A stretch of 44,952 bases of DNA from a virus, in the IMG/VR virus record IMGVR_UViG_3300031920_000114, positions 1 to 44,952 of that record. The stretch is one strand, 5' to 3'. Positions 1 to 44,952 of this stretch are shown here, piece by piece. The position numbers were made by a program, and so were the translations under genes. The notes beneath the pieces were generated by a model. It saw nothing but the letters and a program-made list of their open reading frames with translations, made no database searches and had not been told where the DNA came from. Numbering within the stretch: the stretch's first letter is position 1; each line of letters starts with the position of its first letter.

Positions 1-9
1 GTATTTCAT
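1..9 (-). CDS. 5' end of a gene running off the left edge
   Basis: An ATG on the minus strand at 9-7 follows an AGGAG ribosome site (complement of 18-22) with normal spacing. The same leader, base for base, precedes the convincing gene that starts at 1056. Only the first three codons (M-K-Y) are inside the window, so the product is unknown. The start is supported by the duplicated leader rather than by coding content. Confidence 0.4.
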
Positions 10-99
10 CTCTTTATCTCCTGTAATAGTGCGGAAGTGCACCACACAAGCCACTGGTTCTAACATGTTAGAAGTCAATGGCCTGTAGGGTTATTCCCT
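4..99. repeat. Duplicated leader, copy A (about 96 bp)
   Basis: Positions 4-93 match 1051-1140 exactly. One mismatch follows at 94, then five more identical bases. The repeat spans the 3' side of one minus-strand gene, the 16-bp palindrome at 58-73, a ribosome site and the start codon of the next gene. It looks like a duplicated regulatory cassette, since it contains no complete gene. Confidence 0.95.
58..73. promoter_or_regulatory. 16-bp palindrome, site 1 (TTCTAACATGTTAGAA)
   Basis: A perfect inverted repeat lying between the stop of the gene at 98-649 and the start at 9, about 49 bp upstream of that start. It is one of eight family members. Perfect symmetry and intergenic placement suggest an operator for a dimeric DNA-binding protein. 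There is no T-run beside it, so a terminator is unlikely. Confidence 0.75.
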
Positions 100-649
100 A
101 TCTCCAATCAGCCAGCCACTCGAACGCATCAGCCACGCTCACATTGGTGCAGTCTGCACTGACCGTAGGGTCGCCACCTACAGTGAAGTAGCGCAGGCAG
201 TTGTAGTGCTTCACTGGCCTGATCGCTGGGCTAGTCTGGATGCACTCGTGAATAGATAGCGCCGAGGTAAAATCTGAGCTTACATACTCAAACTCAAGCG
301 TGTCCTTGCTAGGCTCCCAGTTATCACGAAGAACGCGCAGCGCAGCCGCCGCCTCATTAGCATAGTCGAGGAAGAACCGCCGCACGTCGGTGCTGTCGGT
401 GCTCGGGGTGTAGTCCTGCACAATGGCGTCCAGTAAATCCCACAATGGTAGTGCAACGTCCCCAAACCCGCCGCACGAGTACGCTACGCCAGAGTCGTCC
501 ATAACCTGTACCACGTCCCCGAAGTCAATGCAGTTATTAAAATCCGACGCGATCGGGTGCTTGCCAGACGCCTCGACTATAACGTGGTGCGTGTCGGTGC
601 CTGTTTCGCCCGCCTTATCAAAACTATAAATATTTACTTGCTTACCCAT
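98..649 (-). CDS. Hypothetical early protein, 183 aa
   Basis: I do not recognise this protein. It is acidic and mixed alpha/beta in composition, with no membrane segment and no obvious catalytic motif. The ATG at 649 lies two bases past the TAG of the gene at 652-1056, with GAGG about 8 bases upstream, so the two genes are probably translated from one message. It is the second gene after the palindrome at 1105-1120 and is followed by the palindrome at 58-73. Its place in a cluster of small minus-strand genes opposite the late block suggests an early, host-directed or metabolic role. That role is inferred from position only. Confidence 0.75.
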   Translation of the reverse strand: MGKQVNIYSFDKAGETGTDTHHVIVEASGKHPIASDFNNCIDFGDVVQVMDDSGVAYSCGGFGDVALPLWDLLDAIVQDYTPSTDSTDVRRFFLDYANEAAAALRVLRDNWEPSKDTLEFEYVSSDFTSALSIHECIQTSPAIRPVKHYNCLRYFTVGGDPTVSADCTNVSVADAFEWLADWR

Positions 650-651
650 GT

Positions 652-1056
652 CTATGCCTCGTTGTTGTCGTTAAATTCAAGTACCGTCCCAAGGTGCATC
701 AGCCCCTCGAAATTCAGCTCATTTATGTCCAGCGGAAATGTCCCGTCTTCTGCATCGGATACCATTGCAACCATCGCCAGACGCCAGCACTCTTTGATCG
801 TTTCTTTGATCGTTTCCGCTTCGCTGTCGATGTGGTTCAGGGCGTGCTCCCACGTCCAGTCTTCGATAGGCTCCCAGACACACATGCCAATAGGCTCCCG
901 CTCCTCGCTCACTGCTGCTACCAGCTCTTTGTAGTGTCCATACCAGTCCAGCTCTTTGTCCTTCCACTCGTCCTCGTAAAAGCACATCACTTGCGCCGTT
1001 GCCAGCCCGTACGCCTTCTGATCTAGCACGGGTTCTTTATGTGGTACGTGTTTCAT
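652..1056 (-). CDS. Hypothetical acidic early protein, 134 aa
   Basis: I do not recognise this protein. The open frame extends to 1125, but I chose the start at 1056 because an AGGAG site lies at the right distance (complement of 1065-1069). The upstream extension is only the duplicated leader read in frame, including the palindrome. The protein is strongly acidic and rich in Trp and Glu (for example EDEWKDKELDWYGHYKEL), a composition seen in phage early proteins that bind or mimic nucleic acid, although no family match is claimed. It is followed two bases later by the gene at 98-649. Confidence 0.75.
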   Translation of the reverse strand: MKHVPHKEPVLDQKAYGLATAQVMCFYEDEWKDKELDWYGHYKELVAAVSEEREPIGMCVWEPIEDWTWEHALNHIDSEAETIKETIKECWRLAMVAMVSDAEDGTFPLDINELNFEGLMHLGTVLEFNDNNEA

Positions 1057-1146
1057 CTCTTTATCTCCTGTAATAGTGCGGAAGTGCACCACACAAGCCA
1101 CTGGTTCTAACATGTTAGAAGTCAATGGCCTGTAGGGTTAGTCCCT
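1051..1146. repeat. Duplicated leader, copy B
   Basis: This is the second copy of the leader at 4-99, with 1051-1140 identical to 4-93. It carries the palindrome at 1105-1120 and the ribosome site and start codon of the gene at 652-1056. Confidence 0.95.
1105..1120. promoter_or_regulatory. 16-bp palindrome, site 2
   Basis: A perfect copy of TTCTAACATGTTAGAA between the stop of the clamp-like gene (1155) and the start at 1056, about 49 bp upstream of that start. It has the same spacing as site 1. Confidence 0.75.
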
Positions 1147-1154
1147 GCTCCTGC

Positions 1155-1763
1155 CTACAACCTCATAGGCATAATCACCCCGGCAAGGTCTACGTTGGTG
1201 TGTGGGTCGTGCGCCTCGAACCGCACCGCACCGTCTTTATCTGTAATCATCAGCTTAACGCCCGTCGCTCCAACTGCCTTGCAGGCCTGCCCCAGTGCAA
1301 TCAAATATTCAGGGTTCACACCGACGAAGTGCACCTCCTTCCCCGAGTCGGCCTGCATGACCGCTTCAACGTCAGGATACGTCCCGTCTACCGTCTTCGA
1401 GTTTGTTACCTTCTCCACCTCCAAGTCCGTAGACACCAGCGACACTGCCTTGCTCGACGGCGACGAGATCACAATCGTCTGGTCAAGAATTGGCAGGCCG
1501 TCCTTCGTCGCGTTCCGGATTGCAGCATTGACCGCAGTGATAGGCACGATCTTGTCGTCCGTACCCTCGCAGACAGGCACCCCGTCGTTAAAAGGGAAGT
1601 CGTCCGTATCATGTTGCAGGTATGTCGCCTGCATCATAATGTGCCCGTTGGTCGTGGTCATTTTCTCCGCTCCCATGTGCACCCCGTTCAGGTAGTATCG
1701 AACGTCCTTTTGTGCGCAGCATTTAGCGAGTGCGGTGAGTGTTTGCTTGTTTGTCATTTTCAT
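1155..1763 (-). CDS. Compact sliding-clamp-like protein (DNA polymerase III beta-like), 202 aa
   Basis: A DNA sliding clamp tethers the replicative polymerase to DNA. The sequence shows several signatures of bacterial beta clamps in the right order: RYYLNG at 22-27, TNGH at 38-41 (TDGH in E. coli), VDGTYPD at 125-131 (VDGRFPDY), NPEYL at 150-154, MITD at 172-175, and a C-terminus of MPMRL identical to that of E. coli DnaN. At 202 aa it is far shorter than the usual 366-aa, three-domain subunit. It appears to keep domain II and a shortened domain III and to lack domain I. The start at 1763 has AGAGGGG upstream, inside a small hairpin. A six-bp-core palindrome site lies just upstream. It could be a working two-domain clamp or a host-clamp mimic. 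Confidence 0.75.
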   Translation of the reverse strand: MKMTNKQTLTALAKCCAQKDVRYYLNGVHMGAEKMTTTNGHIMMQATYLQHDTDDFPFNDGVPVCEGTDDKIVPITAVNAAIRNATKDGLPILDQTIVISSPSSKAVSLVSTDLEVEKVTNSKTVDGTYPDVEAVMQADSGKEVHFVGVNPEYLIALGQACKAVGATGVKLMITDKDGAVRFEAHDPHTNVDLAGVIMPMRL

Positions 1764-1771
1764 AGTGTGTC

Positions 1772-1783
1772 GCCCCTCTGGGC
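1772..1783 (-). promoter_or_regulatory. SD-containing leader hairpin of the clamp gene
   Basis: The mRNA reads GCCC-AGAG-GGGC eight bases before the start codon. The AGGGG ribosome site forms the loop edge and 3' arm of the hairpin, so folding would hide it. It is one of four similar leaders. Confidence 0.55.
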
Positions 1784-1789
1784 TAAGTT

Positions 1790-1805
1790 ATCTAACATGT
1801 TAGAA
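1790..1805. promoter_or_regulatory. Palindrome, site 3 (ATCTAACATGTTAGAA)
   Basis: The 14-bp core is perfectly symmetric, and the outermost base pair is changed relative to the consensus. It lies one base beyond the stop codon (1807-1809) of the upstream gene and 27 bp before the clamp start. Confidence 0.7.
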
Positions 1806-1806
1806 G

Positions 1807-2103
1807 TTAAGAAATTATCGGTAGGCGCTTGCTTGCTTCCACCAGTCGTGCATAGTTGGCGTCCACCGTAGCGAACCCATTAACCCGCTCAGGAGATACC
1901 AGCTTGTACCCGTCGGGCTTGTCTTTCGGCTCGCAGATGATTACGTCTGATTCCGTGTAGCTGTCAGAGAGCTTATCTGCGTTCCGTACCCAGCGCACTG
2001 GCAGGTAGTAACAATAAAAGACCGCATACTGCAAGTTGAATTGTGCCTTGAACCACTTGAGCACCTCTTTACGAAGCTTTAATTTGTATTGGTCGAATGT
2101 CAT
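1807..2103 (-). CDS. Hypothetical early protein, 98 aa
   Basis: I do not recognise this protein. The N-terminal third is basic and aromatic (KWFKAQFNLQYAVFYCYY), and the remainder is soluble in character. Its ATG overlaps the TGA of the gene at 2100-2417 by four bases, so it is probably translated by coupling. A palindrome site sits directly behind its stop codon. No catalytic motif is visible. Confidence 0.7.
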   Translation of the reverse strand: MTFDQYKLKLRKEVLKWFKAQFNLQYAVFYCYYLPVRWVRNADKLSDSYTESDVIICEPKDKPDGYKLVSPERVNGFATVDANYARLVEASKRLPIIS

Positions 2104-2417
2104 ACGTCGTCCCCCTTGAATAATTCACGTTTAAGTTTCCGTGTCTGGTACACATGCTGGAACACGTCCTGAATTGATAAGAACGTGGTGCACCGCTCAG
2201 TCGTTACCATGCACCCACAATAGGCCAGCGCTTCATTAATAGACTGCACACTGCCTGCAAGGCTCCCATACGCAGCGGGCACTTTAAAATGCTCGTTGCC
2301 GATGTTCACCTCGCAGTCGTAGTAGGTGTTGCCGTTCTTCCGGTCGTACCATGTGCCGAACTGCATTGACACCGTGGTGTGTATGCCAAGCGGTTTAAGT
2401 GGTGTGTCTGTCTGCAT
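2100..2417 (-). CDS. Hypothetical early protein, 105 aa
   Basis: I do not recognise this protein. It is a soluble protein with four cysteines, three of them close together (YCGC, then ERC). It is the first gene of the minus-strand run that includes the clamp-like gene, because a gap of about 1 kb lies upstream. The start at 2417 is preceded by a hairpin with AGAGGGGC and, further up, by the palindrome at 2454-2469. Confidence 0.7.
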   Translation of the reverse strand: MQTDTPLKPLGIHTTVSMQFGTWYDRKNGNTYYDCEVNIGNEHFKVPAAYGSLAGSVQSINEALAYCGCMVTTERCTTFLSIQDVFQHVYQTRKLKRELFKGDDV

Positions 2418-2423
2418 TTGTTT

Positions 2424-2435
2424 GCCCCTCTAGGC
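2424..2435 (-). promoter_or_regulatory. SD-containing leader hairpin
   Basis: The mRNA reads GCCU-AGAG-GGGC six bases before the start at 2417. Compared with the clamp leader, one stem base changes from C to U but still pairs with G as a wobble. Confidence 0.5.
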
Positions 2436-2453
2436 TGGTTGTGATGTGCCGCG

Positions 2454-2469
2454 TTCTAACATGTTAGAA
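2454..2469. promoter_or_regulatory. 16-bp palindrome, site 4
   Basis: A perfect copy of TTCTAACATGTTAGAA, 37 bp upstream of the first gene of the left operon. A smaller imperfect inverted repeat (GGGAC/GTCCC, 2481-2496) lies just beyond it. Confidence 0.75.
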
Positions 2470-2543
2470 GTTGGTTGGCTGGGACGTAATTGTCCCGCTG
2501 ATGTATAGTTTCTCAATGCTTGATGCTTATGTCAAGCTTTATT

Positions 2544-3222
2544 ACTAGTAGCTAGCTGTGTGTAAGCGTTATTAAGCTAGTTATTTATAAGTGGTTGATT
2601 TTCAAGGGAAGGCTGCGGACTAGTGAAAACGTGGGGAAAGAATCACTAGTTTGGATGGCGGTAACGTGTTGAATCTAAACGGTTAAATGGTGAACTAGTG
2701 AATTAGTGATTTTATTTGAGATAGGGGGGAGGTAAAACGGTGCGCCCGCGCCTGACAAAAATTAAAATTACAGGGGAAAGGCGCTTATAGATACCTATAT
2801 ATTATTAACTAATTCACTAGTTACTACTTATTTATTGCAATAACAACTACTTACAACGTTTCAAACTAGTGAATTAGCAAACCCTTATTAACTAGAATTT
2901 TGACATATCCTTGCATATCAATGGTTTATCCCATTATAAAATCACTAGTAGAATCACTAGTTTGCGTCATTTGCGCGTCACGCTACGTACGGGAGCACAG
3001 GCATAACAGCACTAGTGATTAATCAGGCCTCAGCACTGTGCCGCTGCGCAGCAGTAGCGAATCACTAGTAGTCTAGTTATTTACCTCTACACACCTACGC
3101 ACACGTAGAGCACTAACTAGCTAGCTGGTACACTACCACAGCGCAGCCCCACATAGAGCAATCACTAGCAGTCTAGTTGCTCCGCTGCTGTGCGCTGCGC
3201 AGGTACAGGAGAATAACTAGCA
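2544..3222. repeat. ACTAGT iteron region, candidate replication origin
   Basis: Gene-free DNA with ten ACTAGT hexamers between 2544 and 3069 (starts at 2544, 2619, 2645, 2694, 2816, 2865, 2944, 2956, 3011 and 3064). ACTAGC/AACTAG variants occur near 3112, 3164 and 3215. About one hexamer per 4 kb is expected by chance. Two longer forms recur on both strands: AATCACTAG (six copies) and ACTAGTGAATTAG (three copies). The centre, about 2760-2940, is AT-rich. Clustered iterons beside an AT-rich stretch are typical of replication origins, although a large operator array is also possible. No credible ORF lies within 2418-3443. Confidence 0.6.
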
Positions 3223-3224
3223 GG

Positions 3225-3240
3225 TTCTAACATGTTAGAA
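3225..3240. promoter_or_regulatory. 16-bp palindrome, site 5
   Basis: A perfect TTCTAACATGTTAGAA at the right edge of the ACTAGT repeat region, in the gene-free stretch. Confidence 0.75.
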
Positions 3241-3324
3241 GGCTGAGCGGTGCCGCTGCGTGCGTGGTAGTAGCCATTGCATAACAGGCGGCGTATTAAT
3301 AGCGACGTATCTATAGTGCGACGT

Positions 3325-3340
3325 ATCTAACATGTTAGAA
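3325..3340. promoter_or_regulatory. Palindrome, site 6 (ATCTAACATGTTAGAA)
   Basis: The same outer-base variant as site 3. It lies 100 bp from site 5 in the gene-free stretch, between the minus-strand terminator and the iteron region. Confidence 0.7.
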
Positions 3341-3382
3341 CTGCCTCACGGGCGTGGGCGCGGCGTATCTACGCGTGCGCGG

Positions 3383-3399
3383 TGATAGTAGTGATAGTA
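3383..3399 (-). promoter_or_regulatory. Paired TGATAGTA motif (candidate minus-strand promoter element)
   Basis: Two exact TGATAGTA copies at 3383-3390 and 3392-3399, reading TACTATCA on the minus strand. They lie directly downstream of the minus-strand terminator at 3409-3440, where the next transcription unit would be expected to start. Three more copies occur at equivalent places near 4409-4428 and 4723. Confidence 0.4.
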
Positions 3400-3408
3400 A
3401 TTGAGGGC

Positions 3409-3440
3409 AAAAAAAATGCCCACCCCATTACAGGGTAGGC
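3409..3440 (-). terminator. Rho-independent terminator, minus strand
   Basis: The minus strand has a 7-bp stem (CCTACCC with GGGTGGG, one wobble pair), a short loop and then CA followed by eight T residues. It lies about 20 bp past the stop codon of the histone-H1-like gene and ends that unit. Confidence 0.85.
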
Positions 3441-3443
3441 TAG

Positions 3444-3459
3444 TTCTAACAGGTTAGAA
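3444..3459. promoter_or_regulatory. Palindrome variant, site 7 (TTCTAACAGGTTAGAA)
   Basis: A one-base variant of the palindrome that directly abuts the stop codon (3460-3462) of the histone-H1-like gene, between that stop and the terminator. Confidence 0.6.
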
Positions 3460-4311
3460 TTATATGCTCGCTTGTTTCGCTGCTGCTGCCTTTTTCAGCG
3501 CTGCTGCTGAAACCTTGCGCGCTGCTGGCTTTTTCGCTGCCACCTTGCGCGCTGCCTTGCGACTGGCTGCAACAACTGGGACGACTGACTCTATCGCCAC
3601 ACTATAGCCCGCTTTATTGAACGCTAAGATTAGTTTTTGCTTGTTAGCGATTAAGGCCTTCACTAGTTCAGCGCTTGAATCAGCATGCCCGAACGCTGCA
3701 GTTATGCTGCTGCTCCATCCAGACTCTTTTATAGTCGCTGCTGCCTTGCGCGCTTCCTGTGGTACTCGTGCCGCTCGCTTTGCTTTATTGGCTGGCTTAT
3801 TTGCTGCAGTATTAGTGCCGCGCTTATCTCCAATTTTTGCCGCTATCTTCAAACTGCTGGCGCTGTTGTTTATCTTGCGCGCTGTCATTGCGAGCACATC
3901 GCCGCTAGTCACTTTCTTGAATGTCTGCTTACCATCTACAATTTTGTCTTCAACATTGATTTTAACATCAGAAAATAAATGCAAGTTTAGTGCGTTAGTG
4001 ACAGTGCTCCACAGGTTCTTGTCATGCTGGATGTGATACCCGTCTGACATAATTTGCTTTTTCGCAATGGTGACTAATCGCTTGCACTCCAATTGCTTAG
4101 CGTCTGCCGTCCTTAAGTCTGGTTTCACGTGGGCATATATAAGCGCTGCCAATGCAATGCGCATTGCGCCCACCTCTGCCGTTATCCTGTCAATGTTGTT
4201 AAGCTTTGCATCCTGTGCTTTTACGTTTACCGTGATTGCATCATAGTCCGCGACCTTAACTCGCTTAACTGCTGGCTTGCGTGCTGCTGTTTTCTTAATT
4301 GCTTTTTTCAT
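3460..4311 (-). CDS. Histone-H1-like Lys/Ala-rich protein, 283 aa
   Basis: Both ends are highly basic and low in complexity. The N-terminus begins MKKAIKKTAARKPAVKRVK, and the last 35 residues are a run of AARK, AAKKPAARK and KKAAAAK motifs like the tails of eukaryotic and bacterial H1-like proteins. A second basic patch occurs near residues 165-195. Between these lie two soluble, partly helical segments. Such tails bind DNA without sequence preference, so a DNA-compacting or nucleoid-remodelling role is likely, although this is an inference. The start at 4311 follows GAGGGGC in a leader hairpin. The gene is a single unit between two terminators. Confidence 0.75.
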   Translation of the reverse strand: MKKAIKKTAARKPAVKRVKVADYDAITVNVKAQDAKLNNIDRITAEVGAMRIALAALIYAHVKPDLRTADAKQLECKRLVTIAKKQIMSDGYHIQHDKNLWSTVTNALNLHLFSDVKINVEDKIVDGKQTFKKVTSGDVLAMTARKINNSASSLKIAAKIGDKRGTNTAANKPANKAKRAARVPQEARKAAATIKESGWSSSITAAFGHADSSAELVKALIANKQKLILAFNKAGYSVAIESVVPVVAASRKAARKVAAKKPAARKVSAAALKKAAAAKQASI

Positions 4312-4317
4312 ATCAAT

Positions 4318-4330
4318 GCCCCTCGTGGGC
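4318..4330 (-). promoter_or_regulatory. SD-containing leader hairpin of the H1-like gene
   Basis: The mRNA reads GCCC-ACGAG-GGGC six bases before the start. It has the same stem as the clamp leader, with a five-base loop instead of four. Confidence 0.5.
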
Positions 4331-4408
4331 TAGTAAATAGTGGCTTCGCGTTATTGCTTACCACTGCCCACAGAGTACCAAATAGCGCCACTGCTATGCC
4401 TCCCGGCA

Positions 4409-4428
4409 TGATAGTAGCAATGATAGTA
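4409..4428 (-). promoter_or_regulatory. Paired TGATAGTA motif upstream of the H1-like gene
   Basis: Exact copies at 4409-4416 and 4421-4428, immediately past the minus-strand terminator at 4434-4462 and about 100 bp before the start at 4311. The order terminator, motif, gene repeats that seen at 3383-3440. Confidence 0.4.
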
Positions 4429-4433
4429 TGGGT

Positions 4434-4462
4434 AAAAAAATAGCACACCCCGAAGGATGTGC
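4434..4462 (-). terminator. Rho-independent terminator, minus strand
   Basis: An 8-bp stem (GCACATCC with GGGTGTGC) is closed by a UUCG tetraloop and followed by TA and seven T residues. It lies eight bases beyond the stop codon of the 57-aa gene. This supports that small gene and rules against the plus-strand frame at 4459-4668. Confidence 0.9.
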
Positions 4463-4469
4463 CGTTGTA

Positions 4470-4643
4470 TTACAGTACAGCGTGTACGTCGTGCCGTGGC
4501 ACACGTCGCTTGAGCTTGCGCTCTCTTGTGCTGGGGTGCTTCGCATGCTTCGCTAGCATCGCGTTCGACTTGCTTACAATGCTCAGCAGTGCAGCCAGCT
4601 CAGTCTTGGTGCAGGCATCAGGGTCTATGTTTATAGTGATCAT
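4470..4643 (-). CDS. Small basic protein, 57 aa
   Basis: The protein begins MITINIDPDACTKTELAAL and ends with a basic stretch (RERKLKRRVPRHD). I do not recognise the family. Support for it being real comes from the GGGGC ribosome site in a leader hairpin, a perfect terminator just past the stop, and a TGATAGTA motif 80 bp upstream. It is the first minus-strand gene left of the divergent region. The basic C-terminus would suit DNA or RNA binding, which makes it a possible regulator of the clusters. Confidence 0.65.
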   Translation of the reverse strand: MITINIDPDACTKTELAALLSIVSKSNAMLAKHAKHPSTRERKLKRRVPRHDVHAVL

Positions 4644-4651
4644 GGCGTATG

Positions 4652-4663
4652 CCCCATGTGGGG
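4652..4663 (-). promoter_or_regulatory. SD-containing leader hairpin of the 57-aa gene
   Basis: The mRNA reads CCCC-ACAU-GGGG eight bases before the start. All four stem pairs are intact, although the outer pair differs from the other three leaders. Confidence 0.5.
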
Positions 4664-4722
4664 TGTAGTGGTTAAGTGAGCCCTTATAGTAGGGGGGATG
4701 GACCCATCGCAGTCTGCGTATA

Positions 4723-4730
4723 TGATAGTA
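4723..4730 (-). promoter_or_regulatory. Single TGATAGTA motif in the divergent region
   Basis: The fifth exact copy of the motif, 80 bp upstream of the minus-strand start at 4643. It fits the idea that the motif marks minus-strand transcription starts. Confidence 0.35.
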
Positions 4731-4823
4731 GCCGTGTTTGCCTCATTACACGCGCCACTTTATAGAGGTTCCACTTTCGGCAATCTTTCACCCCTTAACC
4801 GCTCAAAAATTTTGGCCCAGACC

Positions 4824-4852
4824 TTTACAAAGGTTTCGCATTTAGCTACCAT
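4824..4852 (+). promoter_or_regulatory. Candidate sigma70-like promoter, leaderless
   Basis: TTTACA (4824-4829), a 17-bp spacer and TACCAT (4847-4852) resemble -35 and -10 boxes. The predicted transcription start falls at about 4858-4860, on the ATG of the first late-block gene (4859). No ribosome site lies just upstream of that ATG, so a leaderless message is possible. Confidence 0.4.
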
Positions 4853-4858
4853 TCCGCC

Positions 4859-5116
4859 ATGATCGATATAGCCAAACAACACCGGGCGTCAGGCAGCCCC
4901 AGAATCCTAGCCAAGTTCTTCACGAGCAAGGGCTACAGCCAAGCTGCCGAGTATCTAATCCACGACGGGCTCCGTACCCAAGAGATAAGGGACCCGCAAA
5001 ATGCGTTTCGGGGTCAGCCCGGGATTGAAAAAGTGCACCCACTGATTGCCCTTGAGTATGCCCGCTGGGTAGACTATGATGCTTATGCCAAGCTAGTTAT
5101 ACGTAAGCTAAAATGA
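4859..5116 (+). CDS. Mini KilA-N-like DNA-binding protein, 85 aa
   Basis: The C-terminal half, HPLIALEYARW at 60-70 and the helix after it, resembles the end of the KilA-N domain (typically HPDLAIQLAQWL followed by a basic helix). The N-terminal half could form the preceding helices, but is diverged. KilA-N proteins bind DNA and are common phage regulators or antirepressors. This one is a bare domain with no C-terminal partner. It is the first gene of the plus-strand block, at the divergent promoter, and its stop overlaps the start of the small terminase gene (ATGA). It could be a late-operon regulator or a packaging accessory. Confidence 0.5.
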   Translation: MIDIAKQHRASGSPRILAKFFTSKGYSQAAEYLIHDGLRTQEIRDPQNAFRGQPGIEKVHPLIALEYARWVDYDAYAKLVIRKLK

Positions 5117-5619
5117 ACCTTCCCGCCCAGACATGCAGCCCGAGCGAGCACGACATCGCTATGAACCTCGCCAAGAACCAGCTTGGTGATCGCCTCTCTG
5201 CGCCTGACTTTTGTGGTAAGTACGGAATAGAGATATTTCAACTGCGAGCGCTGGCAAAGAGTGAGTACTTCAAGCAGCTTGTGGCGTCGTACAAAAAGGA
5301 GCTGTCAGAGGACAATGAGGGCATACGCCTGAAAAGCGCCATTGCGCTCGAAGCGTGCATACCACGGCTATACCGCATGATACAGCACCAGCGCACTCCT
5401 CCTGCGGCGATAGTCTCAGGGGTGAAGCAGCTCGCGGAGATGGCAGGCGTTACCCGGGAAGAAAAGGCGATAACCGGGACCGGGTTCAGCATCCAGATAG
5501 ATTTATCCGGCTTACAGAAAGCAGCCGACACGATCAACGCAGCCAACGCTGGCAAGACTGTTATCCAGATACAGGCGGAGCGGGAACACAATGTTTTAGA
5601 TGCAGAGGTGATAAAATGA
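5113..5619 (+). CDS. Terminase small subunit, 168 aa
   Basis: The small terminase subunit recognises phage DNA and loads the large subunit for packaging. Length, position directly before the large subunit, and organisation fit: an N-terminal helical region that could hold a helix-turn-helix (about 15-60), a central helical region (65-125) and a diverged C-terminus. I see no residue-level signature that settles it. The gene overlaps its neighbours by ATGA on both sides. Confidence 0.65.
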   Translation: MNLPAQTCSPSEHDIAMNLAKNQLGDRLSAPDFCGKYGIEIFQLRALAKSEYFKQLVASYKKELSEDNEGIRLKSAIALEACIPRLYRMIQHQRTPPAAIVSGVKQLAEMAGVTREEKAITGTGFSIQIDLSGLQKAADTINAANAGKTVIQIQAEREHNVLDAEVIK

Positions 5620-5819
5620 GTAAATTCGAGATGAGCAAACTGATTCCCGAGATGGAGAAAAAGATAGCCAAACACAAGGCACTACCACCGCACGTAAACA
5701 GAACGTCGAAGCGGCCCGATAAAATATGTCCTCAGTGCGCGCTGCGTAGTAAAGGTGAGTACGTCATTTGCTGGCACTGTGGGGCAGACATAGTGCCCCT
5801 CCCGGAAGGCGTTGCATGA
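5616..5819 (+). CDS. Small zinc-ribbon protein, 67 aa
   Basis: Four cysteines form two CxxC knuckles (C38, C41 and C52, C55; CPQC and CWHC), typical of a zinc ribbon. The basic, helical N-terminus is rich in Lys. I chose the start at 5616 because it overlaps the TGA of the small terminase gene by four bases and makes a compact product. The stop overlaps the start of the large terminase gene in the same way. It could help terminase assembly or bind nucleic acid, as inferred from position. Confidence 0.7.
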   Translation: MSKFEMSKLIPEMEKKIAKHKALPPHVNRTSKRPDKICPQCALRSKGEYVICWHCGADIVPLPEGVA

Positions 5820-7264
5820 CTAGCCCGAACGTCGAGACGCTACAGTTTAAGCCACCGCTAAGCCTGTTTCCGTTCTTCGCAAGCGACAAATTTATCACGC
5901 TGCAGCTCGGGCCGTACGGCTCTACGAAGACGTCCGCAGGCATAATGAAAATTGCGTATCACGCTAAGCGCATGATGCCCTGCCGGGATGGCGTCCGCAG
6001 GTCGCGGTGTGTCTGGGTGCGAAACACGATGGACATGCTTAAAGATACGTCGATACCTGACTTCTTGCATTGGTTCCCGGACGGTGTGGCTGGGCACTAC
6101 GAGAAAACGCGCAAGGTATTCACGCTCAAGTTTGACGACGTGGAGTGTGAGGTGATGTTCCGGGGGCTGGACGACCCGCGTGACGTACGGCGCGTACTTG
6201 CGCTGCAGCTCAGCTTTGCCATCTTTGACGAGTTCAGGGAGATCAATCCGGATGTGTTCTCAAACATGCAGGGACGGCTCGGGCGCTATCCGAACAAAAC
6301 AATGGTGCCGCCTGTAGAGGGCGTGCACGAGGGCGGGTGTATTTACGAGGACGGATCGCTGGCAAAGCGCCTGTGGGGCATGAGCAACCCGCCTGACTAC
6401 GACACCTACTGGGAGCAGTACTTCAACGACCCGCCAAGCAACGCAGCGTGCTACATACAGCCGTCTGGGATGTCTCCCGAAGCGGACTGGAGGCAGTACC
6501 TCGACAGCGACTACTACGAGAACCTGATCGAGTCACACCAAAAAGATCAGGACTGGATCGACGTGTATGTGCACGCGAAGTTTGGAGCGTCTCTTGCAGG
6601 TAAGGCGGTGTTCAGAAGCTTCGTGATGGACTACCACGTAGCGAAGGAAGCGATAGAGCCCCTTGTTTCTGAGAACCACCCGCTGATAATCGGCATGGAC
6701 TTTGGACTGACGCCAGCTTGCACGATAAACCAGCAAGACCCGCGAGGGCGATTTATGACGCTCGACGAGCTTACGAGCGAAGGCATGGGCATACTACGGT
6801 TCTGCCGGGAAATGCTAAAGCCACTACTCACAAACAGGTTCCCCGGGTATCCCGTTGTTATCATCGGTGACCCGGCGGGCAGTCAGAGGGCGCAGACTGA
6901 TGAGAAGTCAGTATTTGACGTACTCAGGGCTGAGGGCTTCACGGTCATACCAGCGAAGACGAACAGCATACAGGCTCGGATCGCGGCGGTAGAGGCCTTA
7001 CTGAGTGGGCAGGTGGACACAGGTGCTAGGCACCTCATCGACCCACGGTGTCGCAAGCTCATCAAGGCGATGCGGTCCGGGTATCGATTCAAATTGAAAA
7101 AGAGCGGGGAGCTGGAAGACACCCCGGAGAAGAACTTTTACTCCCACATCGCGGATGCGCACCAGTACGCGGCTCTGCATGTAGACCAGACCTTCGGAGG
7201 GACATACGAGACGCAGAGCGCGGCGCGTACGGTCAAGAGGGTTAAATTTAGAGCGTGGACATAA
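5816..7264 (+). CDS. Terminase large subunit (packaging ATPase/nuclease), 482 aa
   Basis: The large terminase drives DNA into the prohead and cuts it. The ATPase domain has a Walker A-like loop GPYGSTKT at 32-39, where the usual GKT is STKT, and a Walker B AIFDE with the aspartate-glutamate pair at 138-139. The C-terminal nuclease has three acidic positions of the RNase H fold: D295 (GMDFG), D352 (IIGDPAG) and D447 (HIADAHQY). The start at 5816 overlaps the upstream stop as ATGA. An in-frame extension from 5768 would overlap the zinc-ribbon gene and is not needed. Confidence 0.92.
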   Translation: MTSPNVETLQFKPPLSLFPFFASDKFITLQLGPYGSTKTSAGIMKIAYHAKRMMPCRDGVRRSRCVWVRNTMDMLKDTSIPDFLHWFPDGVAGHYEKTRKVFTLKFDDVECEVMFRGLDDPRDVRRVLALQLSFAIFDEFREINPDVFSNMQGRLGRYPNKTMVPPVEGVHEGGCIYEDGSLAKRLWGMSNPPDYDTYWEQYFNDPPSNAACYIQPSGMSPEADWRQYLDSDYYENLIESHQKDQDWIDVYVHAKFGASLAGKAVFRSFVMDYHVAKEAIEPLVSENHPLIIGMDFGLTPACTINQQDPRGRFMTLDELTSEGMGILRFCREMLKPLLTNRFPGYPVVIIGDPAGSQRAQTDEKSVFDVLRAEGFTVIPAKTNSIQARIAAVEALLSGQVDTGARHLIDPRCRKLIKAMRSGYRFKLKKSGELEDTPEKNFYSHIADAHQYAALHVDQTFGGTYETQSAARTVKRVKFRAWT

Positions 7265-7279
7265 CCAAGAGGCATTAAA

Positions 7280-7519
7280 ATGAGCGACAAGCAAGACGGC
7301 GGTACAAACGCAGTGGCACAGACTGAGTTCATGCAGGCAGAGAGCCTGATAGGCAGCTACAATGCTAACGACAGGGGTGACGTAGCAGCAATCAAAAGCG
7401 CGGCTAAAGCGTTTGCGCATGCTGTGCTAAAGAACTGCCCAGACGGACGCAGGAAAGCGATTGCGTTGACGCATATTGAGGAAGCGGCGATGATCGCGGT
7501 TAAGGGCATTTTCTCTTAG
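7280..7519 (+). CDS. Acb2/Tad1-like hairpin protein (candidate cyclic-nucleotide sponge), 79 aa
   Basis: The second half has the pattern of Acb2-type phage proteins: a helix ending in a P-x-G/R turn and then a helix with A/L-T-x-x-E-E-A. Here it is CPDGRRKAIALTHIEEA (53-69) followed by MIAVKGIF. Family members are 70-100 aa helical hairpins that form hexamers and soak up the cyclic nucleotides made by CBASS or Thoeris defence. An AGAGG site precedes the ATG at 7280. The match is judged by eye, so a generic small helical protein remains possible. Confidence 0.6.
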   Translation: MSDKQDGGTNAVAQTEFMQAESLIGSYNANDRGDVAAIKSAAKAFAHAVLKNCPDGRRKAIALTHIEEAAMIAVKGIFS

Positions 7520-7560
7520 GCGCTATTGACAACGTACGCAGGAGTAAGTATTCTACCCAC

Positions 7561-7631
7561 GCGCCCCCGGTAACTCCTACGGTCAGGTCTCATCTCCCTG
7601 CCTTCTCCTCTTACGCAAACACCGGGGGCGC
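7561..7631 (+). other. Long-loop inverted repeat in an intergenic gap
   Basis: An 11-bp arm GCGCCCCCGGT (7561-7571) is exactly complementary to ACCGGGGGCGC (7621-7631), with a 49-base, pyrimidine-rich loop. It fills most of the 141-bp gap between the Acb2-like gene and the endolysin gene. There is no T-run, so it is not a standard terminator. It may be an mRNA structure controlling the lysis genes, a processing site or a small RNA. Confidence 0.55.
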
Positions 7632-7660
7632 ACCTAACAAAGGCTACTCAGAGACACAAC

Positions 7661-8026
7661 ATGGCGTCCCATAAGATCAGCGAGCACTTTAGCCGTCACG
7701 AATTTGCATGCCACTGTGGCTGCGGGTTCGACGTTGCTGACGTGGAGCTGGTCACAGTCCTTGAGGACGTCCGCACGCGCTTTGGCGCGAAGGTACGCAT
7801 AAACTCAGGGGCGCGCTGCCCCAAGCACAACATGGACGTTGGTGGCTCCCCCAAGTCGCAGCACAAGCTCGGCAAAGCTGGGGACATAGAAGTAGAGGGC
7901 GTTCCAGCCCGCAGCGTAGCAGACTACCTAGAACACAAATACCCAAACACCTACGGCATAGGGCGCTATAACGGGCGCACGCACCTCGATGTCAGACTAC
8001 ACCGCGCCCGCTGGGATAGGAGATGA
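7661..8026 (+). CDS. Endolysin, M15-type peptidase, 121 aa
   Basis: This family is of zinc peptidases that cut peptidoglycan stem peptides (D-Ala carboxypeptidase or L-Ala-D-Glu endopeptidase). The zinc ligands are visible in the usual order: H68 and D75 in SQHKLGKAGD, and H108 in THLDV. The N-terminus (HFSRHEFACHCGCG) is typical of the M15_3 group. No signal peptide or cell-wall-binding domain is present, so release probably needs a holin. The next gene starts at the stop codon (ATGA), with an AGGAG site inside this gene's end. Confidence 0.88.
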   Translation: MASHKISEHFSRHEFACHCGCGFDVADVELVTVLEDVRTRFGAKVRINSGARCPKHNMDVGGSPKSQHKLGKAGDIEVEGVPARSVADYLEHKYPNTYGIGRYNGRTHLDVRLHRARWDRR

Positions 8027-8253
8027 AAAACTTTAACACTATAATGGCGCTAATTTTCGGTGCGGCTCTGCTCACTGGCTGTGCTACTACACAGATGGAC
8101 ATTGCCAACGCAGCAGGACGCTGCTTTCAGAACGGGGGAGTGTCGCATATACTCCCCAAGTACAACTCAACCGCTCGCGTAGTCTGTAATGACGGCGCTC
8201 ACTTTACAATACCAAAGGAGATAGATGAGAATGAAAAAGACGAAAAAGATTAG
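8023..8253 (+). CDS. Small lipoprotein of the lysis cassette, 76 aa
   Basis: A short signal peptide ends in a textbook lipobox, LLTGC, with the modified cysteine at 20. The mature part is about 56 residues with two more cysteines, and its C-terminus is highly charged. Outer-membrane lipoproteins beside an endolysin are usually o-spanins (Rz1-like) that help break the outer membrane, but this one is not proline-rich, so the assignment is uncertain. It starts on the endolysin stop codon. Confidence 0.7.
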   Translation: MKNFNTIMALIFGAALLTGCATTQMDIANAAGRCFQNGGVSHILPKYNSTARVVCNDGAHFTIPKEIDENEKDEKD

Positions 8254-8521
8254 ATGGAATCGGCTGTATGTGTTCCCGATTGTGGCGGCGCTGGCGCTTA
8301 CCCAATGGGCTTGCGGCGACGGGTTTGCAACGGGTGGTGCAGGTGGCACTGGGGGCGACATAAACGTAACCGGAGATAGCAACAATGTATGCGTAATCAC
8401 TGCGGACGCGGCAGACGATAATGAGTCTGTCTCAGTTGATTGCCCTACGGGTATGAATCCTCCGCAAGCAGAGTCTCCAGAAAACCCCGGCACTAGCCAG
8501 AACGAGCCAGTCCCAGAATAA
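8225..8521 (+). CDS. Secreted or membrane-anchored protein with Pro-rich tail, 98 aa
   Basis: A basic N-terminus and a hydrophobic stretch (about 13-28) are followed by a single cysteine (LTQWAC). This is a poor lipobox because of the Gln and Trp. A Gly-rich section and a proline-rich C-terminus follow. The gene starts inside the preceding lipoprotein gene in another frame with an AAGGAG site, and its stop overlaps the next start (TAATG). The nested arrangement and Pro-rich exported tail are reminiscent of spanin pairs, but no clear Rz-type partner is seen. Confidence 0.55.
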   Translation: MRMKKTKKIRWNRLYVFPIVAALALTQWACGDGFATGGAGGTGGDINVTGDSNNVCVITADAADDNESVSVDCPTGMNPPQAESPENPGTSQNEPVPE

Positions 8522-8652
8522 TGGCTAGGCGGCTAGCTATCGTTGCTGTCTCTGCGGTCGTAGTATTCTACTCTGTGTTGATACTACGACTCGTAGTTGG
8601 CTCTGACAACTTCGCCGGGTTCTTCCGGGCGGCGGTTGCGACGTTCCAATGA
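8521..8652 (+). CDS. Small membrane protein, 43 aa
   Basis: One transmembrane segment (about 4-24) follows MARR, and a short tail with aromatic residues comes after it. The ATG overlaps the preceding stop as TAATG, and its TGA overlaps the next ATG as ATGA. It is held in place by tight coupling within the lysis region, so a holin, antiholin or i-spanin-like role is possible. The frame is short and rests mainly on this packing. Confidence 0.55.
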   Translation: MARRLAIVAVSAVVVFYSVLILRLVVGSDNFAGFFRAAVATFQ

Positions 8653-9158
8653 AAAAAGTAGAGCGCCTCTCGGCCCCACTCAACGACCACGACGCAGCGG
8701 ACGGTAGCGGGGAGCGCGTGCTCGATGACTGCCTTGGGTTCCGGGTGAAGGGGGTTGAATATTGGGTGGAAAAGGCGTTCCAGTCTGACTACGCGTCTAG
8801 GCCTTGGTTCTCCCGGGTGATTGTGAGGTGGAACAAGCTGGCTATCGCCTCTGTAATCCACGATAAGCCGTTTAGGCACGGCTATGTCTACAACAGGGAC
8901 GGGTCAAAGCGCGCAGTTACCTTGTGGGAAATGAATAGGGTGTTTCGCTTGATAGCGCAGCACAGCCCCACAAACGAGGGCAACTGGTTTATGCGCACGT
9001 GGAGGTCTAAAGACCGAGCGAGCCCGCTGCAGGCATGGCTAAATTGGTCCGGATTACTCGCTGGGTCGTGGTGGTCGTGGCTAGGCCGACCAAAAACAGG
9101 TATAATATTCGGCAGCCGTCCATTACTTAGCCCGCTACAATGCCTACCCACGAAATGA
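8649..9158 (+). CDS. DUF1353-like protein, 169 aa
   Basis: The section YWVEKAFQSDYASRPWF (38-54), followed by IASVIHD (66-72), follows the DUF1353 pattern in which a V-x-x-G/A-F-x-T/S-D-x-A-S-x-P block precedes a conserved A-x-x-x-H-D. This family is frequent in phage lysis and tail regions, and its function is unknown. The C-terminal 40 residues are Trp-rich and hydrophobic, and could touch the membrane. The start overlaps the 43-aa gene by four bases. Confidence 0.65.
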   Translation: MKKVERLSAPLNDHDAADGSGERVLDDCLGFRVKGVEYWVEKAFQSDYASRPWFSRVIVRWNKLAIASVIHDKPFRHGYVYNRDGSKRAVTLWEMNRVFRLIAQHSPTNEGNWFMRTWRSKDRASPLQAWLNWSGLLAGSWWSWLGRPKTGIIFGSRPLLSPLQCLPTK

Positions 9159-9283
9159 GAGGAGACAGCAAGCATATAGGATTCCGGGAAGTCTGCCATG
9201 ATAACGCGTGGTGGATAAACCCTCTTTTGTGGGCCGTGTCCCTAGTCTTAATAATGACCTTTTTCGGTGGCTCTTGTGCATGA
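9140..9283 (+). CDS. Small membrane protein, 47 aa
   Basis: The protein starts MPTHEMRGDSKHIGFREV and has one transmembrane segment (about 26-42) close to the C-terminus. It overlaps the DUF1353-like gene by 19 bases and the next gene by 17. No ribosome site is obvious, so the start is uncertain. Together with its membrane-protein neighbours it may belong to a holin/antiholin set. Confidence 0.4.
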   Translation: MPTHEMRGDSKHIGFREVCHDNAWWINPLLWAVSLVLIMTFFGGSCA

Positions 9284-9584
9284 ATTGATTGGAATAAAAA
9301 TAACCACATGGATAATCGCTGCTATAGGCGGGTTCGTATATGCGATACAAGTTGGGCACCGTACGATAGGTGGGCGCTTGGTTGGCTGGACTACTGGCTG
9401 CCTCACTGCTGTATTCGTTGGCCCCGGTATCGTGGAGTATTACAACTTTGACCTCGGGGTAGCCAGTGGGGTAATATTCATCACTGGCGGGTTTAGCGGT
9501 GCGGCATGGGTTACGATCCTAGGCATCGTAAAAGACCCATACGGTTTTGCTGCAAAGCTGCGTAAGATAAAAAGAGGTAAATAG
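9267..9584 (+). CDS. Candidate holin, 105 aa, three membrane segments
   Basis: Three hydrophobic stretches (about 12-30, 40-58 and 64-86) are followed by a short basic C-terminus (KLRKIKRGK). This matches the topology and size of three-segment holins, which open the inner membrane to release the endolysin. The start is GTG at 9267 or at 9276, and both lie inside the preceding small gene. The location 1.2 kb after the endolysin fits. The family cannot be named by eye. Confidence 0.55.
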   Translation: MALVHELIGIKITTWIIAAIGGFVYAIQVGHRTIGGRLVGWTTGCLTAVFVGPGIVEYYNFDLGVASGVIFITGGFSGAAWVTILGIVKDPYGFAAKLRKIKRGK

Positions 9585-9586
9585 CT

Positions 9587-11203
9587 GTGACTGCTGCTGC
9601 ATATTCCACAGCCCTTGCAGACATATTCACTGACGGCACTACTACTGGGTGGGCCGCGCTCGGTGGCGGTGCTGCTGGCCTGAACCAAGAGACAGACTAC
9701 TTCATACAGAACACGTCTATGCTCAGCAAAAACGCCTTCGCTAGCGCTACGAAGGGCATGATATACAATAGCGGAGCGGACTCAGGAGGCTCTGGCGTAG
9801 ACGGCGCGTTTCTATTCTGGCTAACCCACGCCGCTCCGAACTCGCTAGCTGTCAAGGCCAGTGGTGGTATGCAGGCGCTCGTAGGCTCCGCTACAGGCGC
9901 GTATGAGCACTACTACGTAGGCGGCAGCGATACTATGGTGTTTATGGGCTGGGAGCTTTGCGCCATCTCAGAAACTATAGCAGGGGATGCTACAACAGGG
10001 ACACCCTCAGCCACAGTGGAGTCGCATTTCGGGGCGCTGTGGAACTTACCCACGGGCGGCCCAACTAAGGGCGCGCCCAACGCTATTGACGCTATTCGGT
10101 TTGGGCGCTGCGATGCTACGGTAGAGCACGGCACTGGCGCAGACCCGGAGGCGAATTTTGACGGTGTAGTCAGCAACCTAGACTCGATAGCTAATCGGTA
10201 CGGCCTGATGTCGCAACCAAAACCTAACGGGCCTTTCGATAATAGCGGCCTGCTGCTGATAGGCACCGCCACTAACCCGTGCGAATTCAAGGACTCGAAC
10301 AAAACGATATTCCTTCGTGCCCACGACCACGTAACCGCTAACTTCCATACATGGGAGCTAAGGAACGTCAGCTCAATATTCACGCTGGATAACGTAGCAG
10401 TAAAGGCGCTGGGCACGGCAAGCAGAGGGCGGTTTGTCCACACAGACAACGGAGTAGTGGCGTGGACAACGTGCTCCTTTACAGACATGGGCACGTTCCA
10501 ATTCAAGAGCAACGCTGTTATAGACAGGAGCACATTTCTTAACTGTAGGGCTATCTCACATGAAGGGGGCAACCTCAGCGGCTCCATCGTTACAGATACT
10601 AACGTAGCTGCAGACGCAAGCGCGCTTGTCTACGACGTAGCTGCAGACCCAGACGGCGAGATGGACGGCATGAGGTTCGAGATGGGGACTACGCTGACGC
10701 ACGCAATAGAGTTTGGCCTGAACTCCCCGCTTACAATGACGCTGCGGGGCATAGACTTCGCTGGGTATAACGTGGCTAATGCGTTGAGTGACAGCACCTT
10801 GCACATAAAGCGCACGGTAGGCACGGTTACGATAAACATTATTGGCGGCTCGGGCACGGTTTCGTACAAAACAGACGGCGCGACTGTGGTGATAGTACAG
10901 AACCCAGTAACCCTAAAGGCTATCGTGACAGACCCAGACGGGGCGCTCATCACCGACAGCACAATTCGCGTACTCGTTGAGGCCGCTGCGGGCGGGCCTC
11001 TTGCTGCGGGCACTGATATAATCAGCGCAGCGACAGATATTAACGGGGAAGTTGCTAATACGCAGACATACGCAACAGATCAGCCTATAATCGGCTGGGC
11101 ACGCAAAAGCGCGGACGCGCCGAATTATAAGCAGTTTCCTATTTCCGGCACGATAAACAAGGATAATGGGTTAACATTGAATATCAAGATGGTTCCAGAG
11201 TAA
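9587..11203 (+). CDS. Virion structural or fibre protein, 538 aa
   Basis: It starts with GTG after an AGAGGT site. The N-terminal 150 residues are Gly/Ala-rich and globular. The middle (about 230-440) has short beta-like stretches (for example FTLDNVAVKALG, VTINIIGGSG) that suggest a beta-helix or beta-sandwich fold. The C-terminal 85 residues, containing IIGWARKSADAPNYKQFPIS, match the end of the next protein. It is the first gene of the tail/adhesin block. The exact structural role is unknown. Confidence 0.65.
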   Translation: MTAAAYSTALADIFTDGTTTGWAALGGGAAGLNQETDYFIQNTSMLSKNAFASATKGMIYNSGADSGGSGVDGAFLFWLTHAAPNSLAVKASGGMQALVGSATGAYEHYYVGGSDTMVFMGWELCAISETIAGDATTGTPSATVESHFGALWNLPTGGPTKGAPNAIDAIRFGRCDATVEHGTGADPEANFDGVVSNLDSIANRYGLMSQPKPNGPFDNSGLLLIGTATNPCEFKDSNKTIFLRAHDHVTANFHTWELRNVSSIFTLDNVAVKALGTASRGRFVHTDNGVVAWTTCSFTDMGTFQFKSNAVIDRSTFLNCRAISHEGGNLSGSIVTDTNVAADASALVYDVAADPDGEMDGMRFEMGTTLTHAIEFGLNSPLTMTLRGIDFAGYNVANALSDSTLHIKRTVGTVTINIIGGSGTVSYKTDGATVVIVQNPVTLKAIVTDPDGALITDSTIRVLVEAAAGGPLAAGTDIISAATDINGEVANTQTYATDQPIIGWARKSADAPNYKQFPISGTINKDNGLTLNIKMVPE

Positions 11204-11218
11204 CTACAGGGCAATAAC

Positions 11219-12976
11219 ATGGCTATTTATGACAGAGACGCAGTACCAGCAACCGCTGTAGCCGCATGGCTGGCGCAATTCAAAGCAGCGGCTTCCGGGG
11301 CGATCACCTTTGTCGCGGGCACCGATACGTTTCACGTATATTGGATGCACCGCGCGCTGCAAAAGATAGTCTATGATTTTGCTATATCTGGCGATGACGA
11401 GCTTACGCTGGCGAAGCCGAACCCCTCTACCTCAGAGGCGCTAGGCACGATCATTACCTTGCTCGACCACACTACTGACTACGCTGTGAACTACACGATC
11501 ACGGACTTAGTGGCGGAGTATCACTTCGGTGGCTCGATTGAACAGAACAACGGCGATGATGGCTACTACGGGGTGAACGTGGAAGGCGCGCTCGCTACGC
11601 CTACGCCGCTTAGCGTACTGCAGAACCATACCGTACTTACCTCACACTGGGGCACAGGCAAGAACCAGACAGCTACGAAAACGCTCATGCGCATCCTTGT
11701 GAAAGGACGAGCGGGCGGGGCCGACATCGATAATAAGATTTGCAACGTGAAGGCGAGTAAGTGGTTCGATACGTTCGCTGTCTGGGAAGTAGTGCTGGGA
11801 CTGGGCGAGGCTTCCGCAGCGATCATCACCGCGAACGACCCTCAGAACGACACTGCACTGGTAACGGTGCAAGGCTACGCAATCGCTAAGTCGGAAGGGT
11901 ACAAACTTATCGACGTTGACGGCAACGGTAATAAGGCTTTTATGGGCGAGTGGAGCCATAACGCGCTAGGCAAAAAAGCCCTGTCAGAATTTGTTAAGGC
12001 CATCTTGGTTGACGGCACTATTGACACGCTATACGGTGTCCTTGGCACGCTATGGACAGGCCGCATTTACGACGCGGTTATCTCTGCGGGCGCAGGCGTA
12101 TGGGTACAGAACGAGACGCTAAGCTGGGGCGTAGGCGCAACGGCTGGCACAGGCAACTTGGTCGCGGTGGACAGCACGGCTGGCGGCACTACTGCGCGGC
12201 TATTGTTCCACCTCAACACAGGCGTTGCTCCGGGGGACACAGTAGTAGTCACGGGGCTGGGCGCTGCAACTGGTACGGTTAGTGGCACGCCTGTAACGAT
12301 CACTACCGATCCGAACCACCTAGGCTTGTACACTGGCTCAAACTGGATCGGCGCGTACGGCATCGGTATTATCGCAAACGAGCTTACCTTTGGTGACTCA
12401 GTTACCTCACTGGACGGCGAGCAGCCAGTAGTGCCACAGAACGTAACGGTGCTGGTAAATGTGGAGGCGAATAACACGGCCCACGACCCGCACGTATTCC
12501 TCGCGGAGAAAGATGCGGTGCTTAACGCTCCTGATTACATAACCAATGCGATCGGTGCGGGCAACACTGCTGCTGACCCTGACTTGGTGATGACTACGCC
12601 TATCGCGTCTGACATCCCGCAGGACGGCTGGATACTCATCTTAGACACCACAGGCGGCTCTGTTTCATACGAAGCGTACCACCACAGTTCTTGGGCAGGC
12701 TCCACGTACACGCTAGACATTACAGACCACGCAGGCGGGCTTAACTCCACCTTGACGAGTGGCGACCCAGCGTTCGAGGCTGTTCTGTACGCTTCGGCAG
12801 TAGGAGGAGGCACATCGAAAAGCGTCTCTAACACGTACGTGTACAGCGCCGACAAAACGCTGATCGGCTGGGTGCGCCACGGTGACCCAGCGGCCCCAGA
12901 TAAGCCAGTGCCAATTTCCGGCACGGTCACTTCTTCCGGCTTAACATTCAATGTTGTGCTAGATAGTGAGTCGTAA
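11219..12976 (+). CDS. Virion structural or fibre protein, 585 aa
   Basis: A mainly beta, Gly/Thr-rich protein without a recognisable catalytic motif. Its C-terminus (LIGWVRHGDPAAPDKPVPIS, then a short beta strand) is homologous to the end of the preceding protein, so both probably dock to the same partner through it. A central repeated-turn region, about 340-420, also looks beta-rich. Its stop overlaps the next start as TAATG. Confidence 0.65.
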   Translation: MAIYDRDAVPATAVAAWLAQFKAAASGAITFVAGTDTFHVYWMHRALQKIVYDFAISGDDELTLAKPNPSTSEALGTIITLLDHTTDYAVNYTITDLVAEYHFGGSIEQNNGDDGYYGVNVEGALATPTPLSVLQNHTVLTSHWGTGKNQTATKTLMRILVKGRAGGADIDNKICNVKASKWFDTFAVWEVVLGLGEASAAIITANDPQNDTALVTVQGYAIAKSEGYKLIDVDGNGNKAFMGEWSHNALGKKALSEFVKAILVDGTIDTLYGVLGTLWTGRIYDAVISAGAGVWVQNETLSWGVGATAGTGNLVAVDSTAGGTTARLLFHLNTGVAPGDTVVVTGLGAATGTVSGTPVTITTDPNHLGLYTGSNWIGAYGIGIIANELTFGDSVTSLDGEQPVVPQNVTVLVNVEANNTAHDPHVFLAEKDAVLNAPDYITNAIGAGNTAADPDLVMTTPIASDIPQDGWILILDTTGGSVSYEAYHHSSWAGSTYTLDITDHAGGLNSTLTSGDPAFEAVLYASAVGGGTSKSVSNTYVYSADKTLIGWVRHGDPAAPDKPVPISGTVTSSGLTFNVVLDSES

Positions 12977-13482
12977 TGGCATACTCAGTCAACTGGGTGA
13001 CGAGGAATATATGGATTCCCCGTTCTGATCTAATCCATCTTTCGGGCAGCCAGTACCGCCTCAATACTGCGGACTTCCATAAGGAAATTCGCAGGCTTGA
13101 GTGGGCGCTTGGCGAAGGGTTATGGGCGGCCCAGATAATTGAGTACAAAGCAGCGCACACCCTTGCGGGGACTCCGTTTGCCCCGGAGATAGAGATAATT
13201 AACGGGTTCACCCTCACCTTCGAGGAGTTTGCTGCTGTGTACTCAGTGGAGATAGACGGGGCGAACACGAACGTCGATGACGTAACCGTGATAAACAATG
13301 TGTCTATCCGCTCAAAGAACACAGGCGGGCTAGTTGGCACCAGAGAGATAACAGAGATTCATGGGCGGCTCGGGCTAGACCCGGATAACCCGCTGGTCAC
13401 TAACAGCCTCAGCATAACCTTCGGAGGTGTGTCTATGGTGCTGTCTGAGACGGACGGGGAAGTGACGGTGACCCGGCAATGA
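12976..13482 (+). CDS. Hypothetical tail-region protein, 168 aa
   Basis: I do not recognise it by name. It begins AYSVNWVTRNIWIPRSDL and is soluble with mixed alpha/beta character. Stop/start overlaps with both neighbours (TAATG before, ATGA after) place it in the same message as the fibre-type proteins. A chaperone or small virion component is likely, as inferred from position. Confidence 0.6.
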   Translation: MAYSVNWVTRNIWIPRSDLIHLSGSQYRLNTADFHKEIRRLEWALGEGLWAAQIIEYKAAHTLAGTPFAPEIEIINGFTLTFEEFAAVYSVEIDGANTNVDDVTVINNVSIRSKNTGGLVGTREITEIHGRLGLDPDNPLVTNSLSITFGGVSMVLSETDGEVTVTRQ

Positions 13483-13832
13483 TAAACCCTAGGTCGATAG
13501 CTACATTGGGATTTAGTTGTGGTACGGCGCTAGCCGTAGCCACAATTGGGCTCATCTGTATCGATGCGACACAGGACCTATCCAACGACTACGCGCTAAA
13601 CGCGAACACGTACACCACGCCCTACACAGTAACCAGCGACGCCCCGGCATACCGGGCTGCTATGGCGTTGCCTTTCGACTTTAACCTCACTGTGGAGCCT
13701 ATACAGGCCGCTACAGTGGACAGGACAGAGAGTGTAGTAACCACGGCGCGGGAGCAGTTTACCGTGCAAACAGAGAAGCCTTCGTATAACATACGCGTTG
13801 ATAAGGCGATAATGAACATCACGGTGATTTAA
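13479..13832 (+). CDS. Hypothetical tail-region protein with N-terminal hydrophobic segment, 117 aa
   Basis: Residues 8-28 are hydrophobic and contain Cys, and may be a membrane or signal segment. The rest is a Thr/Val-rich beta-type domain with regular T-x-x-x pairs. It overlaps both neighbours by stop/start codons. The function is unknown. The hydrophobic segment is unusual for a tail component. Confidence 0.55.
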   Translation: MINPRSIATLGFSCGTALAVATIGLICIDATQDLSNDYALNANTYTTPYTVTSDAPAYRAAMALPFDFNLTVEPIQAATVDRTESVVTTAREQFTVQTEKPSYNIRVDKAIMNITVI

Positions 13833-14440
13833 TGGCTATCCCACAAACAGAAAATATCACAGTCCTGCAAGGAGCTACGTTCACTCGTGTTGTGCGATGG
13901 GACACGGGCATCCCTGTGTTCAAAGCGATCTCTGCTATTGACCAAGTGGCCCCTGCGGCAGTTAGCTGCGCAGCGCATGGCGTGCCTAGCGGCTGGCCTG
14001 TGGCTATCGTAAGCGTTAAGGGTATGGTGGAGATAAATACGGAGGACGAGGAGAAGCTAAAGAGCTACACTCCTGTGGAGCCTGTGGATGCAGACAACTT
14101 GATTCTTACGTTCATCGATGCCTCCTGTTTCCGCCCGTACGAGAGTGGTGGGTACGTTAAGTATAATGAGCCAGTAGACCTCACAGGGTTCTCTGCGCGT
14201 ATGCACATCCGCAAGACTAAAGCCTCCCTAGTTCCAGAGGTAACGCTGGACGACGCGAGCGGGGACATCGTGCTTGATAACGTGGCTAAGACGATCAAGA
14301 TAATTATCTCCGATACCGATACCGCTGCCCTTACGATTAGCAAGGGCGTGTATGATTTAGAGCTAGTCTCCCCGAGCAACGAGGTGTTCCGTATTATGGA
14401 AGGCTCCGTAACTGTAAGTAAAGAAACAACCAAACCATAG
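13832..14440 (+). CDS. BppU-N-like/Ig-type phage tail protein, 202 aa
   Basis: The N-terminus opens with QTENITVLQGATFTRVVRW. The C-terminal half contains VDLTGFSARMHIRKT (about 112-126) and GVYDLELVSPSNEVFRIMEG near 170-189. That pattern is typical of small phage proteins in which a beta-sandwich domain carries a material-property-like phrase (LTGxxARMxIR...YDLEL). Such proteins usually sit at the tail tip or baseplate. Its ATG overlaps the previous stop as TAATG. Confidence 0.65.
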   Translation: MAIPQTENITVLQGATFTRVVRWDTGIPVFKAISAIDQVAPAAVSCAAHGVPSGWPVAIVSVKGMVEINTEDEEKLKSYTPVEPVDADNLILTFIDASCFRPYESGGYVKYNEPVDLTGFSARMHIRKTKASLVPEVTLDDASGDIVLDNVAKTIKIIISDTDTAALTISKGVYDLELVSPSNEVFRIMEGSVTVSKETTKP

Positions 14441-14448
14441 GTATTACC

Positions 14449-14859
14449 ATGTCCGCTTTTTCCGATTATTATGAGAACGCTATAATTGACCACATGCTGC
14501 GCAACCAAGTGTTTACGCCGCCCACTACGCTATATGTGGCGCTGTTCACGGCGGACACAGGGCTGGAAGCAAATAACCCCTCAGTGGAGGTTACTGGGGG
14601 CGCGTATGCAAGGCAGATTATAACGCTAACTGCCGCTGCCGCTGGGGCGTCAGACAACACCGCTGACATTATATTCCCTACGGCCTCAGCGTCGTGGGGG
14701 TCAGTAACCCAAGCGGCTATCGTCGACCATATATCAGCAGTAGATTGGGGCATAGGCGTTAACGTGCTTATGTGGGCAGACCTTACCGCACCGAAGACAG
14801 TGAGCACCAATGACGTGTTTAAGTTCTTGCTCGGTGAATTTGACGTGGTTGTTCAGTAA
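14449..14859 (+). CDS. Gp80-like tail protein, 136 aa
   Basis: The motif TTLYVALFTADTGLE (about 24-38), followed by a GGAYARQ turn and a Trp/Gly-rich end, is characteristic of a widespread phage structural family (gp80-type) found in tail or host-recognition regions. A second member of this fold, more diverged, lies at 20206-20781. The role is probably a beta-sandwich tail component. TAATG overlap with the next gene. Confidence 0.6.
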   Translation: MSAFSDYYENAIIDHMLRNQVFTPPTTLYVALFTADTGLEANNPSVEVTGGAYARQIITLTAAAAGASDNTADIIFPTASASWGSVTQAAIVDHISAVDWGIGVNVLMWADLTAPKTVSTNDVFKFLLGEFDVVVQ

Positions 14860-15452
14860 TGCGCAAAGATATAGAACGCCTAGGGCAGCACGACGTAGAG
14901 GACGTACTTACCGAGCTTGATAAGGCGTTCTACGATATTCCGTTTGAAAACTCTAACTTTCAGAACCTTGCGTTCGTCATGGCAGCACAGCAGACTCCGG
15001 GCAGAGCGTATAGGGCTATCGGCCTACGCATGTTTTCTAAGATACGTGCCATCAAGGCGAATATGTATAACCAGCGCCGAGCGGCGATTGCCCTAGAAGA
15101 AAAACAAGCTAAGGTGGACGATGCTGCTACTGACGCGTACGAGCGCAGACAGCTACAGGTTGACCTAGACGAAGCCGCTGATGGAGAAGCGTGGGGCGAC
15201 AAGCTACTTAACGACGCACTGCAGGAGCTTACGTGCCTATACACTGAATTTAAGAAGTTCCCTGCGTACACTAGGGAGGCGTTTGAGATCGAGGAGACGG
15301 CGCATTTTGAGCAACGCCTCGTTCGTGATTCACAGTCAAGCGGGGCACAAACTAGCCTTACCAACATGAAAGTAGACTTGCCCAACTGGGACGCCCTACT
15401 AGAAACTACGCAGTCGTTGCTGGAAGCGCACAACTTATTAGCTAAAGAGTAG
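14859..15452 (+). CDS. Helical tail-region protein, 197 aa
   Basis: Nearly all helical by composition, with a strongly heptad-like central stretch (about 60-130; EEKQAKVDDAATDAYERR). It carries no catalytic motif that I recognise. It directly precedes the 1288-aa adhesin. Small coiled-coil proteins before a fibre gene are often assembly chaperones, but this one could also be a virion component. Confidence 0.6.
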   Translation: MRKDIERLGQHDVEDVLTELDKAFYDIPFENSNFQNLAFVMAAQQTPGRAYRAIGLRMFSKIRAIKANMYNQRRAAIALEEKQAKVDDAATDAYERRQLQVDLDEAADGEAWGDKLLNDALQELTCLYTEFKKFPAYTREAFEIEETAHFEQRLVRDSQSSGAQTSLTNMKVDLPNWDALLETTQSLLEAHNLLAKE

Positions 15453-15460
15453 CACGCGAT

Positions 15461-18400
15461 ATGGCGGTTCCAAATCCTATTGCGATTAAGGGAGTATTCA
15501 ACGCAACGCCGTACACCTCGCAAGACGGCACCCACGGGTCGGTAGTAGTTCTTGGTAGGACAAATACCAAGCCTATGTTCATGGTCATAGCTATCCTGCA
15601 GGAGGAGATACAAGGAGCAGCAGACCCACTACCCACGATAGACGGCAGTAGTACAGGCGTGGAGTACCTCGGCACTATACAAGGCAGCGGGGGGACAACT
15701 CACCCGGGCATAAGCCTATACATAGGGCCACAACCCTCCGGCACGGCCTCGCTGCTTGTAGAGTGGAGCACAGTGGGCGTGCATGATACGTTCATAATGG
15801 CCTCTACTATATTGGAGGCTGACCCAATAAACCCTGTGCGGGCGGCGGTAGGCACCTATAGCGGCTCTGGCTCTGGTGGCACTGCAATAATCGTGCCTGC
15901 AACGAACGACGGGGCGAACGACTCGGCGTTTTCCGTGTACTCAGCAGACGGGAAAACACCCTCTACTACGCCCTCTACTACCTACGTTGTAGCGCCTACT
16001 GACGTGCATCCGGGCGTAGACTCGGACACGGGGGGCATAGTTCTTAAAAGTATGTTCGATACTAACTCCTACACATTTGAGTGGGGAGTTAACGGGCCTA
16101 ACCATGTAGCGCAGTTCATTGTAATACTACAAGGCCTGCAGCCAGTTTCGGTGCCAGCGGCTATAGTTGCCACGGGCGTAGGTACGGTGACAGCGCACCC
16201 AGAAAGCGCCGCTGTGGTTCACGAGGCTGCAGCTTCGCTGCTGGGAACGGGGGCGATAGTTGCGACATCCACTGAGCTTTTATACTACGACAAAGGGTAC
16301 GTGCTCGCTAGGGACGACGGCAAGTACGCGGCGGCTGACAGCGTAGAGGCATACGTGCAGGCGTTAGACATTACGACGAGGGCTAGCACTGCGTTGCCCA
16401 AGGCGCAGAACAACACTAGCTCAGTCGAATTTCCGTTGGTAGGGTATATAGCGGGCGGGTTCGATAGCGGGGGCGCTATCAACTACGGTGATGCAGTGTC
16501 CTACGTCCAAGGCATGCTGTACAGGACGGAAACAGCGTACGAAGCCAACGCGGCGCTTGTTCGCAGGCTTGAGCCGCCTAGCGCAGTGGAGTCTGCTGAT
16601 GTAGGGTATTTCTTAGGAGGGGAGCTTCTTAAAACCACAGCGTATCTGCCGTCTGATAATGTAGAATCTATTGAGCGGGCCAGTGAGTCTATGTACCAGC
16701 GTGGCATAGCGCTGGCAGTAAAAATATCAGGCGCAGGGGGCGCTAGTGCAGACAACGCGGGGTATTTGCTGGGTGAAGCGTCTGACACCACTACCCTTGT
16801 GCGGAAATACGAGTACAGCACTGACGCCAGCTCCTCGCTAGCGGTGGGGTGGTCAGCGGCTTCGTTTGGCACCGGAGGGACGCAAGGGCCGACTAAGGGG
16901 TTTTTCTCTGGCGGCAACGATTTCTTTACTGATGGCTTGCACTCATTGTTGTTTTCCACTGAGACTCTATCCCAGCAGAGCAACTTTATGTCGGATGATC
17001 TGGGCAGACGAGCTACGTTTACAGGTAGAGAAAACGCGTACTGGGTGGGTGGCTACGAGGTGGGCGGGGCTAACGAGGTGTCCACAATAGAGGCGCACAC
17101 GCTAGTAACAGCGTCATCGGTTAGCGTCGCAGCGGCACTGATAACAGCGAAGTCTGGGCTTATGGCGGTTTCCGCGCTAGTTAGCCCTGCAGTACGTATG
17201 CGAGGAGTGGGCACCATAGGGCCAATAGCGACGAGAACCCCACTTGAGACCAAGTACGCACAAGCGCTGCTTAGGGGCATCGCACAAATAACAGCCGCAG
17301 ATAACGGCCCTCGCAGCCACTACGCAACCGCTAGTCTTATCGGGGCTAGTGTTGCGCAAGCCGCTCACGCGCCTGTTGGCTGGGAAGTAGGGTACATACT
17401 GGGCAGGGAAGACAATGGCGCTGATGCGTATCCGGCGGAGGAAGGCATAGAAGCATACTACCCTGATCTGGAGGTTATAGTTTTGTGCAATGGGGCACTA
17501 TCGCATGAGGGCGGATATGAGGGCCCCGCCGCTGCGTTTAGCGGGGAAGTTGGGTACTATGCAGGAGGAGCGTCGCTTGTTACCCCAAACAACATAGAGA
17601 CGTTCGTATTTAACACGGAAACTGTAGGCTCCTTATCGGTTGATTTGCCTACCTTAGTGTTTCACACAAACGGGTCACAATCGGGCGATAGTGCGTACTG
17701 GACTGGCGGTTGGCTGCTTAATGGATTGCAAGAGCGCACTGATGTCATGCAAGGCATGTATTTTAGTACAGAGGCGACACGCAGCATAACTGCGGTATTG
17801 CCTACGCCTATATCCCGCTCGTCGTCGGCATCGTCATCGCTCGCTGCCTATTTATCTGGCGGGGATACCCTTGCGTCTACGATAGGCACGAACAAGATAG
17901 ATAAGCTGACGTTCTCCACAGAGACGGTAGCGGCTACCGCCATGCTTATGAGCAACACGGTATGGGGCGGGGCTGGTACGCAACAGGGCAGCTCAGGATA
18001 CTTCGGGCTTGGCGCTTCCGGGGGCGATGAGTTCTTAGAGATAGACTTTGATACAGATACGGTCATCCTCCCGTACGCTGGCTTCACAGATGCGTACTCC
18101 GAAGGCACTGCGGTATCCAGCAAGAAAGTAGGCGCGTGGATGGGAGGGGAGCCCATGTCTTCATTCTACAATAGGATATTTACTATAAACCTCAGCACAC
18201 ACGCGCTTAGGTACTCAGTAGCTAGGATGCATAACTACCGCACAAACATAGCGGGCATGGACTATAACCCCAATAAGAGCATAGACCTTACTGGCATAGG
18301 CCTTATGGGCTTAACCGCGTATGCTCCGTTCGTAGAGGGGCAAGTGGCTATGCTTGGCGTGGGCGCGCTAACAATGATCGGAGAGAAAACTCTGCTAGCG

Positions 18401-19327
18401 GTCTTAGCTGCGCTGGGTATCGGCGTGGTTAGCGCTAGCGGTGTTATAGTAGTAAACACGGTTAACGGGCAAATAGCGATAGTCGGCAACGGCAGCATGC
18501 TGCTTACGGCGCTTAGGGAGCTTAACGCTGGCGGCGTATCCGTGGGCACGGGCACGCTAACAATACAAGCGCTGATGGAGAGGCTCGCCGCTCTTGGTGC
18601 ACTTGGTGACTCCTTGCTCACCCCCGCAGCGGTGCAGGAGTACAGCGCTAACGCTATCCTGAACGGGGTTGGCATAACCACTGCGGATGGAGAGAAATCA
18701 CTGCAAGGAGACGCCCTTGTTATTGGGGTTGGGTATATTTCCCCGGCAGGCAGCGCAGAGTTTACGGCTAAGTACGCGGGCATAGGAGCAAGCGAAGCGA
18801 TACTGGCGGCTATGGCTGACCGCAACGCGGCGGCGGCGAACGTGGGCACGGGGCAGGCTACTCCGGAAACACAGGTGGAACTAAACGCGGCGTCACTGCA
18901 AGCGGGCGTAGGCGCGGTAGTAATGCCAGCAGAGATAAGCAGACTGGCTAGTACCGTAGCGAACGGGATCGGCGGTGTGGGCGCTACAGTAGTAGCGGAG
19001 CGGCTCGCTGCAGCGTATGCAGGCGGTGTGGGCGGTGCAGTGGTGCGAAGCAGGGTGGAGAGGGAAACAGCCCTGTCCGCGTCCGGGGTTGGCACAATGT
19101 TAGTAACGGCGGGGCTTGACGGCTCGTTCCAGTACCGTAGCAGGCTATCGAACATAGTGGTGCGAGCAGATTTAACTTGTGTAGAAATAGAGGAAAGCTC
19201 GCACCAAGCGTCCATAGAGGAGGATATTACTGCGGTAACGCAGGAACCAGTAGTGCATAATAGCCGTCTTGAATCCGATGCGCAGGAGATATATACTGCG
19301 GCTAAGAGAATCCCTTATGCAAAATGA
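15461..19327 (+). CDS. Giant kelch-propeller adhesin, 1288 aa
   Basis: A modular host-recognition protein, probably on the outside of the virion. Domains in order are a Gly/Thr-rich globular N-terminus (1-225), a short GVG-repeat link, a first six-blade kelch-like region (about 272-540), a second GVG-repeat link (540-635), a second six-blade region (638-933), a longer region of GVG repeats (940-1230, such as NAASLQAGVGAVVM) and a charged tail. Blade signatures are GYxxGG or AYWxGG; examples are GYFLGGEL, GFFSGGND, AYWVGGYE, GYYAGGAS and AYWTGGWL. The two propellers start alike (GYVLARDDG, GYILGREDN), so one is a duplicate of the other. Kelch propellers often bind sugars or proteins. Confidence 0.75.
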   Translation: MAVPNPIAIKGVFNATPYTSQDGTHGSVVVLGRTNTKPMFMVIAILQEEIQGAADPLPTIDGSSTGVEYLGTIQGSGGTTHPGISLYIGPQPSGTASLLVEWSTVGVHDTFIMASTILEADPINPVRAAVGTYSGSGSGGTAIIVPATNDGANDSAFSVYSADGKTPSTTPSTTYVVAPTDVHPGVDSDTGGIVLKSMFDTNSYTFEWGVNGPNHVAQFIVILQGLQPVSVPAAIVATGVGTVTAHPESAAVVHEAAASLLGTGAIVATSTELLYYDKGYVLARDDGKYAAADSVEAYVQALDITTRASTALPKAQNNTSSVEFPLVGYIAGGFDSGGAINYGDAVSYVQGMLYRTETAYEANAALVRRLEPPSAVESADVGYFLGGELLKTTAYLPSDNVESIERASESMYQRGIALAVKISGAGGASADNAGYLLGEASDTTTLVRKYEYSTDASSSLAVGWSAASFGTGGTQGPTKGFFSGGNDFFTDGLHSLLFSTETLSQQSNFMSDDLGRRATFTGRENAYWVGGYEVGGANEVSTIEAHTLVTASSVSVAAALITAKSGLMAVSALVSPAVRMRGVGTIGPIATRTPLETKYAQALLRGIAQITAADNGPRSHYATASLIGASVAQAAHAPVGWEVGYILGREDNGADAYPAEEGIEAYYPDLEVIVLCNGALSHEGGYEGPAAAFSGEVGYYAGGASLVTPNNIETFVFNTETVGSLSVDLPTLVFHTNGSQSGDSAYWTGGWLLNGLQERTDVMQGMYFSTEATRSITAVLPTPISRSSSASSSLAAYLSGGDTLASTIGTNKIDKLTFSTETVAATAMLMSNTVWGGAGTQQGSSGYFGLGASGGDEFLEIDFDTDTVILPYAGFTDAYSEGTAVSSKKVGAWMGGEPMSSFYNRIFTINLSTHALRYSVARMHNYRTNIAGMDYNPNKSIDLTGIGLMGLTAYAPFVEGQVAMLGVGALTMIGEKTLLAVLAALGIGVVSASGVIVVNTVNGQIAIVGNGSMLLTALRELNAGGVSVGTGTLTIQALMERLAALGALGDSLLTPAAVQEYSANAILNGVGITTADGEKSLQGDALVIGVGYISPAGSAEFTAKYAGIGASEAILAAMADRNAAAANVGTGQATPETQVELNAASLQAGVGAVVMPAEISRLASTVANGIGGVGATVVAERLAAAYAGGVGGAVVRSRVERETALSASGVGTMLVTAGLDGSFQYRSRLSNIVVRADLTCVEIEESSHQASIEEDITAVTQEPVVHNSRLESDAQEIYTAAKRIPYAK

Positions 19328-20204
19328 AGCTGAGCAAGTAGCCTTTGGCCCGTGGTCGTTAGGCCTTGTTAACAACACCGATGAATACTCAGTCCCTTAC
19401 GAGGGGCTACTCACAGCCGACGACGTTGACATCGATCGTGAAGGCATCGCTACTACCCGCGCTAAGTGGGGCCAAGAAGACGGTGCGCATTACTCCAGTG
19501 TATTCGAGCACAACGGCATCACTTATGCGGTGCGAGACTCCGAGGTAGGCGTTGTTGGGGACGCTCAGTTTACAAGCATAGCGGCGGTAGCAGGGCCGAT
19601 TAGCTGGACGGTGCTGGACGGTGCTGCAGTGTACTCAGACTACACGTCGATATACACGATCCGGGACGCTGTAGCGTATCCCTTAGATACGGGCTTCTTC
19701 GTGGACGAGGAGGAAATGGAGTACCAGCTAGCGCCTATGCCCGGTGGGTCAGAGATACACGCATGGCGCGGTAGGCTGATAGTAGTCCGGGGCAACTCGC
19801 TTATATGGTCAGAGGCCCTGCGGTACGGAGCGTACAGCGCGGCAAGGAATTTTATACGATTCGGGGAGCGCATTTTTTGGGCGGTGCCTATGTCTACAGG
19901 GATATACGTAGGCTTGAGAAACGAGGTCGTGTTCCTAGCTGGGACCGACCCTAACCAATTTACGATCAAACCTGTGGGCGGCGAGTCTGCCCCGGGCGTC
20001 GCTGCGCTGCTAGATACACGACACAGCGGCAAAGGCGGAGAAGAACTTGCATTGTGGTTCACCGACGTAGGCATCGCCATAGGGCGACCGTCTGGGGAAG
20101 TGTCCTACCCGCAGGCAGAACGGCTAAAGGGATTGTCTCTTTTACCCGGCAAAATGGTTGTCGAAGGCGACCGTGTTTATATTTTCACAACTAAGGAGTA
20201 TTAG
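19317..20204 (+). CDS. Virion structural protein, 295 aa
   Basis: I chose the start at 19317 because it overlaps the end of the adhesin gene by 11 bases and begins MQNEAEQVAFGPWSLGLVNN. The phrase LLTADDVDIDREGIATTRAK near 31-50 resembles a common phage N-terminal motif (LRDAVNVDIDxxG). The rest is beta-rich and looks like a propeller or multi-blade fold, with repeated G-x-x-V-Y/I and W-x-x motifs. A tail spike, needle or stabilising protein is likely, but not settled. Confidence 0.6.
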   Translation: MQNEAEQVAFGPWSLGLVNNTDEYSVPYEGLLTADDVDIDREGIATTRAKWGQEDGAHYSSVFEHNGITYAVRDSEVGVVGDAQFTSIAAVAGPISWTVLDGAAVYSDYTSIYTIRDAVAYPLDTGFFVDEEEMEYQLAPMPGGSEIHAWRGRLIVVRGNSLIWSEALRYGAYSAARNFIRFGERIFWAVPMSTGIYVGLRNEVVFLAGTDPNQFTIKPVGGESAPGVAALLDTRHSGKGGEELALWFTDVGIAIGRPSGEVSYPQAERLKGLSLLPGKMVVEGDRVYIFTTKEY

Positions 20205-20205
20205 C

Positions 20206-20781
20206 ATGAGACATGCAAAAGATATTAGCCGTTTTGTCGCAGACGGTGATTTTAAAGCTACAGAGGGCGGCATCCTTATCCACAACGCTATTATGGCTCG
20301 TGGCATGTACCACCACACAGTAAACGGGAAGGACGAGCAGATAGACCACAATCTAGTCCCCGCCGAAGGCATCTTGCACTTGCTGGATGTTACGTTCGGT
20401 GTCGTTGCGAAAGAGGCCGCGTGGTATCTGGCGTTGTATAGCGGCAACGCTACTCCGGCAGTAGGCTGGACAGCAGCAAACTGGGTAGCGAACGCTACAG
20501 AAAACGTGAGTGTGTTGGAAGGCTACTCCGGTACTGTGCGGCCTACGTTCGTACCCGCAGCGGCGGGGGGCGGAAAGATTGGCAACTTGGCGGCTAGGGC
20601 GTCCTACACCATCGTAGCGACTACCTCAGTTACGTTCTACGGGGCGGCGCTAGTATCAGCGGCAAACCGGGGTGCGATTACTGGGGTGCTTGGTTCTGCT
20701 ACTCGTTTCGCTGCGGCGCGTACGCTTAATAACACTGATGTGTTTCAGCTAGGGTACGAAGTAGAGCTGACTGACAGCTAA
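20206..20781 (+). CDS. Gp80-like tail protein, 191 aa
   Basis: The ATG at 20206 follows AAGGAG. The central part (AAWYLALYSGNATPAVGW) is related to the LYVALFT motif of the 136-aa protein at 14449, so the two belong to the same fold. The N-terminus (RHAKDISRFVADGDFKATEG) is specific to this copy. A TAATG overlap leads into the next gene. A tail-tip or fibre-attachment role is likely from the family. Confidence 0.6.
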   Translation: MRHAKDISRFVADGDFKATEGGILIHNAIMARGMYHHTVNGKDEQIDHNLVPAEGILHLLDVTFGVVAKEAAWYLALYSGNATPAVGWTAANWVANATENVSVLEGYSGTVRPTFVPAAAGGGKIGNLAARASYTIVATTSVTFYGAALVSAANRGAITGVLGSATRFAAARTLNNTDVFQLGYEVELTDS

Positions 20782-22823
20782 TGTTCACGGGCAACGTCTT
20801 CTACAAAGGCGACATTGACGCCGGAAAGGCGGTGTTGCCCGATGCACTACAGCTAGGCCATCTGGTAAGCGCTATGAAAAGCGCGGCAGGGCTAGACAGT
20901 CTGACAAAGACGTTTGACCTGCCCAACGGTGGCACAGTGGAGGTCGTTGACAACCAGCACGTTAGCTCGATAACGATAACCCCTGTTACCGTGGAAGAGC
21001 TGGAGGCGTTCCGTGAGAGGACAGAGCCGGAAGACGAGTTCGGGCAGTTCATAATCACCCCGCCTATTCGCCAGTCTTGGCAGGAAGGCACTAATTTTGC
21101 TCAGGTATGGGGCGAAGAGGCGAACGTATTTGACGCCATCCCTTCGGTACTGAACACTAAGGGTGAGCTAGTAGGTGGCAACGCATACGTACAGGAGCAG
21201 TACTCTGGGTACGTTAACGACGAAGCTGGGGACAAAACGTACATAGCTGCGTTCGGGCACGACGCGCTTGGATACATGGAGTTTAGAGGCGAAAACCCTC
21301 TGCATACGTTCGTCGTCGCTTCTGATTGGGCGAGCTACTATAGAGGCCGCAGCGCGCTTACAGGACACGGGTTTGTGTACTCGGTTGGCATCCTGTGGTA
21401 CGGCACGCTTATATGGGTACACCATCCAGAAGTGCCGGGGGACCGGGTTACATCGTGCTGCTACTTCAATAACCAGCTTATAGTCATCCTGCAGGACGGA
21501 GCGTTCCCTACTACGCAGTGGGCGGTATCGTATGACGTCACTATGCCGGAAGTGGTGAACGGCAAGGTGCAAGGTCCGCCTGTGGTCACGTTCGGTTCGT
21601 TCAATGTCATGGCTACATGGGATGCGCCGTTCAACCCTACTACCCTATCAAATAGCGACGACTACATGCCGGGGAGCACGTTTAACTGGACGTTCTCGCC
21701 AGATGGCAGCGTAGGAGTGAAACAACTCATCGTCGGCGCGGATAACCCCCTAACCGTCGGCACGTTCACTGTGGTGCAGCAGATAGAGGAGCTTGAGCTT
21801 ACGGTCAACCCCACTACCTTCGTTACTGAGATTGCGTACGTGCGCCCAGCTACGGGCACACTACTAGCAGACTATGTAAGCGTAGCAGACCACGCGGAAA
21901 TGTCTCCTGACAGGTATCCCCTGCGGCTAGGGTACACAGAGGATGGAGTCAGGGCAGAGTACGGCACGTATGCGTCTGCGGTGCTAGTGTCAGACGTGAA
22001 CAACTTTGCAAACCTAGAGTTCAAACCCTACTACAAAGTAGGCGCGGTAATATACCTGCCGGACCTAGTTATAGCCGAGGTTCATGGCACGGCTAAGAGC
22101 GACGGCGCGTCCAACGATTACAACATGAGTTCCGTATCTGTGGCTCCCGGCATCGCGTACGGGGCAAACCTAGGAGACTACTACCAACGGCTAGGCGACG
22201 TAATGGGCGTGCCTTGTGTTGACCTGCGCACAGGCACTATGGTTGCGTGCGTATGCACTACGTCAGCTAGGTCGGAAAACGTGCTCCTGCCTGCTACGGA
22301 TAACGTGTATTACATAGGGGACGTTAACAAAACTTTGTTTTTTATAACGAACCAAGGCGGGGCGTCCACGGTGTACCAAATACCCAAAGCTCCGGAAGTG
22401 CCCGCCGACATAGATCATTATTTTAGGATAGCGGAGTCCAGCCCTGACACGGTGGACAGCATAAATATAACGTACGTCCCTAACCCGGAGCTGTACCACG
22501 TTGGGGGCAACTACGACGGCTCGATACAGGTAGCAGATAACGGAGCTGCCTGCTTTGTAGCGCATACGCCGGGGCTGTCTAACGCGCTTGGGGAGTCAAC
22601 GGTGTCCAACGCGGCTAGCGCGGTAGGGTGGGACATGTTCGTCGCTACCCCGCTAAGAGAGTCAGATGAGGATGACACGGTAGTCGGGTACGATTTCGTG
22701 TGGGTGCCTCCTGTAGCAGGTATCGATATAATTAACCGTGATGTGTCGTACAATATAACCAGTACGTATCGTGGCGCTGGGTACATAACGTACGCTAACT
22801 TGCAGGACACTGAGGGCTTATAA
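20781..22823 (+). CDS. Large tail-block protein, 680 aa
   Basis: I do not recognise the family. The first 90 residues are soluble and mixed. The rest is beta-rich and aromatic, with many short T/V-x-x-Y and YGTY-type strands, which suits a fibre or spike. The gene sits inside the tail/adhesin block with tight stop/start packing on both sides. No catalytic pattern is visible. Confidence 0.6.
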   Translation: MFTGNVFYKGDIDAGKAVLPDALQLGHLVSAMKSAAGLDSLTKTFDLPNGGTVEVVDNQHVSSITITPVTVEELEAFRERTEPEDEFGQFIITPPIRQSWQEGTNFAQVWGEEANVFDAIPSVLNTKGELVGGNAYVQEQYSGYVNDEAGDKTYIAAFGHDALGYMEFRGENPLHTFVVASDWASYYRGRSALTGHGFVYSVGILWYGTLIWVHHPEVPGDRVTSCCYFNNQLIVILQDGAFPTTQWAVSYDVTMPEVVNGKVQGPPVVTFGSFNVMATWDAPFNPTTLSNSDDYMPGSTFNWTFSPDGSVGVKQLIVGADNPLTVGTFTVVQQIEELELTVNPTTFVTEIAYVRPATGTLLADYVSVADHAEMSPDRYPLRLGYTEDGVRAEYGTYASAVLVSDVNNFANLEFKPYYKVGAVIYLPDLVIAEVHGTAKSDGASNDYNMSSVSVAPGIAYGANLGDYYQRLGDVMGVPCVDLRTGTMVACVCTTSARSENVLLPATDNVYYIGDVNKTLFFITNQGGASTVYQIPKAPEVPADIDHYFRIAESSPDTVDSINITYVPNPELYHVGGNYDGSIQVADNGAACFVAHTPGLSNALGESTVSNAASAVGWDMFVATPLRESDEDDTVVGYDFVWVPPVAGIDIINRDVSYNITSTYRGAGYITYANLQDTEGL

Positions 22824-23912
22824 ATGGCTACCGTAATTAACGACCTACTAGAATCCGCGTTTGTACGCTCCCTTACGGAGACGGTGTACGTCATTGCGGA
22901 TGAGTTCGAGACGGCGGCGCTTAACGATGCAGCTTACACAGCGGAGGTGTACTACGTATTAGAGACGGCGGTTCTGAATGACTACGCGTACCCGTCTGCG
23001 ACCACGCAAGAGGACGTGCTCGATACTGCGGCGCTGAACGACGCAGCCTACCCTGTGGCTCTTGTTACGCACGACATACTTGAGACGGCGGAGCTTAACG
23101 ATTTTGTTACGCTAAGCAATCCAACCGCAGACGTGCTGGAGACAGCGGTTCTGAACGACTACGCGACTACGAGTGTCGTGGGCCGTATAGACATAACGGA
23201 TACCGCAGAGCTGAACGACTACGTATCGTTTGGGCTGGAAGAGACAGTCTACGAAACAGCGGCGCTCAACGACAGCACCGATGCGATCATAACAGGGTAC
23301 GTCCTAGAAACAGCGGTACTCAACGACTACACCACAGAGGGAAGCACTAGGGTACTCGACGTGCTGGAGACGGCGGAACTGAACGACTACGTGTCGCTCG
23401 CCGCTGTAGTATCGGAGACAATCACAGAAACGGCATACATATCCTCAGCGGTGTACCCAAGCGAGGTTGAAGAACGCAATGACATTTTTACCGCGAATAC
23501 GGTAAACTGGGCTATGTCTGTGTACACGGGGTTAGAGCTTACAGGTAAGGCAGGGCGATACGCAGTTGCAGCGTCAGGCTTATATCAGGTAACTGCAGAC
23601 TACGCCGACGCGGTTCTGGAAACCGGGTTCTCCGCGTTAGGCAGCGACAAACGAAAGGCGGTACGCAGTGCTTATGTGTACGCGGAGCACGAGTACCCAC
23701 TAACAATTGAGGTAACTGCGGATGTATCAGGACAGGAACAGAGCCACGAGTACACCCAGATGGCGCGCAATGCTGACGACACACGGGCGGTTAGGTGCTC
23801 CTTCGGGCGCGGGTTCAGGAGCAACTACTACAAAATGAGGCTATCCTCGTCTGGCTACGCCCGTGCGATAACGGTCCTCCCTGTGGTGAATGCACTAGGT
23901 AGGAGAATATAG
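22824..23912 (+). CDS. Repeat protein with nine ETAxLND units, 362 aa
   Basis: Residues 29-190 carry nine units that start E/D-T-A-x-L-N-D, at 29, 47, 67, 87, 106, 126, 144, 162 and 182. The spacing is 18-20 residues, and a decayed tenth unit starts at 202. The residue after LND is usually Y, A or F, and the four to six residues before the next unit are hydrophobic or acidic (for example DVLE). Such regular short repeats would form a solenoid or a beta-helix. The C-terminal 130 residues are a separate non-repeat domain with a basic patch (SDKRKAVRSAYVYAEHEYP). The function is unknown. Confidence 0.75.
   Translation: MATVINDLLESAFVRSLTETVYVIADEFETAALNDAAYTAEVYYVLETAVLNDYAYPSATTQEDVLDTAALNDAAYPVALVTHDILETAELNDFVTLSNPTADVLETAVLNDYATTSVVGRIDITDTAELNDYVSFGLEETVYETAALNDSTDAIITGYVLETAVLNDYTTEGSTRVLDVLETAELNDYVSLAAVVSETITETAYISSAVYPSEVEERNDIFTANTVNWAMSVYTGLELTGKAGRYAVAASGLYQVTADYADAVLETGFSALGSDKRKAVRSAYVYAEHEYPLTIEVTADVSGQEQSHEYTQMARNADDTRAVRCSFGRGFRSNYYKMRLSSSGYARAITVLPVVNALGRRI
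22908..23460 (+). repeat. ETAxLND-coding tandem repeats
   Basis: About nine and a half coding units of 54-60 bp each. They are conserved as protein more than as DNA, since synonymous codons vary between units. This suggests old, selected repeats rather than recent slippage. Confidence 0.8.
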
Positions 23913-25936
23913 TGGCTTTCAGTGAAGACTACTGCGTAGCTACCCCAGCGCACGCCACGATAACGTCAGTATGCCCTGCGTCGTTTACTACTGCGCCTGT
24001 GGACAACATAGCGGCTACCGCACTAAGCGAAGCAAACTATGTTAACCAGTTTATTGCGATGCTCAATAACAACGCGGACGCCGCTGGAGCAGCCGCGCTG
24101 GTCGTAATAGACGACCTGTATAACTACCAAGCCCCACAACTGCCCGCAGTGCTCTACAACGCCCCTGCGTGGCACTACCCGCCTGTACACGGAGTAGACC
24201 CGGCTAGCATGCGCACGGCACCGTCTCCCGACGCAGTAGACGCGGTGGCATGGACGCCTACGCTGCTTAATGAAGTAGCACCTGCAGGGAACGCAATAAC
24301 AGCGCCAGCTATATCGCTGCCTGATGTACCTGTCGCGCCTATTATCGGCGCAGTCGGCGCAGCACCAAACGCCCCGGGGGAGTACGTCCCAGACACACCA
24401 ACGGCTCCCGGCTTCGTGTCGCCGGATCAGGAGATAGGCGATGCAAACGCCCCGTACCTAGCCCCAGTCACCATAGGCACGCCGGAGCTGATAGTAATAG
24501 ACCCGCTTGACCTGTTCATAGATTACACTGCGATCCAAGAGGCCATTGACAGGCTCAGCAGCATATCCGTGGTAGGAGACGACATCCCAGAGTACACCGT
24601 GCTCATTCCGGAAGTATTCGATGTTATCGGGGGCATGCTGTCTGGCACCGCAATTGATACAGATCAAGTCTCTACCGATGTGCTGCCCATTCGACACGTA
24701 TCTTTGTCGCTCGCCCGTAGAGGCCTTACCGTACCAGACGCAGTGATAGCGTACGATGCGTGGTTTGACACGTATATGCAGGACTACATCGCCGCTAGTG
24801 CTACCCTGTTCGACGCAGAGTACCGGGACAGCGTAGTCCAGTCCGCTTACGCAGTAGCGACGCAGGCTGAAAAAGTACTGCTTGAGATAAATCTGGGCAT
24901 CCACGACGCCCGGTTCAAGTACGCTATGGAGCGCGCTAGGGCATCACTGCAGGTGAGTAAGGGCTTAGTCGCCTCATACAATGCGCAGATCGCTATGTTT
25001 GAAGGCCACGTGCTTGAATACAACGCCCAGCTATTAGAGCTGACTGCGCTCGCGCAGATCGTTGACATCGAGGTGGAGATGGTTGACGCGATTGCCCGCA
25101 CTAACAAGCTGCTTGCCCGAGAGTTCTCCATCGAGGAGGAGGCTAAGAAAGTGCAGGTGCAGGTGCTAAAGAGCCAAGTGGAAGCGGAAGCAGCAAAGCT
25201 AGAAGCGCACCGGGCAGTAGTGTCGTCGTACGAGGCCGAGGTGGTGTCAGCGCAGAGCGCTATGCTGGCGTACACAGGCACAGTGGAGGCGTACACCGCA
25301 GAAGTACAGGGCGCGGAAAATGAGTACGACTTGTACGCTGCTAAAGCGCGGGGAATATCTGCGACTAACGACATGACGAGGACGCAGGTAAGAGGCGACG
25401 CGGCAAACTTTAGAGCTATCGCGGCTGAGGCCGGGGCACTTGCTGCCAGTGCAGGCGTAGAAGCGATACAGAAAATGAGAATCGCTAAGAGTGACGAGGC
25501 GGTTCACCAAGACAATTCAGCTACGAACAGCCTCGCTAAGTACGACGTAGCCACCAAGCTAGCTGAGTTCTCTGAGCAGGTGGCAGCGCTACGTAGCGAT
25601 ACAAGCAAAGACAGTGTGCGCCCGCAGGCTTCGGCTGACGTCGGTGACGCGATAGCTAGGTTTACGCGCACCGCACTAGACTCCGCAGGTAGAGCTGCTA
25701 CTGCAGCCCAGTCCGCAAACGAGTCCCTTAGCAGAGCGTATGCTAGAGCGTATGAGGCGGCAGGTAGAGCCGGGGCCTCTGTGGCGTCAGGCAAGTTATC
25801 CGGGTTCAGAGCGTCGGCATCGATAAACGCCGCTGGAGCGCTTGATGCACGCCAAGGCTTCTCTTCCCGCGATGCTTACAGCGGATCGCTCAGTTACTCA
25901 GAATCAGACACGGCTTCGGAGTCTATATCAGCATGA
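23912..25936 (+). CDS. Helical rod protein, 674 aa (paralogue 1)
   Basis: It starts with GTG overlapping the previous stop (TAGTG), after an AGGAGA site. The N-terminal 190 residues are rich in Pro and Ala and extended (PAISLPDVPVAPIIGAVGAA). A long helical, coiled-coil-like section (about 280-600) follows, rich in A, E and Y and with no charge clusters. The last 80 residues are Ser/Ala-rich. Its layout (Pro-rich head, long helices, Ser-rich tail) matches the next protein, so the pair are paralogues. A virion rod or ejection role is likely. Confidence 0.6.
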   Translation: MAFSEDYCVATPAHATITSVCPASFTTAPVDNIAATALSEANYVNQFIAMLNNNADAAGAAALVVIDDLYNYQAPQLPAVLYNAPAWHYPPVHGVDPASMRTAPSPDAVDAVAWTPTLLNEVAPAGNAITAPAISLPDVPVAPIIGAVGAAPNAPGEYVPDTPTAPGFVSPDQEIGDANAPYLAPVTIGTPELIVIDPLDLFIDYTAIQEAIDRLSSISVVGDDIPEYTVLIPEVFDVIGGMLSGTAIDTDQVSTDVLPIRHVSLSLARRGLTVPDAVIAYDAWFDTYMQDYIAASATLFDAEYRDSVVQSAYAVATQAEKVLLEINLGIHDARFKYAMERARASLQVSKGLVASYNAQIAMFEGHVLEYNAQLLELTALAQIVDIEVEMVDAIARTNKLLAREFSIEEEAKKVQVQVLKSQVEAEAAKLEAHRAVVSSYEAEVVSAQSAMLAYTGTVEAYTAEVQGAENEYDLYAAKARGISATNDMTRTQVRGDAANFRAIAAEAGALAASAGVEAIQKMRIAKSDEAVHQDNSATNSLAKYDVATKLAEFSEQVAALRSDTSKDSVRPQASADVGDAIARFTRTALDSAGRAATAAQSANESLSRAYARAYEAAGRAGASVASGKLSGFRASASINAAGALDARQGFSSRDAYSGSLSYSESDTASESISA

Positions 25937-27906
25937 CATGGTTACCCCCATCGAATACGGACGACACGGTATCTGACCAGATATTTTCTATGGTTAAGGT
26001 GTACCTTGATGAGGCTGCTAACGCTGGCGGTTGCTCAAGTAACGCCCCTGACGCTCCTATTGTCCCGGTAGCTGAGTTTAGCAGCTCACTGGATATGCCA
26101 CTGCCGAGCGCGGAGCAGTACGTTAACCACGTAGTCCCTAGCGATGGCGTAATCGATCCCTATGTAGCTGCCCCAGCGTACGCCGACACCTACGAGGACA
26201 TCGCCTCTATCGCGCTTAGCGACGTGTCTGCGGCTATATACGGGGACTACGTACTGCCGGAAGGCCTACCAGACCACGACATAGGCGACCCTGATCTAGC
26301 GTACCCAGAAGCGGGCTACGTAACTGTGCAGCGCTACGCAGGGCTAGACCCTAACATCGAGATACCTGACATTATTGTGGGCACAGTGCCTACGTTCCTT
26401 GCGATACCCGACGTTACGCACGAGCTTAGCGACATCGAGAAGTTCGTAGGGGAGGTGCCGTTGCCGCCCACGCTGGGAGAGCTTACCCTGCTAGAGCAGC
26501 CCACCAAACTTGACCCAAACTTTAGCCCCGAGCTTATGGCGGCTATTGATAAAGGCCTAGATGGCACAGAGATTCTGCCCGCTAACATACAGCAGATAAT
26601 GCTAGACCGAGGACTGCAGGAGATAGAGGACGGATTCGACGGTGCGGAGCGCAAAGCGTTTGACAAGTCTGCTAGCGCAGGCTTCTTTAGTACTAATGGC
26701 CCACTGGTGCACGCCCTTAGCGAGCTAGCGCACGACGCTTCCTTCGAGGATAGAAAAGTGCATGAGGCTATGCGCAGCGAAGTGTATAAGCGAGGGCTGG
26801 CGCAGCTCCAAAGCGCGATAAGCGCAGGGCTGGCACTGGAGGCTATGAACGGGGCGGTGCACCTAGACTACGCGGCTAAGCTGGTGGACACGCTAAAGTT
26901 CAACGTGGCTATGCAGATCGAATACGCTAACCTGCTTGTGTCGTCGTTCAATGAGCAGATGAGAGCGGTACGCTTGGTTATGGATGCGTACCAACGGTAT
27001 ATCTCTACTAAAACACTAGACTACCGGGCATACACCAAAGCACTGCTGTCTGACACAGCGGTGCTCGTTACGAACGAGGCGAAGGTAACTGCGTACGCTG
27101 CGCAGGTGGGCACTATCGCCGCACAGGCTGACTCTTACTCTGTGCAGGTGAAGTACAACACCCAAGAAATAGAGGAGTTCCAGACCTATGTAGCTGGGAT
27201 ACTCAAGAACGTGAGCATCGCAAGAACGAACATCGAGGCGTTCTCCCAGTCTACCAAGGCGTACAAGCAAGCAGTCAAGGTAGACACCGCTAAGATCGAA
27301 GGCTACGCGGCGCAAGTGCGGGCCACCGGATCAGCTACGGGCGTGTACGAGGCGAACTATGACTCCTACGCAGCGGCACAGGGCGCTAGGCGTAGCAACG
27401 ACGAGGCGCGACAAGGGTGGTATTCCTCCAGCTTGCGGGCGCTATCCGGGGAGATACAGGAGTTCCAATCTGCTGCGCAAGCACAGCGGGAGTACCTGCA
27501 GACGCTAACCTCGTGGTCGCAAGGCAACGCAACTATGCACGGGCAGTACGCTGCCGGAGTAGGCGCTAAAAGCACATACACTAAGGTATTCAACCGACAT
27601 TCAGTGAGCCTAAGCGAGTCTCAGGCAAATATAGACTTGGCGAACGAGGACGCAAGGGTTAGAATGGAGGCTCTAAATGCGCAGGCAATAGCAGTGCAGG
27701 AGAGCATAAACATAGGGTTGAAGTCCGCCGAAGCGACTACAGCATCGGGATGCGCGCAAGCAGCGTACTCCGTAAGAAGTATATCCGCAGGCATGAGGGC
27801 TACGGCTGGCATGACTGACTCAGGGGCGGCTACCGTCTCTACCGCACGCAACACACAGACACAAAGGTCTTACGCGTACCGAAAAACGCGCAGCATATCA
27901 ACCTAG
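25933..27906 (+). CDS. Helical rod protein, 657 aa (paralogue 2)
   Basis: An ATGA overlap links it to the preceding gene. The first 200 residues are acidic and Pro-rich (for example YGDYVLPEGLPDHDIGDPD). Long helices occupy about 270-560, and a Ser/Arg-rich tail ends in RSIST. Shared phrases with the preceding protein include the repeating Y-x-A-x-V pattern (GYAAQVRATG here, AYTAEVQGAE there). The role is as for paralogue 1: a structural or internal virion component. Confidence 0.6.
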   Translation: MTWLPPSNTDDTVSDQIFSMVKVYLDEAANAGGCSSNAPDAPIVPVAEFSSSLDMPLPSAEQYVNHVVPSDGVIDPYVAAPAYADTYEDIASIALSDVSAAIYGDYVLPEGLPDHDIGDPDLAYPEAGYVTVQRYAGLDPNIEIPDIIVGTVPTFLAIPDVTHELSDIEKFVGEVPLPPTLGELTLLEQPTKLDPNFSPELMAAIDKGLDGTEILPANIQQIMLDRGLQEIEDGFDGAERKAFDKSASAGFFSTNGPLVHALSELAHDASFEDRKVHEAMRSEVYKRGLAQLQSAISAGLALEAMNGAVHLDYAAKLVDTLKFNVAMQIEYANLLVSSFNEQMRAVRLVMDAYQRYISTKTLDYRAYTKALLSDTAVLVTNEAKVTAYAAQVGTIAAQADSYSVQVKYNTQEIEEFQTYVAGILKNVSIARTNIEAFSQSTKAYKQAVKVDTAKIEGYAAQVRATGSATGVYEANYDSYAAAQGARRSNDEARQGWYSSSLRALSGEIQEFQSAAQAQREYLQTLTSWSQGNATMHGQYAAGVGAKSTYTKVFNRHSVSLSESQANIDLANEDARVRMEALNAQAIAVQESINIGLKSAEATTASGCAQAAYSVRSISAGMRATAGMTDSGAATVSTARNTQTQRSYAYRKTRSIST

Positions 27907-27915
27907 GGCACGAGC

Positions 27916-28959
27916 ATGGCAAACAGATTCAATGAGCAGTTCCAGACTGCGCTAGACAGTAAGCTTGCGCTGCAAGACTCCCGCATAGGCGTGAACAATG
28001 CTAACGCAGGGCAGCTAATAGAGCAGACAAGGGCGATAGCCCCCACGGCTAGGTCAGCGATAAACCTCAACGACGCTAACGCGCAAAGTTTGTACGCAAC
28101 CACGGGAAACAAGTTTGCTGTCCCGGGGACGTTCCCAGCAGCGGCGCCGGGGGTCCCTGACGGGTCCGAGCTAGCTTATAACGGGGTTCTTGGCTTTGCG
28201 GGCGGCGCAATTGAAGCGGGAAATGCGGTATCCAAGCTAGGAGGCAAGCCCGGGGGATACAGCCTCAATAGCGACCTCAGCGTCAGGGACAACAACGATA
28301 AGGGCTACGCAGACGGCGGGGTAGTCGGCTCCCCAGTAGATGCAGACTATGAGCTGTACCGCGCCGCTGCCAAAAACGCTGGGCTCCCAGAGCTGGACAT
28401 GCAAGCGGCTATCCCTGCTATGGCGCAAATGCGCGCAGCAAAGAGGGCCAAGGTACTCAAGCAGATCGCCAGCGGGGCCACTACAAAGGGGTACGCTCAG
28501 GGCGGGGAAGTGGACGTCGGCGGAGCGCTGGTGCAAGGCGAAGGCACGGGCAAGTCGGATTCAATCCCTGCAGTTATCGACGGCGAACGCCCAGCAGCCC
28601 TGTCTAACGGAGAGTTTATAGTCCCCAAAAACATCGTGGACTATTTTGGCACTAAGTTCTTCGACGCGCTGGTAGAGAAAGCGCGCATGGTGGGCAAGAA
28701 GCAAAAGAAGAAAACCGCCCTAGCCGCAGGTGGTGTGGTGCCGGGGCAAGCGCCCAGCATGGCAGACGTGCGGCAGACTCGGGACACAGCACGGCAAGCG
28801 TACGCCGGGGGCGAGACTCTTTTTGCGGTGGATTTAGCTAGCTCGGTTAGAGGCAAACCCTTGCAGTACCAGCCACCTACGAACACGCCACAGCAGATAA
28901 GGCAGGCCATAGCCACGGAAAAGGTTAGAGCGGGCGTTATTAGAGGAGATATAAACTGA
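27916..28959 (+). CDS. Internal virion-type protein with GEFIVP motif, 347 aa
   Basis: The N-terminal 70 residues are helical and polar, the middle is Gly/Ala-rich, and a basic section appears near 255-270 (VGKKQKKKTALA). Residues about 210-258 hold GTGKSDSIPAVIDGERPAAL, then SNGEFIVPKNIVDYFG and FFDALVEKA. A similar motif recurs at the end of the 468-aa protein (34834-36240). Similar GEYVVPA stretches occur in phage tape-measure and internal proteins. It is not a true Walker A despite GTGKS. It directly precedes the portal gene. Confidence 0.6.
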   Translation: MANRFNEQFQTALDSKLALQDSRIGVNNANAGQLIEQTRAIAPTARSAINLNDANAQSLYATTGNKFAVPGTFPAAAPGVPDGSELAYNGVLGFAGGAIEAGNAVSKLGGKPGGYSLNSDLSVRDNNDKGYADGGVVGSPVDADYELYRAAAKNAGLPELDMQAAIPAMAQMRAAKRAKVLKQIASGATTKGYAQGGEVDVGGALVQGEGTGKSDSIPAVIDGERPAALSNGEFIVPKNIVDYFGTKFFDALVEKARMVGKKQKKKTALAAGGVVPGQAPSMADVRQTRDTARQAYAGGETLFAVDLASSVRGKPLQYQPPTNTPQQIRQAIATEKVRAGVIRGDIN

Positions 28960-31004
28960 TGCTAAACGTACTTTCAAACGATAAGCTGGACGCCATCGAA
29001 CGTGCAGCCACCCTAGAAGAAGAGGAGCTGAGTTTCCCAGCTATGGCACTGGAAGGTGTCGCAGGGCACATCAACTCCTGCTGGGAAGCCGCACGAACGA
29101 ACAAGCAAACGCTGGTTAAAGACCGCATCCTCGCTGCCCAACGATCTAGGCGCGGAGAGTATGACCCACAGAAACTTGCGGAAATACGCAACATAACTGG
29201 GGGCTCAGAGGAGTTCGGGCGCATCGTAAGTAACAAGTGCCGTATCGCAGAGGCATGGCTAGCGGACGTGTACATAGGCCAGACTGAGAAAGCGTGGACA
29301 CTGAACCACACCCCAGTGCCGGAGCTAACCCCGGAAGACATGAAAGGCGTGGAGACGGTTATCCAGAAAGAGATAATGGAAGCCGTGTCGATACAAGGAC
29401 AAGCGCCTCCTGTAGGCATGATACACCAGCGCAAGAACGAGCTGATCGATGCTGTGCGCATGCGCACCAAGGCAGAAGCAAAGATGGCAGTAGAGCGCAT
29501 GGAAGACTTCATGGCTGACCAGCTATCACAGTCTGGGCATACGCAAGAGTGGTCCGACTTCCTCAATGATTTTGTTACCTATCCTGCAGCCCACTTTAAG
29601 GGGCCGATATACCGCAAGAAGCCTGCGCTCAACTGGGAAACGATAGAGGGGGAGTGGAAAGCGGTGCCGTCCGACGAGATCGTGCCCACGTTCCAGCGGG
29701 TAGACCCATTGCGGGCGTACCCGGCTCCCGGCGCTATATCTCCGCAAGATGGGTATTGGATAGAGCATATCTCCCTGTCCCGCATCGAGCTGCAAGAGCT
29801 TATCGGGGTGGAAGGCTACAACGAAGAAGCGATCCGCTTAGTGCTACTTGAGCACCACAGCAACGGACTATCTAACTGGCTTGGCCTCACCGACGCTAAC
29901 CAAGCGGACTCGGAACGGGGCGACGTCACTTACCTATCTCCAGACCAAGACCTCGACGCTCTAGAATACTACGGCCCAATAAACGGGCAGCAGATGATTG
30001 ACTGGGGCGTGCCAAAATCTGAGGTGCCTGACCCGGAGCTTGACTACGAGGTTACTGCGTGGCTCATAGGCAGACACGTAATCAAAATACAACTGAACCC
30101 TAACCCGCTAGGCGTCCGTCCTATCTACAAAGCAAGCTGGGAAGAAATCCCCGGCGAGTACTGGGGGCAAGGCCTACCAGACGGCTTGCGAGACATAGAG
30201 GGAATCACTAACGCTGGCATCCGAGCGCTGGTAAACAACATGAGCATAGCCAGTGGCCCACAGGTGGAGGTAAACATAGACCGTCTCCCTGCAGGGGAAG
30301 ACATCGAGGCTATGCACCCGTGGAAAATATGGCAGACAAGAGATAGCCAGTTTGGCGGCGGAGGCACTGGCAGTGCCGTAAACTTCTTCCAACCAGACAT
30401 GAACGCTGCGGCGATCATAGCAGTGCTTGATAAGTTCTACGAGTACGCAGACGACTGGAGCCTGATACCTCGGTACATGGGCGGCAGCGACAGTATCAGT
30501 GGTGGCGTAGGGCGCACGGCGTCGGGGATGTCTATGCTGTTCAGTGCAGCTAATAAAGGCCTCAAAGGCGTGGTGTCCACCATTGATACCCGCGTGGTTA
30601 CGCCGATGCTATCCGCGCTGTACGCGTTCAACATGATGTTCGAGGACGACCAGTCAATAAAAGGCGACGCGCAAGTAGAAGCCCGTGGCGCGATAGCGCT
30701 GATGCAACTTGAGACTCTGCAGCTACGTCGTAATGAATTCCTGCAAGCAACCGCTAACCCGGTGGATATGGAGATCGTTGGCAAAGAGGGCAGACGCAAA
30801 GTCCTCCGTGAAGTGGCTAAAGGGCTTGAGATGGACGTCAATGAGATAGTGCCACAGGAGAGCGCTCAGCAAGGGCAACCTCCGCTCACTGGGGAGGGTC
30901 CTAACGGGCAGCAGTCAGTGAGTACGCCGAACGAAAACCAGCAATTTACGGGGCAACCGGGAGTGGCTAACTTTAGCAACAACAATATGCGCAGTGCGCA
31001 ATGA
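28959..31004 (+). CDS. Portal protein, 681 aa
   Basis: The portal is the dodecameric ring at the vertex through which DNA enters and leaves. The length fits podovirus portals of the P22-like size class. The sequence is helical and acidic at the N-terminus (MLNVLSNDKLDAIERAAT). A central region with many aromatic and acidic residues could form the wing and stem, and the C-terminus is Gln/Asn-rich (from about 625). The position just before the scaffold and coat genes agrees. The start has GAGGAG upstream and overlaps the previous stop as TGATG. Confidence 0.85.
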   Translation: MLNVLSNDKLDAIERAATLEEEELSFPAMALEGVAGHINSCWEAARTNKQTLVKDRILAAQRSRRGEYDPQKLAEIRNITGGSEEFGRIVSNKCRIAEAWLADVYIGQTEKAWTLNHTPVPELTPEDMKGVETVIQKEIMEAVSIQGQAPPVGMIHQRKNELIDAVRMRTKAEAKMAVERMEDFMADQLSQSGHTQEWSDFLNDFVTYPAAHFKGPIYRKKPALNWETIEGEWKAVPSDEIVPTFQRVDPLRAYPAPGAISPQDGYWIEHISLSRIELQELIGVEGYNEEAIRLVLLEHHSNGLSNWLGLTDANQADSERGDVTYLSPDQDLDALEYYGPINGQQMIDWGVPKSEVPDPELDYEVTAWLIGRHVIKIQLNPNPLGVRPIYKASWEEIPGEYWGQGLPDGLRDIEGITNAGIRALVNNMSIASGPQVEVNIDRLPAGEDIEAMHPWKIWQTRDSQFGGGGTGSAVNFFQPDMNAAAIIAVLDKFYEYADDWSLIPRYMGGSDSISGGVGRTASGMSMLFSAANKGLKGVVSTIDTRVVTPMLSALYAFNMMFEDDQSIKGDAQVEARGAIALMQLETLQLRRNEFLQATANPVDMEIVGKEGRRKVLREVAKGLEMDVNEIVPQESAQQGQPPLTGEGPNGQQSVSTPNENQQFTGQPGVANFSNNNMRSAQ

Positions 31005-31016
31005 GTGTGATACACT

Positions 31017-31223
31017 ATGAAAATGGACAAACGAGCAACGGCAGCACTGGCTAGAATCAGTGCTAGCGAACCTCATTTCCTAGAGTGGTTGCAAGACCGC
31101 TTAGTGCAGCATCAAAACCAGATGGTTACTCAGATGGATGAAGTTGCAGTGCGTTGGGCACAAGGTCGGGCACAAGAGGTTAAGGATATTATCCGAGACT
31201 TTGAGGACGCGGCAAAAACTTAG
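31017..31223 (+). CDS. Small helical protein, 68 aa
   Basis: Two or three amphipathic helices (for example HFLEWLQDRLVQHQNQMVTQ), with no Cys or catalytic motif. It lies between portal and scaffold. A short inverted repeat, AGTGTgatACACT (31004-31016), overlaps the region just before its ATG, and I see no strong ribosome site. It may be a small head-assembly factor, although its function is unknown. Confidence 0.6.
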   Translation: MKMDKRATAALARISASEPHFLEWLQDRLVQHQNQMVTQMDEVAVRWAQGRAQEVKDIIRDFEDAAKT

Positions 31224-31285
31224 AAAAGCGGGATGGAAGGCATCAATATGAAAAGCTGGACAAAACGCATCAAAGGGCTATAACA

Positions 31286-32350
31286 ATGAACTCAGGATTT
31301 GATCCAAAGAAATTAGGCGAAGAGGCCGACCAAATGATCGCTGAACTTAACGCACGGAACGCGGACGCGCCGGACGGGGATACCCCCGCTACCGCAGACT
31401 CCGCAGCCCCCGACGCGCCAGTAGCAGATCAAGCGGACACCATCGTAGAGTCTGGTGAGAACCCAGACGACCAAGGCGTAACCAGTCCAGACACACCGGG
31501 CGATTTAGAGAATAAAGCTGTAGACTTTGGCGCTCAGATAGCGGAACTGCAAAAGCAGATCACCCAGTCTGACCAACGCTGGAAAGTTTCGCAGGGCATG
31601 ATCACGAAAAAAGACGAAGAGCTTACCGCTATGCGCCAGCTACTCAGCCGAATGGCAGAGAAAGCACCAACGCAACAAGCGGCACCAGTTACAGAGTCCG
31701 CACCAGCAGAGCTAGACGTATCGGGGTACAAAGAAGACTTTGGTTCAGACATGGTTGCGATGGTGCAACAAGTCGCAAACCACGCTGCTAAGGTCGCAGC
31801 GAGCGCCGAGTACGGAAAGCTGTCTACGTCCATGAACACACGCATAGGGAATATCGAAGGGTCCGTACAAGGGGTTGCTAGTCAATCTCAAAATATGGCT
31901 AACGATACATTCGAGGCGGGGCTAGATCGGGCAGTAGAAGGCTGGAGGGAGCTTAACGAAGACGAAGGCTTTAACACGTGGTTAGAACAAGCAGATCAGT
32001 TTGCGGGTGTATCGCGGCTGGACTTGCTCAGTACAGCAGTGACGTCAGGTGACGCACAGCGGGCAGCAATGTTTTTTAAGGCGTACCAGAGTGAAACAGC
32101 GCCAGCGAAACCTGTTACTACCCCTGCGGTCCCAGCGACTAAAACTGGACTGTCCGCTAAAGAGCGGCTTGTAGCTCCCGGCAAAACGAAAGCAGCAGCT
32201 CCAATCCCTGAATCAAAAAGTGCGTGGGACGGTGCGCGAGTAAACAAGCTCTACGATGACAAACGAACCGGGGCTATTACTAAGCAACAGTTCGACACCT
32301 TAGAGCGAGATATGTTCGCGGCTCAATCCGATGGTCGGTGGGCGGCATAA
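31286..32350 (+). CDS. Scaffolding protein, 354 aa
   Basis: It has the typical look of a phage scaffold: a very acidic, low-complexity N-terminal third (rich in D, A, P and T), a coiled-coil core (about 80-130; QIAELQKQITQSDQRWKVSQ) and a polar C-terminal helix pair. It lies between portal and coat. Scaffolds guide coat assembly and then leave or are cut. No protease domain is visible. Confidence 0.75.
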   Translation: MNSGFDPKKLGEEADQMIAELNARNADAPDGDTPATADSAAPDAPVADQADTIVESGENPDDQGVTSPDTPGDLENKAVDFGAQIAELQKQITQSDQRWKVSQGMITKKDEELTAMRQLLSRMAEKAPTQQAAPVTESAPAELDVSGYKEDFGSDMVAMVQQVANHAAKVAASAEYGKLSTSMNTRIGNIEGSVQGVASQSQNMANDTFEAGLDRAVEGWRELNEDEGFNTWLEQADQFAGVSRLDLLSTAVTSGDAQRAAMFFKAYQSETAPAKPVTTPAVPATKTGLSAKERLVAPGKTKAAAPIPESKSAWDGARVNKLYDDKRTGAITKQQFDTLERDMFAAQSDGRWAA

Positions 32351-32379
32351 ACTTAACGTAATTTCTACGGAGTATAATC

Positions 32380-33300
32380 ATGTTTCCAGTAGTAAACGGG
32401 GGAGTGTCCTATTCGGGCACCTTTATCCCCGAGATTTGGTCAAAAAAGTTAATCGAGAAGTTCTACGATGCAACGGTATTGACTGCAATCTCAAATACCA
32501 ACTACGAGGGTGAAATTAAGTCGCAAGGCGATAAGGTCATCATTCGTACCATCCCCACCTTGGCGATCAACGATTATGAGTCTGGTCAAAACCTGACTCT
32601 GCAACGTCCTGAAAGCCCAACGGTTGAGCTGCTTATCGATAAAGGTAAGTACTGGGCGGCAATCATCGATGATGTGCAGGCGATCCAAACTGACATCACC
32701 CAGATGAATATGTGGGCGCAAGATGCCTCTGAGCAAATGAAGATCAATATTGATACTCAGGTGCTTGGTTCTATTGTCCCGGATATTTCTGCCCTGAACA
32801 AAGGTGCTAACGCAGGTCGCATTTCCCAGAGCGTGAATCTGGGTGCTACTGGCGCGGGCTTTGCGGTTACGAAGGCCAACATCCTTGATTTGATTCTGGG
32901 CATGGGCCAAGTACTCGACGAGCAGAACCGACCTGAAACAGGCCGTTTCCTCGTTATGCCATACTGGGCCACTACGCTGTTGAAGCTGTCCGACATCAAA
33001 GATGCGTCTTTGACTGGTGATAGCGGTACTCCACTGCGTAACGGTCGTACTGGTATGATCGATCGCTTCACTATCTATACGAGCAACAACTTGTCGCACG
33101 TTACCGATGGTGCAAATGAGTGCTTCGACTTTATCGCCGGGGTTAAACAGGGCTTGACCTTTGCGTCTCAGCTCACCAAGACGGAAACTCTGCGTGCGGA
33201 GTCTACCTTCGGAGACATTATGCGGGGACTGCAAGTCTTCGGTTTTAAGGTCATCGATGGTGATTCTCTTGTCGCTGGTTACGCCTACAACGCTACATAA
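32380..33300 (+). CDS. Major capsid protein, P22-coat-like, 306 aa
   Basis: Residues 1-60 (GGVSYSGTFIPEIWSKKLIE and the following charged helix) and the later phrases DKVIIRTIPTLAINDY and RFLVMPYWATTLLK match the common podovirus coat family with an HK97 fold. The gene follows the scaffold gene and has a clear GGAG site. Codons here favour GGT, GTT and other well-translated choices more than in the neighbours, which fits strong expression. Confidence 0.88.
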   Translation: MFPVVNGGVSYSGTFIPEIWSKKLIEKFYDATVLTAISNTNYEGEIKSQGDKVIIRTIPTLAINDYESGQNLTLQRPESPTVELLIDKGKYWAAIIDDVQAIQTDITQMNMWAQDASEQMKINIDTQVLGSIVPDISALNKGANAGRISQSVNLGATGAGFAVTKANILDLILGMGQVLDEQNRPETGRFLVMPYWATTLLKLSDIKDASLTGDSGTPLRNGRTGMIDRFTIYTSNNLSHVTDGANECFDFIAGVKQGLTFASQLTKTETLRAESTFGDIMRGLQVFGFKVIDGDSLVAGYAYNAT

Positions 33301-33313
33301 CAGGTATCTAATC

Positions 33314-33754
33314 ATGGCAAATTTTACAGACTATATTAACGGTGGCCCCGTTATTGCCGCCTCCTCTGGAGGCAACGCCGCTGGCGCTCCTGCGCAGAGT
33401 ATCCTCACGGGTACGTTTGACGCGGGCAAGCGCTCGCTAGCCACTGCTACTGTCGATACCGCTGAGGTGATTAACATCCCGGCTGGTACGTTGGTGCATA
33501 ATGTGTTCGTTGAAGTGCTCGCCGTAAATGGCGCAGGTACTTTCCACGTTGGTGACGGCGCAGACCCCGACGGGTTTGTCGTCAGTGCCAGCGCAACGGC
33601 ACTGGGCTTCGTACAAGGCGCAGGCGCGCTTATCATCGCTGCGGGCACGTTCTATGCCGCTGCTGGTAAGCTCGTTGTCGCCTGCCCCGTCACTGCTACC
33701 GATCTTGACTCTCTGGTAGTGCGTGTCGTGGTAGAGTGCACCTTGATGGGCTAA
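33314..33754 (+). CDS. Probable head decoration protein, 146 aa
   Basis: The start at 33314 gives MANFTDYINGGPVIAASSGG. An earlier frame start inside the coat gene is not needed. The protein is small, beta-rich and full of G, A and V, with almost no charge, like many decoration or stabilising proteins that sit on the coat lattice. It directly follows the coat gene and has a stem-loop after it. Confidence 0.65.
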   Translation: MANFTDYINGGPVIAASSGGNAAGAPAQSILTGTFDAGKRSLATATVDTAEVINIPAGTLVHNVFVEVLAVNGAGTFHVGDGADPDGFVVSASATALGFVQGAGALIIAAGTFYAAAGKLVVACPVTATDLDSLVVRVVVECTLMG

Positions 33755-33767
33755 TCGGCGTAACCTC

Positions 33768-33787
33768 GCGGGGGCTTCGGCCCTCGC
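33768..33787 (+). terminator. Strong stem-loop with UUCG tetraloop after the decoration gene
   Basis: Eight pairs (GCGGGGGC with GCCCTCGC, one wobble) close a TTCG loop, 13 bp beyond the stop. The downstream sequence (AACTTTAA) is not a good U-run, so full termination is doubtful. It may act as a partial terminator or a 3' RNA stabiliser for the coat and decoration message. Confidence 0.6.
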
Positions 33788-33807
33788 AACTTTAACTGGA
33801 GATAATC

Positions 33808-34194
33808 ATGCCCGGATATTTACGTAACATTAAAACTGGCGAGCTTCGTATCAGCACTGCATTTCAGGCCAAGCACCCTGACATGGAGCCGATAAGCGAG
33901 GTAGCCGCTAAGAAAATTATGGCGGACACTAAACGAAGTGTCACAGCCCGCAAAAACGCTGCTGTTAAAAACGCTGCGAAGAACGCTAAGCTGGCGGCTA
34001 CGCTGGCAGCCGACGAAGCCCAAGCAGAAGCAGACGCAACGGCGGAAGCGGTAGCAGAAGCAGAAGCCGAGCTGGAAGCCGAGCTGGAAGCCGAGCTGGA
34101 AGCCGAGCTGGAAAAAGCGGCGAAAGCGGCGAAGGTGGCAGGGGCTAAAGCAAAGGCAGCAGAAGCCGCAGCGAAACCAAAAGCTGAGGCCTAG
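33808..34194 (+). CDS. Head-region protein with A/E-rich coiled tail, 128 aa
   Basis: The first 45 residues (PGYLRNIKTGELRISTAFQA) look like a small globular head-region domain common in phages. The remaining 80 are almost only Ala, Glu, Lys and Leu, forming a long single helix or coiled coil. Four tandem AELE units near residues 87-102 come from a 12-bp DNA repeat. GGAG precedes the start. The role is probably in head completion or internal packaging, and is inferred. Confidence 0.6.
   Translation: MPGYLRNIKTGELRISTAFQAKHPDMEPISEVAAKKIMADTKRSVTARKNAAVKNAAKNAKLAATLAADEAQAEADATAEAVAEAEAELEAELEAELEAELEKAAKAAKVAGAKAKAAEAAAKPKAEA
34066..34113 (+). repeat. 12-bp tandem repeat (four units)
   Basis: Four exact copies of GCCGAGCTGGAA in frame, adding four AELE units to the helix of the 128-aa protein. 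Exact DNA identity suggests recent slippage, so the copy number may vary between relatives. Confidence 0.9.
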
Positions 34195-34196
34195 CA

Positions 34197-34847
34197 ATGA
34201 CCGGGGACGATCTTATCAGTGACGTTCGCGTGCTGGTACAGGACGCCACCAAGCCTTACCTGTGGTCGGATGATGTTATCCTAAAGTACCTACGCGAAGC
34301 AGAGAAGCTGTTTTGCAAGGGTACGCACATCCTTGTAGACCCCGACGTATCCACAACCGTCGAAGCGAACACGCCCACTCATAAGGTGGGCGATACCATC
34401 CTGCGGATATACGCCGCTAAAATAACAGGCGCTAGCAAGCAGCTTGGTAGGTTACGTGGCGCACCGTACGCGGCGCACATGAGCGACACCATCGGCACCC
34501 CACAGTATTTCACTACAGGGCTGGGTGACAAGTACATAACAGTGTACCCCGCTCCAGACGTAGAGACTGCGCTCGACCTTATCTGCGCGATCATGCCGAG
34601 TAACTTCGTTGAGCTGGATACGGAGTCAGAGGTGCCGGAAGAGTATCAGCCTGCATTGGTTGACTACGCAACATACCGCTGCCTTATAATCCCTGATGAA
34701 GACGGGGAGAACATGAACACCGCTGAGCTTTACGAGAACCGCTGGCTTGCAGCCGTGCGCGACGCTAAAGCTGAGATATACCGATACCGTACTGGCGACA
34801 AGCTAGTCTTAACCCACTGGGCAGGAGCAAGAAATGGTCGCTATTAG
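34197..34847 (+). CDS. Head-tail adaptor protein, 216 aa
   Basis: The pattern DLISDVRVLVQDATKPYLWS at the start, YLREAEKLF near 42 and a C-terminal helix pair (ENRWLAAVRDAKAEIYRYR) are typical of the podovirus adaptor family that sits below the portal. The spacing after the coat, decoration and small head genes is standard. The next gene starts inside its last 14 bases with an AGGAG site. Confidence 0.75.
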   Translation: MTGDDLISDVRVLVQDATKPYLWSDDVILKYLREAEKLFCKGTHILVDPDVSTTVEANTPTHKVGDTILRIYAAKITGASKQLGRLRGAPYAAHMSDTIGTPQYFTTGLGDKYITVYPAPDVETALDLICAIMPSNFVELDTESEVPEEYQPALVDYATYRCLIIPDEDGENMNTAELYENRWLAAVRDAKAEIYRYRTGDKLVLTHWAGARNGRY

Positions 34848-36240
34848 AACCGCGCAGAGCTACGACGATATAATCAACGAGCAAGCTGGCCTGCAACGTC
34901 GAGCGCTTGACCCGTACCGGGAAACTAATGCACGCATCAACGAGCAAGCTGGCCTAGCCCTTAGAGCGCCTGACCCGTACCGGGGAACCAATGCACGCAT
35001 CAACGAGCAAGCTGGTCTAGCCCGTCGCAACCCACACCGAGCAGCAAACGCACGTAGTAACGAGCAAGCTGGCTTAGCCCGTCGCGCTATTCCTACTAAG
35101 GAGCGACGCCCTTTTTTCAAACCCACTGTGGCGTCCCCGGAGACTATAGCTAGCCTGAACGCTGGCACTTACGAGCCCCCTACTACACGGAGAACGAGTG
35201 CGCAAGAGCCCGCAATAGTGACTGCGGACGCCCGTCACGCTGCGTTTAATAAATTGCAGGACGAGTACGATATATCGCGGCTGCCCCCAAAAGAGCGAGC
35301 GTACGCTGCAACACTACCTAGTGTTCCTCCGGGCGGCGCAGACGCTATATCTAGCGGGTATGCACGCGTAGCGCAAAACGAAGCAGCGGCAAGGGCTAAC
35401 GAGTTCTCTTTGTCGAACGACCCATACGAGACTCCCATCGATGCAAACGAGTTCGCTGCACTAGGCTCAGCGCCTACCCGCGTAGGGCCAGCAGCAGGGC
35501 CAGCAGCGGAAGCGGGGAGCACCTCCGGGGTAACCAAGACTATCGATGAGAACGGCAACCCGGTGTACACGTACGGCGGTGGGTATGATCCGGAAGACCG
35601 AACGCTGGACCCTAATTTCATAGGCATGGATAGTACAGGCAGGCCCATGTACTCTGAGGACACTAGCCAGTCCGCGCTCGCTCGTGCCCGTCGCTTACCT
35701 GCGAACGCAGAAAACACAAGGCTGCTTGGTGAGCTGGAACGCAACGACAACCAGTCTAATAACGAGCAAACTAGACAGCGAGCGGTATCTATGATCGCAG
35801 CGATGACTGCAGATATTAATGCCTCTGGGATGTCTGAGAGAGGGGCCGCCGACCTAGACCTTGTAATGGCCCTCGCAGGCGATCCGCAGCAGAGCGTACA
35901 AGCCTTCGGTTCTGGCCCAGAGGCAATACAGAGCATGGGCGCAGCGATACAAGAGATATTCGACAGGGAGCCGCCAGCCGTTGCAGACTTCTACCAGAAG
36001 CAGATGCAGAACTTCTTTGGTGGCCCCTCTGCGTTTGGCGCACAAAAATTCGCAGACGGCGGCGAAGTTGAGGAAGCTGGGGAAGAAGAGTACAGTGGCA
36101 CCTCCGTAGACCCGCAAGCGCAAGGCGCGACTGCAGGGCTGGACAGTGGTGATTACGTGATCCCCGTAGAGGCGATGCGCTTTTATGGAAGTAAATTCTT
36201 TAAAGACCTTATTGAGAAAGCGGAAAACGCAGAGGACTAA
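34834..36240 (+). CDS. Internal virion-type protein with NEQAGL repeats, 468 aa
   Basis: Residues 15-81 hold four units of about 20 residues starting NEQAGL (at 15, 36, 57 and 76), each followed by a basic phrase such as RRALDPYRET or RRNPHRAANA. A low-complexity polar middle follows. The C-terminus (431-468: GLDSGDYVIPVEAMRFYG, then FFKDLIEKA) matches the motif of the 347-aa protein before the portal gene. The shared end suggests that both are packaged or docked by the same partner. An internal or ejection role is inferred. Confidence 0.65.
   Translation: MVAIRTAQSYDDIINEQAGLQRRALDPYRETNARINEQAGLALRAPDPYRGTNARINEQAGLARRNPHRAANARSNEQAGLARRAIPTKERRPFFKPTVASPETIASLNAGTYEPPTTRRTSAQEPAIVTADARHAAFNKLQDEYDISRLPPKERAYAATLPSVPPGGADAISSGYARVAQNEAAARANEFSLSNDPYETPIDANEFAALGSAPTRVGPAAGPAAEAGSTSGVTKTIDENGNPVYTYGGGYDPEDRTLDPNFIGMDSTGRPMYSEDTSQSALARARRLPANAENTRLLGELERNDNQSNNEQTRQRAVSMIAAMTADINASGMSERGAADLDLVMALAGDPQQSVQAFGSGPEAIQSMGAAIQEIFDREPPAVADFYQKQMQNFFGGPSAFGAQKFADGGEVEEAGEEEYSGTSVDPQAQGATAGLDSGDYVIPVEAMRFYGSKFFKDLIEKAENAED
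34876..35101 (+). repeat. NEQAGL-coding tandem repeats
   Basis: Three to four in-frame units of about 63 bp (the last 57), with the stretch AACGAGCAAGCTGGC conserved nearly exactly in each. Both DNA and protein are similar, which points to fairly recent duplication. Confidence 0.85.
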
Positions 36241-36242
36241 AC

Positions 36243-39200
36243 ATGGCGGACGACACACGGGTAGCATTTCCTAGGTTATCTGCGCTGCGGGCTGCGCGAG
36301 AACGGGGCGAAGCTCCGCCCGCTGATTCTCCTCCAAGCGCGTTTCCTAGGCTAGCTGCTATACGTGCAGCGGGGCGTGGGCCGCAACAGAACACGAGCAC
36401 CCTGCAGGACTTGGGCACCGACGTAAAGCGGGGCTTCCAAAGCATCCCCAGCGCGGCTACTGGCCTAGCTGACATACCGCTTAACCTGCTAGGTGGCAAC
36501 AACTACGTATCCCGTGGCGCGGACTACCTAGGCGATCTAACGGGGTTCGACCCTGACGGCTTTGCAAAGCAGGCGGAGTCAGAGTACTCAGAGGCAAGGC
36601 AAGAAGACATACAGGCTTTTGGCGAAGCGGAAGGCTTCACTGAGAGTGCATCCCACCTGCTACGTAACCCGGGGCATTTACTGGGTACGGTCGCAGAATC
36701 ACTGCCCTCTATGCTAGCGGGCGGAGCCATAGGCAAAGGCCTTAGCCTCGCTGCTAAAATGAGCGGCGTGGTTGCGGCTGGCGCTGGTGAAGGTGCTATA
36801 TCTGCGGGGCAGCAAATGTCAGGCCTGCAAGAACAAGGCGCAGACCCACAAGCTGCAGCGCTCGCTTCCCTCGCTACTGGCATCACTGTGGGCGCTGTGG
36901 GCGCTGGTGGCGGCACACTCGCACAGAAAATGGGCCTGCTCGATCCGGACTTGCTAGTAGCAGGCGTGGCTCGTAGCGTAGGCGATAAGGGTATGTCACT
37001 GGCTAAGCGGGCATCACTGGGCGCTGGGCGGGAAGCTGGCGAGGAAGGAATACAGTCTGCTGCGGAAGCAGTGCTCGCTAACGCGGCCTTAGATAAGCCA
37101 CTGGGCGAAGACGTTGGCAAGAGTGTCGCGGCTGGCGCGCTCGCTGGTGGAGTGCTTGGCGGGGTGACCAACCTCGGTGGCGGCAAGCAAGAGGCGCAGG
37201 TCGCTGAGGAAGTGCCCGCTGAGCCCGCTGAGCCTGTGGTGCCGTACAGCGAGGAAGTGCAGGCTATCGCTGATGCTGCTACTGGCCCCGCTACGAACCG
37301 CATGTTTAGTGACAAGCTCAGAGATCGCTTACTATCCTCCACCACTCGGGAAGAAGCAGACGAGAGCATTAAGCGCAAGTCAAAAGAGATACAGGAATCT
37401 ATCCGGGCAACCCGGTTCTATAACGACCTGCCTACCTCGGCTGAAAGTAAGGCGGACGAGGAGGCGCGGGCGGACGAAGTTGCGCAGGAAGAATCTGCGG
37501 TGGCGGATGAGAACGCAAACCCAGATATTGACGAGGCGCTGCTGGAGGAACTAGACGCGGAAAACGCTGCGGCTGTGCAGGCGTTCGTAGCTACTGGAGT
37601 ACTGGACGACGAGCTAAAGGACACCAAAGACGGCACACTTGTGCGCAAGGTGCAGGCTGAGCGGGACGCAGAAGCCGCTGCTAAAAAGGCGGGTGCCACG
37701 TTCGATAGTGCAGAAGAACCAACATCGGGGCGCACCTCTGCAGAGCAACTACCAAGCCTGCTGCGCACCGCCATGCAGAAAGCCAGAATAGACTCTGACG
37801 GAGTGCCGCAGAAAGAAGCCATGTCCAAAGAGGGGGCGCTGTCCTTGTACGGCCTAATCTCCGGGCAGACTGAGCGGACGGAAGACGCTGCCACCATCAA
37901 CGCATATAACGCTGCAGTGCGCGACGTTAAGACGGCTAAGACCGAGTTCCGGGAAGGGCTGAGCAACGTGATCGGCAAGAATGGAACTGCTAATGCGGAG
38001 ATCAGGGTGCGACGTAGCGTGGTTAAGAACGGCAAGCACAAGCACTACACCTATGTGCTGGAGCCAATCGACCCGAAGCTAAAGGCGTTCCTCGAAGGCA
38101 TTACTAAGATGCCGGACAACGTGCGCATTAAAGAATCTGTGCGCATTGCTATAACGAACACAGCCCGCAAGCTGTCTATAAAGCACAAGCTACCACAACT
38201 ACGAAAGCTCACGTCCTCGATAGTGGGCAGCACTGGCGCTGTGCAGCGAGCATACGCCCCGGGGGTAGTCACTAACCACGTTAAGCGCACCCGTAAGAAC
38301 ATGGAGGACCCGTTCGACAAGAGCAATGCAGCGGACCCGAAAACCATGTACAACCTGTTCGACACCCTGTCTACGCTGACAGGCAAGTATGACACGATCA
38401 GAGGGCACCTAGGCAAGCGCACAGAGGGACGGCTCACCAAAAAGGGCACGCTTACCTCCAGCGCCATAGACACCTCCCCAGACATGGAGATTACGCGTAT
38501 TGCTGACATAGAGGCGATACGCAATAAGAAAGGCCCCACGAAGGCGGAGAGCGCTCGCGTAGCTAAGTATGATGCAGACGTAGAGCACTCAATAGCGATG
38601 GCGAACATAGCGGCTAAGGGTGGCGCTGGGACGAACGTGGAAGGCCTGTACCAGATAACTGACGAGATCGATGCGCAACTGCGCAAGATAGAGCTGAGGT
38701 TCGGGCAGAAGAATGTCCTACGTGCTATGGAGCTGGGCAAAGAAGAGCTGTCAAAAACAACTAAGGCCAACCAGTCTAAGGCAGGCAAAGACACAAGCCC
38801 TGCGGTTCGGTTCAGCACCCTGTACCGGGACTACCGGGCAGGCGGGGTTAACTTCGGCATCGAGACTGCGGCGATCCGGCACACTAAGACACAGCAAAAG
38901 TCGCACCGGGAGACATACAAAGCCAAAGACTTTACTCCGGAGGCTGTGCGGTTTACCAGCGACGGGGCTAACGTAGAGAGAAAAGCTGGGCAGCTCGCTA
39001 CGCGCATCGAGGAGATCATCGAGGAGAAATCGCAAGAGCGAGCCTTCGCGGACACCGCTAAAGCTTTAGGGGTGGACCTGTCTAAGGGCACTGAAAAAAT
39101 GAAGGCCCGTGCGCGTAGCAGGGTAGCAAAAGAGCTTGATAAGAACCCGCGATACTACCCGCCTATGCAGATGCTCTTGGAGTCACTGAGCGGACGCATG

Positions 39201-42200
39201 AGCCCTACGACTACCCTCATGGCGCGGCACCTGCGGGGCATCATCCAGCAGAGCGCTAAAGCTATGCAGCTAGCACGGTCAGGCTCTACTGACCTACGCG
39301 TACTTGAGTTCGACGACTATATCGATAGTATAGACCTAGTTGTGCACCCGGAAGCCTCTAGGCCTGCCGTAGGCAGCAAGGGGCGCGCTGCAGGGATGTT
39401 TGAAACTGTGAACGAGGAGACAGGCCGACCTACTATCCACCTATGGCAGAACGGCGCGAACCCCAGAACAATAATACACGAGATGCTGCACGCTGTAACA
39501 GCAGGCATACTAGCGTCCCCCAACACCCAGACAGATAACCAGCGAGCACTTGTTGCTGATCTGGAAGCCTTGATGGGCGATGTTGTATCTACGCTCCCTG
39601 CAGAGCAAGAAAAGCTCAGCGCTATGTCTGCCGACATGCAAGCAGCGAGAGCCAAAGCTAAGAAGCAGGGCACAAAACTACACCGTACCCCAGCGGATAA
39701 GCAGCTCATGCGCGACCAGCAACGGCTAGTGCAGATACTCACCATCTTAAAGGGCAACGGCGGAGTAGACGAGTTTGTTTCCTACGGCATGACCGAGGTG
39801 GGTTTTTCAACGTGGATGAACGAGCGCAGCGCCCCGGCGGGCTTCGTTGGCAGCAAGCCAGCCAAGCAAGGGCAGTCATGGTGGCAGGTTTTCGCCCACA
39901 AAATTAAGCTGCTTATCGGTGGCGGTGTAGCTGCGATAAAAGACAACGTATTTAGCGAGTTCATCGACGCAACCTCTGGGCTACTCGGGGAAGTGTACCG
40001 CGCCTCCGACGTGGGCAACGACGTGTTCTCATTCCAACAGGGGCCTGCTACGCTCGACGCGGCTGCAGACTTCGGTAACTGGAAAGGGCAGTACGCCCCG
40101 GAAGAGGGCAAGGCGTCTAGCGGGGACTACTCGCAAGGACAACGGGACGTGGACAGGAACATAGCCGCGATACGGAAAAACACCAACGACAAAAAGCTTG
40201 AGGCTGCTAAGACTGACCAAAACTTGCGTGCTGCAGAAGAGCGCACACGAAAGAAAGGAGAGACAGCGGTAGGGCACCGTAAGAACAGTGCGGACATAAC
40301 TTTCGTAGACAAGCTTGAGCGCATGATGCTCGACGGCATGACTAACTTCGGCACCGGGGGCAGGTACACCAGCTATGAGCTATGGGCGAAGGAGCGACTG
40401 CTAGACCGCTCAGGCAACGCGATCAATACTGCGCTGGAGAATAAGAGTGATCGATGGCTCGTAACGATGGTGGGCAAGCTGCTTAGCAAGACAGTTGACC
40501 AGCTAGGCACCCCGATAGGCTTTCGTAACATCATGCACAGCTTCGAGGCAAACAGCGGTGGCGCACTGAACGCAGCATACGCAGCATACGAAGCCACGGC
40601 TTCTTTCAGCGATGACATCCAAGTAGGCATCATCGACTACATATATGACCGCGACGAAGCCCAGCTTACAGCGATGATAAACGACGAGGCCAAGTCCCGT
40701 ACTGTGCTGAACGTGGTCAAAGAGCTAGACGATCTGCTCGCCACAGCGAAGCGGCTCAACAGGGTGCATCCGAACCACCTAGACGACAGCCTTGCTGACT
40801 TCCTAGACCTAGCCAAAGGCGGCAGCTTCGTGCTCAAGACCAGCGCTAACATAGGTGCAATAAAACCTGTGTCCATATCTAAGAACCGCGTGCAAGTGGC
40901 AGGTGTTAGCAGTCTCAGGCTTATAGGCCGGGACGGCGTTGAGATAGAGGGCGACAGGTGGAAGGGCAAGAAATTCAACCGGGGAACAAACACTCCGGAA
41001 GGGCATGACGTGTTCATAGAAAGCGGGGCGGACGTATCCGTGTGGGACATATCCCGCGCCACGTTCATACCGGGGGACACACGCCCATACAGGGTGAACA
41101 GCGCTGCTAATAGCAACGGAGAGTTTACCCTGTCACGGCAGAAGACGCCGAAGGAACACAACTCAGAACAGCAAACCCTGTTCAGCGCCAGCACTAATAC
41201 GTCCTCAAGCAAGGACCGTGCGGTCGTTATGTCAGCGCTAACTGAGCTTATGCAGGACTGGGCGCACAGCATCGAGGGGTACAATGCAACTAAAAGCTTG
41301 CTCGACATGCAGGACGGGCTTCTCGAAGAAGACGGCACCGATAACAGGTTCATCCTAGACAACACCCCGGAAAACAAAGCTGCGCTTATGGAGGAGATAC
41401 CTGCATCGCGTAGGCTAGACTTCACTGAGCGGGATGAGGCGACTAGCCGTGAAGCGCAGAACCTACTGCGACTGCCGGGGTCATGGGTGCTGCTGCCTGA
41501 TAACACGGAGACTGAGGCGCTCATGGGTGACATGCGCGGCAAGTACGTGTCTGGGCCAGTCTACATGGCGATGCGTGACTTCTACGACAAAGAGCCCATC
41601 ATAAAGTCAGAGTCGTTCCGGGCAGCGATGGCTACGTGGAAAGTGAACAAGACAGCTCTGTCCACCACCGCACACGTAAACAACGTGCTGGGCAACGTGA
41701 CACTAGCGTACTACCACGACATCCCACCAGCCAACATAGCGAAGGCGTCTAAGGTAGTGCTGCGCGCTATGTTTAAGCCTGAGTCATTGGAGCTACCCCA
41801 GTTCGCTGAGGAGAAAGCGCTGTGGCAAGAGATGCAGAACATGGGTGTTACGCTCGCTGCAATCAAAACGGCTGACTTCGACCTAGAGTCAACCAAGTCT
41901 ATCTCGCAGTATTTAGAGGACAAGGCCAGCAGCAACAGGGGCTTGCTAGCGGTGTACACAGCGATGGAGACGGTACTGAGTAAGTCGCTAGACGCATACA
42001 GCAACCAAGACAACATATTTCGTCTGGCACTGTACATGACTACTATCCAGAACGACGTAGGGTTTCAGCAGACGAACGAGGCCACCGTCGAGCTAAAGCA
42101 GGAAGCTGCCCGGATAGCAACACAGGGCTTTGTGGACTATCGTATCCATGCTCCGTGGGTGCGCGCAGCCAGAGGCACCGTACTGCCGTTCGTGGCATGG

Positions 42201-42986
42201 CCTTACCGCATGGTGCCACTCATGTTTAAGCTTATGATTACGAAGCCGTGGAAGGCCGCTAATACAATCGCAACCATATCGGCGGTTAACGCTGCAGCCT
42301 ACGCGTTCCTAGGGGCAGGTGAGGACGACGAGGAGTACGAGCGAAGTGTGCAGCCAGAGTGGTATCAGAAAGGCGTTAGCTGGCTCCCCGGCGTGCCGTC
42401 AAATATCCGCATGCCGTTTGGCTCCCCAAGGGAAGACGCTACGTTCCTATCACTTAGCCGCTCAATACCGCTAGCGGACATAACAGACTTCTCAGGTAGT
42501 GGCCTGCCCGCTCTACTTAGCATCGGCGGCCCTGCAGGGATACTCGCCAGCGTAAGCTTTAACTATGACCCGTTCCGGGGCGAAGAGATTACCAACGGCA
42601 CCGAGGACGTGGCTGGATGGCTGCAGAAAAACGCGGAGTTCCTAGCTAAGGGCATAGCCCCCGGCGCGATCACCAACGCAATGCGGTTCGACACTAAGAT
42701 GGACGAGGTTGGGCCACTTGGGGAGGAGTATAATTTCTGGGTAGAAGCATCGAGGGCACTTGGCATAAGTATGTTTCAGATGAACATACCAGAAGCGGCG
42801 TACTCGAAGGATTTAAGTAGACAGGCAGTGGAACGAAGCTTTAAGATGGAGATGGGCAAACGCTGGCGGCATGAGCTGCGGCAGAAAGACCCAGATTTTG
42901 ACAGCGCTCTGGACGACCGAAGCGCATTTCAAGAGCGAATGATGCAGCACATGCAGGAATTAAACGGGGAATTTGGAGGAGAATAA
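36243..42986 (+). CDS. Giant polyvalent/ejection protein with zincin motif, 2247 aa
   Basis: It is the last large late gene and probably one huge internal protein ejected into the host. The N-terminal part (about 150-320) has alternating Gly/Ala hydrophobic stretches, like membrane-penetrating segments of ejection proteins (for example AGAGEGAISAGQQMSGLQEQ). A zinc-peptidase motif HEMLH lies at 1079-1083, and DEFVSYG at 1176-1182 may supply the third ligand. The C-terminal 500 residues resemble the end region of large polyvalent phage proteins (VNNVLGNVTLAYYHDI near 1810). The rest is mostly helical and polar. No RNA polymerase or lysozyme signature is visible. Confidence 0.7.
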   Translation: MADDTRVAFPRLSALRAARERGEAPPADSPPSAFPRLAAIRAAGRGPQQNTSTLQDLGTDVKRGFQSIPSAATGLADIPLNLLGGNNYVSRGADYLGDLTGFDPDGFAKQAESEYSEARQEDIQAFGEAEGFTESASHLLRNPGHLLGTVAESLPSMLAGGAIGKGLSLAAKMSGVVAAGAGEGAISAGQQMSGLQEQGADPQAAALASLATGITVGAVGAGGGTLAQKMGLLDPDLLVAGVARSVGDKGMSLAKRASLGAGREAGEEGIQSAAEAVLANAALDKPLGEDVGKSVAAGALAGGVLGGVTNLGGGKQEAQVAEEVPAEPAEPVVPYSEEVQAIADAATGPATNRMFSDKLRDRLLSSTTREEADESIKRKSKEIQESIRATRFYNDLPTSAESKADEEARADEVAQEESAVADENANPDIDEALLEELDAENAAAVQAFVATGVLDDELKDTKDGTLVRKVQAERDAEAAAKKAGATFDSAEEPTSGRTSAEQLPSLLRTAMQKARIDSDGVPQKEAMSKEGALSLYGLISGQTERTEDAATINAYNAAVRDVKTAKTEFREGLSNVIGKNGTANAEIRVRRSVVKNGKHKHYTYVLEPIDPKLKAFLEGITKMPDNVRIKESVRIAITNTARKLSIKHKLPQLRKLTSSIVGSTGAVQRAYAPGVVTNHVKRTRKNMEDPFDKSNAADPKTMYNLFDTLSTLTGKYDTIRGHLGKRTEGRLTKKGTLTSSAIDTSPDMEITRIADIEAIRNKKGPTKAESARVAKYDADVEHSIAMANIAAKGGAGTNVEGLYQITDEIDAQLRKIELRFGQKNVLRAMELGKEELSKTTKANQSKAGKDTSPAVRFSTLYRDYRAGGVNFGIETAAIRHTKTQQKSHRETYKAKDFTPEAVRFTSDGANVERKAGQLATRIEEIIEEKSQERAFADTAKALGVDLSKGTEKMKARARSRVAKELDKNPRYYPPMQMLLESLSGRMSPTTTLMARHLRGIIQQSAKAMQLARSGSTDLRVLEFDDYIDSIDLVVHPEASRPAVGSKGRAAGMFETVNEETGRPTIHLWQNGANPRTIIHEMLHAVTAGILASPNTQTDNQRALVADLEALMGDVVSTLPAEQEKLSAMSADMQAARAKAKKQGTKLHRTPADKQLMRDQQRLVQILTILKGNGGVDEFVSYGMTEVGFSTWMNERSAPAGFVGSKPAKQGQSWWQVFAHKIKLLIGGGVAAIKDNVFSEFIDATSGLLGEVYRASDVGNDVFSFQQGPATLDAAADFGNWKGQYAPEEGKASSGDYSQGQRDVDRNIAAIRKNTNDKKLEAAKTDQNLRAAEERTRKKGETAVGHRKNSADITFVDKLERMMLDGMTNFGTGGRYTSYELWAKERLLDRSGNAINTALENKSDRWLVTMVGKLLSKTVDQLGTPIGFRNIMHSFEANSGGALNAAYAAYEATASFSDDIQVGIIDYIYDRDEAQLTAMINDEAKSRTVLNVVKELDDLLATAKRLNRVHPNHLDDSLADFLDLAKGGSFVLKTSANIGAIKPVSISKNRVQVAGVSSLRLIGRDGVEIEGDRWKGKKFNRGTNTPEGHDVFIESGADVSVWDISRATFIPGDTRPYRVNSAANSNGEFTLSRQKTPKEHNSEQQTLFSASTNTSSSKDRAVVMSALTELMQDWAHSIEGYNATKSLLDMQDGLLEEDGTDNRFILDNTPENKAALMEEIPASRRLDFTERDEATSREAQNLLRLPGSWVLLPDNTETEALMGDMRGKYVSGPVYMAMRDFYDKEPIIKSESFRAAMATWKVNKTALSTTAHVNNVLGNVTLAYYHDIPPANIAKASKVVLRAMFKPESLELPQFAEEKALWQEMQNMGVTLAAIKTADFDLESTKSISQYLEDKASSNRGLLAVYTAMETVLSKSLDAYSNQDNIFRLALYMTTIQNDVGFQQTNEATVELKQEAARIATQGFVDYRIHAPWVRAARGTVLPFVAWPYRMVPLMFKLMITKPWKAANTIATISAVNAAAYAFLGAGEDDEEYERSVQPEWYQKGVSWLPGVPSNIRMPFGSPREDATFLSLSRSIPLADITDFSGSGLPALLSIGGPAGILASVSFNYDPFRGEEITNGTEDVAGWLQKNAEFLAKGIAPGAITNAMRFDTKMDEVGPLGEEYNFWVEASRALGISMFQMNIPEAAYSKDLSRQAVERSFKMEMGKRWRHELRQKDPDFDSALDDRSAFQERMMQHMQELNGEFGGE

Positions 42987-42987
42987 A

Positions 42988-43242
42988 ATGGCGACTAAAC
43001 GAAACTACGCTAAAGAATACGCGAACTACCACGCGAAGCCTAAACAAAAGAAAAACCGCGCTGCCCGCAATCAAGCGCGGAGCAAAGCGGTTAAGGCTGG
43101 TAGGGCGTCTAAAGGTGACGGCAAGGACGTTCACCACGTTAAGCCACTAGCCAAAGGCGGCTCCCGTACAGGGCGCACCGCCGTGGTTAGTAAGGCGAAG
43201 AACCGCAGCTTTAAGAGGACGAAGAAGGCGGGCATGGCTTAG
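42988..43242 (+). CDS. Small HNH-like protein, 84 aa
   Basis: A very basic protein. The core DVHHVKPLAKGGSR (47-60) followed by KNRSF (71-75) matches the beta-beta-alpha HNH style of small phage proteins (DxxHxxPLxxGG, then N). I chose the start at 42988 because GGAGGA lies seven bases before it. A TTG-led extension to 42973 is less likely. HNH proteins can nick DNA and often assist terminase, but in this phage the gene is far from the terminase. It is the last plus-strand gene. Confidence 0.65.
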   Translation: MATKRNYAKEYANYHAKPKQKKNRAARNQARSKAVKAGRASKGDGKDVHHVKPLAKGGSRTGRTAVVSKAKNRSFKRTKKAGMA

Positions 43243-43441
43243 GCGGAAGGTCGTACACCAGTGCCTCTAGTTCCTCATCTATGCTCGCTACCATTTTACT
43301 TGCCATGTCCGCAGCAAACTTATCAAGAAGAGGCTCGCTCCATATCGTAGGGAAACGCCCCGGCAAGGCTACCTCTACGAACTCTATCCCGCGCCGCTCG
43401 CTCAAGTGCTGCTCTTCCTCAGTCGGTTCCAGCGGCTTCAC
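43211..43441 (-). CDS. Hypothetical right-cluster protein, 76 aa
   Basis: It starts with GTG overlapping the TGA of the upstream gene (GTGA). The N-terminal half is acidic, the middle is helical (LLDKFAADMASKMVASIDEE), and the end is Pro/Ser-rich. It overlaps the 3' end of the HNH-like gene, on the other strand, by 32 bases. It is the last gene of the right minus-strand cluster. A helical binding partner is plausible, but no family is recognised. Confidence 0.55.
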   Translation of the reverse strand: MKPLEPTEEEQHLSERRGIEFVEVALPGRFPTIWSEPLLDKFAADMASKMVASIDEELEALVYDLPPKPCPPSSSS

Positions 43442-43746
43442 GGCACGGGTTCTAACATGTTAGAAGCTCTGGCGATCGCTCGCTTATCTTTCTCGAAGTC
43501 CGCCAGCTCTTTCAGCACCCGCTTCTCTTCCCTTGCTGCGGCGTTGCTCGCAGTACGTAGCTTCTTAGCCCGGGCTACCTTGGCGGGGAGTGACCACCAC
43601 TCAGGCGGAACGTCATGGGTGCCACGCATAAACTCATCAGCGGTAGCGTCCATCTCGAAGTGCTTTTCTTCCCTAGGCCAGTCTTCGCCTTGCTGGCTAA
43701 AAGCGCAGCAGTACGTGTAGTAACAGTCTGTGTAGTTGTGTGCCAT
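43438..43746 (-). CDS. Hypothetical right-cluster protein, 102 aa
   Basis: It is Cys/Tyr-rich at the N-terminus (NYTDCYYTYCCAFSQQGEDW) and basic and helical in the second half (KVARAKKLRTASNAAAREEK). The 16-bp palindrome overlaps its last codons, encoding SNMLE. The ATG at 43746 follows GGGAGGT and lies one base beyond the stop of the upstream gene. The function is unknown. Confidence 0.6.
   Translation of the reverse strand: MAHNYTDCYYTYCCAFSQQGEDWPREEKHFEMDATADEFMRGTHDVPPEWWSLPAKVARAKKLRTASNAAAREEKRVLKELADFEKDKRAIARASNMLEPVP
43450..43465. promoter_or_regulatory. 16-bp palindrome, site 8 (right cluster)
   Basis: A perfect TTCTAACATGTTAGAA in the far cluster, overlapping the 3' end of the 102-aa gene and lying nine bases upstream of the next start. 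Finding the same site in both minus-strand clusters links them to one regulator. Confidence 0.75.
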
Positions 43747-43747
43747 T

Positions 43748-43939
43748 TTATCCCACCTCCCTAATAACCAGCAACACAGCAGAGTCTTGCTGTGGGCCTA
43801 CCTTTTCTAGCGACGCTATAGCAGGAGTGTAAGACTCAACCCCGTCCCTGCCGTTATCGATCACCATCTCTAAATCCCAGTGTCCTAAAGACTCCGCTGC
43901 TTCGATGAGTATCTTTAGTTCTTTCGTTCTCATCCTCAT
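43748..43939 (-). CDS. Hypothetical right-cluster protein, 63 aa
   Basis: Helical N-terminal half (TKELKILIEAAESLGHWDLE) and a short beta-like C-terminus (LEKVGPQQDSAVLLVIREVG). The ATG overlaps the upstream TGA, and the junction is one of two identical 21-bp copies. No family is recognised. Confidence 0.65.
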   Translation of the reverse strand: MRMRTKELKILIEAAESLGHWDLEMVIDNGRDGVESYTPAIASLEKVGPQQDSAVLLVIREVG

Positions 43940-43951
43940 TCTTCCGCCCCC
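43931..43951. repeat. Duplicated stop/start junction, copy 1
   Basis: This 21-bp stretch is identical to 44146-44166 and encodes the end of one protein (GAEE, stop) overlapping the start of the next (MRM). The same coupling junction is used twice in a row in the right cluster. Confidence 0.85.
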
Positions 43952-44154
43952 GCTGGAGCACCAAAAGCTTCTCGCTGGGCGTTAGCGTCCCCCGCCAGCG
44001 CACATTTGCTTATCCTACGTATCGGCTCATTCGTTTTGCCACAATAAAACCAAGTGTCCGGCCCGCTCTTCCCTGTGTACCCAGAATGGACCCGTGGGTA
44101 CTCTAAGAACGGGCACCTAAACCCGCTAGCGAGGCAGTTACCCGACATCCTCAT
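43936..44154 (-). CDS. Cys-containing right-cluster protein, 72 aa
   Basis: Several cysteines are spread over the first 52 residues (NCLASGFRCPF, FYCGK, SKCAL), a number that would suit a zinc- or iron-binding fold, though the spacing is not a classic ribbon. The protein ends GAEE. The start is 44154 or 44148 within the ATGA-type junction. The function is unknown. Confidence 0.6.
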   Translation of the reverse strand: MRMSGNCLASGFRCPFLEYPRVHSGYTGKSGPDTWFYCGKTNEPIRRISKCALAGDANAQREAFGAPAGAEE

Positions 44155-44166
44155 TCTTCCGCCCCC
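44146..44166. repeat. Duplicated stop/start junction, copy 2
   Basis: Identical to 43931-43951. It joins the 44-aa gene to the 72-aa gene. Confidence 0.85.
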
Positions 44167-44285
44167 ACTTCCGGTGCCGCCTCAAACAAGGCCTGCCCCT
44201 GCGTGCTTCCGATAAGCTCGTACAGGTTTGTAGGGCAGTCGTTCTCACTGTAGACTTGGCCCGCTTCAATTTTCGTATCGTTCAT
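44151..44285 (-). CDS. Small acidic protein, 44 aa
   Basis: The protein starts MNDTKIEAGQVYSENDCPTN and ends GAEE. It has a good GAGGT ribosome site seven bases before the ATG at 44285, and both ends overlap neighbours as ATGA. I do not recognise it. The tight coupling on both sides is the main evidence that it is real. Confidence 0.65.
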   Translation of the reverse strand: MNDTKIEAGQVYSENDCPTNLYELIGSTQGQALFEAAPEVGAEE

Positions 44286-44464
44286 TTTGTTACCTCACAA
44301 AATAGGTCTGTAAATATAACGTAGTCAGCGTAGTACTGCTTGCCACAGTCTTCGTTGCCCGCTTTGATTATGCTGCCGAACAGGGAGAACACGAACAGCA
44401 GGACACCTACCGTCGTTACCGCGCTCATAACGTGCTTTGCAACTTGCCTCTGCGCGTACCTCAT
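44282..44464 (-). CDS. Small membrane protein, 60 aa
   Basis: One transmembrane segment (about 14-34; VTTVGVLLFVFSLFGSIIKA) is followed by a soluble tail with two cysteines. It overlaps both neighbours by ATGA. It may alter the host membrane early in infection, as inferred from position. Confidence 0.6.
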   Translation of the reverse strand: MRYAQRQVAKHVMSAVTTVGVLLFVFSLFGSIIKAGNEDCGKQYYADYVIFTDLFCEVTK

Positions 44465-44622
44465 TTCGCCGCCTCGCCAATCCAGTCTATCCAGAAGTCA
44501 AACATAGTTGGCTCATCTGTGAATAGTAATAGCCCGAGCGATATGATTACCCCCGCCCAAAACATACCCAAGGCAAACGAATTTATAAGCTCTATTATTT
44601 TCCATAGTATTTTCCAGATCAT
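44461..44622 (-). CDS. Small membrane protein, 53 aa
   Basis: I chose the start at 44622 because it overlaps the upstream stop as ATGA and has GAGG before it; an extension to 44646 is less likely. There is one long hydrophobic region (about 10-35; INSFALGMFWAGVIISLGLL) and a tail ending EAAK. Together with the 60-aa protein it forms a pair of membrane proteins. Confidence 0.6.
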   Translation of the reverse strand: MIWKILWKIIELINSFALGMFWAGVIISLGLLLFTDEPTMFDFWIDWIGEAAK

Positions 44623-44921
44623 TTCGCTGCCTCGCTTAGTCTGCAATTATCTCTATGCCCTGAGTTATTTGGTAGTTCTCCGTTTAACATGCCTTGCGGC
44701 GGCTTAATGCCTTTGCAAATAGGGCAACAACTCCAGCCGGTGCAATAGCTGTACACCGCACTCCATTGCAATTCAAGCATCAACGCCTTGAGCTTGGCTA
44801 TCTCAGATATATGATCATAATGCTTAACGTATTCGCCTAGCTCACTATAAGCCATCATACATTTACAACCATCTGGCGGTATATCTGCATACATCCCGTA
44901 TCGTTTCAATTCACTCATCAT
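44619..44921 (-). CDS. Cys-rich small protein, 100 aa
   Basis: It begins MMSELKRYGMYADIPPDGCK and has a CCPICKG knuckle near residue 66, plus other cysteines (C19, C21, C60). A single zinc-binding knuckle with a helical middle (AKLKALMLELQ) is typical of small phage early proteins of unknown role. It ends EAAK, like its neighbour. A GGAG site precedes the ATG at 44921. Confidence 0.65.
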   Translation of the reverse strand: MMSELKRYGMYADIPPDGCKCMMAYSELGEYVKHYDHISEIAKLKALMLELQWSAVYSYCTGWSCCPICKGIKPPQGMLNGELPNNSGHRDNCRLSEAAK

Positions 44922-44952
44922 CTATCTCCGCCATGCCCATTAAATGCTGTTT
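44911..44952 (-). CDS. 3' end of a gene entering from the right edge
   Basis: A minus-strand frame without stops enters from the right edge and ends in TGA at 44911-44913, overlapping the start of the 100-aa gene by 11 bases. Its last residues read KQHLMGMAEIDDE. The product is unknown. If the two window ends join, this would become a 16-aa frame with the start at 9. Confidence 0.35.
   Translation of the reverse strand, partial: KQHLMGMAEIDDE

Follow-up and report, generated by a model that had tools for sequence, protein, structure and literature searches.

Introduction

To our knowledge, every well-studied sliding clamp is a closed ring. In T4 gp45 and PCNA, each protomer consists of two full domains, or four half-domains, so that the trimer has twelve. 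A natural short version of the E. coli beta clamp, beta*, is described in papers of 1996 as a UV-inducible product of an internal start in dnaN which comprises domains II and III and reportedly forms trimers. The site by which clamps bind their partners is a drug target. In E. coli beta, the pocket for clamp-binding motifs comprises R152, L155, T172, G174, H175, R176, L177, P242, R246, V247, N320, Y323, V344, V360 and M362 to R365, while the dimer interface pairs I78, F106, K74, R96, R103 and R105 of domain I with I272, L273 and E298–E304 of domain III (PMC11139829). The clamp inhibitor Gp168 of phage Twort binds the DNA channel of the host DnaN (PMC11139829).

The closest described relatives of the gene presented here belong to PHROG 3007, a widespread and uncharacterised family with members in Vibrio phage X29, Yersinia phage P400 and Skatevirus and Roufvirus relatives. 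The public labels within PHROG 3007 are mixed: ‘RusA-like resolvase’, ‘DNA clamp protein’ (the label in X29) and ‘DNA polymerase III beta’ (in P400 and the Skatevirus and Roufvirus relatives, as ‘DNA polymerase III beta subunit’). We found no papers on the function of these proteins, and those on phage XM1 and BASEL are silent on the clamp. Nor did our search, outside which most subscription journals lay, reveal any prior description of the half-domain architecture, of the loss of the interface with retention of the pocket or of the FtsK-gamma fusions reported below. Here, we describe P0002, a new, divergent member of the family, and compare it with 40 relatives.

A compact beta-clamp-like gene and its relatives

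The window, that is, the whole stretch of viral DNA analysed in this work, comprises 44,952 nt (IMG/VR record IMGVR_UViG_3300031920_000114). The gene of interest occupies positions 1155–1763 of the minus strand including the stop codon, with the ATG start at 1763 and the TAG stop at 1155, and encodes a protein of 202 aa. A ribosome-binding site, AGAGGGG, can be read on the same strand at 1773–1779, about 9 nt upstream of the ATG. The plus-strand reading of 1155–1763 is meaningless and gave no protein signal. An antisense open frame of 248 aa, longer than the clamp gene, runs along the plus strand at 1125–1871; the homology lies on the minus strand. The window yielded no RNA family and no tRNA.

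An earlier, sequence-only reading of this DNA had noticed in P0002 the DnaN motifs RYYLNG, TNGH, VDGxYPD (here VDGTYPD) and the C-terminal MPMRL, and had proposed a beta-clamp ancestry for a protein little more than half as long as DnaN (202 aa vs. 366 aa in E. coli). The motifs are indeed present and, as the profile matches indicate, not by chance. P0002 matched PHROG 3007 at 2.5e-24 over residues 5–202 (profile positions 6–186 of 190) and PHROG 947, a phage processivity factor, at 7.5e-11. Used as a single sequence against solved structures, it retrieved bacterial beta clamps only (about 4e-6), and the profile search for a DnaN match that had been suggested beforehand as a check was positive, the 41-member family profile matching solved DnaN chains down to 6.7e-32. 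P0002 alone reached 15.3 bits with the Pfam family DNA_pol3_beta_2, under the cut-off of 27; among the 41 relatives, 34 matched this DnaN domain II family (PF02767, best 1.3e-13), and none matched PF00712 (domain I) or PF02768 (domain III). The second suggested check, that of the fold, gave an AlphaFold2 monomer model (pLDDT 84.8, pTM 0.84) built of three b-a-b-b-b half-domains, whose residues 1–202 superpose on residues 127–366 of E. coli beta with Z 14.7 and 2.7 Å over 174 residues (28% identity). Taken together, the profile, the alignment and the predicted fold allow us to conclude that P0002 descends from DnaN.

The relatives were collected in several ways. A translated search of phage records with P0002 found 14 phages, ten of which cover at least 80% of the query at about 24–29% identity, and outward searches from two relatives yielded 157 and 291 records, mostly of Salmonella, Escherichia, Klebsiella and Vibrio phages. 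In IMG/VR, the single-sequence search with P0002 returned nothing and a seven-sequence alignment was required; this alignment-based scan reported 153 relatives, and 80 of the 153 were fetched. Dereplication at 90% identity reduced the 80 to 42, and 40 of them together with P0002 make up the 41-member alignment (A2) to which the counts below refer. All 41 match PHROG 3007. The PHROG 3007 phage proteins, mostly of about 165–216 aa, have the same three half-domains and pocket motifs as P0002, which is only about 22–30% identical to the members found.

Since PHROG 3007 bears a RusA-like label and all the relatives match it, one could suppose that P0002 is a RusA-like Holliday junction resolvase. 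The data leave this idea a negligible probability: none of the 41 relatives matches RusA (PF05866, E 0.01) whereas 34 match DNA_pol3_beta_2, the fold matches are clamps, and among 27 carrier records RusA is encoded in a single one, there by a gene other than the clamp. The RusA-like label on clamp-like proteins was seen in PHROG 3007, in PHROG 12598 and in many RefSeq phage records, and is probably a spreading annotation error. Misleading or mixed labels of this kind on hundreds of public records hide a clamp family.

Half-domain architecture and the dimer interface

Alignment assigns each predicted half-domain of P0002 to a definite part of DnaN. The first, residues 1–48 (positions 1620–1763, minus strand; E2–5, H6–13, E27–30, E34–38, E42–48), is the N-half of domain II and is predicted with pLDDT >90 over most of its length. 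The second, about residues 68–135 (1359–1562, minus strand; E71–74, H75–85, E96–103, E106–113, E116–123), is the C-half of domain II, and the third, about residues 142–202 (1158–1340, minus strand; H151–164, E170–173, E180–186, E191–197), is the C-half of domain III. An assignment of the third half-domain to the N-half of domain III scored lower (110.8 vs. 134.7 for the C-half), conflicts with the C-terminal MPMRL and was rejected. Domain I is absent: the reading frame begins at the domain II boundary, the first residue of the model corresponding to E. coli 127.

Between the second and third half-domains, P0002 lacks the N-half of domain III. Of the 240 residues of E. coli beta 127–366, 174 are aligned with the model, so that about 66 lack a counterpart in P0002. 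The E. coli DnaN sequence serving as the reference conforms to the published numbering in its length and at all 31 landmark residues that were compared. When the family is aligned by MAFFT with domains II and III of E. coli DnaN, one large gap appears, at E. coli residues about 252–310, which is the N-half of domain III; the mean occupancy of this half across the 41 relatives is 0.11 vs. 0.89–0.92 for the other three. The spacing between the positions of P242 and M362 is 61–74 residues in all 41, compared with 120 in E. coli. The half-domain deletion is therefore common to 41 of 41 relatives, and domain I is absent in all. The earlier suggestion that P0002 lacks domain I and part of domain III was right, and the missing part can now be specified as the N-terminal half of domain III. 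P0002 comprises all of domain II and the C-half of domain III, so that three of the ring's twelve half-domains are present. Like beta*, it is a natural clamp version starting at domain II; beta*, however, retains the whole of domain III, half of which is gone from P0002.

These losses concern the parts that close the ring. On the domain III side of the E. coli dimer interface, I272, L273 and the E298–E304 group all fall in the N-half, and since domain I is also gone, P0002 lacks both sides of the native interface. Judging from the cited residue positions rather than from coordinates, the half-domains would follow one another round the ring in the order I-C, I-N, II-C, II-N, III-C, III-N. In this order, P0002 would represent a contiguous arc, II-C, II-N, III-C, or a quarter of the ring (90 degrees), even though the deletion lies in the middle of the sequence. 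A trimeric clamp like T4 gp45, which had also been proposed for this protein, finds no support here: with three half-domains per protomer, a trimer would have nine half-domains, not twelve, and both halves of the beta dimer interface are gone. The gp45 and PCNA proteins do share the clamp fold (PCNA superposes on the P0002 model with Z about 13 over 172 residues), but they form trimers of two-domain protomers, whereas P0002 carries beta-type motifs on one and a half domains.

Two other assemblies have to be weighed against the same evidence. P0002 might join the host DnaN in mixed rings or block rings as a poison subunit, as the ancestry and fold shared with the host clamp would permit; we find this most improbable, given that the I-C and III-N halves, which are the pairing surfaces of DnaN, are missing and the native interface is unavailable. 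Alternatively, P0002 may be a true sliding clamp of a new stoichiometry, with four protomers supplying twelve half-domains, loaded by the host loader and serving the host Pol III on phage DNA. The clamp fold speaks for such a ring, but with both native interface halves absent it would depend on a new interface, formed where the free edge of the C-half of domain II meets that of the C-half of domain III. We regard the new ring as unlikely, although a new interface could go unseen in a monomer model, which counts against a ringless reading; evidence on both sides of the new ring continues below.

The partner-binding pocket and the DNA-contact residues

All the published pocket residues map to the parts of DnaN that P0002 retains. 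RYYLNG (residues 22–27; positions 1683–1700, minus strand) includes the end of loop II and the pocket residues R152 and L155 (E. coli numbering); TNGH (residues 38–41; 1641–1652, minus strand) corresponds to T172, G174 and H175; VDGTYPD (residues 125–131; 1371–1391, minus strand) contains P242; and MPMRL (residues 198–202; 1158–1172, minus strand) supplies M362 to R365. Within the 41 relatives, R22, L25 and N26 of RYYLNG are invariant, a motif by which these relatives were found; T172 and G174 are 95–98% identical and H175 85%; P130 of P0002, the equivalent of P242, is invariant; and M362, P363 and R365 show 90%, 88% and 80% identity, respectively.

The conservation of the pocket was compared with that of the rest of the protein at 15 alignable positions, residues 148–157 (loop II) being left out because their motif had been used to find the relatives. 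The results clearly showed that the 15 pocket columns are far closer to E. coli (0.73 identity, 0.88 similarity over the 41 relatives) than the 123 other positions (0.16 and 0.40), and none of 50,000 random draws in a permutation reached as high a value. P0002 itself is identical to E. coli at 12 of the 15 pocket positions and at 25 of the 123 elsewhere. Some details count against the pocket reading: R176 and V344 are not conserved in the family, and H175 or G174 is replaced in 7 of the 41 members. Judged by residue conservation, the complete clamp-binding pocket nevertheless appears to be kept in P0002. This also bears on whether P0002 could be a decaying, functionless remnant of a captured dnaN, as its own score under the Pfam cut-off might suggest. 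Hundreds of phage records show the same architecture, with a pocket far better conserved than the rest, and such pocket-biased conservation requires selection; we consider a remnant scarcely credible.

The residues that contact DNA tell a more mixed story. The pore residue K198 is a DNA contact conserved in 87% of bacterial clamps, and D150 and R152 of loop II are essential in E. coli (PMC5042465). In contrast to DnaN, P0002 has T at the K198 position, and 23 of the 41 relatives have E or D there; together with the loss of the domain I DNA contacts, this argues against a new ring. Loop II (D150, R152, Y153, Y154), a part of which touches DNA, is on the other hand retained as in DnaN and is often more basic, with KK for HQ, which counts against a ringless reading. 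The invariance of D150 and R152 in the family favours a functional sliding clamp, with the caveat that the loop II motif was used to find the relatives. The pocket, too, is compatible with a new ring, where it would recruit the polymerase and the loader.

Genomic context

In the relatives, the clamp genes sit in replication/recombination modules, next to DnaB-like helicases, O-like initiators, DnaD-like helicase loaders, RecE-like and DnaQ-like exonucleases and CII-like regulators. A position beside helicases, initiators and loaders is a further point for the new ring. A survey of 27 carrier records, which include several complete genomes, revealed neither Pol III alpha nor Pol B in any of the 27 and no member of the clamp-loader family PF13177. 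Pol A was found in 5 of the 27, and one further divergent polymerase was recognised by PHROG only, showing that divergent phage polymerases can escape Pfam, which tells against the ringless reading. A regular pairing of the clamp with a phage polymerase was rejected, as only some carriers have a recognisable polymerase. Phage X29 encodes a DnaC-like helicase loader as well as an O-like initiator, a gene set that suggests the use of the host replisome. This DnaC-like protein also gave weak ‘clamp loader’ PHROG matches, for which a common AAA+ fold is the best explanation; a phage clamp loader in the 27 records was rejected. Clamp-binding motifs are not enriched in the open reading frames of the carriers (12 seen vs. 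18.3 expected), which points to host partners.

In the window itself, no recognised replication gene was found besides P0002, and the window may be a fragment. Three weak matches to clamp-binding motifs lie among its rightward, mostly structural genes and were not accepted as a phage-encoded partner.

Several relatives depart from the common plan. Two of them, L014 (2180–3082 of an IMG/VR contig) and L169 (7986–8894 of a Colwellia MAG), carry the clamp arc followed by a C-terminal FtsK-gamma winged-helix DNA-binding domain (FtsK_gamma, PF09397, at 5e-24 and 4.5e-25, respectively). The L169 clamp gene adjoins Erf-type, YqaJ/RecE-type and DnaQ-type genes, as judged by eye. Two smaller relatives, L175 (7887–8468, on a podophage-like contig that also encodes terminase and tail proteins) and L179 (7833–8450), by alignment also appear to lack the C-half of domain II. 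The L175 model (pLDDT 74.6 overall, <50 for residues 121–147) superposes on beta at a Z of about 12 to 13.6, with the II-N and III-C halves well predicted and a poor stretch between them. Tentatively, these two proteins seem to have been reduced further, to little beyond the pocket. Both kinds of relatives, those with FtsK_gamma and those apparently without yet another half-domain, speak against a new ring.

Variation was also seen at the C-terminus. In 18 of the 41 relatives a tail, often with W or F, extends past MPMRL (e.g., L022, L028, L051, L060, L066 and L080). An Ala-Ala C-terminus, which resembles a ClpXP-type degradation tag, occurs in 10 of the 41 relatives vs. 16 of 463 other open reading frames (Fisher p 9e-6, relatedness not corrected). 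L172 (7608–8690, Polynucleobacter) is a full-length, 360-aa divergent clamp matching PHROG 947 at 1.8e-53 and is possibly prophage-borne.

Discussion

On balance, we lean towards the view that P0002 is an arc of the beta clamp that has kept the partner pocket and shed the ring-closing pieces, and that it captures the clamp partners of the host rather than encircling DNA. A mimic capturing host partners, an idea also found in the sequence-only reading, would fit the evidence best: the pocket is kept, the ring parts are lost, clamp-binding motifs are not enriched in the carriers, and mostly no phage polymerase is recognised. From that earlier interpretation, the beta ancestry and the domain losses thus stand on the profile, alignment and fold, whereas the half-domain count and the lost interface leave the gp45-like trimer without support.

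As a monomer or small oligomer, P0002 would bind host proteins bearing clamp-binding motifs, candidate targets being the clamp-loader delta, Pol III alpha, Hda, repair polymerases and MutS/MutL. Used as a decoy, it would take such partners from the host clamp or fork; used as an adapter, it would deliver them to the complexes in which the phage replicates and recombines its DNA. The E. coli beta variant I272A, L273A, which is monomeric, binds delta about 50 times tighter than the dimer does and cannot tether Pol III (PMC11139829). By analogy, P0002 could strongly trap delta or other proteins that dock on the clamp. It may be likened to Gp168 as a phage protein that would interfere with the host clamp system; unlike Gp168, it is itself clamp-like, and its targets would be the partners of the clamp.

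The FtsK-gamma fusions are to be expected if the clamp arc itself does not hold DNA. A protein encircling DNA would hardly need such a domain, while a pocket that has to be delivered to DNA would. Phages of many hosts may, although we put this forward with some reserve, use ringless DnaN-derived pockets to capture or redirect host proteins with clamp motifs, the pockets sometimes being tethered to DNA via FtsK-gamma. If this is true, the docking function of the clamp has been separated from its sliding function in a widespread family, which would provide a natural, genetically encoded competitor for a highly connected binding site of the replisome and would let phages take over the replisome of the host with no need of a sliding ring. 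The question is directly testable, as members of the family are carried by phages Bas77–81, which grow on E. coli K-12.

Other features of the window

An operator-like palindrome, CTAACATGTTAG, lies at 1792–1803 (no strand), 29 bp upstream of the P0002 start codon. The window contains seven exact copies of it and one near copy vs. 0.07 expected, at 60–71, 1107–1118, 1792–1803, 2456–2467, 3227–3238, 3327–3338, 3446–3457 and 43452–43463. The copies are found among leftward genes at both ends of the record, thereby suggesting that the leftward region runs across the record ends, and the palindrome looks like the operator of an early regulon. Two of the palindromes sit in a leader that occurs twice in nearly identical form, at about 1–90 and 1050–1140 (CCCTACAGGCCATTGACTTCTAACATGTTAGAACCAGTGGC...GGAGATAAAGAGATGAAA); it is as though a single promoter and start region had been copied before two genes. 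The 2247-aa protein encoded at 36243–42986 of the window has no Pfam domain and matches PHROG 30335, a profile of 2900 positions with unknown function, only in part; it may be a large virion protein that is internal or injected.
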